DNA from: a virus
Direction: 5' to 3' (one strand)
DNA: 35,823 bases
Virus record (IMG/VR): IMGVR_UViG_3300036780_000156
Location: 1 to 35,823 of that record
Made by a program: the position numbers and the translations under genes. Positions within the stretch are counted from its first letter, which is position 1, and each line of letters starts with the position of its first letter. Positions 1 through 35,823 of the stretch are shown here, piece by piece. The notes below the pieces were generated by a model. The model saw only the letters and a program-made list of their open reading frames with translations, ran no database searches and had not been told where the DNA came from.

Positions 1-2
1 TC

Positions 3-452
3 ACATCCCTATTCAAAGAGGCCAACATCTCCGCTGAGATGGGCCAGAAGCTCTTTGACTTCCACGTCAAGGCCCTGCAGGATGCCGCCGTGGCCCCAAC
101 CACCGCCGTCGAAACCATGCGTCGCGATTGGGTCGCTAAGGTCACCGCTGATCCCGAACTCGCCAAAGCCACCTCGGGCGGCAAGACTGGCCTCGAAGCG
201 GTCAAGTACGACATCGGTCGTGCCCTCACCAATCTCGACCCCGCACTCAGCGCCGAATTCAAATCCGCCATGGACCTAACCGGCGCTGGCGATCATCCGG
301 CCTTCGTCAAGGCCTTCTGGAAACTCTCGCAGCTTATAACCGAGGGCAAACACGTCGCCGGGACCAATCCATCCCCACATGGCATGGTCGCGCCCGGCAC
401 TTCCGCTAGACCCACACAAGCCGCGTCTCTTTACCCCAATCTCCCCGCATAG
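3..452 (+). CDS. Scaffold/head-assembly-like protein, C-terminal part (5' truncated)
   Basis: The reading frame is open from the first bases of the window, so the true start lies outside; the first internal ATG is at 39. What remains is a helix-rich, charged N-terminal part (LFKEANISAEMGQKLFDFHV, then a segment with repeated Ala and Lys), followed by a low-complexity Pro/Thr/Ser/Ala tail. It lies immediately upstream of the major capsid gene, where tailed phages usually encode a scaffold or head-assembly protein, and the helical, Ala/Lys/Glu-rich composition fits that role. No catalytic motif is visible, so the scaffold call rests mainly on position. A non-scaffold head protein is the alternative. 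Confidence 0.55.
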   Translation, partial: TSLFKEANISAEMGQKLFDFHVKALQDAAVAPTTAVETMRRDWVAKVTADPELAKATSGGKTGLEAVKYDIGRALTNLDPALSAEFKSAMDLTGAGDHPAFVKAFWKLSQLITEGKHVAGTNPSPHGMVAPGTSARPTQAASLYPNLPA

Positions 453-461
453 CCATACCTC

Positions 462-535
462 AGAGAGGTTGAACAGCAAAGCTCAGAATGGCGAATCGGA
501 TGATGCACTACCTCACCCAATGCTTCAACCTCTCT
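462..535 (+). promoter_or_regulatory. Perfect 12-bp inverted repeat ahead of the capsid gene
   Basis: AGAGAGGTTGAA at 462-473 is exactly complementary to TTCAACCTCTCT at 524-535, with a 50-nt loop between. The right arm ends directly against the AGGAG ribosome-binding site (536-540) of the major capsid gene. In mRNA the arms would form a long-looped stem next to the translation start. There is no T-run after the stem, so it is not a classical terminator. A mRNA-stability element, processing site or protein-binding operator are all possible. Confidence 0.6.
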
Positions 536-549
536 AGGAGTAACAACTA

Positions 550-1593
550 ATGGCCGCTATTGGCTCCCTTGCCCTGACCTATGCGGACTGGGCAAAACGT
601 ATGGACGACGGCTATCGCGTCGCCTCCATCATCGAACTCCTCTCGCAGACCAACGAAATCCTCGACGACATGATCATCATGGAAGGCAACCTCCCGACCG
701 GACACAAAACCACCGTCCGCACGGGCCTACCACAAGCAACTTGGCGCTTGCTGAACGACGGTGTCCCCAATGCCAAGTCCACCACTGCGCAGATCATCGA
801 CACCGTGGGTAACCTCGAAACCTACGCGGTGATCGACAAGGATATCGCCGATCTCAATGGCAACACTCAGCAGTTCAGACTGAGCGAAGTCCGTGCGTTC
901 CTCGAAGGCATGTCCCAGCAGGTCGCCGCTACCCTGATCTATGGCAACCAGCACATCAACCCCGAGCGCTTCACCGGCCTCGCCCCACGCTACTCCACCC
1001 TCACCGCCGCCAACTCCCAGACCGCCAACAACATCCTCGACGCAGGTGGCACCTCCAACACCAACACCTCCTTGTGGATCACCACTTGGGGCTCAGACAC
1101 CCTCCACGGCATCTTCCCCAAAGGCAAGATCACTGGCCTCCAACATCGCGATATGGGCGAGTGGCCCGTGCAAGACTCCGCAGGCAACACCTATCAAGCC
1201 TATCGTGATCACTTCAAGTGGGAACTCGGATTAACGCTTAGGGATTGGCGCTACCAAGCTCGTGTCGCCAACATCGACGTCACCCAACTCACTGGCGTCT
1301 CGGCCGCGAACCTGATTAACCTGATCGTCCGTGCCCTGTACCGATTGCCCACCGCACCCTCCCAAGCGACCGCGATCCAAACCTCGGACACCCCTGAGGT
1401 CCGCGCCAATATGGGCCGGGTGGTGATCTATTGCAACAGGATCATTCGGACGTATTTGGACCTGCAGGCAATGAATAAGACAAACGTCTTACTACGGCTT
1501 GAGGAATATAACGGAAAAGTCGTAACCACGTTCAGAGGTCTCCCAATTCGCACCTGTGACGCGTTGTTAAACAATGAGGCTCAAGTTGTCTAG
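550..1593 (+). CDS. Major capsid protein (BPP-1 Bbp17-like)
   Basis: This 347-residue protein would form the icosahedral shell. The N-terminal region (SLALTYADWAKRMD, then a stretch on SIIELLSQTNEILDDM and a Pro-Thr-Gly segment around residues 45-60) is the pattern of the phage major capsid family found in BPP-1 and related podoviruses and siphoviruses. The residue 95-130 segment (AVIDKDIADLNG... SEVRAFLEGMSQQVA) and a later asymmetric beta-rich region also fit that family. Length is typical. The ATG at 550 has a good AGGAG ribosome-binding site at 536-540. It lies between a scaffold-like gene and a cement-protein gene. Identification is from memory of the family, without a search. Confidence 0.88.
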   Translation: MAAIGSLALTYADWAKRMDDGYRVASIIELLSQTNEILDDMIIMEGNLPTGHKTTVRTGLPQATWRLLNDGVPNAKSTTAQIIDTVGNLETYAVIDKDIADLNGNTQQFRLSEVRAFLEGMSQQVAATLIYGNQHINPERFTGLAPRYSTLTAANSQTANNILDAGGTSNTNTSLWITTWGSDTLHGIFPKGKITGLQHRDMGEWPVQDSAGNTYQAYRDHFKWELGLTLRDWRYQARVANIDVTQLTGVSAANLINLIVRALYRLPTAPSQATAIQTSDTPEVRANMGRVVIYCNRIIRTYLDLQAMNKTNVLLRLEEYNGKVVTTFRGLPIRTCDALLNNEAQVV

Positions 1594-1620
1594 AATGTGG
1601 TCACAAGTCATAGTTAAAGC

Positions 1621-1634
1621 TGGCGACTTCGCCA
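1621..1634 (+). other. Short 5-bp hairpin upstream of cement gene
   Basis: TGGCG-ACTT-CGCCA forms a 5-bp stem with a four-base loop, 12 bases upstream of the ATG at 1647 and just before the CAGGAG ribosome-binding site. It lacks a T-tract. It may tune translation of the abundant cement protein relative to the capsid protein, or it may be chance. Confidence 0.3.
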
Positions 1635-1646
1635 CACTCACAGGAG

Positions 1647-2210
1647 TTGAAAATGATCCTCGATAACCTACTCACCTTCACCGGCCAATCCAACGGCGGC
1701 TCCGCGGGCATCTCGCAGCCAGGCCAAGTGGACAAACCCACCACCGGTACCCAAGCCGCTACCAATGTCATCGACCTCGGTCTCGCTGGCATCCCCACCT
1801 CTGCAAACGGTGGTGGCGCCCGCGATATCGGCACTGGCGATGACCCCTCGCTCAAGCTCTCAGCCATCGTTACCACCACCTTCACCGGTGGCACCTCTCT
1901 CGGGCTTCTCCTCTCAGGTGCCCCAGACAATGGCTCAGGTGCCCCCGGCTCCTATACCGTCATGTGGCAATCCCCTGCTGTCGTCGTCGAGGCCTCTCTC
2001 CTCGCTGGCGCTCAGATCGCCAACATTGACGTCCCGCGCCCCGCCCTCGGCCAGCCAATGCCGCGATTCCTCCAACTCAGCTTCGTCTCCGTCGGCACTC
2101 ACACCGCCGGTCTAATCGAGGCCCAAATCGTCATCGATCGCGACGATCAAGTCGTCGGTACCACCGGCGCCTACAGCGGCTATCCCGCTGGCCTCAACGT
2201 AGCGAACTAG
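1647..2210 (+). CDS. Bbp16-like capsid cement (decoration) protein
   Basis: The 187-residue product matches the Bbp16 capsid-cement family described for Bordetella phage BPP-1, in which a small beta-barrel protein binds the outside of the capsid. Visible hallmarks are the start MILDNLLTFT, an early NVIDLGLA segment (about residue 40), the RDIGTGDDPSLKLSAIV strand (about residues 58-74), and later strands ending with IVIDRDDQ. The reading frame begins at ATG 1647; the start could also be the next in-frame ATG two codons on. A CAGGAG ribosome-binding site lies about nine bases upstream. Position directly after the capsid gene is the standard arrangement for this pair. The N-terminal 55 residues are richer in Gly/Thr than I expect for the family. 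Confidence 0.82.
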   Translation: MKMILDNLLTFTGQSNGGSAGISQPGQVDKPTTGTQAATNVIDLGLAGIPTSANGGGARDIGTGDDPSLKLSAIVTTTFTGGTSLGLLLSGAPDNGSGAPGSYTVMWQSPAVVVEASLLAGAQIANIDVPRPALGQPMPRFLQLSFVSVGTHTAGLIEAQIVIDRDDQVVGTTGAYSGYPAGLNVAN

Positions 2211-2212
2211 TC

Positions 2213-2665
2213 ATGAAAAAGCTCCTCCTCTTCGGGGCATTAGCACTGGGGCTCATCGCCCCAGTCGCTGCTCAAGTCCAACCACAAGTCTCCAGCAACA
2301 CAATCCTCCATGGCGCAATCAGCCCCGGAGGCACCGCTGCGGACTATGCCCTCGACACCATTCGCGATGGCACTCGATTCGCCACCACTACCCAAACCGG
2401 TGCTGCCACTTCCACTGCAGCCAGTGGCACCCTCATGTGGATCGGCACGGCCCCAACTACTTGGGCCGTGACCCTTCCCTTAGCTCCCTTTGCTGGTGAA
2501 ATCGTAACCCTCACTACAGACACCACTCTTACCACAATGGTCACTGTCACGGCCAACACCGGTGACACCCTTCATGCGACCTACACCTCTCAGACCCTCA
2601 CTGCATTGACCCCTGTCATCTTCCAATACCAACTATCCTCTAAAGTTTGGTTTAGGATCAAGTGA
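2213..2665 (+). CDS. Secreted virion-region protein with Sec signal peptide
   Basis: This 150-residue protein begins with a clear Sec signal peptide: a basic MKK start, a hydrophobic core on residues 4-19, and an AxA-type site (PVAA|QVQ) near residue 20. The mature part is Thr/Ala/Val-rich and probably all beta (about residues 60-150). It shows the alternating strand pattern of small phage surface or decoration proteins, for example TAPTTWAVTLPLAPFAGEIV. It starts two bases after the cement gene and its stop overlaps the next start (TGATG), so it is translationally coupled to a second signal-peptide protein. I do not recognise a function. A periplasmic or envelope-targeted protein is equally possible. 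Confidence 0.7.
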   Translation: MKKLLLFGALALGLIAPVAAQVQPQVSSNTILHGAISPGGTAADYALDTIRDGTRFATTTQTGAATSTAASGTLMWIGTAPTTWAVTLPLAPFAGEIVTLTTDTTLTTMVTVTANTGDTLHATYTSQTLTALTPVIFQYQLSSKVWFRIK

Positions 2666-3492
2666 TGAACAAGCTTTTCGCCGGACTAATCCTGCTATTT
2701 GCCAGCGTTAGTCCGGCGCTGGCCCAAAACTTCACCATGCCCCCACCAGCCGGTGTGTTTGTCGGTGGCTATCTTGTTGTTGCCAATTGCGGCACGCCTG
2801 GTGCAACCCTCGTCGCAGGCAAGCCCGCCTTTGCCACAATGGACACAACTGGCACCCTCTGTACCGCAGGCGGTGGCAGCGGTGGTACTTCCTATACCGT
2901 CAACTATGGCTCAGCGAATTCCACTAAGGGAACACCGTCTGGATTCAATGATGCCTCTGGCAACTTCCAGCCACTTCTTGGGGATGTCACCGATGGGCAA
3001 TGGATCAACGTCAAGGCCTCAGTACTACCCAGCGGCGCGGCGACATCGGCGAATCAGGCGACCGAAATTACTGCCCTTAATACTCTCAATACCACAGCGG
3101 GCAACCCTCTGGCGGCCGGCACCAACACGATCGGCAATACCGGCTCCGATCCGTCATCCGGGAAGGCCACGCCAGCCATGGCGTTCCTGGCTCTCCCGGC
3201 AACCACCACAACCCAGATCATCGCCCTCAGTGGAACCAAGGTCACCTACGTGACGCTCGCCAAGGTGCTGGCGGGCGGCACGGTGAACGTCACCTTCAAA
3301 TACGGCACCGGGACCAACTGCGGCACCGGCACCACCACGCTTGAAGGGCCGTATCCGCTGACCGCGCAGGCTGGCTACGTCGAAGGAAACGGCGCAGGTC
3401 CGGTGATGATCGTTCCATCCGGACAGGCCCTTTGCGTCACGACGGACGCCTCTGTCGGCGGCGGCGTCAAACTGATCTCGCAGCAATTCTGA
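2665..3492 (+). CDS. Secreted virion-region protein, probable chimera
   Basis: I chose the ATG at 2665, which overlaps the preceding TGA (TGATG) and has an AGGA ribosome-binding site at 2654; a GTG three bases earlier is less likely. The 275-residue product has a Sec signal peptide (cleavage near SPALA|QN, residue 20). A Gly/Thr-rich linker follows, around residues 65-120 (GGGSGG... GSANSTKG). The C-terminal beta-rich domain starts near residue 170 and contains a Cys pair in NCGTGTTTLEG. Codon choice changes from about 3010 onward towards CGG/CCG/TCG-rich usage like the next two genes. This suggests the C-terminal half was acquired separately. Function unknown; a minor virion or exported accessory protein is the best description. 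Confidence 0.65.
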   Translation: MNKLFAGLILLFASVSPALAQNFTMPPPAGVFVGGYLVVANCGTPGATLVAGKPAFATMDTTGTLCTAGGGSGGTSYTVNYGSANSTKGTPSGFNDASGNFQPLLGDVTDGQWINVKASVLPSGAATSANQATEITALNTLNTTAGNPLAAGTNTIGNTGSDPSSGKATPAMAFLALPATTTTQIIALSGTKVTYVTLAKVLAGGTVNVTFKYGTGTNCGTGTTTLEGPYPLTAQAGYVEGNGAGPVMIVPSGQALCVTTDASVGGGVKLISQQF

Positions 3493-3501
3493 GAGGCGCA
3501 A

Positions 3502-4164
3502 ATGCTTCGTATTTTCCTAGCGCTGTGGCTTGCCATCACGCCTGCGTTCGCGTGGGCGGGGTCGATGACGTTGTTGGGGGTGGGGACGGCATCTGCACCG
3601 TCTCCCGCAACCACGACGTGGAATCCGGCTGACAAGAATGCTGATGTCACTCTTTCAGGGGGGGACTTAGTTGCAAACTATTCCGGGTCGACCTTCGGTT
3701 CGTTCAGGGCGATTGCCAGTCATTCTTCCGGTAAATTCTACGCAGAGTTTATCGATAACATCGATGCAACAACAAACAATCTTATAGGAGTTGCGAATTC
3801 TTCCGCGACTCTCGCCTCGTTCATTGGATCTGATCCCAATGGCATCGGATTTATTGGCGACGGTAGGGTATTTATCAACGGCTCCTTGATCACGACAATC
3901 CAGACCTTTGCTTCTGGCGACACGGTATCCGTCGCGGTAGACTTTAGCGCTTCATTCATTTGGTTTAGGACCAATGGTGGAAACTGGAATAACAGTGGCA
4001 CAGCCAATCCGGCCTTGGGAGTGGGTGGGATATCAATTTCTACTCTAGCTACCGGTCCTTACTTTCCTGCCGCGACCTTCCACGATACTCCGGGGGAATG
4101 GACCGCTAATTTTGGCGCGACTGCACCGGCCCAGTCAGTTCCTCTTGGCTTCGGCTACTGGTAA
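3502..4164 (+). CDS. Exported SPRY/concanavalin-like protein
   Basis: A 220-residue protein with a signal peptide (hydrophobic residues 4-17, cleavage near AFA|WA or AWA|GS). The mature part resembles SPRY/B30.2-like beta-sandwich domains seen in some phage tail proteins. The order of motifs fits: WNPADK near residue 41, then HSSGKFYAEF, a GVAN strand, and GFIGDGRVFINGS. These are followed by SGDTVSVAVDF, FIWFRTNGGNWN, GGISIS, and a C-terminal WTANFGA...PLGFGYW ending. Such domains usually bind carbohydrate or protein. A GAGAGG ribosome-binding site lies just upstream. It lies between two other exported proteins in a compositionally distinct block. A receptor-binding accessory or a moron lectin are both possible. 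Confidence 0.7.
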   Translation: MLRIFLALWLAITPAFAWAGSMTLLGVGTASAPSPATTTWNPADKNADVTLSGGDLVANYSGSTFGSFRAIASHSSGKFYAEFIDNIDATTNNLIGVANSSATLASFIGSDPNGIGFIGDGRVFINGSLITTIQTFASGDTVSVAVDFSASFIWFRTNGGNWNNSGTANPALGVGGISISTLATGPYFPAATFHDTPGEWTANFGATAPAQSVPLGFGYW

Positions 4165-4169
4165 ATTTA

Positions 4170-7166
4170 ATGAATCGTCGCGAACTTTTGCTTGGAGCGT
4201 CTTCTGTCTTCGCGCTGATGGCGGCCTCTCCGGCACTCAGTGCAATTCACGGCTCGTCGGGTTTCAACGGCGGCAAAACCCAAGGGCAGGCTGCCTCTAC
4301 AGCCGTGGGCAGCACTGATTTTCCGTTCCTGAATCTTTTGAAGGGCGGCGACACCTGGCAGGGCACCGACAGCTTCAACAACAATCAGAAGATCGATCCG
4401 ACTTGGCTAGCCGCCGACGGGTGGCCAGATGGACCGGTCATCAATGCCCAGAGCACGTCGGGCAACGGTGTGTTCGTCGGACTGGTGCTTCCGTCGCCAA
4501 CGTCGTACACCGGCAGCAACGGCAACATGCGCCTGGTGTGGACCGTCACTGGTGCCGGTCCAAGCGACACCGTTACATGGTCGATCCAACTGATGAGCAC
4601 CACGCCGGTTTCGAGCGGCGTGGTCTCGGGAAGCGGGAGTGTCGCCAACAACATCAGCACCGGCAACGGCACATTTTATTACACGTTCACGCCGTCTTAC
4701 GACAATCCGTTCAACTCACTCACCTTTCATTTGGTTTCGTCTGGAACGGCGCACGCGACAGATGCCGCTCTCGTCTTTGACGGTCAGGATTATATAGACT
4801 ACCAGGCCGGGAAGATATTCAGCCGTCAGTTCGTGACCCGATTGCAGCAGGCCGGATTTGGCGTCTTCCGCTTCATGGACTGGCTGGGCACCAACATTAC
4901 CAACACCACGACGTGGGCGACCCGAAAATCCCAGGGCTACGTCACATGGTTCAACGATGAATACCGCGCGGCGCTGTCGGCCGGGGTAACCAGCGGCAAC
5001 GTCGGCAACGACTATTCGATCACGATCCCCGGCACCTACGTTTGGCCGGGCTACACGACGGGCGGCGCTGCGGTCGATAAGCAGACCATGCATATGCGGT
5101 TCAACGCTGACGCCACCTACGTCAGCAACATGCAGACCAACGACGGCTCCGGAGGGGGATCAACCCTCACAATAGCCGCAACATCGCCGCTGACGTTCAC
5201 ATGGCCGTCCAATCCGCTTTCGAACGGCAATCCAGTCTGCATCTACACCAATGGCAACGGTGGCAACCAGATTGGTGGGACCTGCGCCAACGTCGTCTAC
5301 TACGTCGTCGGGGTCTCCGGCAATAATTTCAACGTCGCGCTCACGCCGGGCGGATCGGCGATATCATCGACGGATTCCGGACAGGGCAATGCGGGCGTTA
5401 CCCACCTGCCGACGCTGACGATCGATGGTTCGACAAAAATACCGATCATGGGGCCGATGGGACAGCCAATCCAGTCCGTCAACGCAATTCCGATCGCGAC
5501 CACGAACGGAACGGCTCAGGCATGGGCTACGCTAACTTACGACGCGTCGTTAAATTGCTGGTTGATGACCGGCGGGACGATGAACCAGAACTGCGTTGGA
5601 CTGGAGAACTTCGTTCCACCCGAAGTCTGCTTCGCGCTCTGCAAGCAACTCGGGATGCATCCGCACTTCTCGCTCTCCGGGTTTGCGCTTGATCCGCCGA
5701 CGGATTATGCAAAGAGCTTGGCGACTTATTGCCAGTCCAACAATCCCGGCTGGATGATTCCGCACTTCGAACCGGCCAACGAAATCTGGAATCCGACGCC
5801 GGTTACGTCCTACGCGACAGGCAAGGCCTATGCCTACTGGAACACGGCCGGAAGCCTGCACGACTGGTACGGCATGGCGCTGTCGATGATGGGGCAGGAT
5901 TTCGCCTCGATCTACGGAGCCGGAAATCTCGGCACTACCTACGAAGTGATGCTTGGGGTTAAAAGCGCAGACGGACTTAATCCGCCGGGCGGCTCGGAAA
6001 ATCCCCGCATCACCACTAACCAGTGGACCACGCAAAATCAGCCGGCGCGCGGCGGCTACACGATTAGCGTGGCAAGCGGCTGGACTTCCGTCGTGCTGCT
6101 TGCGACCTATACGTCCCCGAGCATGCAAGGCACGCTGGATGAATATCTCAATGCCTGGCAATATTTCTTCGTCAACGGAGGGGTTTCGACAAATCCCGCC
6201 GCGATGCAGAATCTCAACAACTATGTCGATACGCTCGGGGGAGCCTCGGCAAGTCCGGGCAACAACGCCTTCTGGCTGGCCCGCTATCAGGGGTTCAAGA
6301 GCTGGGCCGCTGGCTATGGCGTCAACAAGATGTTCGCCTATGAAGGAGGTTTTTCGCCCGACCTAATCCTGCCAAGCGGACGGGATTGGCAATCGCCGAT
6401 CACCGCCGCGACAAACGCCTCTCAGTGCGTGCTCACCTTGGCGACCACCGACGGCGGCGATCCCGGCGCATCCAACAATGGCATGACCGGAAATCCCGCT
6501 CAGGTCGGACAGTGTCTCTGGGTCGGCGGCGCCTCCGGGATGACCCAGCTCAACACCTCGGGCGCTTCAAGCGGGCCGACGTTCACGATCGGCCAGTCCA
6601 TCATCCCGCTGACCAACAGTTTCGTTGCGAACCAGGGCATCGTGTTTACGTCCAATCCGCTGTTCGGAGCCGGGACGCCGCTGCCGACGAACATCCAGCC
6701 GGATACGCCGTACTTCATCCTCGCGGCTGGTCTGACCTCGTCGCAATTCCAGATATCCGACACCAAGGGCGGTTCGCCCATCGTGTTCACCGCGCCGAGC
6801 GGCGTCACCGCGATTGCAGCAGCCTTCACATGGTTTAGTGGCTGGATGGTCACCAATGTCAGTGGCACCAGCGTGACGATCGATTGCGACAGTTCGGCGT
6901 TCGGAACGTTCACTGGCACCGCACTAGCGGACTACGCGGGATCAAGGGGACTCGTTAATAACTTCCGCATTGCCTGTCTTCAGTTTGCGTCAGATCTGCC
7001 GGCGCAGCTAAAAGCCAACTACGACAATTTCGTGAGTGCCGGCGGCCAGTACCCGTCGCAATATGAAATCGCAGGGGCAATATCGATCTGGTTCTGCATC
7101 AATCCGGATATCTGGGCGACACCAAGTCAAGAGTTCAACATGATCGCGGCTTACAACGCGCATTAG
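4170..7166 (+). CDS. Tat-signal protein with glycoside-hydrolase-like barrel
   Basis: A 998-residue product whose N-terminus (MNRRELLLGAS, then a hydrophobic stretch ending ALSA) looks like a twin-arginine signal peptide. Residues about 220-760 resemble a clan A (alpha/beta) barrel glycosidase-like protein. Visible are FGVFRFMDWLGTN near 228, a helix-strand pattern with HPHFSLSGF, then HFEPANEIWN with Glu538 as a candidate acid/base, and FAYEGGFSPD with Glu725 as a candidate nucleophile. Two small beta modules (about residues 335-410 and 800-890) interrupt or follow the barrel. It could degrade capsule, exopolysaccharide or cell wall. The ATG at 4170 has no good ribosome-binding site, so it probably depends on coupling to the gene ending six bases earlier. 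Base use differs from the capsid and ejection genes. Confidence 0.65.
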   Translation: MNRRELLLGASSVFALMAASPALSAIHGSSGFNGGKTQGQAASTAVGSTDFPFLNLLKGGDTWQGTDSFNNNQKIDPTWLAADGWPDGPVINAQSTSGNGVFVGLVLPSPTSYTGSNGNMRLVWTVTGAGPSDTVTWSIQLMSTTPVSSGVVSGSGSVANNISTGNGTFYYTFTPSYDNPFNSLTFHLVSSGTAHATDAALVFDGQDYIDYQAGKIFSRQFVTRLQQAGFGVFRFMDWLGTNITNTTTWATRKSQGYVTWFNDEYRAALSAGVTSGNVGNDYSITIPGTYVWPGYTTGGAAVDKQTMHMRFNADATYVSNMQTNDGSGGGSTLTIAATSPLTFTWPSNPLSNGNPVCIYTNGNGGNQIGGTCANVVYYVVGVSGNNFNVALTPGGSAISSTDSGQGNAGVTHLPTLTIDGSTKIPIMGPMGQPIQSVNAIPIATTNGTAQAWATLTYDASLNCWLMTGGTMNQNCVGLENFVPPEVCFALCKQLGMHPHFSLSGFALDPPTDYAKSLATYCQSNNPGWMIPHFEPANEIWNPTPVTSYATGKAYAYWNTAGSLHDWYGMALSMMGQDFASIYGAGNLGTTYEVMLGVKSADGLNPPGGSENPRITTNQWTTQNQPARGGYTISVASGWTSVVLLATYTSPSMQGTLDEYLNAWQYFFVNGGVSTNPAAMQNLNNYVDTLGGASASPGNNAFWLARYQGFKSWAAGYGVNKMFAYEGGFSPDLILPSGRDWQSPITAATNASQCVLTLATTDGGDPGASNNGMTGNPAQVGQCLWVGGASGMTQLNTSGASSGPTFTIGQSIIPLTNSFVANQGIVFTSNPLFGAGTPLPTNIQPDTPYFILAAGLTSSQFQISDTKGGSPIVFTAPSGVTAIAAAFTWFSGWMVTNVSGTSVTIDCDSSAFGTFTGTALADYAGSRGLVNNFRIACLQFASDLPAQLKANYDNFVSAGGQYPSQYEIAGAISIWFCINPDIWATPSQEFNMIAAYNAH

Positions 7167-7169
7167 CGC

Positions 7170-7385
7170 TCACCACGCCTCATATTCTTGAATCTGAGCA
7201 CGCTCTCTATCGGTCAGGGTCCGGTATTCCCAACGTCCATCAGGCGTCCGACGCCGCATTAACCGAGCAAACCATTTGGCCCGCGTCCCGTCGATCAGGA
7301 CCGGCCGCCAAAGGATCGCATCGAATGATCGCCATTGGCTGTGTAACATCCCCCCAGCACTACCCCCGCGCTCCCCTCCCGCCAA
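7170..7385 (-). CDS. Small lone minus-strand hypothetical protein
   Basis: A 71-residue reading frame on the opposite strand to all its neighbours, ending three bases from the stop of the convergent glycosidase-like gene. The TTG at 7385 is preceded by an AGGGAG ribosome-binding site; an ATG at 7349 is the alternative. The C-terminal half (LWRPVLIDG, LMRRRTPDGRWEYR, TDRERAQIQEYEAW) is rich in Arg, Trp and Glu and looks like real coding sequence. I recall similar small W-RR-G-WEYR proteins from alphaproteobacterial genomes but assign no function. A small regulator or a moron gene are possible. Confidence 0.5.
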   Translation of the reverse strand: MAGGERGGSAGGMLHSQWRSFDAILWRPVLIDGTRAKWFARLMRRRTPDGRWEYRTLTDRERAQIQEYEAW

Positions 7386-7449
7386 CCCATCTCCCTTGCA
7401 AAATCCCCCTTGACAACCTGAAAGGGGAGGGTGGCTAAATCCATAGTAG

Positions 7450-7480
7450 TTGACTTCTTCACCGTTTAAGGAATGCTAAT
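7450..7480 (+). promoter_or_regulatory. Candidate sigma70-type promoter
   Basis: The only gene-free gap of any size in the late block (7386-7501) contains TTGACT at 7450-7455 and GCTAAT at 7475-7480, a 19-base spacing. A second TTGACA occurs at 7410-7415 with a poor -10 match. A strong AAAGGAG ribosome-binding site then precedes the ATG at 7502. This is where transcription would need to restart after the inverted gene. The spacing is longer than ideal, so the call is tentative. Confidence 0.35.
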
Positions 7481-7501
7481 CTCATCACAAAGGAGAACAC
7501 A

Positions 7502-8020
7502 ATGACCGAATCCCCGCGCTGGTCCCTTCGGAATGCCCACTACCTGAACGTCCCCGGCACCGAATGGGAACACAACGAAAGCGATCGCACCACTGGCAAG
7601 GCTGTGCGGAAGCTGTACACCGTGCCCTTGTTGCTCGACCCCCGCAACCCGCAAGATTGCAACTATCCCGGCGAAGTCATCGTCTGCCATGGTGACCCTG
7701 CACGCGACCACGCTCGTGACATCACCTTTCTCGGCGACCCCACCCCCGATATGGAACCAATGAACGACGAAGCCGAAACCATCTCCGCTGCGATGCGGCC
7801 AAAGTGGGAACACCCCATCGACGCCCTACCCGCCAATGGCGGCATGAACTCCGAAGAGCGCGTGTTCATGGCGAAGATGATGGAAGCCTTTGCTGGCGCC
7901 GGGGCCGCTGCGAATGCCTCAGTGCCCAAGGCCCAATACGACGAACTCCAAGAGCGCCTTGCGAAGCTTGAGGCTGCACTTGCGGCACAAGCCAAGCCCG
8001 CGGCCGAACGTAGGGTCTAA
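7502..8020 (+). CDS. Hypothetical phage protein with C-terminal coiled coil
   Basis: A 172-residue protein preceded by an excellent AAAGGAG ribosome-binding site. The N-terminal 75 residues are beta-rich with aromatic and acidic positions (RWSLRNAHYLNVPGTEWEHN, then YTVPLLLDP and GEVIVCHGD). The middle carries many acidic residues. The C-terminal segment (about residues 135-165, YDELQERLAKLEAALAAQ) is a predicted coiled coil that could drive oligomerisation. I do not recognise a named family. It begins the operon that leads to the beta-helix protein at 8415, so a virion assembly or minor structural role is likely. Confidence 0.65.
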   Translation: MTESPRWSLRNAHYLNVPGTEWEHNESDRTTGKAVRKLYTVPLLLDPRNPQDCNYPGEVIVCHGDPARDHARDITFLGDPTPDMEPMNDEAETISAAMRPKWEHPIDALPANGGMNSEERVFMAKMMEAFAGAGAAANASVPKAQYDELQERLAKLEAALAAQAKPAAERRV

Positions 8021-8025
8021 CCCAA

Positions 8026-8418
8026 ATGGGCATTATTTCCACTGGCCCCGGCTCTCCATTAGCCTTCTCTTCGGCCAGTGGGGGCAAAGTCTATGGCTAC
8101 AACAACATCAGTGAAGCCGCACCGATCTTAGTGGCTTCGGTCAATCCTGCGCGGCAGCGGATTCGATTTCACAACCCTGGGCCAAATGATATATTCATTG
8201 GCCCACAGTTTGTTCAAAACACTCTTGGCACTGCACCTAGTCAACCATCCAACAGCGCCTTGATCCCTACCAATGCCGCCCTTGGCGGCATGATTCGTGT
8301 CTATGGCAATGGCGGTACTCTTGAAGTCTCAGGTGAATGCCAAGGTGCATGGCAAGCATTGGCCAACACTAGTGCCGGTACAACCAATCCCCTAACTGTG
8401 ATCGATTCAAATACATGA
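8026..8418 (+). CDS. Small beta-rich virion-region protein
   Basis: A 130-residue protein starting five bases after the previous stop. It is predicted all beta, with strands such as APILVASVN and RQRIRFHNPGPNDIFIGP (about residues 33-60), and a Gly-rich GNGGTLEVSGEC strand near 100. The RIRFHNPGPNDIFIGP segment resembles the small jelly-roll-like proteins often found beside phage tail fibre genes. Its stop overlaps the start of the next gene (ATGA). It lacks a signal peptide, unlike the following gene. The function is not recognised; a minor capsid or fibre-attachment protein fits the position. Confidence 0.6.
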   Translation: MGIISTGPGSPLAFSSASGGKVYGYNNISEAAPILVASVNPARQRIRFHNPGPNDIFIGPQFVQNTLGTAPSQPSNSALIPTNAALGGMIRVYGNGGTLEVSGECQGAWQALANTSAGTTNPLTVIDSNT

Positions 8419-10328
8419 AGAAACTTCTTCTCGCATTTGGCTTTGCTCTTTGGTCCACTGCGGCGCTGGCCCAGAATGTGCAATGTACCGATCGGCCGTC
8501 GGGGGATAATTCCAATGCTTGCGCCAACACTCGATTTGTGCAGCAGTATGGGGGTGGTAGTGGCGGAACCCCAGGCGGGAATTCGGGAGACATTCAATAC
8601 AATAACGCTGGAAGCTTTGGTGGCTACCCTCAGGTCCCAGTTCCCAATGGCGGTACTGGCGCTGCAACCTTTACCAGCGGTGCTCCAATCGTTGGCAATG
8701 GCACAAGCCCAGTAAGCTCCGGCACCAGCACAGGCAATACAACTGAATTCGCAACGGCTACTGGTTCTCTGAACGCCGGGGTATGTGTTACCTATGATAC
8801 TAGTGGCAATATCATATCCTCATCGATTGCCTGCGCGATCTATACCACAACCTCTGCTATCGCTGGGATCGCCTCACCGACCAATGGCCAGATTGCCTAC
8901 CTTAGTCAGCCCCAGCGCCAAGGCAACTATGTTTGGTTCTCGGCGGATGTATCCTCCTATGTTGCCCCGCGGTCGATTACATCTAGTTCCATAAACACCG
9001 GGACTGGTGTAATAACAACCACCGCCAATTACATAATGAAAACCGGCGACTCAATCATCGCCACCAGTACGGTTGATGGTTTTACCAACAACACTCGATA
9101 TTATGCAATTCGCATTACAGCGAACACATTGAAGATCGCTTCGTCGTATGCTAATGCCCTTGCAGGCGCCGCCATAACCATCACTGGCACATCGACGATT
9201 TCCTTTAAGGTCTCCCCCGATAGCCTTCAATGCACTGTTATCATCCCCACCGGCGGCGCTCTTGATGGTACTGGTGGCGCATGGCTGCGTATTCAATCCG
9301 TCAATACGAAGGTCTTTGCGGCGCAGGACTGTGGCCTGAATGTTGGCGATACAAATGATAACGCGAAGTACATCAACGTAGCACAAGATATCGCTACGGA
9401 ATCTGGTGGGGGCAAAGTCACCCTTCCCGCTGGTAAAATCTACATGGTCAACACCCTATATCCGCGACGCTATGTCACGGTACAAGGTGTAGGGTTGGAT
9501 GAAACATACCTACAGTGGTATGGAACAACGGCCGAAATCGCTGTCGACGCCTTAGACGATGCAACCGACGGCGCGTACCCAAATGATAGAACGATCTTTG
9601 AATATCGGGACATGACCATCGATGGCTCTACAGCCAGCGTGTCGTCGGACTTGGTCGGCTTTCGTCTTGGTCGAAACTATCGCTCTAATCCGATCACCAA
9701 TGTCCGTGTCAACCTAACCCCTGGCACGGGGCTACTTCTGGACGCGGATAATTGGAACATAAACATCACCAACCTGCAACTCGACACTGCAGGCCATCTT
9801 CGTTCAAATGCTGCTGGGATAGTCAAGAACCCCACCGTCACTGATCTCAATTATATCAATTTCTACAACCTTATGGTCGAGGGCTGCGGTAACTCTTCCT
9901 CTGCAGCCGGTGGACTTAACATCACCACCACGACTCTATCCACCAATCGTGTGTGGAACTTCTTCGGCTCGGTAATCGAGGGCAACTTTGGCACTGACGA
10001 AGTATTCTTTCAGAACATGACCGGGATTTATTTCTGGGGCGCTTATGTGGAATCGATTAACACCTCTGGCCACACCACCGGGTTTGAATTCGATACAACC
10101 ACTGGACATATTCACGGTGGCAACTTCGCTGCACAAACTGGCAGTCCACAAATCGCGCTTAAGTTCACCGGCAACAGCGCTTTTACTATAATGGACATCG
10201 ACTTCGGCGCGGGTTGGGGATCGTTTCAGGTTCAAACCAATAACAACACCGTGGTCGGCTACGGCAACCTGAGCGGTCCGGGATCGAATCAAGTCAATGC
10301 ACCATCTGCTCTAAGGGCAATGTATTAA
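8415..10328 (+). CDS. Beta-helix tailspike-like protein with signal peptide
   Basis: A 637-residue protein with a Sec signal peptide (MKKLLLAFGFALWSTAALA|QN, cleavage near residue 19). A linker follows with NSGDIQYNNAGSFGGY and NGGTGAATF motifs common in phage fibre proteins. A small beta module (about residues 195-270) comes next, then a right-handed beta-helix from about residue 310: GDTNDNAKYINVAQDIA, GGGKVTLPAGKIYMVN and TVQGVG are the entry turns of pectate-lyase-3-type tailspikes. Later coils are rich in Asn and Thr. Such proteins bind and often cut host surface polysaccharide. The signal peptide is odd for a tailspike that must assemble in the cytoplasm. Overlap with the upstream gene (ATGA) indicates coupling. 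Confidence 0.72.
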   Translation: MKKLLLAFGFALWSTAALAQNVQCTDRPSGDNSNACANTRFVQQYGGGSGGTPGGNSGDIQYNNAGSFGGYPQVPVPNGGTGAATFTSGAPIVGNGTSPVSSGTSTGNTTEFATATGSLNAGVCVTYDTSGNIISSSIACAIYTTTSAIAGIASPTNGQIAYLSQPQRQGNYVWFSADVSSYVAPRSITSSSINTGTGVITTTANYIMKTGDSIIATSTVDGFTNNTRYYAIRITANTLKIASSYANALAGAAITITGTSTISFKVSPDSLQCTVIIPTGGALDGTGGAWLRIQSVNTKVFAAQDCGLNVGDTNDNAKYINVAQDIATESGGGKVTLPAGKIYMVNTLYPRRYVTVQGVGLDETYLQWYGTTAEIAVDALDDATDGAYPNDRTIFEYRDMTIDGSTASVSSDLVGFRLGRNYRSNPITNVRVNLTPGTGLLLDADNWNINITNLQLDTAGHLRSNAAGIVKNPTVTDLNYINFYNLMVEGCGNSSSAAGGLNITTTTLSTNRVWNFFGSVIEGNFGTDEVFFQNMTGIYFWGAYVESINTSGHTTGFEFDTTTGHIHGGNFAAQTGSPQIALKFTGNSAFTIMDIDFGAGWGSFQVQTNNNTVVGYGNLSGPGSNQVNAPSALRAMY

Positions 10329-10336
10329 GGACCACA

Positions 10337-10732
10337 ATGACCGACGAACCTGAATTCAAGCTCGACGATTCCGTAACCGATCGCGATCTCCTCTTTCGTA
10401 TCGCGCGGGAACTCAAGCTTCTGCGCCAACAGAACACCGAACTCCTTGGCTTCTACCGTGATGCGGAAAAGGAAGTCCCTGAGTTCCTGCGTCGCTTCGC
10501 CAACTACTATCACGATATGCATGACGTGAAGTTCATCTACGAAGAACACGGCCAGCGCCCACCACAGCATGTCCTCGACGAACTTGAACGCTGTGACGAT
10601 AGAATGCGGCAGATTCTTAAAAGCCTCCACGCTGGTGGAGGCGCATTGGAAAAGGTCCGCCGTGAGATGGCTGAGGACCCCGAGAACCGTTACGACCACG
10701 CTAAGCAACTAGTGTTCAAAAGGAGCGAATGA
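10337..10732 (+). CDS. Hypothetical helical protein
   Basis: A 131-residue, highly charged, mostly helical protein with an AAGGA ribosome-binding site. Residues 16-45 (TDRDLLFRIARELKLLRQQN) form a likely coiled coil. HDMHDVKFIYEEHG near 73 and a C-terminal KVRREMAEDPENRYDHAKQL helix follow. There is no catalytic signature. It opens a run of four small genes with start/stop overlaps between the spike gene and the tail adaptor. A chaperone or assembly factor is a reasonable guess from position only. Confidence 0.6.
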   Translation: MTDEPEFKLDDSVTDRDLLFRIARELKLLRQQNTELLGFYRDAEKEVPEFLRRFANYYHDMHDVKFIYEEHGQRPPQHVLDELERCDDRMRQILKSLHAGGGALEKVRREMAEDPENRYDHAKQLVFKRSE

Positions 10733-10941
10733 TGACTACACAAGGACGAGCTACCACCTCAATCGTCGGATCGACGAAGGTCGAACCAATGTCTCGGGCA
10801 GTGAACCCCGCTGCCGTTGCCGAAATCGGCATTGACGAGAGTCGCACCACCAGCCTTCCGCTTTATCAGGGCCGCGGCCTTGAAGCCCCGATGGTTGGTA
10901 CCACTGTTTATGAACACGGCAGCCAAGGACGCACAAAATGA
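10729..10941 (+). CDS. Small hypothetical protein
   Basis: A 70-residue product translationally coupled to the previous gene: the ATGATG start at 10729 overlaps the TGA stop and is preceded by AAAAGGAG. It is rich in Thr, Gly and Val with no helices long enough for a coiled coil. It contains an IGIDESRTTSLPLYQGRG segment and a YEHGSQGRTK end. No family is recognised. Its place in a tight operon argues that it is translated. Confidence 0.5.
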   Translation: MMTTQGRATTSIVGSTKVEPMSRAVNPAAVAEIGIDESRTTSLPLYQGRGLEAPMVGTTVYEHGSQGRTK

Positions 10942-11240
10942 GTGAATTTGACCACGATCGAATCTCGGCCCTGTTGAACATTGTCGCACAGTGCGCGGGG
11001 CATAGTGGCAAGCTTGGTGCACTATCAGCTGCAGCGATGCATGAATTGATGGACGCCAACGAGGCCATCAAGCAAGGGGTGCTGGCGAAGCGGCAGCAGG
11101 ACGAAGCCGCACGCCAGGCGGCGCAGGCCGTGCCCGAAGACGAAGAACAAGCCCCTGCTGGGGACGAAGACCCGGCCCAGCGGCCATTTGTCCACCCCAG
11201 TGATTCGCAGACCGCAACCATCGCAGATAGGAGGCTTTGA
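10938..11240 (+). CDS. Small acidic hypothetical protein
   Basis: A 100-residue protein whose ATG overlaps the previous stop (ATGA). The N-terminal half is helical (ALLNIVAQCAGHSGKLGALS, then AAMHELMDANEAIKQGVLAK). The second half is a Gln/Ala/Glu-rich and probably disordered or coiled segment. Function not recognised. The overlap with the next start (TGATG) makes it part of the same translational unit. Confidence 0.5.
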   Translation: MSEFDHDRISALLNIVAQCAGHSGKLGALSAAAMHELMDANEAIKQGVLAKRQQDEAARQAAQAVPEDEEQAPAGDEDPAQRPFVHPSDSQTATIADRRL

Positions 11241-11434
11241 TGGCTGATGACATTCTCAACGATTATGGCAGTGACTCCGGCGCAGGTCAATCCGCCCGCG
11301 CAACGAATGGTGGACAGCAACAGTTGAAGCCAATCCCCTACTCGGCGCCTGTTGGTCCCTCTGGTCAGATGCAAGAAGGCGTCGGCCTGCATGGTACCAA
11401 TCATGGTTGTTGTGGCACCCAAGGGAAGCACTAA
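11240..11434 (+). CDS. Small protein with Cys/His-rich tail
   Basis: I use the ATG at 11240, which overlaps the previous TGA and has an AGGAGG ribosome-binding site six bases upstream; a TTG one codon earlier is unlikely. The 64-residue product is Gly/Gln/Ser-rich and likely disordered. It ends in GLHGTNHGCCGTQGKH, in which two Cys and three His could bind metal. Similar short proteins with a GLHGTN-type tail sit before tail-adaptor genes in other phages as I recall them. No function is known to me. Confidence 0.5.
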   Translation: MADDILNDYGSDSGAGQSARATNGGQQQLKPIPYSAPVGPSGQMQEGVGLHGTNHGCCGTQGKH

Positions 11435-12520
11435 ATGACCTCCACAACCGACATCGTCAATCGTGCTCTTCAGTGTCTCGGCACCCGCACGACTGTGACT
11501 GATGCCGAGCTGGCAGCATCCTCAACCAACGAGGCCATCCAAGCAAACCTCAACCTGTATCAATTGCGGGATGATTTGCTGCGGATGGCCCCGTGGGATT
11601 GTGCACTGAAGACAGCGAACCTTACTTATATAAGCTCAGTACCGGGCACCCCTGAAAACACCTCCGCGGCTACTCCTCTCTGGGAGCCAGGTCAACCTGC
11701 CCCTCCTTGGGCCTATGAATTCCAATATCCAGTAGACTGTCTACGCGCCTGCTGGATCATCCCGGCTAACCAAACCGGATTCGCTGGGGGCATTCCGATC
11801 ACCACTGCAGTCATCGGTGGTGCGGCCGCATTCTGGCGGGGGATGCCGATTAAGTTCAAGGTCCAGAACGACGCCTTCTATCCAGTAACCGCAGCGGCGG
11901 TCGTTAACGGGGGATCAGGCTATGCTGTTGGAGATATTATCACTGCTCCTGTCGGCCTTAGTACCAATCCTCCTATTGGTGCTCCTGTCCAGCTACGTGT
12001 GACTACCGCGCCCGGTGGTGTAATCGGTACTGTGGATGTGGTTAATGTCATCAATGGGGCGATCCCTAATGTTGGTGGCTCCTACTTCGCTCCGCAAGCT
12101 AATCCGATCGTGCAAGGAACGACAACTGGCGTTGGCACTGGTGCCACCTTCAACCTAACCTACGGCGCCCAAAGCGACCAGCGAGTCATCCTCACTAACC
12201 AAGAATTCGCCACGCTTGCCTATGTGAAGCAAGTCATCGACCCCAACGTGATGGACACCATGTTCCAGAGCGCTTGGTCCAACCTCCTTGGCGCCTACCT
12301 GTCGATGGCCCTTGTAGGGGACAAGAAGCGGGCGAATGATCTAGTAGCGATGGCCAATCGCTCGATCGAAGAGGCCCGTGCAGTTGATGGCAACGAGGGT
12401 CTTACCATCAATGATGTGACGCCGGATTGGATCAGGACCCGAGGCATCGCCTATACCGAAGGCTTCAACAGTGGACCATATTCGGGATATGATTGGGGAT
12501 CATCGTGGCCCAGTTGGTGA
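11435..12520 (+). CDS. Tail tubular protein A / gp11-like adaptor
   Basis: A 361-residue protein that probably forms the head-to-tail adaptor ring, like T7 gp11. The N-terminal helical signature is clear: STTDIVNRALQCLGTRTTV, a Ser/Asn/Glu/Ala helix, then YQLRDDLLRMAPWDCALK (about residues 46-63). PWAYEFQYPVDCLRACWI and a C-terminal helix pair with MFQSAWSNLLGAYLSMAL also fit. It is longer than gp11 (about 196 residues) because of an insertion at about residues 150-245. The insertion is a Gly/Val-rich beta module with GGSGYAVGDIITAPVG and GVGTGATFNLTYG. The same module occurs in the next gene. It begins directly after the previous stop. Confidence 0.8.
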   Translation: MTSTTDIVNRALQCLGTRTTVTDAELAASSTNEAIQANLNLYQLRDDLLRMAPWDCALKTANLTYISSVPGTPENTSAATPLWEPGQPAPPWAYEFQYPVDCLRACWIIPANQTGFAGGIPITTAVIGGAAAFWRGMPIKFKVQNDAFYPVTAAAVVNGGSGYAVGDIITAPVGLSTNPPIGAPVQLRVTTAPGGVIGTVDVVNVINGAIPNVGGSYFAPQANPIVQGTTTGVGTGATFNLTYGAQSDQRVILTNQEFATLAYVKQVIDPNVMDTMFQSAWSNLLGAYLSMALVGDKKRANDLVAMANRSIEEARAVDGNEGLTINDVTPDWIRTRGIAYTEGFNSGPYSGYDWGSSWPSW

Positions 12521-12523
12521 TCA

Positions 12524-15334
12524 ATGCCTGACCTCGCAATTCAGGCTAGCTTCAACACGGGTGAATGGAGCCCAAAGCTCTATGCTCGTGTCGACCTCGC
12601 CAAGTATCGCTCAGGCGCAGCCCTACTCTCCAACTGGTTCGTCGACTATCGTGGTGGTGCCTCCACTCGACCCGGAACCAAGTATATCCTTCAATGCTTC
12701 AAAAGCTCGACCCCCGTTCGCCTTATCCCCATGCAGGCGACATTCGCCATTGGCTACGTTCTTGAATTCGGTGATCAATACATTCGGTTCTTCTTCGATG
12801 GCGCACCGGTTCTAGAAACCGCGACCTCGATTACCAATGCCACCACAGGCCCGCCTGAGGTCTTTACCGATGCCACACATGGCTACGCCAATGGCGATTG
12901 GATATTCGCTGGGGGCAACTACTACATTGTTGCCGGTGTCACCACCAACACCTTCACCCTAACCGATCTCTTTGGCAATGCCATAAACGCCAATCCATTC
13001 ACCCTCCCAGCCGCTGCCTCGCGCGTCTATACCATCGTCTCACCCTACGCCGCGGCCGATCTCGCCCTGATTAAGTTCGCCCAAAACGTCAACGAACTTA
13101 TCCTCTGCCATCCCAACTATCCCCCGCAGGTCCTGACGATCATTACCGCGGCGAATTGGACCATACTCCCAATTACCTTCGGCTCTACTGCGTCCGCGCC
13201 CACCGGGCTCACCAGCGCTAGCACCCTCGGCGGTGGCAGTGTCAACTATTCCTACGCCGTGACATCCATCGATGCCAATGGCCAGGAATCATCTCCAACC
13301 ATCATCAGTACCTTCACCAATCTCCAAGACATCCGCTCTGTCGCTGGGTCCAACAAGATCACTTGGACCGCAGTGGCTGGCGCTGTGGCCTATAATGTCT
13401 ATGAATCCGATGTCAGTTATTTCGGGGTGGTGCCCGCTGGGTCAACCTATGGCTTCATTGGCACCACTACCGGCACAACCTTCATCGATTCCAACATCGG
13501 CCCTGACTTCTCCCAGACCCCGCCGATCGCCAAGAACCCATTCGAAGGCCAGGGCATCGCCTCGGTCGCTGTCACCGTCTCTGGCAGCCCACTGACCGCA
13601 GTGCCAACCATTGCCTTCACTGGTGCCGCTTCAACAATCGCCGCATCTGCGGCCGCTGTTCTGTCCGTAGGGGGCACCCCAACCGTCGGTACCGCTGGCT
13701 CTGGCTACGCCCCCGGCGATCTCGTGACCTTCACCAACGGCGTCGTGCTCTCCGTCGCCACCATTAGTTCCGGCGGTCATGTCACCGCATGGGCTGCAAT
13801 AGGCACTGGTGGTTCCAATGGCGGTGCGGTTACCTCTGGCTCAACCCCAGCGAATCCGGTGATCCAAACCGCCACCTCTGGTGCTGGCACCGGCGTCACC
13901 GCTAACCTCACATGGGGCCTCGGCAGCGTCCAAGTCCTCAACCCCGGCGCAGGGTATGTATCGGTACCGACGGTCAGTTTCACTCCTAGTGGACCCACCG
14001 CTACCGCAACCCTATCCGCCACCAGCAACGGCTATCCATCAGTCCCGTCGTTCTTCCAACAGCGCCTTGTACTGGCCTCGCCCATTGGTGCCCCACAGAC
14101 CTTCTACATGTCGCAGCCGGGGGCATATTTCAACTTCAACGTCTCAAGCCCCACTGAGGCGACCGATTCGATCACCGGCACGCTGGTTAGTGGTCAGTTG
14201 AACACCATCAAATCAATGGTCTCACAAACCACCGGCCTACTCATCCTCACCGACAAGGCATCATGGCTCATCACCGGTGGCTCCAATGGCTCCGCAGTCA
14301 CCCCCACAGCATTAGTCGCCAACGCTCAATCCTTCAACGGCGTCTCAGACGTCCCGCCCATCGTCGCGAACTTCGACGTACTCTATGTTCAAAGCAAAGG
14401 CTCCATCGTTCGCGACAGCGCCTATAACATCTACGCCAATGTCTTCACCGGCACCGATATCTCCGTCATCGCCTCCCATCTATTCTATGGCCACACCGTC
14501 ACCGGATGGGCATGGGCCGAAGAACCATTCAAGGTCGTCTGGGCCATTCGCGATGACGGGGTGATGCTGACCCTGACCTTCCTCAAGGAACAAGAATTCA
14601 CCGCTTGGTGCCACTCCTCAACGCCGGGCGGTCTCTTCAAATCCGTCACCACTATCACCGAGGCCACCTCAACCGCAGGGGAAGTCGATGCAATCTACAC
14701 CGTGGTTCAGCGAACGGTTCAGGGACAAAGCCTCCAATACATTGAGCGCGTCGCTGAGCGTACTTTCTCTGGGGGTGTTGTCGACGCTTGGACCGTGGAC
14801 TGTGGCATTCAGTATGTTGGGGCTCCTGCAACCGCCTTCTCTGGGGCCCAATTCTTGGCAGGACAAACCGTCACTGGACTCGCGGATGGAAATGTTATTA
14901 CCCCATTTGTCATGCCGAGCAACGGCGCCTTCACCTTGCCTGTGGCCGCCTCCAAAGTCACACTCGGGCTGGGGTTCACCTGCCAGCTACAGACGCTAGC
15001 GATTGATCTTGGCGAGCCCACGGTGCAGGGGAAGGTGAAGAAGATTCCATCGGTGGATGTGCGGGTAGCGGATACCCTGGGCTTGAGCATTGGCTCAGAC
15101 TTCAACCATCTCGTCCCGATGAAGGACCTGATCCGAGGCAATGTGTCCTCGATGCTCACGGGGCAATCGTCACAGATCGTCACCGACCTAGTGACGGGCG
15201 ACGCCCGAACCATCCTCGATCCCACCTACACCGTACCCGGCCAATATTGCATCCAGCAGTCCCTACCCTATCCAGCGACCGTCCTTGGCGTATTCCCATC
15301 CATCGTAGTCGGCGATAGTGGGAGCCGTGGATGA
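12524..15334 (+). CDS. Tail nozzle / tubular protein B (gp12-like)
   Basis: A 936-residue protein, probably the T7 gp12-type tail nozzle. The start is characteristic: ASFNTGEWSPKLYARVDLAK, then a SNWFVDYRGGASTRPGTKYI segment (about residues 38-56), and YVLEFGDQYIRFFFDG. RLVLASPIGAPQTFYMSQPG (about residue 510) and LLILTDKASWLITGG follow. Many beta strands and fibronectin-like stretches (SYAVTSIDANGQESS near 245) are visible. An insertion at about residues 385-470 (AGSGYAPGDLVTFTNG ... GAGTGVTANLTWG) matches the module inside the adaptor gene. It starts three bases after the adaptor stop. Confidence 0.82.
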   Translation: MPDLAIQASFNTGEWSPKLYARVDLAKYRSGAALLSNWFVDYRGGASTRPGTKYILQCFKSSTPVRLIPMQATFAIGYVLEFGDQYIRFFFDGAPVLETATSITNATTGPPEVFTDATHGYANGDWIFAGGNYYIVAGVTTNTFTLTDLFGNAINANPFTLPAAASRVYTIVSPYAAADLALIKFAQNVNELILCHPNYPPQVLTIITAANWTILPITFGSTASAPTGLTSASTLGGGSVNYSYAVTSIDANGQESSPTIISTFTNLQDIRSVAGSNKITWTAVAGAVAYNVYESDVSYFGVVPAGSTYGFIGTTTGTTFIDSNIGPDFSQTPPIAKNPFEGQGIASVAVTVSGSPLTAVPTIAFTGAASTIAASAAAVLSVGGTPTVGTAGSGYAPGDLVTFTNGVVLSVATISSGGHVTAWAAIGTGGSNGGAVTSGSTPANPVIQTATSGAGTGVTANLTWGLGSVQVLNPGAGYVSVPTVSFTPSGPTATATLSATSNGYPSVPSFFQQRLVLASPIGAPQTFYMSQPGAYFNFNVSSPTEATDSITGTLVSGQLNTIKSMVSQTTGLLILTDKASWLITGGSNGSAVTPTALVANAQSFNGVSDVPPIVANFDVLYVQSKGSIVRDSAYNIYANVFTGTDISVIASHLFYGHTVTGWAWAEEPFKVVWAIRDDGVMLTLTFLKEQEFTAWCHSSTPGGLFKSVTTITEATSTAGEVDAIYTVVQRTVQGQSLQYIERVAERTFSGGVVDAWTVDCGIQYVGAPATAFSGAQFLAGQTVTGLADGNVITPFVMPSNGAFTLPVAASKVTLGLGFTCQLQTLAIDLGEPTVQGKVKKIPSVDVRVADTLGLSIGSDFNHLVPMKDLIRGNVSSMLTGQSSQIVTDLVTGDARTILDPTYTVPGQYCIQQSLPYPATVLGVFPSIVVGDSGSRG

Positions 15335-15753
15335 TTGGCCCCTGCATCGATCGGCTCGAAAGCGCTGCACTATGGGACTTGATTTATCCCCAGCACATGT
15401 CGATACTACCACAAGATACACAAGAAATAATGCGACGGTCGATCATGAATTCCTCGCGGGTGTGGGCTGGCTCGGTTGATGACAAGCTCGTGTGCTGTTG
15501 GGGGCTTATCCCACCATCATTCCTAAGCGACACTGCGTATCTTTGGCTCTACACCACTGAGCAACTCCACGAACATGTCTTCGTCTTCATTCGCCAATCA
15601 CAACGAGCGGTCGAAGAAGTCCTCAAGGCCTATCCTATCATCGTCGGCCACTGTGACACCACCAACCCCAAGGCCATCCGCTGGCTTCATTGGCTCGGCG
15701 CGCGCTTTGGCGATCCACAGGGCCGACTTATTCCATTCAGGATTGAACGCTAA
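15331..15753 (+). CDS. Internal virion protein, gp13 (DUF2833)-like
   Basis: A 140-residue protein resembling the DUF2833 family of T7 gp13-like internal virion proteins, which has an acetyltransferase-like (GNAT) fold. The visible pattern is LVCCWGLIPPSFLSDTAYLW at about residues 53-72. HVFVFIRQSQRAVEEVLKAY follows, then IIVGHCDTTNPKAIRWLHWL and GARFGDPQGRLIPFRI at the end. It starts four bases inside the nozzle gene (ATGA) and its stop overlaps the next start, so it is coupled at both ends. Length is normal for the family. Any acetyltransferase activity is unproved. Confidence 0.75.
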   Translation: MIGPCIDRLESAALWDLIYPQHMSILPQDTQEIMRRSIMNSSRVWAGSVDDKLVCCWGLIPPSFLSDTAYLWLYTTEQLHEHVFVFIRQSQRAVEEVLKAYPIIVGHCDTTNPKAIRWLHWLGARFGDPQGRLIPFRIER

Positions 15754-16325
15754 TGGCGCAGGCAATGGGGGCAGTTGGGCTTGGCGCCACATTGGCAGGG
15801 GGCATCACCTCGGCTATTGGGGCAGAGAAGTCCGGTAAGGCCCAACAGCAGGCCTATAACTATCAGGCCGGTGTCGCCCAGATCAACTCACAGATCGATC
15901 TTCAGAACGCCGATTACGCGCGCCAGCAGGGCGAGAACGAGGCCACACAGTATGGCATGAAAGCGGGGCAGCAATTCGCTGCGATCAAGGCCGGGCAGGC
16001 AGCGTCAGGCATTGATGTGAATTCAGGCAGCGCGGCGGCAGTCCAGGGCTCACAGCGCCAAATCACATCGATGGACCTCTCGCGCATTCGCTCGAACGCA
16101 GCGAAGACTGCCTATGACTACGATGTGCGATCTACAATGGACCTTAATCAATCCACCCTCGATGTGATGGCTGGACAGAACGCCAAGATCGCTGGGGACA
16201 TCGGCGCTGCGTCATCGATCCTTGGCAGTGTGGGGTCCATTGCGTCGAAATGGAACCAAGGCACCACCTCTGGGCTGTTTGGTTCATCGAATAACTCCGG
16301 CGTCGGCTTCGTATCAGGACTATAG
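15753..16325 (+). CDS. Internal virion protein B-like (gp14-like)
   Basis: A 190-residue protein with an N-terminal hydrophobic, Gly/Ala-rich segment (AVGLGATLAGGITSAIG, residues 7-23) that could insert in a membrane. A long Gln/Ala-rich helix follows (about residues 28-80), then a Ser/Gly-rich C-terminus. Size, the membrane-prone N-terminus, the coiled-coil-like middle and the position between gp13-like and transglycosylase proteins match T7 gp14-type ejection proteins that form the envelope-spanning channel. SGIDVNSGSAAAVQGSQRQ near residue 88 is a recurrent motif of this group as I recall it. The ATG at 15753 overlaps the preceding TAA. Confidence 0.7.
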   Translation: MAQAMGAVGLGATLAGGITSAIGAEKSGKAQQQAYNYQAGVAQINSQIDLQNADYARQQGENEATQYGMKAGQQFAAIKAGQAASGIDVNSGSAAAVQGSQRQITSMDLSRIRSNAAKTAYDYDVRSTMDLNQSTLDVMAGQNAKIAGDIGAASSILGSVGSIASKWNQGTTSGLFGSSNNSGVGFVSGL

Positions 16326-16327
16326 CT

Positions 16328-18478
16328 TTGGCCCAAGTCCCCTACAGCGGTATCCCTCAGGTCGCCCCAACCGATCAGCCAATCGGGCGCGATACGGTCC
16401 AAGCCACACCGGAGATGTTTGGCGCCAACATCGGTCAGGCCCTACAACACCTTGGCGGTACCGAAAGCGCCGTTGGGAATGAAATCTTCGCGCGTGGCAT
16501 TGCCATGCAGGACCTTTATAACCATAGCGCCGCGCAGGATGCTGATGCCCAGTATATGCAAAAGGCGGGGGAACTCCACGCCAACTATAGCAGCCTTCAA
16601 GGCAAGGACGCAGTCGACGCCTATCCTCAATACATCCAAGACCTAAAGGACGCCCGCTCTGGCATTGGTGATGGTCTCCCCAACGACATGGCACGGAAGC
16701 TCTATGACGCTGGGTCCCTCAGCACCATGGGTCGCACAGTGTTCAATGGCGCTGGCCATGCCGCGACGGAGAATAAGAACTATGCCCTAGGCGCCAGTAA
16801 GGCCCGGGTCCAGGCCATTGGCGATCAAGCCCTCTCAACCCCGGCGGATGATGGCCAATTCAAGCAAGGCCTCGCCACCAGCGAAGACGAAGTCCGTCAA
16901 CAAGGTGTTCTCCATGGATGGTCCCCTGAGCAAACCGAAGAAGCGGTGGCCCAGAACAAATCCTCACTATGGTCCCAGCGTATTCAGGGCCTAGTGAAAG
17001 TCCAGCCATTCGCCGCGGGGAAGATGCTAGACGATGGAGTAAAGTCTGGCGATATTCGAGGCGAGGACATTGCGAAGCTGACCAATCTTGTGCAGGGCGC
17101 GCAGAACACCGTTGGGGCCCGCCAAGTCTCGCATTCGGTGATGACCGGGGCCGGGAATCAGTTCGGCACTGGACCTGTGGGTATCAAGCAGGCGGCTACC
17201 GCCATTGGCCAGATTGAGTCCGGGGGCAACTATTCGACGGTTGGCGTGCAGACTGCCCATGGTCAGGCCCTCGGGAAATATCAGGTAATGGAAGAGTTTC
17301 TGCCTGACTACCTCGCCAAGGCCGGGCTCCAGCCTATGTCTCGTGACGATTTCCTCAAGAACCACGCCGCACAGGATCAGGTCTTCGCGGCGAACTTCGG
17401 CGCCTATATGAAGCAATATGGCTCGTTCAATGATGCCGCCTCGATGTGGTTAACGGGCAAGCCCCTTGCACAGGCGGGCAACGTCAAGGACGCCCTTGGC
17501 ACCAACGCACAAGCATATGTGACCCGAGCAAATGCCGCACTGGCCCAGAACGCCCCACTCGCTGATAAGGTCGCTATGGGCGCTAAGCTCGCCACAACAC
17601 AGGCCCCGGATAATCCACTGTTCCCCGACTACGTACAACAACGGATCACCGCTGATGCCAATCGGCAGATAGCGATCAAGCGTGATGATCAATTCAACAA
17701 CCGACAAGTCGTCGAGACCAGCCTAATGGGCGGCCCTGATGGCAAGCTTCCCACCACGATCGAACAACTGACCGCCGATCCAAAGGCCGCCGATGCGTGG
17801 GATAAGCTCGATCCATCGGTACAACGTCGCTATATGGGCGTCCTTGCGCACAACGCCAAGGGCGACAACGCTTGGACCCCCGATGCACTGCGCCAGTATC
17901 AACAACTCAAGGGCCAAGCCCAGAACGATCCCGCGGACTTCATCGATACCGATGTCATCGGCAGCAATCTTCCCCTGAGTGCCAAGAAGGAACTGATCAA
18001 TCTTCAACAAACGGTGAAGAACAAAGCCGAAGGCGATCCCCGTGTGTCACGGGCGATGTCGATCCTCGCTCCTGATCTCCAGGCCGCAGGGATCACCCGT
18101 ACCAACAAGGACGACTATAACCAATTCACCGGCGCCCTTGCTGGCGCACTTGACGACTTTGCCCAAGAGAACAAGAAGCCGCCAGCGTTCAAAGACGTGC
18201 AACAGATCGGCGCTCGGCTCCTACAGGCCCACACCACCCAAGGCTGGCTGTGGAATTCCCAACAGCCAATGTATCAGGTCCCGGTCCCCGATGATGAGGC
18301 CGAGAAGATCAAGGCCGATGGGCAATGGAAAAAGCTGGGGATCACTCCTACTGACACCCAGGTCCAACGCATCTATACCCGCAAGCTCTATCAGGACCTA
18401 TATGGTGGCGCGAAGAAGCAAGCACCCGGCGAAGAACAGGCCAAAGCTGGTGGCCCACAAGTGCCGGTGAGTGAATGA
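16328..18478 (+). CDS. Ejection protein with lytic transglycosylase domain
   Basis: A 716-residue internal virion protein that probably cuts peptidoglycan during DNA ejection. The start is TTG at 16328, three bases after the preceding TAG; no in-frame ATG is near. An SLT-type domain begins near residue 290: AIGQIESGGNYST with Glu297 as the catalytic candidate. This is followed by GQALGKYQVMEEFLPDYLAK and DQVFAANFGAYMKQYGSFNDAASMW. Long Gln/Ala/Lys-rich helical regions flank it on both sides. The position corresponds to T7 gp15/gp16. The stop overlaps the next start (ATGA). Residues around the active site look intact. Confidence 0.8.
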   Translation: MAQVPYSGIPQVAPTDQPIGRDTVQATPEMFGANIGQALQHLGGTESAVGNEIFARGIAMQDLYNHSAAQDADAQYMQKAGELHANYSSLQGKDAVDAYPQYIQDLKDARSGIGDGLPNDMARKLYDAGSLSTMGRTVFNGAGHAATENKNYALGASKARVQAIGDQALSTPADDGQFKQGLATSEDEVRQQGVLHGWSPEQTEEAVAQNKSSLWSQRIQGLVKVQPFAAGKMLDDGVKSGDIRGEDIAKLTNLVQGAQNTVGARQVSHSVMTGAGNQFGTGPVGIKQAATAIGQIESGGNYSTVGVQTAHGQALGKYQVMEEFLPDYLAKAGLQPMSRDDFLKNHAAQDQVFAANFGAYMKQYGSFNDAASMWLTGKPLAQAGNVKDALGTNAQAYVTRANAALAQNAPLADKVAMGAKLATTQAPDNPLFPDYVQQRITADANRQIAIKRDDQFNNRQVVETSLMGGPDGKLPTTIEQLTADPKAADAWDKLDPSVQRRYMGVLAHNAKGDNAWTPDALRQYQQLKGQAQNDPADFIDTDVIGSNLPLSAKKELINLQQTVKNKAEGDPRVSRAMSILAPDLQAAGITRTNKDDYNQFTGALAGALDDFAQENKKPPAFKDVQQIGARLLQAHTTQGWLWNSQQPMYQVPVPDDEAEKIKADGQWKKLGITPTDTQVQRIYTRKLYQDLYGGAKKQAPGEEQAKAGGPQVPVSE

Positions 18479-21400
18479 GTGACTATAGCGATCTCATCAA
18501 TCAAAGCTTCGGCTCCGCAAACCCAGCGCTGCCGACGACCGTCGGCAACATCGACGAGGACCCAGACAAAGCCCAGCGCGCATTGGACCTAAGCAAGGCC
18601 ACCGGCGTTCCATCAACCGCTATCTTTGGCGACCTTGAGGAGTTCGAACGCCAGCATAAAGCGGTGATGGCCTCGGACATTGTGGCGAACAATCCGCACC
18701 TCTCCGATTTCGTCCAGTCAAACCCAATGGTGCCGAAGATCGCCAATGACGATTATGGTAATCTTGATTCAGTGTCGCAGAAGGTCTCGACCTTAGGCCT
18801 ACTATCACGCGCACACCAAGCCCTTGATCTATCTCACTATGCCTTTCCCAAAGGCACCGATCCGCTAGCACGCTTCAAAGGCGGCGGACCCATTGGCGAC
18901 ACGGGTGCATCGCTAGACGAACTCCGCAATCATCCATTCCGATCAGCGGTGATGGCATCCATCGCTACGCCGTTTGACCTAGCACTGCGCGGATTGTCTG
19001 GAGCCTTCGAGACTGGTGCAGACGTTGCACACAACATCGGCGCTGCGATCGGTGGTGAAAGCTTTGGGCGTGAACTTGGCGCTGTGGTTGAAACCGAAGC
19101 AATGGGCCTCAGTGGCAGTCATGCCGTACATGGACCTACTGATGCTCCTGGACCAAAGTCGGATGTGCAAACATCGCCACTGCTGTCGCCAAAGGACGCA
19201 GACACTGTTCGACGTGGGCTGATGTATGCTACCAACTTACGTGAGCCGCCACCCGGGCTATTGCCAGATTATGATGACTACCGCGCGAAACAGAACGCCG
19301 ATGATCTCAACCTACTAAAGGACGCCACCAGCGATGCCCAAACCAGCCTCACCCGTGAACGCTCGCCGGAACTCTTTCATCAATTCATCGCACAGCACAC
19401 CGATGCCGAAATTGGTATCGGTGGCGATGCCGCTGCGGCCCTTTACGGCGACAAGGTCCCAACCGCCGATGATGGACTCCTTGGATGGGTCCCAGGCATC
19501 GAAAGCAAACTCAACCTCGCCCGTGCTAGCGGCGATGATATATCTATCCCGCTTGCAGACTGGTTGACGAATGTTGAACCTGAGGTAATGCAGGCGCTGC
19601 ATGATGACATCAGGGTTCGACCGGGTGGGATCACGGTGAATGAGGCGAAGCTGGCGGGCGAAGTCGATGCAGTGCAGCCCCCGGCCGAACCACTCCCGGC
19701 CGAAGTCCCTAGCACTCGTGCCGCGTCGGCACTGGAGCCTCTATACAGCATCGGCGATCGCAAGCTCAAGCTCGAACGCCTAGCAGGGGCCGAAGGTTCC
19801 ATGTTTGGCCCCGAAGCTGGCTTCCATGACTTCTCCCTCAATGACGAACAAGGTCGCCCAATTGGGACCCTCAATCTCAGTGAACAGAACGGAGGCAAGC
19901 AACTCTATGTCGAAATGATCAATGGCATTAATGGCCTCGGTCCCCGTGACTTCGGCCCAGCGCTGATGCGTGATCTATTGCGACAGGTGAAAGAGCAATT
20001 CCCCAACGCGGAGTCAATCACCGGCCATCGGGTCTCCGGCGCACGCGAGAAGGCCGGAGTGGAGATGACCGCTGCGGCGCCGGTGGTGAAGCTCGATCGT
20101 CTAGATGACGAGGGCTTCCGCAATATCCTCGAGGGCGGCCAATGGGAGACCTATTCCCCAAACACTCAAGCCTACATCAAGCCCGATGCAATTCGACCTG
20201 AGCTTCAACGCCAGCTTGTGAACACCGTTAACGCCGAGCTCGATCGCATTGTGCCGAAGAAGGTAGCGATCCAAGGCGCTGATACCATTAAGGTAGACGC
20301 CAGTGGCATCGCTGGGCAACGTGCGGGCGAAGACATTAAGGTCGGTGGAACCTATATCCGCTATAAGGACACCTATCCAATCATCCTCTACGCGCTCGAT
20401 AGTGGCGATGCCCTTGGCACTGCACGGCATGAGGCGATCCATCACCTTCGCGCGTATGGCTTCTTCGACAAGAATGAATGGTCTACCCTTGAGAACGAAG
20501 CCCTCGCCGGTGGCTGGCTACGGAAGTATAACATCGACCGGCGCTACCCAACCGGAGGTGGCAATCTCAAGCTTGAAGAAGCCATAGCCGAGGCCTATCA
20601 GGATTGGGCCCGTGGGCAGGATACGCTTAAAGATCGCGCAGGCGAGATCGCACAGGTTCCATCGCCACTGGATGCTATCTTCCAGAAGATGAAGGACTTC
20701 TTTGACGCGATTAAGGAACACATCTCGCAATTGCTAGGCAAGGACGCGTCGTGGGAAGACATATTTCAGAAAGTCTCGACGGGTGAGGTTGGTGGTAGGG
20801 AGGGAACGGAGCCGCTGGATGCGCGGGCGTTCAACGAGAAACTCTCCGTCCCCGATGAACCCTCGCGTGTATTCGAGCGTGCCAATGCCCTTGGCATGAC
20901 CGTTGACCAATACAAGCGATATAATGATCTCATTGCGAAGCGCCATGCCGAAGACATCGAGGCCGCAACCAATCGCGCGCAAGCCGATCAAGCCAAACAA
21001 CAGACGAAACAATGGCGGGATGATCGCAAAGCCCTACGTCAGGAAGTCTCCGAAAACATCCGCCAGCGCCCAGATGTCGCCGCCGATCTCTTCTTCGGCA
21101 ACCAAGAACTCTACGGGAAGAAGCTCGACGCGAAGGTTAAGCTCAATGCCGATGATCTCACCCCCGAACAAAAGGCCACACTCCCGCGCGACTATTACGG
21201 CGCTGATGGCATTCACCCTGATGATGTGGCTAACCTCTTTGGCTATGGCTCTGGCGATGCTATGGTCGAACGGCTAGGGCAGTACAACGCTGCCAAGCTT
21301 GCTGCGAACATGAGCGCGAAGGACTTCGTCTCACGCGTGACCGATATCGAAACCGATCGCCAGATGCATATGCAACATGGTGTGCTTGAAGACAACATCA

Positions 21401-24225
21401 TGGACGCGGTGAAAGAGCAGGTCGTTGGAGAGACCCAGATCGATATGCTCGCTGAGGAGACCCATGCGCTGGGGATGAAGGTTGGGCAGGCGCCACTGGA
21501 CAAGGCCACCATCGTCGGTGCCGTGCGACAGGAGTTCGCCAAGACCACCCTAGGCGCGGTGAGTTCGGACCGGTATCTGGCCGCTGCGGGCCGTGCAGGG
21601 CGCCAAGCCGAAATGGCCCTCTTGCAGAATGATCCCGCGACGGCCTTTCAAGCAAAGCAGCGCCAATGGTACGCCACTATCCTAGCGCGCGAAGCAGTGC
21701 AAACCGAGAAGGCGATCGCCGGGTTCGACAAGATCGCCAAGCGCTTCAACAAACGGGAGGTCGCCAGTGTCGATCAGGAGTACACTAATTTCATTCATGA
21801 CATCCTACTACGGGTGGGCCGTCCTGTGCGTCGCAGTGTTCAAGACCTTCAGACCGAAATCGCGGCGGGGGAATACAAATCGCTAGCGGACTTTGTCGAG
21901 GGGAAGCAGTCGTTCTATCTGCGTGAGGTCGCCGTTGCGGACATTCTGCAAGACCCAGCGTTTCGGAAGAAGTTCGAAGACCTAACGGTGGATGAATTTA
22001 ATGCAACGAACATGAGTGTCAAATCCCTGCTCGCGAACGGCCGTGATGAGAAGAAGATCACCAAAGCGGGAGTTGCTGAGGACCTCGATGTGGTGCGGGG
22101 ACAGATGATTGACCAGCTTCGGGAGTTTCAGGAGAAGACCTATGATGCTAAGGGTGGTCGTTGGATGGGACCGATTCCTCCAAAGCTGGCAAAAATCCTT
22201 CGGACATTCGGCACAGCCCATATCCAGATGGAAAACTTATTCAATCGCTGGGATCACGATAATCCGAACGGCACATTTCAGCAATATGTCATGCGTGATC
22301 TTGTTGATGCCAGCAATAATGAATCGGTTATGGAGAAGCGCTATGCCGCTCGTCTTCGCGATCTGGACGATAAGGCCGACCTCAAGAAGTCCATCGACAA
22401 CACCCTCTTCAAGGTCCCCAACTCCGATCAGTTGATGAAACTCAACCGCGGCAACCTCCGCACGATCCTCCTCAACGCTGGCAATGAAAGCAACCTCGCC
22501 AAGCTCGCTAAGGGCTATGGCATCCATGGCGAGCAGGTCCTTGCTTGGCTGGGCCAACACGCGACCAAGGAAGATTGGGACTGGGCCCAAGGGATGGGCA
22601 ATATCTTCAAGGAGCTAAAGGGCGAGGCCGATGTGATGTACCGCAATCTCAGCGGTGTAGCGCCGGAGTCCCTAGCGATCAAACCCATCGACACTCCACA
22701 TGGCCAATACGAGGGCTGGTACTATCCCGTTATCTATCATCCCGAGTTCGAGGGCACCTCACGTAAGCTTATGGGCAAGGATGCCCTTGAGCAAGAGGGC
22801 TTCGTTCGCGCAACCACCGGCAATGGCTACACCCAAAAGCGCACTGGCTATTCCGCGCCAATGGCCCTTGACCTCGACATGCTCCCGGCACGGATGAAGC
22901 AGATGATCCACGATGTGGCAATGCGACCGTCGGTGATCAATGCCTCGAAGATATTCTACGACAAAGACATTCGCGCTACCATCGGTAAGCACTTCGGTAA
23001 TGAGTGGCGGGATATGCTGGTGCCATACTTGGTGGATGTCGCCAACAGCGCCAACTATATGCCCAAGCAACAGCGCATCTTCGCCGATGCTAGTGAATTC
23101 ATCCGCCAGAATATGGTCTCTACTCTTGTTGGGCTCAACCCTAGCACGGTGCTGAAGCACGGCCCAACGGCGCTGGCGCAATCGCTACATGAAGTGGGTC
23201 CGATCAATTTCCTCCGCGCGATGAAGGGTCTATTCTCGATAAACGAACGCACAGGTGAATCCAATTGGCAATTCGCCATGCGCGAATCGGAGGAGCTTCA
23301 GCGCAGACATCAGAACTATGTGGAGACGCTTGGTGGATCAACCGCGATGTTGCAGCCAAAGGATGGATATGCCGCGTTGCGCAATACCATTCAACGCCTC
23401 AGTGCGTCCCCTGTGGCTATATCGGATTTGTTGAGCGCAGTACCAACATGGTTGGCTCAGTATGAAAAGTCCATGGCTGACAATGGAGGCATTCATGGCG
23501 ATGCTGTTTATGACGCAAATCGTTCTGTTCGTCGTGCTCATGGAAGTGTTGCGATTACTAATCGATCAGCAGTGATGCGTGGGGGCGCGGCGACGCAATG
23601 GCTGAGTTCGGTGTATGGCTTCTTCAATCACATCATGAATCGCCAATACGAGCTTCTGTGGAAGTCTGGCGAGGCCGTCGGCGATGCCAAGTCCGGCAAC
23701 TACCATGAGGCGATGCAGAAGGCGCCCGAGCTTACTTCGATGCTCTTCGCATATGTGCTAGCCCCGGCACTGATCGAGGAATTGGTCACGCCCTTGGTAT
23801 CAAGCGATAACGAAAGCTGGGGCCGAAAGGCGGCCAAGGGCGTGGCCTTTACCCTTGGTGCCAGTTGGGTCGGCGTGCGCGACATCGCTAATGCCATCCT
23901 CAATGGCCGTGACCCCAGCGTTGGCCTTGTATCCACAGCGCTCAAGACGATCACCGATCCCTTCCGCGATCTCAACAAACAGGCCCCATTCTCAAAGGAA
24001 CACGCAGGCAAGATAGTAAAGGACGGCGCAACGCTCCTAGGCACCCTCACCGGCGTGGTTCCATCGCAGGTAGGGCGCACAGCGGAGTTTGGTCACGGAG
24101 TCGCCTCGGGGCAAGAGCGGCCCCGAGGTCCATGGGGATGGCTCACTGGTGCCCGCTACGGCACCCTAAAGGGCCACCCAACGACGCTAAATGAATGGCA
24201 ACGACATCACCTTGGAGGACGATAA
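18475..24225 (+). CDS. Giant internal virion protein with HEXXH domain
   Basis: A 1916-residue protein filling the place of the T7 gp16-type ejection protein. The N-terminus (about residues 25-110) has the helical pattern of phage polyvalent proteins. An acidic beta region with GPRDFGPALMRDLLRQVKEQ lies near 490-510. At residues 650-710 ARHEAIHHLRAYG gives an HEXXH motif (His652, Glu653, His656). Downstream EEAIAEAY supplies a possible third ligand (Glu702 or Glu706), as in gluzincin-type metallopeptidases. Long coiled coils with Lys/Glu/Gln follow. The C-terminal 400 residues include hydrophobic stretches (LFAYVLAPALIEELVTPL; AFTLGASWVGVRDIANAI) that could cross the inner membrane. Function is inferred from position; no search was possible. 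Confidence 0.75.
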   Translation: MSDYSDLINQSFGSANPALPTTVGNIDEDPDKAQRALDLSKATGVPSTAIFGDLEEFERQHKAVMASDIVANNPHLSDFVQSNPMVPKIANDDYGNLDSVSQKVSTLGLLSRAHQALDLSHYAFPKGTDPLARFKGGGPIGDTGASLDELRNHPFRSAVMASIATPFDLALRGLSGAFETGADVAHNIGAAIGGESFGRELGAVVETEAMGLSGSHAVHGPTDAPGPKSDVQTSPLLSPKDADTVRRGLMYATNLREPPPGLLPDYDDYRAKQNADDLNLLKDATSDAQTSLTRERSPELFHQFIAQHTDAEIGIGGDAAAALYGDKVPTADDGLLGWVPGIESKLNLARASGDDISIPLADWLTNVEPEVMQALHDDIRVRPGGITVNEAKLAGEVDAVQPPAEPLPAEVPSTRAASALEPLYSIGDRKLKLERLAGAEGSMFGPEAGFHDFSLNDEQGRPIGTLNLSEQNGGKQLYVEMINGINGLGPRDFGPALMRDLLRQVKEQFPNAESITGHRVSGAREKAGVEMTAAAPVVKLDRLDDEGFRNILEGGQWETYSPNTQAYIKPDAIRPELQRQLVNTVNAELDRIVPKKVAIQGADTIKVDASGIAGQRAGEDIKVGGTYIRYKDTYPIILYALDSGDALGTARHEAIHHLRAYGFFDKNEWSTLENEALAGGWLRKYNIDRRYPTGGGNLKLEEAIAEAYQDWARGQDTLKDRAGEIAQVPSPLDAIFQKMKDFFDAIKEHISQLLGKDASWEDIFQKVSTGEVGGREGTEPLDARAFNEKLSVPDEPSRVFERANALGMTVDQYKRYNDLIAKRHAEDIEAATNRAQADQAKQQTKQWRDDRKALRQEVSENIRQRPDVAADLFFGNQELYGKKLDAKVKLNADDLTPEQKATLPRDYYGADGIHPDDVANLFGYGSGDAMVERLGQYNAAKLAANMSAKDFVSRVTDIETDRQMHMQHGVLEDNIMDAVKEQVVGETQIDMLAEETHALGMKVGQAPLDKATIVGAVRQEFAKTTLGAVSSDRYLAAAGRAGRQAEMALLQNDPATAFQAKQRQWYATILAREAVQTEKAIAGFDKIAKRFNKREVASVDQEYTNFIHDILLRVGRPVRRSVQDLQTEIAAGEYKSLADFVEGKQSFYLREVAVADILQDPAFRKKFEDLTVDEFNATNMSVKSLLANGRDEKKITKAGVAEDLDVVRGQMIDQLREFQEKTYDAKGGRWMGPIPPKLAKILRTFGTAHIQMENLFNRWDHDNPNGTFQQYVMRDLVDASNNESVMEKRYAARLRDLDDKADLKKSIDNTLFKVPNSDQLMKLNRGNLRTILLNAGNESNLAKLAKGYGIHGEQVLAWLGQHATKEDWDWAQGMGNIFKELKGEADVMYRNLSGVAPESLAIKPIDTPHGQYEGWYYPVIYHPEFEGTSRKLMGKDALEQEGFVRATTGNGYTQKRTGYSAPMALDLDMLPARMKQMIHDVAMRPSVINASKIFYDKDIRATIGKHFGNEWRDMLVPYLVDVANSANYMPKQQRIFADASEFIRQNMVSTLVGLNPSTVLKHGPTALAQSLHEVGPINFLRAMKGLFSINERTGESNWQFAMRESEELQRRHQNYVETLGGSTAMLQPKDGYAALRNTIQRLSASPVAISDLLSAVPTWLAQYEKSMADNGGIHGDAVYDANRSVRRAHGSVAITNRSAVMRGGAATQWLSSVYGFFNHIMNRQYELLWKSGEAVGDAKSGNYHEAMQKAPELTSMLFAYVLAPALIEELVTPLVSSDNESWGRKAAKGVAFTLGASWVGVRDIANAILNGRDPSVGLVSTALKTITDPFRDLNKQAPFSKEHAGKIVKDGATLLGTLTGVVPSQVGRTAEFGHGVASGQERPRGPWGWLTGARYGTLKGHPTTLNEWQRHHLGGR

Positions 24226-24226
24226 G

Positions 24227-24688
24227 ATGACACCAGCTAGCATACGCTATAACAACCCCGGCGCAATGTGGGGCGGGAATGCCCTCACACGTAAGTGGGG
24301 CGAGCAAGGCAACGTCGCACTCAACGATGGATTGCACCAGAACAACCACATCGCGGTGTTCCCAAGTGTGGTCTATGGTGCCGCAGCACAGTTCGACCTG
24401 TGGCATACGTCGAAGAACTACCATGGACAGCAATTGGCCCACGCCATTCGCACATGGAGCGGCGGCAACTCGTGGCCGGAGTATGTTAGCTTCCTTGCGA
24501 AGCATGCACCGGGGCTCACTGCGACTACCATTATCAACGATGCCCTGCTAAGTGGCCCACTTGGCATTGCCCTATGCAAGGCCCAAGCCCATATGGAAGC
24601 CGGGCAACCCTATCCAATGACTGACGCTCAGTGGGAGCAAGCGCAGGCATTAGTATTTCCCGCTCCGAAAGAAGGGGTACAGGTATGA
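24227..24688 (+). CDS. Lysis-type muralytic protein (structural-lysozyme-like)
   Basis: I use ATG 24227, which has GGAGG at 24214-24218 with eight bases of spacing. An upstream ATG at 24191 would overlap the ejection gene by 35 bases. The 153-residue protein begins SIRYNNPGAMWGGN and continues with FPSVVYGAAAQFDLW, YHGQQLAHAIRTWSGG and SWPEYVSFLAKH. This is a pattern I associate with phage peptidoglycan-degrading lysins and PRD1 P5-type structural lysozymes. As the first gene of the lysis cassette it probably degrades the cell wall late in infection. The catalytic acid is not identified with confidence. No signal peptide is present, so a holin is needed. Confidence 0.7.
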   Translation: MTPASIRYNNPGAMWGGNALTRKWGEQGNVALNDGLHQNNHIAVFPSVVYGAAAQFDLWHTSKNYHGQQLAHAIRTWSGGNSWPEYVSFLAKHAPGLTATTIINDALLSGPLGIALCKAQAHMEAGQPYPMTDAQWEQAQALVFPAPKEGVQV

Positions 24689-25026
24689 ACACTAAGATAT
24701 ATTTGCAAATAGTCAGTGGAACGCTCAATGGCCTAATCACCGCTGGGGCCCTGTTCACGACGCTGTTTGGTCAAGACATGACCCTGAAGATCATCGCGGT
24801 GATGGGCCTCACGGGTATCATTGTGAATGCGGTGAGTGCGCCGTTGCTGACACAGTCCGCCACCGTCAAAGAAGTCGCGGCGATGCCGGGTGTCGAACGC
24901 ATCGCTGTGGGCCCTGCGGCCAATCCCACCCTAGCCGCCGTTGCCACCGATCCCGCACAGAAGAAGGTCGGTGCCGCGATGTCGACTACCCAAGAGACCC
25001 TTAAAGAGATTGCAAAAGGAGCATAA
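24685..25026 (+). CDS. Holin-like two-TM protein
   Basis: The ATG at 24685 overlaps the lysin stop (ATGA); a GTG 54 bases upstream has no support. The 113-residue product has two hydrophobic segments, roughly residues 5-27 (YLQIVSGTLNGLITAGALF...) and 31-52 (TLKIIAVMGLTGIIVNAV). A soluble Ala/Pro/Thr/Lys C-terminus follows. Size, topology and place after the lysin suit a class II-type holin that would release the lysin across the inner membrane. The call is by topology and position. Confidence 0.7.
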   Translation: MNTKIYLQIVSGTLNGLITAGALFTTLFGQDMTLKIIAVMGLTGIIVNAVSAPLLTQSATVKEVAAMPGVERIAVGPAANPTLAAVATDPAQKKVGAAMSTTQETLKEIAKGA

Positions 25027-25027
25027 G

Positions 25028-25396
25028 ATGAAGAAATTAGCCTTAGTTTTAGCCTTGGTGCTGGGCGGGTGTAGCACTATTCAGACGTTGCAACAGGTCG
25101 CTGGGACAGCGGTCACACCGACCCAGGCATTGGTCGCAGCGAATGCCTTTGATGCAGCGGAATCAGCGGCGACGGCGTATTTGGTGTATTGCAGGACGAA
25201 CCTCACCACTCCGGCGTGCAGTGCAGGGAATCGTCGATCGGTGATCTCGTATACCCGGGCTGGTCGTGCGGCGAGGAATCAGATCGAAACCGCCATCAGC
25301 ACGTCGTCATCGGTACCTGCGACCCTTTATAATGCCCTTGTCGCCGCTGTCACCAATCTCAAGGCCACCCCGGCCGCAAATGGAGGAGCCCAGTAA
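25028..25396 (+). CDS. Lipoprotein, possible outer-membrane spanin
   Basis: The reading frame from ATG 25028 gives a 122-residue protein with a lipoprotein signal: MKKLALVLALVLGGC, with Cys15 in an LGGC lipobox. The mature part has a Thr/Ala-rich, mostly helical region and two further cysteines (YCRTNLTTPACSAG, about residues 58-71). In a lysis cassette after the holin, an outer-membrane lipoprotein is what one expects of the Rz1 half of a two-component spanin, although it is longer than most. The protein at 25731 would be the inner-membrane partner. A non-lysis lipoprotein cannot be ruled out. Confidence 0.6.
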   Translation: MKKLALVLALVLGGCSTIQTLQQVAGTAVTPTQALVAANAFDAAESAATAYLVYCRTNLTTPACSAGNRRSVISYTRAGRAARNQIETAISTSSSVPATLYNALVAAVTNLKATPAANGGAQ

Positions 25397-25722
25397 TGGA
25401 AACCGCAATCCTTGCCGCGATCTCAACGATCCTCGGTGTGATCGAGACGGTGTTGCCCGTCATTAGTGGCGGCACTGCCAGCACCGTCATTGTGAATCTG
25501 GTAGCGCTGCTTGAGAAATGGATACCGATCGTGGTGGCTGAGATGCCATCCGCGACAAATATCTTCAACTCGATCAAGGGCGCGATCGCCGCGCTATCAG
25601 CAAACCCCGACACCCCAGCAGTCCAGCTACAGACCCTTCAGCAACTGGATGCTCAGGTCGACACCGCGTTTGAATCGGCTGCGGGCGCGGTTGATCCGGA
25701 TGCGCCCGCTACTACCTCATAG
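25396..25722 (+). CDS. Small hydrophobic hypothetical protein
   Basis: A 108-residue protein with a strongly hydrophobic N-terminal half (ILAAISTILGVIETVLPVIS; STVIVNLVALLEKWIPIVVA) and a soluble Ala/Asp/Pro tail. The ATG overlaps the preceding TAA and is preceded by a GGAGG ribosome-binding site. The pattern of amphipathic helices suggests membrane association. It lies between two possible spanin halves in the lysis cassette, so an accessory holin or antiholin is possible. I recognise no named family. Confidence 0.55.
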   Translation: METAILAAISTILGVIETVLPVISGGTASTVIVNLVALLEKWIPIVVAEMPSATNIFNSIKGAIAALSANPDTPAVQLQTLQQLDAQVDTAFESAAGAVDPDAPATTS

Positions 25723-25730
25723 CTCCTGCG

Positions 25731-26093
25731 ATGGCAGTGATGGAATGGATCGCTCTATCCGCACTCGCGCTTAATTTCATTACTGCCATTGTGCTTTTGA
25801 CTTGGGGCGTTGGCAAAGTTAAGGATCAGGTTAAGGACCATTTAAAGGATGACATCGATGAACTGGTACTAGCGATAGCTGAGTCAGAGTTGAAACTGGA
25901 ACGGAAAACTGGAGAAGTCGGTGCGGCATTGCGCGAGAAGATTACACAAGTGGAGTTCTTCGTACGGGATAATTATGTGCGCGAGAAGGACTTCGACTCA
26001 ATGATCAAGATGTTTGAGGGAAGGTTCGATCGGTTACAAGATTCAATGGATCGTCTTGGGGAGAAGATCGACAATAATAGCCATTTGACTTAA
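25731..26093 (+). CDS. One-TM coiled-coil protein, possible inner-membrane spanin
   Basis: A 120-residue protein with one N-terminal transmembrane segment (WIALSALALNFITAIVLLTW, residues 5-24). A long charged helix follows (about residues 27-110) with heptad-like hydrophobics. This is the topology of Rz-type inner-membrane spanins, and it is the last gene of the lysis cassette. The pattern DxxREKITQVEFFVRDNYVREKDF is one I recall in alphaproteobacterial phage genes of this position. Its TAA overlaps the stop of the convergent helicase gene. Spanin function is inferred from topology and neighbourhood. Confidence 0.6.
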   Translation: MAVMEWIALSALALNFITAIVLLTWGVGKVKDQVKDHLKDDIDELVLAIAESELKLERKTGEVGAALREKITQVEFFVRDNYVREKDFDSMIKMFEGRFDRLQDSMDRLGEKIDNNSHLT

Positions 26094-27322
26094 TGCCGTA
26101 GTGCACGAAACCATCGCTGACCGTGCTTATCCTGACCGCGAGATTGGATTTGTCCACTCGCAGTCATTATTTCGATCACGCGTAGGATGGAATGTATGGG
26201 TATTCTCGAGCGGGCGAAGTTGATGATCTGATGCTCGGGGACCCCATCGCCCTTGTCGGCGATCAGGATATAGTGGTGGATTTCATCGATCGCTCGGGTA
26301 TCGGTGCTACCGCTAGAGGCGTCGAAGATACCAGGCATAGTATCCTCCGCTTCCAAAAGCCAGCCCATAGCTCGATTGAAATCATCCTTTGTGAGGAGCA
26401 GAACGTCACTACGATCCGCCGCCGATACCATAGACAACTTGTACAAATGAACACGTCTTCGCGTTTTATAATGGAGCAGCTTAGGGTGATTGACCACTGG
26501 AGGCTCACCAAGCGCTCGCCAATTATTAACGGCATCGCGATAATCGCTCGTGACCTTAAACTCGCCGCTGAGGGCTCCTATCATTTTGATATCGTGGATG
26601 AGATCATTGTCGAGATCGCGCGATGCATGGGCGAAGTCATCGCCTACGATGCGTTCGTCGCTGTGAACTAAAATGACTCTCGATGTAAAACCCTGATCCC
26701 AAGCCGATTCGGGCATAAGCCCAATAAGGTTGCTGGGTGTTGTTCCCGAAATGAGATTGACTTGTGGGTGATCAATCTTGATCTTAATGTCCTTACCGCG
26801 ACGAGACTGCGCATAAGGATCGGGGTCGTAGAATGCAGATAGAAGTCCCACCATTTCATCGTCGTATTTGTGCATGAAAGCTGTAAGCTCTTCGGCAGTA
26901 ATGACGGTGTTGTTGTATTCGATTGGAGGATCAGGCAAGCGAGCAATAAAGCGTTTAGAAGCAGCGAGGGTATCAACCAAAGCCGCGCCCGTAAGAGAGG
27001 TCGGCGCAAAGTGGAACTCAGGTAGCTCATTCATATACCTCTTCGCCACCCGAATGATTCGGTTCTTGCCAACGCCGGGGTGGCCCACGATGAAGACGTA
27101 GAGATTGGGGTAGAGTTCGCTGGATGTTTTAAGATAGCACTTCATTTCCATCGCCGAGGCAATGGTGAAGATACCGGCCCATTTGCGGAAGAGCGTCGGA
27201 GATTCGAGATTATCCGTGTGCCCGACGAACGATTCGATCCATGATTCCAACTTCCTCTGGGGCGGTCCGCGTGTCGCGGCCGGTGTAGTCTTTGAGCCCA
27301 TACGGGTTCGATTGTGCATCAT
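26090..27322 (-). CDS. P-loop ATPase/helicase-like replication protein
   Basis: I chose the ATG at 27322 (followed by a second ATG) because an AAAGGGG ribosome-binding site lies just before it; the frame is open to 27355. The 410-residue protein has a Walker A motif at residues 80-87 (GHPGVGKN), a likely Walker B (VITAEEL, about 138-144), and NLISGTTPSNLIGLMP as a sensor-like strand. It resembles DUF3987-type phage helicase-like proteins. It overlaps the polymerase gene by about 110 bases. Its C-terminal 50 residues look like a winged-helix segment. It probably works with the polymerase at the replication fork. Helicase activity itself is inferred. Confidence 0.7.
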   Translation of the reverse strand: MMHNRTRMGSKTTPAATRGPPQRKLESWIESFVGHTDNLESPTLFRKWAGIFTIASAMEMKCYLKTSSELYPNLYVFIVGHPGVGKNRIIRVAKRYMNELPEFHFAPTSLTGAALVDTLAASKRFIARLPDPPIEYNNTVITAEELTAFMHKYDDEMVGLLSAFYDPDPYAQSRRGKDIKIKIDHPQVNLISGTTPSNLIGLMPESAWDQGFTSRVILVHSDERIVGDDFAHASRDLDNDLIHDIKMIGALSGEFKVTSDYRDAVNNWRALGEPPVVNHPKLLHYKTRRRVHLYKLSMVSAADRSDVLLLTKDDFNRAMGWLLEAEDTMPGIFDASSGSTDTRAIDEIHHYILIADKGDGVPEHQIINFARSRIPIHSILRVIEIMTASGQIQSRGQDKHGQRWFRALRH

Positions 27323-28757
27323 AGTCCCCTTTGTTCCACCCCACTTTGCAGTCATAGGGTATTGCTAGTGTGCGTCCGTTTTTGAGTGTGATGGGTTGGA
27401 TGAGGTCCTGCATGAGTTTGGGGATAATGTCGTCTTCGGCTTCGGTGGGGTACATGAACGTCAATGCATCATGATCATGAAGAACAATGATACAATAGTT
27501 CTGTCGCCAGATGTGAAGCATCGCGCGATTGACCACTTTGGCAAGTGTCTCTTGGGGATCATACGCAATGGCCGCACGGATGGTATCGGGTTCGGTCCGT
27601 CGGCCCATGAACCATCGCTTGCGGCCGCCCAGCGAGGTTAGGTGTCCTCGGGTGGCGAGTTGAGTTTGCACCCACGCTTGCCATGCGGTGTGTGCGGGGA
27701 ATGCGGCGAAGTATCGTGGCTGAAACGCCGAAACTACTTCGATTGGGAGTTTGCTTTGGGCGGCGAGGGTTGCGGGTTTGCCTCCATAATTTGAGCCGTG
27801 GCCGAGTTTCTTGCACATGAAACGGTGAGTGTAATGTCGATAGTATGGGGTTTCGGCGAGATGCTTATCTTGCTTGAGTTCACCAGTCCACGGAAGTTGG
27901 GGCCAGCAAATTCTAGCAACAGCAGTGTGAGGGTCTCCAGATTCACAGGCTTCGAGGTAGCGCGGGTCATCAAACAGATTCCATTCTATCGCGCCGACGA
28001 CGAAGGATTCGCCGGACTTGGCGTCACACTTGGCGAACTTGAAGCCGGGGTCACTGACAAAGATAGAACGTAGCGACTCCTCGACATTCTGGAGATTACC
28101 GCCCGTACCAAAAGCCGAAAAGGAAGAGCTAAACCGTCCGGTATCTGTACCCGCAATGTTATAACTTGTCCTGATCCTTCCATCGGGGTCTACCTCCGTT
28201 TTAAGCACTGATATCTTCTTAGAAAGTTCTCGCATAGCTGATATGTGGGCAACAATCGGCTTCGCGACAGTATAGGCCTCCATCTTTTCCAAAGCTCCGC
28301 GATCAACTGTGGGTCGGCCCTGCTTTCGCTGGACAGGTATGCCAAGCTTTTCGTAGAACAGCGTTTGCAGGTCAGCGTTCGAGCGCCAGTTGAAATGGCT
28401 GAGTCCAACGCCCTCAAGCACAATTCGTTCGAGGTTGCGTTCGAGGAGATCAATTTTGTCATAGAACTCATCGATGACTTCTGCCTTTCGATGTTGGTCA
28501 ACGCGGACTCCGCGCAGGGCCATTTCCATTGCTGGCGCTTGAAGGGCTTTGGAGAAGGCGTAGGTATCGGCGGTAATTGGATCGAGTTGTGGATGCATTG
28601 TGTCGAAGACTTCACGGGTGACACAGCAGTCAAGGCCGTTGTAGACCCAATCGCGTTCAGCTTGTGATGGTATATCGTCTGGTGTCGAAGAAGCAGTGTT
28701 TATTATCCTCACTTGTCCCTGCCAATTGTTGCAACCATAGTACGTTCTGATTTCCAT
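27210..28757 (-). CDS. DNA polymerase, family A (C-terminal part of split gene)
   Basis: A 515-residue reading frame with the palm and fingers of a family A DNA polymerase. It begins with the last exonuclease motif (WVYNGLDCCVT, Asp43). Then come TDTGRFSSS and NLQN (about 204-224), and motif A as FAKCDAKSGES (Asp245, Glu250). Motif B is RFMCKKLGHGSNYGG (about 312-326) and motif C is IIVLHDHDAL (Asp428). Motifs A and C differ from the usual DYSQIE and VHDE. The ATG at 28757 lacks a ribosome-binding site and overlaps the upstream exonuclease reading frame by 49 bases in the -1 frame. The protein is probably one half of a polymerase that is split or joined by frameshift. Confidence 0.85.
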   Translation of the reverse strand: MEIRTYYGCNNWQGQVRIINTASSTPDDIPSQAERDWVYNGLDCCVTREVFDTMHPQLDPITADTYAFSKALQAPAMEMALRGVRVDQHRKAEVIDEFYDKIDLLERNLERIVLEGVGLSHFNWRSNADLQTLFYEKLGIPVQRKQGRPTVDRGALEKMEAYTVAKPIVAHISAMRELSKKISVLKTEVDPDGRIRTSYNIAGTDTGRFSSSFSAFGTGGNLQNVEESLRSIFVSDPGFKFAKCDAKSGESFVVGAIEWNLFDDPRYLEACESGDPHTAVARICWPQLPWTGELKQDKHLAETPYYRHYTHRFMCKKLGHGSNYGGKPATLAAQSKLPIEVVSAFQPRYFAAFPAHTAWQAWVQTQLATRGHLTSLGGRKRWFMGRRTEPDTIRAAIAYDPQETLAKVVNRAMLHIWRQNYCIIVLHDHDALTFMYPTEAEDDIIPKLMQDLIQPITLKNGRTLAIPYDCKVGWNKGDYDAQSNPYGLKDYTGRDTRTAPEEVGIMDRIVRRAHG

Positions 28758-29809
28758 GGACCGTGGTCGGTGAAGATTGATCCTAAGTAGGCAAGACCCT
28801 TGAGCGATTCGGGTTGAAGGGAATGTGATAGGAGCATGGTGTCCTCTTTAGTACCCATCACTCTGATACCGTATGATCGCCAGAGGAACGTAACATCGTA
28901 CATCCCGTTGTGGAATAGCTTAGGGATGTTTCGGCTAACAAGAACCCCATTAATAAGTCGCCAAGCATTGGTCTCAGCCTCTCGAGTCGGCCAATAGCTT
29001 CCGCCCTTTGCTCGCTCGTCATCGAATGGTATAACAATCGCCCGGTGTGCGCTGGGCGCCAATCCAATGCAAGTAATGCGTGATCCAGACGTTTCAATGT
29101 CGACAGAAAGAATGTCACATCCGACAACGAAATTGTTGATGAAGTCATTGATATCCTCCAAGGTGGGTTCAATCCAAATCTCACACGCTGGGCGCCGAAC
29201 CTCTGGGAATGCTTGTTCGCGTCCGGCCTTCACCAAGTCCATAATCGTGGTCGGCCTCAATTCCCATTGCCGCAGCACAGCAGCCGGATGAAAGGTCGAA
29301 AGAAGCTTATAACCTGAAACACAGTGAGTGCTAACAGAAGTGGTACCCCGTAGCTTTGAGACACCAGTCCGACCAGCAAGAGCCCAGAGAGCAGTATTAC
29401 CGAGACAGAGGATAAGATTTGGGTCCTGCGCCAGGATTTCATCTGCGAGTCGGTCCAGTTCGGGCTCGAAGTCTCGGCGGACATATCGACTCGGAAGCAG
29501 TGCGGGATACGACGCAATACCCTCAGCTTTTGGCCCGCAGAACCATTCGAGTCGGTTGGCTGGGGGGTGGATGTTGAAGACGTTGGTGCGGTAGAGTTCT
29601 GGGTGCAGTCGCCAGATGGAGTCGATGGATTCTGGTCGTCCCCGGCGGTAGTAGTCATTGATGTACTCCCGATCGATTTGGGTTAGGGTGATGACCTTGG
29701 CCTCGTGGAGCATGCGGAGGAGTTCGATGCCACTGGGGCCGACAAAGCCGCAGGCGATTCGTTCCTCATAGGAGCCCCAAGCTTCGCCGACGATGACGAG
29801 GGGCCTCAA
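28709..29809 (-). CDS. Uracil-glycosylase-like plus 3'-5' exonuclease (N-terminal part of split polymerase)
   Basis: I use TTG 29809, which overlaps the previous stop (TTGA) with a GGAGG site nine bases before it; an ATG at 29857 is the alternative. The 366-residue protein starts with a family 4/5 uracil-DNA-glycosylase-like domain: VIVGEAWGSYEER near residue 5, LCLGNTALWAL near 134, and STFHPAAVLR near 171. It then enters a DnaQ-type proofreading exonuclease, with SVDIETSG (Asp237, Glu239), HNGMYDVTFL (Asn301, Asp305) and KEDTMLLSH (Asp323). Its last motif lies in the next reading frame. The final 12 residues after HGPWKSE look unrelated to the family. Together with the next frame it would give one glycosylase-exonuclease-polymerase chain. 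Confidence 0.75.
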   Translation of the reverse strand: MRPLVIVGEAWGSYEERIACGFVGPSGIELLRMLHEAKVITLTQIDREYINDYYRRGRPESIDSIWRLHPELYRTNVFNIHPPANRLEWFCGPKAEGIASYPALLPSRYVRRDFEPELDRLADEILAQDPNLILCLGNTALWALAGRTGVSKLRGTTSVSTHCVSGYKLLSTFHPAAVLRQWELRPTTIMDLVKAGREQAFPEVRRPACEIWIEPTLEDINDFINNFVVGCDILSVDIETSGSRITCIGLAPSAHRAIVIPFDDERAKGGSYWPTREAETNAWRLINGVLVSRNIPKLFHNGMYDVTFLWRSYGIRVMGTKEDTMLLSHSLQPESLKGLAYLGSIFTDHGPWKSERTMVATIGRDK

Positions 29810-30129
29810 AAGCACTTCTCCTCCACCAGCTTTGCATATCCTACCACATCTTCCCAATGCTGCTTGAGCATGGATTTGCCGCTTAGGATGCGGCTAAACT
29901 TAAGTGCGATCATATCCATCGCCTCGCGTTCAATGTCGCTGAGGGTGTTCCAACCCGGTCCAGCACGAAACATGCGTTTGAAGCTTTGGCTGATGATGGC
30001 GCTGTCCTCGAATGAGCCGTGTGTGGTTTGGCGCTCGTTGAGCAATGGCAATTCATGCTGTGGCTGCGCCGCTACATCGCGCTCGATTTCATCAAGCATG
30101 TCATTGGGGAGTTTGAATGGCTTCTGCAT
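29806..30129 (-). CDS. DUF6378-like phage protein
   Basis: A 107-residue protein from ATG 30129; a GTG one codon earlier is the alternative, and AGAGGA lies about nine bases upstream of the ATG. The pattern RQTTHGSFEDSAIISQSFKR (about residues 33-52), then WNTLSDIEREAMDMIALKFS and SRILSGKSMLKQHWEDVVGY (about 60-99) matches DUF6378-type phage proteins as I recall them. It ends EEKCF with its TGA overlapping the glycosylase/exonuclease start. The function of the family is not known to me. Its place in a replication module suggests a DNA-metabolism accessory. Confidence 0.65.
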   Translation of the reverse strand: MQKPFKLPNDMLDEIERDVAAQPQHELPLLNERQTTHGSFEDSAIISQSFKRMFRAGPGWNTLSDIEREAMDMIALKFSRILSGKSMLKQHWEDVVGYAKLVEEKCF

Positions 30130-30155
30130 CACTTGGAGTCCTCTTCAGAAAAGGG

Positions 30156-30184
30156 CTCTCGGGCCCATTCGCGGCGCCCGAGAG
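30156..30184 (-). terminator. Hairpin, possible minus-strand attenuator/terminator
   Basis: CTCTCGGGC (30156-30164) pairs perfectly with GCCCGAGAG (30176-30184), a GC-rich nine-bp stem with an 11-base loop. Read in the minus direction it is followed by CCCTTTTCTG, so the T-run is short and displaced by three C. It lies in the roughly 100-bp gap between the ssDNA-binding-like gene and the DUF6378-like gene. Partial termination or mRNA stabilisation is more likely than full termination, as the replication genes downstream must be expressed. Confidence 0.5.
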
Positions 30185-30231
30185 AGTTTACACTGGCCAA
30201 GGAAGTGGGAGACCAGTGGGTGGGGATGGTG

Positions 30232-30678
30232 TTAGTCGGCCTTCATCGTCCGCTTCACTTCGGCGAAGATTTGCTGACCGTCTTCGGAGGCACGGTGGCC
30301 GACCATGATTCGGATCGCAGCGTTGGGCGATTCATCGATCATCTGCCGAACGGACTTGCCCTCAGGGTCAATCCCCATGCGTTCAAGGGTGTCGGTCAGA
30401 CGGAAGATCGCGTCGGGAGTGGTGTAGTAGGTATCGCGCATGGTCTTGCCTTCGAGGCCGCCGATGGCGGTGAGTTCATCCTCGTCAACGTCCTCACCCG
30501 CGGCCTGGACGAGGTAGGTGAATCGGCAATAAGGAGTTTTCTTCTGTGAGGATTCGCCGTACTCGGGCAGGCCCTTGACGATGCAGTCATAGGTCCCGGC
30601 GGGCAGGGGCTTGGGTCGTTCGATGTCGGTTGCGGGGATGTCGAGGATGGATTCGAAGCTGGTGGCTGTTTGTGCCAT
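30232..30678 (-). CDS. ssDNA-binding-like protein
   Basis: I use ATG 30678; the frame is open further upstream but runs through the neighbouring gene. The 148-residue protein has an early beta-rich core: RPKPLPAGTYDCIVKGLPEY (about residues 21-40), KKTPYCRFTYLVQAAGED, GKTMRDTYYTT, and a C-terminal strand QQIFAEVKRTMKAD. The pattern resembles the DUF669 or gp2.5-type ssDNA-binding proteins that sit beside phage recombinases. It lacks the classical acidic SSB tail. The amber-interrupted reading frame just upstream has such a tail. Its place after the Sak4-like recombinase supports a role in annealing or replication. Confidence 0.6.
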   Translation of the reverse strand: MAQTATSFESILDIPATDIERPKPLPAGTYDCIVKGLPEYGESSQKKTPYCRFTYLVQAAGEDVDEDELTAIGGLEGKTMRDTYYTTPDAIFRLTDTLERMGIDPEGKSVRQMIDESPNAAIRIMVGHRASEDGQQIFAEVKRTMKAD

Positions 30679-30703
30679 GTGTGGTGATGTCCTGTTGGTG
30701 AGG

Positions 30704-30904
30704 TTAGAATGGGATGTCATCGTCAGAGGTAGTTGAAGTTGTTGCTCTAGATTGGCGTTGCTCCTTGGTTGCTTCGGTGATTTCGTCCTGAAGTAGCGTC
30801 TCGATCCAACGGTAAAGGTCCTAGGACCCTTGGTTATTGATTCGAGATATTGCTTCAAGGGAAATGGATAGGTTCTTGATACGTAGGGTGACATCGGATG
30901 GCAT
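30704..30904 (-). pseudogene. Small gene with in-frame amber codon and SSB-like acidic tail
   Basis: The ATG at 30904 lies one base after the recombinase stop (TAGAATG). The frame runs 27 codons (MPSDVTLRIKNLSISLEAIS..., ending NNQGS), meets TAG at 30821-30823, and continues in the same frame for 38 codons (DLYRWIETLLQDEITEATKE ... DDDIPF) to TAA at 30704. Both halves look like one charged, helical small protein. DDDIPF is the C-terminal tip by which SSB proteins recruit partners. Either a nonsense mutation or sequencing error broke the gene, or the amber is read through by suppression. Other genes here end in TAG, so the code as a whole is not altered. Confidence 0.5.
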
Positions 30905-30905
30905 T

Positions 30906-31736
30906 CTACGAAATCCGTTTGAGGGTGAGAGCCTTGGGTTTCTCAGGCTTTGCAGGTGGCTCTCGGAGAACTGCAAAAAAGTCGGCGAGGCCCGATGAGA
31001 GATCATAGTCGGCCTTCATATCAAAAGGCTTTGTGTTCTTCAGATCGAACATCGCATTGGCGGTAGTGCGAATGGTGCGCTTCCCGGCCTTGTTCTCACA
31101 TTGGGCCCAGTGGTTGAAATAGCGGGGGATGGTTGGGCCCAAGGCGCTACCGATGGCATTGGGGTAGCCTTTGTTGCGGCCGTCGTCGCCGGTGGAGTAG
31201 CGGACGTGGGCTGAGACGATGACGTTGGTTTTGAACGAACTGCTGGTCAACAATGCAAGTGCCGACTCGACGGCCTGCTGGGCGCTATAGAACCACTGCC
31301 TCGGGTCCTTCGCGGTGGGGTTCATCCCTTCGGCCCAGTCAAAGGCGGCATCGGAGAAGAAGCTGAGGCTGTCGAGGACACAGATGCAGTCCGGTCCCCA
31401 TTCACTGGGCTTGCCAAGATCAATGTCATCGTATTTCCAATGATCGAGCATGCGCATGGCATCGACGAAGGCCTTGGGCTTGTCGACCTTGGGGCCAGCG
31501 GCTGTGGTTTTATAGTTGTCGCGCATTGTGCGGTACTCGACGTTGTCGATCGCTTGTGGGCATTCTTTCATGATATAGGTCTTAAGGGGATCAAGGCCGT
31601 TATCCATGTCGAGGATTCGGAGCTTGTAGCCGCTGCGGACGAGTGGGGCTAAGGCACCGGATTTGCCTGAGCCGGAATCGCCGGTCAATAAAAGTTTCAC
31701 GTACTCATTGCTCTGATGATTTGACAGACTTGGCAT
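30906..31736 (-). CDS. Sak4-like RecA-family recombinase/ATPase
   Basis: A 276-residue single-domain P-loop protein. The Walker A motif is TGDSGSGKS (Gly19 to Ser26) and the Walker B is CICVLDSLS (Asp122). IVSAHVRYS follows, matching phage Sak4 / AAA_24 ssDNA annealing ATPases. The start at ATG 31736 is inferred: the sequence N-terminal of it is the C-terminal coding region of the HNH gene, which overlaps by 32 bases. The N-terminus (MPSLSNHQSNEYVKL) is largely repeated in the HNH reading frame upstream. It sits upstream of an ssDNA-binding-like protein, so the two probably form a recombination unit. Confidence 0.75.
   Translation of the reverse strand: MPSLSNHQSNEYVKLLLTGDSGSGKSGALAPLVRSGYKLRILDMDNGLDPLKTYIMKECPQAIDNVEYRTMRDNYKTTAAGPKVDKPKAFVDAMRMLDHWKYDDIDLGKPSEWGPDCICVLDSLSFFSDAAFDWAEGMNPTAKDPRQWFYSAQQAVESALALLTSSSFKTNVIVSAHVRYSTGDDGRNKGYPNAIGSALGPTIPRYFNHWAQCENKAGKRTIRTTANAMFDLKNTKPFDMKADYDLSSGLADFFAVLREPPAKPEKPKALTLKRIS
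31692..31721 (-). repeat. Peptide repeat NHQSNEYVKL, copy 2 (in recombinase)
   Basis: Codons 6-15 of the recombinase encode NHQSNEYVKL. Copy 1 lies at 32152-32181 inside the HNH frame. The two differ at 7 of 30 bases, all silent, including a TCC/AGC serine pair that needs two changes. Confidence 0.85.
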
Positions 31737-32190
31737 GTTTGTAGATTCCTCTTTTGAATTCGCTAACCCACATTTCGGATACACCAACAGCTTTGGCGAT
31801 ATCCTTTTGCATGTGTCCTTCTTCAAGCATCTTAGTAACCATGGTTCTTTGTTCTATCGTAATAGTCGGATGGCGCCCCATGGTACCAGCGGCTCTAGCA
31901 TCTTGCATGTTATCATAGTGTGTACCTAAGATAAAATGATCAGGATTAATACAATTCTTATTCGGGCACTGATGCCGGAGTTCAGTACCTACTGGACTAT
32001 GCTTTCCTGCCATTCGACAAGTGTATCCATAAACAAGCAAGCCTCCGTGTCTAGCGTATCCATATTTATCTGTAGAACCCATCCAAAGCCAACAACTATG
32101 TTCGTTGACTATTATCGGTTTATTGAATTCAGCAGCAATGTCTTCTGGTCTGAGTTTCACATACTCGTTGGATTGATGGTTTGCAAGGGT
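31705..32190 (-). CDS. HNH homing-endonuclease-like gene fused to sak4-derived start
   Basis: The catalytic part has the pattern of HNH endonucleases of phage homing genes: RPEDIAAEFNKP, HSCWLWMGSTDKYGYAR, then LRHQCPNKNCINPDHF and GTHYDNMQDARAAG. A C-terminal helix-turn-helix follows (ITIEQRTMVTKMLEEG ... AKAVGVSEMWVSEFKRG). The ORF stays open upstream across a transposon remnant (antisense to its transposase). I therefore mark only the part from the breakpoint at about 32190; the actual start is unclear, with a GTG at 32160 as one option. The first codons (32152-32181) encode NHQSNEYVKL, the same ten residues as the recombinase N-terminus. The gene may have lost its real start. Confidence 0.6.
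   Translation of the reverse strand, partial: TLANHQSNEYVKLRPEDIAAEFNKPIIVNEHSCWLWMGSTDKYGYARHGGLLVYGYTCRMAGKHSPVGTELRHQCPNKNCINPDHFILGTHYDNMQDARAAGTMGRHPTITIEQRTMVTKMLEEGHMQKDIAKAVGVSEMWVSEFKRGIYKHAKSVKSSEQ
32152..32181 (-). repeat. Peptide repeat NHQSNEYVKL, copy 1 (in HNH gene)
   Basis: Ten codons identical in protein to the recombinase copy at 31692-31721, directly ahead of the native start of the HNH domain (RPEDIAAEF). The preceding codons T-L-A (32182-32190) also resemble the recombinase start (S-L-S). The match ends at the transposon boundary. Confidence 0.8.
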
Positions 32191-32544
32191 AACGTGGTTG
32201 CCCGCGTCATTGAGAACGTGAAGCAATCCACCTTGGAGGCCTTCGTCAACGAGGCAGTATCCGACAAAGTAAGTTTGATTTGCACCGATCAATGGGTTGG
32301 CTATAGGAACCTCGGCTTTAGCTTCCCCCACGGCACCGTTGACCACGCCAAGCATCAGTATGTCGTCGGAGCCGTCCATACCCAAACGATTGAAGGCTTC
32401 TGGAGCATCTTCAAGCGTGGGATCGTCGGCACATCCCATAACGTGAGCAAGAAATACCTGCACCTTTACGTTGCAGAGTTCCAGTTCCGGTACAATAATC
32501 GCTTCAATGATGATATTTTTGGAGCGGCTATTGAGGGATGCTGA
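32191..32544 (+). pseudogene. IS1595-family transposase, C-terminal fragment
   Basis: About 118 codons of the transposase C-terminus remain. They have VSLICTDQWVGYRNLG with the second catalytic Asp, HAKHQYVVGAVHTQTIEGFW, and FKRGIVGTSHNVSKKYLHLY with the characteristic EFQFRYNNRF ending. These are signature segments of the IS1595/ISXO2-like transposase family. The N-terminal zinc-binding region and first catalytic Asp are absent. The frame stays open leftwards, but only as the antisense of the HNH gene, so no functional transposase is made. The stop at 32542-32544 overlaps the start of the passenger gene. Confidence 0.75.
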
Positions 32545-33374
32545 TGAAAGTGATCCTCGGGATTGTAGTTTTTCTAATTCTTTATCTAGCTCTGACAGCA
32601 TGGATGGGCCTTTCATCGGTTAAAGAGCCAAATCCAGAGTCCGGCCAAAGCAGCACAGAGACAAACGCCAGCAAAGAAAACCACCCCTCCTTGCACCTTG
32701 CGTTCGAACGTGGGTTCGCGCGGCAATGGAGTTTGATACACGGCTTTAAGGACGAGATTATCGCGCTTGGCACTGTCTTTATCGCCATCTTCACTATCAT
32801 TCTCGCCTTCGCTACGGGCTTTCTTTATTTTGCGACTAGAGACCTTGTAAAAGGAGCCGAAGACACCGCCGAAAAACAGTTGCGAGCTTATGTTTTTGTC
32901 AGTGAAGCCTTCATTCGCAATCTGGATGGCCCCGACGCGCCTGCTGTTCACGTCTACGTTAAAAACTACGGGCAGACCCCAGCCTACAAATTCACCAATA
33001 CTGGGGCTGTTAAATTTGTACCCTTCCCCAATAGCGATTTTTCCAGAGACCCACATGGAGATCAGCGAATAGCTGTCACGATAATTCCTCCAAGCGGGAG
33101 TTCGGCTGCGGTCGTCGATTTGCCGATCAAAATAACTCCGGAAATTAAAGACCAGCTCAAGACCGGGAATCGCGCGATTTACGCCTTCGGAGTTCTCGAA
33201 TACGAGGATGCCTTTGAAAATTCCTGGATCGTCAATTATCGGTTCATATTCGGTGGGGATGCTGGCACTCGGATATTTGAGCGCGACGGCGTCCGCCTCG
33301 GCGCAATGGCTCAAACAACCGAAGGAAACAGCGAACAAGAAAAGAGACACGCCGCCCTGTTTCAGCCACCATAG
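32538..33374 (+). CDS. Passenger membrane protein of the IS1595 element
   Basis: A 278-residue protein starting within the transposase gene (ATGCTGATG; stop and start overlap). An N-terminal TM segment (VILGIVVFLILYLALTAWMG, residues 5-24) and a second at about 74-96 (IALGTVFIAIFTIILAFATG) are followed by RDLVKGAEDTAEKQLRAYV. A soluble beta-rich domain comes next (about residues 118-245; VHVYVKNYGQTPAYKFTNTG). I recognise this layout from hypothetical alphaproteobacterial membrane proteins but not a function. Its codon use and opposite orientation to all neighbouring phage genes support arrival with the transposon. Confidence 0.65.
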   Translation: MLMKVILGIVVFLILYLALTAWMGLSSVKEPNPESGQSSTETNASKENHPSLHLAFERGFARQWSLIHGFKDEIIALGTVFIAIFTIILAFATGFLYFATRDLVKGAEDTAEKQLRAYVFVSEAFIRNLDGPDAPAVHVYVKNYGQTPAYKFTNTGAVKFVPFPNSDFSRDPHGDQRIAVTIIPPSGSSAAVVDLPIKITPEIKDQLKTGNRAIYAFGVLEYEDAFENSWIVNYRFIFGGDAGTRIFERDGVRLGAMAQTTEGNSEQEKRHAALFQPP

Positions 33375-33404
33375 AGGATTCAATCTACTTCTGTCAAGTA
33401 CGGG

Positions 33405-33572
33405 TACATCGCCCTCGCCATAACCTTGGCTTGGCTTTGGTATAAGACGCACTACGTCCCGAAGAAGCGCATAAGCTTCGGCTTGTGGTGCGAGATAGTC
33501 GCGCTGGCGCTTAAGGTTTTCAATTTCATGAAGGCAACGATTCATCATTTCAACTACTTCTTTGTCGTACAT
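33405..33572 (-). pseudogene. Small phage gene truncated by the transposon
   Basis: An ATG at 33572 with an excellent AGGAG site eight bases upstream opens a frame coding MYDKEVVEMMNRCLHEIENL, then a helical, charged stretch ending near IPKPSQGYGEG. At about 33405-33411 this meets the transposon. The frame stays open on the minus strand through the element to a stop at 32613 and so encodes a chimeric product up to 319 residues long, antisense to the passenger gene. The true 3' end is lost. The intact protein would have been a small helical, probably coiled-coil, early protein; its function is unknown. Confidence 0.6.
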
Positions 33573-33666
33573 TAATGTATCTCCTAAACAATTCCTCAAG
33601 CACGAGGAAGTTGAACCATTGCGCGGCGAGATGTTTGAGCCGGTCCATTAGCTCAGCGTCGGTCAT
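33550..33666 (-). CDS. Small coupled protein downstream of exonuclease
   Basis: A 38-codon frame whose ATG overlaps the exonuclease stop (ATGA at 33663-33666). It encodes MTDAELMDRLKHLAAQWFNF, then LVLEELFRRYINVRQRSS, a compact helical and charged protein. It overlaps the start of the transposon-truncated gene by 23 bases. No ribosome-binding site of note is seen, so translation would rely on coupling. It is short enough to be chance; overlap and composition are the only support. Confidence 0.45.
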   Translation of the reverse strand: MTDAELMDRLKHLAAQWFNFLVLEELFRRYINVRQRSS

Positions 33667-34688
33667 CTGGGTTTGAGGGGATTCCACCTTTCACTCTCCT
33701 CTAATTTGTCAAATGATGCCTTGAGATATTGCTCGCGGACCTGTGGGGACTTGCTGCAGACTTCGCGAAACTTGCATCCGCCGAACTTATCGCATGCTGT
33801 GTCGTTTTGGGGCCAGTAGCCGGCGGTGGCATAAGTCTCGGCCTGATGAAGCCAAAAGCGCAGGTCTTGAAGCCATTCGGTTAGTTGGTCCTCGGTGCGA
33901 TAGGTGAAGCCGCGTTGAAAAGCGTTGGGCTTCTCAAGTAGCACCTGTGCGGCGTCGATGATCACGCCCTTAATCGGCGAATGCAGCACCGTCTTCCCCG
34001 CGAGAGTGTAGAGTGTCATCTGGTTATTTGGGGCCCATTGGTTGAAGTAATAGGACGACAGTGTTTGGACCGAAGTCTTGCGGTCCATCACATACAATCC
34101 ACTCTGGAAATCGACGACACGGTCGAGGTGGCCGCAGAGGAGATAGGGCTGGACGACAGCACCAATGTCCTCACCAATAGGAGCTGTATGTTCATTTAAT
34201 GTTGTCGCTTGGGGCCCCCAATCCAATGCAAATCTGAAGCTCAATTCCACTGTCGGTTCGCCGTTCTCTAGGATGAAGGTCTCCGCGGGATCATCTACGA
34301 AATGATCGAGATAATCTATAACCAGTCCGGCGATGGTCTCTCGGTTCTTGTACCTGCCAGCGCGGCTCGTGCGATCGACAGTCCAATTCCACACCCGGCT
34401 ATGAAGCTCGCGGATAGTGTCATGAATAGCGTCATCATGGCGGATTCCCCTTGATCTGGAGATTGCGTAGTCCTGCAGGGCGGTGTGGTATTCGATGCCG
34501 AAGCGTAGGTGGATGGATTCGTCGCGGGAGCCCCAGCCTTCGAGCATTATGTACTGATAAAGTCTTGGGCAAGTCTTGATGTAGCCGAGGCTGGTGCTGT
34601 CCCATGCGAATTGGATGTTGGTGCCGGGCAGGAATGGAGATTGGGTGCCGGTGGTGAGGTGGGTGGGGGAGATGGCGGTGGTCTCCAT
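33663..34688 (-). CDS. PD-(D/E)XK exonuclease, Cas4/RecB-like with 4 Cys
   Basis: A 341-residue protein; I use ATG 34688, which overlaps the preceding TGA and follows AGGAGG. It shows the RecB-family nuclease fold: a His in EYHTALQ near residue 68, YLLCGHLDRVVDF with Asp189, and YVMDRKTS with Asp202 and Lys204. NNQMTLYTL follows as the QxxxY motif (about 223-227). Cys40 (KTCPRLYQY) and Cys299, 305 and 311 (CDKFGGCKFREVC) match the Fe-S cluster cysteines of Cas4/AddB-type nucleases. It lies in a phage recombination module, where such nucleases resect DNA ends for annealing by Sak4-type recombinases. Confidence 0.82.
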   Translation of the reverse strand: METTAISPTHLTTGTQSPFLPGTNIQFAWDSTSLGYIKTCPRLYQYIMLEGWGSRDESIHLRFGIEYHTALQDYAISRSRGIRHDDAIHDTIRELHSRVWNWTVDRTSRAGRYKNRETIAGLVIDYLDHFVDDPAETFILENGEPTVELSFRFALDWGPQATTLNEHTAPIGEDIGAVVQPYLLCGHLDRVVDFQSGLYVMDRKTSVQTLSSYYFNQWAPNNQMTLYTLAGKTVLHSPIKGVIIDAAQVLLEKPNAFQRGFTYRTEDQLTEWLQDLRFWLHQAETYATAGYWPQNDTACDKFGGCKFREVCSKSPQVREQYLKASFDKLEESERWNPLKPR

Positions 34689-34969
34689 CAAAGCCTCCTA
34701 AATCCGCTGCCCGGCTTGATGGTTGGCTTCGGCGCCACGCTTGGTTGCTTCGTCACCAGCGCGACGAGATCGATGCCAGAGGGCGCGCTGTCCTTTGTGG
34801 CGCGTCGGGTCTTGGGTCCGGCTTCGCGGCGGGCTCGGGCTTGGCGTTGGAATTGGATGATCTTGTCGATGTCCTGAGCGCTAAGTTTGAGGGGGTCCCT
34901 TGACATTAATTCATCTAATTCTGATGGAGGAGGCGGTGGCTTTGCGAGAGCATCGAGGAGGTCAGTCAT
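34688..34969 (-). CDS. Small hypothetical early protein
   Basis: A 93-residue protein starting with a Pro-rich stretch (LAKPPPPPSELDEL), followed by a helix (KLSAQDIDKIIQFQRQARAR) and a basic, disordered middle. Its ATG overlaps the stop of the small gene upstream (ATGACTGA) and its stop overlaps the nuclease start. It may be an accessory or adaptor of the nuclease. No family recognised beyond a general resemblance to small phage early proteins. Confidence 0.6.
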   Translation of the reverse strand: MTDLLDALAKPPPPPSELDELMSRDPLKLSAQDIDKIIQFQRQARARREAGPKTRRATKDSAPSGIDLVALVTKQPSVAPKPTIKPGSGFRRL

Positions 34970-35108
34970 TCATCACCTTTGATTTTGGCAATCTTGGTAA
35001 GCTGCATATGGCCTTCAATCCAGCAGCAAGATACTTTGCGAGCGGTTTAATGGCTGGATCAATCGGCTTATTCTTGATCTCTTCCCAAGTCTTCCACCAA
35101 GGGGTCAT
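34962..35108 (-). CDS. Small hypothetical early protein
   Basis: A 48-residue frame (MTPWWKTWEEIKNKPIDPAI, then PLAKYLAAGLKAICSLPRLP and KSKVMND). The ATG overlaps the stop of the gene before it (ATGA) and its own TGA overlaps the next start, exactly as in the neighbouring genes. A GGGAG lies about a dozen bases upstream. The tryptophan- and lysine-rich amphipathic sequence and the coupled arrangement support translation. Function unknown. Confidence 0.55.
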   Translation of the reverse strand: MTPWWKTWEEIKNKPIDPAIKPLAKYLAAGLKAICSLPRLPKSKVMND

Positions 35109-35305
35109 ATATCGAGGTCTCCCAATGTCATCGGTCGGATTCGTTGAACTGTTTGCTCAGGCTTTCGCTTTAGGACTTCGCTGTGGATGTGCTGCCGCAC
35201 TCGTTCGGTCCACCCACGGCCGTAGTGTTGTTCAAGCCAGAGGCAGTCGGATTCGTAAAGGTTGAGGGTCAACCGGCGTAGGGGATCATCTGATCTAATC
35301 GGCAT
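35105..35305 (-). CDS. Small hypothetical protein, possible DNA-binding
   Basis: A 66-residue protein from ATG 35305 with AGAGGTAAG just upstream. The sequence LTLNLYESDCLWLEQHYGRGWTERVRQHIHSEVLKRK starts with a beta-like strand followed by two helices with basic residues, the outline of a ribbon-helix-helix-type regulator. The match is loose. It overlaps the gene before it by 11 bases and is coupled to the next gene. It could be a transcription regulator of the early block. Confidence 0.55.
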   Translation of the reverse strand: MPIRSDDPLRRLTLNLYESDCLWLEQHYGRGWTERVRQHIHSEVLKRKPEQTVQRIRPMTLGDLDI

Positions 35306-35534
35306 CGAGGCTTACCTCTTTCTTACATATCCATATCTCATGGGACATCTTCCCGCCGGGCATGAACATGATAAGCGCGTTGAGCCGTGGATCGCCAGAT
35401 TGCTGTCGCGCCTCGTAGAGGATGTTGCGGAAGTATTCGCGGGTGCATCCGGATGGAGTGAAGGCGAAGCCGATTTCTTCATCGAGCGCGCGGAGCCACA
35501 GGGGAAGCCAGACGCTGAGGGATTGACGGGACAT
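35295..35534 (-). CDS. Small hypothetical early protein
   Basis: I use ATG 35534, which overlaps the previous TGA (TGATG) and follows a GGAGG site. A frame 23 codons longer would lie inside the previous gene. The 79-residue product has SVWLPLWLRALDEEIGFAFT, then REYFRNILYEARQQSGDPRL and LIMFMPGGKMSHEIWICKKE, a mixed helix/strand protein with many aromatics. No family recognised. Confidence 0.55.
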   Translation of the reverse strand: MSRQSLSVWLPLWLRALDEEIGFAFTPSGCTREYFRNILYEARQQSGDPRLNALIMFMPGGKMSHEIWICKKEVSLDAD

Positions 35535-35823
35535 CAACGACCTCCGCGCAAAGCGTGAAGTGTGCAGTCGATGCAATCGGTCAGATCGCGATACGATTGC
35601 CAATTCGGAAACCGCTTTTCAATCTCGGTAATAATTTTGTCGGCCGGACCATCCTCAATCACCGCATCTCGTCCGTCCGCCTGGTGCGGACGGAGCTGGG
35701 CGTAGAGGGGTTCGATTTCCCATCCGTCCCGATTGGTCGGCAGCGCGCTTTCGTCGGATACAGTTTCCCATCCGTTCGAATCTTGCCAACGAAAACGCCA
35801 CGCCACCGCCTCTGCTTGCGGCC
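35534..35823 (-). CDS. Ea22-like early protein, 5' end outside window
   Basis: The frame is open to the window edge. The first possible start inside the window is a GTG at 35806. That choice would leave the familiar EAVAWRFRWQD beginning cut off, so the real start probably lies beyond. The C-terminal part contains WEIEPLYAQL and a helical segment that ends in TLHALRGGR. VAWR...W...IEPLYA is typical of phage early proteins of the Ea22 type as I recall them. The function is unknown. Confidence 0.5.
   Translation of the reverse strand, partial: PQAEAVAWRFRWQDSNGWETVSDESALPTNRDGWEIEPLYAQLRPHQADGRDAVIEDGPADKIITEIEKRFPNWQSYRDLTDCIDCTLHALRGGR

Follow-up and report, generated by a model that had tools for sequence, protein, structure and literature searches.

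The locus described here raises the question of why the start of a phage recombinase gene should be found twice, once on each side of an endonuclease gene. The sequence analyzed is a single IMG/VR virus record of 35,823 nt (35.8 kb; hereafter the window) from a metagenome collection. In an initial annotation, the peptide NHQSNEYVKL had been noticed at codons 6–15 of a Sak4-like recombinase (31692–31721) and again ahead of an HNH domain (32152–32181). Both copies were found at these positions, and the claimed divergence holds: 7 of 30 bases, every difference silent, with a two-base TCC/AGC serine switch among them. The similarity between the copy in the recombinase (D) and that beside the HNH domain (U) reaches back to codon 4 (L[S/A]NHQSNEYVKL); over codons 4–15, 27/36 bases and 11/12 residues are identical, leaving 9/36 bases different and one residue change, A/S. 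Chance similarity was excluded because the local protein match between the copies scored 60, far above the 95th percentile of shuffled controls (28). No exact run common to both is longer than 8 bases. GC content was tried as a discriminator of U and D and was uninformative, both being AT-rich. The features of the region are as follows.

30909–31736, minus strand: Sak4-like recombinase (AAA_24 / PHROG 124), intact, with its ATG at 31736 (Pfam, PHROG and relatives).
31686–31736, minus strand: copy D, recombinase codons 1–17, a synonymously foreign tract with codons 6–15 at 31692–31721 (codon comparison).
31705–32151, minus strand: native part of the HNH endonuclease, T7 gp2.8-like, with HNH and a putative C-terminal HTH-like region (PHROG, alignment).
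31739–31760, minus strand: Shine-Dalgarno-like AAAGAGGA in the 3' end of the HNH gene, codons KRG (sequence ttcaaaagaggaatctacaaacATG).
32152–32187, minus strand: copy U, recombinase codons 4–15 (LANHQSNEYVKL), in the HNH frame and cut at codon 4 (family-typical codons).
32185–32541, plus strand: IS1595/ISXO2-like transposase, C-terminal half, 5' truncated (PF12762, DNA match).
32538–33374, plus strand: passenger gene of the IS1595-type element, a membrane protein (same-place gene in L079).
33390–33413, plus strand: IS1595-type element, right terminal inverted repeat (match to the 25–26 nt repeats of L069, L078 and L079).

The recombinase begins MPSLSNHQSNEYVKLLLTGDSGSGKSG (minus strand, 31736–30909) and was identified by Pfam AAA_24 (E=6e-9) and PHROG 124, "Sak4-like ssDNA annealing protein" (E=1e-10). 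Relatives were taken from 61 IMG/VR loci, and starts were compared in the 20 closest whose start lies inside the contig. In all 20 the gene opens with a single copy of M/L/V-[PT]-x-L-x-x-H-Q-S-N-x-[FY]-[VT]-K-[LVM], separated from an upstream PDDEXK exonuclease gene by one or two small genes only, and in none does an HNH gene lie between exonuclease and recombinase. Because these HNH-free relatives, to which the initial annotation had pointed as the relevant comparison, carry the motif once and at the start, NHQSNEYVKL is the native and ancestral recombinase start in this Sak4-like family. The converse, also raised in that annotation, that the peptide belongs natively to the HNH family, was rejected, as the HNH relatives were found to be without it. 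The same comparisons bear on another possibility, that the start was duplicated in tandem on either side of an HNH gene already in place and that both copies then drifted under selection. Such a duplication would need no donor and would place the same ten residues in both copies, but seven silent and zero amino-acid changes in codons 6–15 would demand strong selection on U, a mere N-terminal tail of the HNH protein that its family does not conserve; we consider it very improbable. HNH presence is polymorphic at this one site. The gene is absent here in close relatives, and in the distant relative L055 (1600–2062) a very divergent HNH (28% identical) occupies precisely the space between exonuclease and recombinase, beginning at the PDDEXK exonuclease stop and ending in a 4-nt overlap with the recombinase ATG; HNH genes therefore do settle there. 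No duplicated recombinase start was found in L055. An intron was rejected as the occupant of the interval in the window, which is coding and filled by the HNH gene, and no Rfam intron model matched in 30800–33800.

Which copy is the newcomer was judged from synonymous codon agreement with the other relatives' genes, scored in 17-codon windows and only where the residue is the same. Codons 1–17 of D gave same-codon fractions of 0.19–0.22; the value of 0.19, versus a mean of 0.54 (sd 9%) for the recombinase gene, corresponds to a z of −3.85 that is descriptive because the relatives compared share kinship and are not independent of one another. None of the other 17-codon windows was as low (0/269), and the other 18 genes contained no drop as large, the next being those of L003 (z −2.3) and L006 (−1.8). 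Codons 15–17 (CTT TTA TTG) have almost no counterpart among the relatives; from codon 18 on, synonymous usage returns to normal. Copy U had a same-codon fraction of 0.44–0.49, like the remainder of the recombinase gene. Since the codons of D are foreign to the gene and those of U are typical of it, D is probably an imported start that arrived with the HNH gene, and U the remnant of the resident start. Codon choice near gene starts can vary for translational reasons, which counts against reading D as an import, and the anomaly spans 17 codons only, which counts against homing. A further point against homing is that in L003 the recombinase shows its weaker synonymous drop (z −2.3) over codons 1–17, and no HNH gene is present there.

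The silent differences between the copies had been explained in the initial annotation as recoding that keeps the endonuclease from cutting the rebuilt gene. Pairs of relatives from different lineages with an identical codon 6–15 peptide differ from each other by 7, 7 and 8 bases (close pairs, 0–2), so that seven changes amount to ordinary allele divergence, and the AGC serine at the switch position also occurs in L006 and L007, both of which are without the HNH gene. Selection against self-cutting was not supported as the source of the silent changes. Selection of a silently changed start that the endonuclease would spare does accord with the silence of 7/7 differences and with D diverging more in its codons than any other stretch of the gene; against it stand the number and kind of the changes, which are those of ordinary alleles down to the AGC serine of HNH-free relatives, the extension of the odd tract two codons beyond the duplicated part, and the insertion itself, which alone would already split a site at codon 15/16. 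We regard such self-protection as improbable. Because the divergence of U and D equals that between phages, and because the atypical codons extend as far as codon 17, two past the end of the duplicated part at codon 15, a donor allele or conversion tract fits these sequences better than purposeful recoding; foreign codons continuing two past the left junction are the residue expected if a tract of the donor allele had been copied in by conversion. The proposal that the HNH 3' end supplied a new, recoded start is retained as to the replacement start, which D probably is, but its deliberate recoding is unsupported. Similarly, the HNH gene joins codon 15 in frame, in keeping with a gene that landed after that codon, but the odd tract extends to codon 17.

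The ORF labeled HNH encodes 303 aa (31705–32616), with HNH sequence only from 31705 to about 32185. This part matched PHROG 1872, 826 and 6254 (E~1e-14), showed similarity to 1157 phage records, and has a GC content of 42% versus 55.6% for the window. Like T7 gp2.8-like HNH proteins (PHROG 1872), it contains an HNH core, H-x-C...C-x-N-P-x-H...N..D (RHQCPNKNCINPDHF...DNMQD), which was aligned with T7 2.8 and others; a C-terminal HTH-like region may also be present, several sub-threshold HTH matches falling at ORF residues 247–293. A His in the strand before the core, not known to be required, is present in 9/9 aligned relatives; the window protein reads VYGYTCR, without it, and its activity is uncertain because this conserved residue is missing. 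A match of the HNH N-terminus to L068 ("MRPQDIAAEFNK") was treated as chance, since it spans 12 residues, stands alone and lies in an AT-rich contig.

The HNH ORF overlaps the recombinase by 32 nt in a different frame (31705–31736), as first described, and the recombinase ATG lies ~10 nt beyond the Shine-Dalgarno-like sequence that the HNH gene encodes. This arrangement was surveyed in 19 sampled phage loci in which a gp2.8-like HNH is followed by a same-strand gene. In 9/19 the HNH overlaps the next gene's start by 1–37 nt, examples being T7 2.8/3 (20 nt, with the next Shine-Dalgarno inside the HNH gene, like the window), KP13MC5-2 (37), Ro45lw (19) and phi1_146039 (17). Nearly all overlapping cases have a purine-rich ribosome-binding site within the codons of a conserved C-terminal K-R/K-G or W-R motif, and the window HNH likewise encodes the recombinase ribosome-binding site in its C-terminal motif (AAAAGAGGAatctacaaacATG). 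The next gene's Shine-Dalgarno, sometimes with its ATG, was seen in HNH KRG/WKH codons in L066, L089, L092, L096, L099, L100, L101, L104 and the window. By these comparisons, overlap with the next gene is ordinary for the gp2.8-like family, and a donor start could therefore travel with the HNH gene. The family differs from the window in that a copy of the next gene's start was found at the HNH 5' end in 0/19 sampled loci. The duplicated start is therefore specific to the window locus, and general start-theft by gp2.8-like HNH genes was rejected on the 19 loci sampled. Searches for the fused form among viral contigs returned none that combines this HNH with NEYVKLRP or ANHQSNEY, and no close HNH relatives were found in genome contigs.

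The original start region upstream of U was removed by an IS1595 remnant that the initial annotation had overlooked. The transposase covers PF12762 positions 50–153 of 153 (E=1e-27; plus strand, 32185–32541), and the DNA of the remnant is 82% identical to the full-length element in L069. Full-length relatives extend upstream of the point corresponding to 32185, which the window element does not; its left terminal repeat is missing, and the right one (33390–33413) matches those of L069, L078 and L079. The junction of the transposase and U falls at codon 4, with CTTGC common to both sides. Over its first ~143 residues, the HNH ORF thus runs antisense to this 5'-truncated element, across the C-terminal half of the transposase and the beginning of the passenger gene. 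The described fusion is real in that the HNH gene is joined to a copy of the recombinase start, but the N-terminal ~143 codons of the ORF are antisense sequence of the remnant. Two HNH start candidates remain, a GTG within EYVKL and an ATG far off at 32616, on the other side of the antisense stretch. The HNH gene was probably left without a normal start codon, and it may be decaying, as the conserved His is absent and the start probably lost.

Related elements occur in large virus contigs (L069, L078 and L079). They are ~1.8 kb long with 25–30 nt terminal repeats, and each has a different ORF after the transposase, mostly membrane-protein-like; that of L079 is a gene 28% identical to the passenger of the window. 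No relatives of the passenger gene were found in plasmids and genomes. A small phage gene (MYDKEVVEMMNRCLHE...) at 33414–33584 is truncated by the IS1595-type terminal repeat.

With three unusual junctions in 2 kb of a single metagenome virus record, an assembly chimera was considered. The exact runs shared by U and D do not exceed 8 bases, so that a k-mer assembler would have had no repeat to jump on, and the type of overlap seen between the HNH and recombinase genes is known from isolate genomes; the chance that the contig is chimeric appears slight indeed.

We lean, with some caution, toward a history in which a homing HNH gene invaded the resident recombinase start and imported a donor start, and was later eroded by an IS1595-type element. 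The architecture, the ancestral start, the atypical copy and its extent, the IS truncation and the overlap habit of the HNH family are observed; cleavage, a homing event, a donor and expression are inferred. The HNH gene would belong to the free-standing homing endonucleases of T7 gp2.8 type, and in its donor it probably lay just ahead of a different allele of this recombinase, with a slight overlap. Entry into the resident recombinase would have followed cleavage or repair near codons 15–17. On the right side of the break, repair from the donor allele would have brought in the HNH gene and donor codons 1–17; on the left side, resident codons 1–15 would have been closed onto the HNH gene by an in-frame illegitimate join. 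The resulting order would be resident start codons 1–15, HNH, donor start and recombinase body, with the old start captured by the HNH gene and the recombinase presumably read from the imported start, its ribosome-binding site lying in the last HNH codons. An IS1595-type insertion upstream would have come later, and a deletion would then have fused the transposase to the old start at its codon 4. In T4-like phages, an excerpt of PMC2988022 describes free-standing endonucleases that spread by break, resection and repair with flank co-conversion, and cleavage sites separate from insertion sites. Against this history, the U-HNH-D form is known from one contig alone, and the contigs searched yielded no example of the donor state, in which this HNH would precede a different recombinase allele.

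The same final architecture would arise at a plain mosaic junction, without any cut, if a left arm reaching recombinase codon 15 had been joined illegitimately to the HNH-recombinase block of another phage, U then being a leftover of the left-hand parent. Phage genomes are mosaic, the adjoining IS junction shows that illegitimate joins occur here, and the divergence of U and D would be that between different phages. A mosaic junction predicts, however, that the whole recombinase accompanies D, and only codons 1–17 are synonymously odd; it would also make the in-frame HNH join a one-in-three coincidence. This origin is rather unlikely.

For the favored homing history, the closest precedent is provided by the mORFs of fungal mitochondria (Glomus sp. 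and Allomyces; atp6, atp9, cox2 and nad3), which replace C-termini (PMC3630166). As in the window, where the duplicated host-gene end comprises codons 4–15 in U and codons 1–17 in D, the endonuclease gene lies within a host gene whose end is duplicated on both sides, and one copy is divergent and apparently foreign, the replacement end being the one used by the host gene. The mORFs differ in affecting the C-terminal end and in encoding LAGLIDADG or GIY-YIG enzymes, whereas the window comes from a phage, its enzyme is an HNH and the end concerned is the N-terminal start. The locus may thus be regarded as an N-terminal mirror-image analogue of mORF replacement, not as a member of that class. The seg and mob genes of T4 offer a second likeness, being described in the excerpt of PMC2988022 as promoterless or host-signal-borrowing cassettes in which control signals of the next gene are embedded in the endonuclease, favoring its retention. 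They differ in that, in that excerpt, the retained signals are promoters and no copied neighbor start is described.

A wider proposition, that phage HNH homing genes can carry a replacement 5' end for the gene they break, is put forward tentatively and is unlikely. At its 3' end the element would hold the ribosome-binding site, the start codon and the opening codons of a host-gene allele. If true, such an element could enter an important gene at its coding start, leave that gene functional and be hard to delete. The locus would then illustrate how homing genes can settle within coding sequence that a phage needs without destroying it, and would be a phage N-terminal counterpart of the gene-end replacement in fungal mitochondria. 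It also points to a general habit of gp2.8-like HNH genes, whose 3' ends often hold the next gene's ribosome-binding site and start codon.

Elsewhere in the window, one ORF (28709–29857) combines a UDG domain with a 3'-5' exonuclease domain, and the ORF that follows and overlaps it (27210–28757) resembles the polymerase region of family A DNA polymerases.
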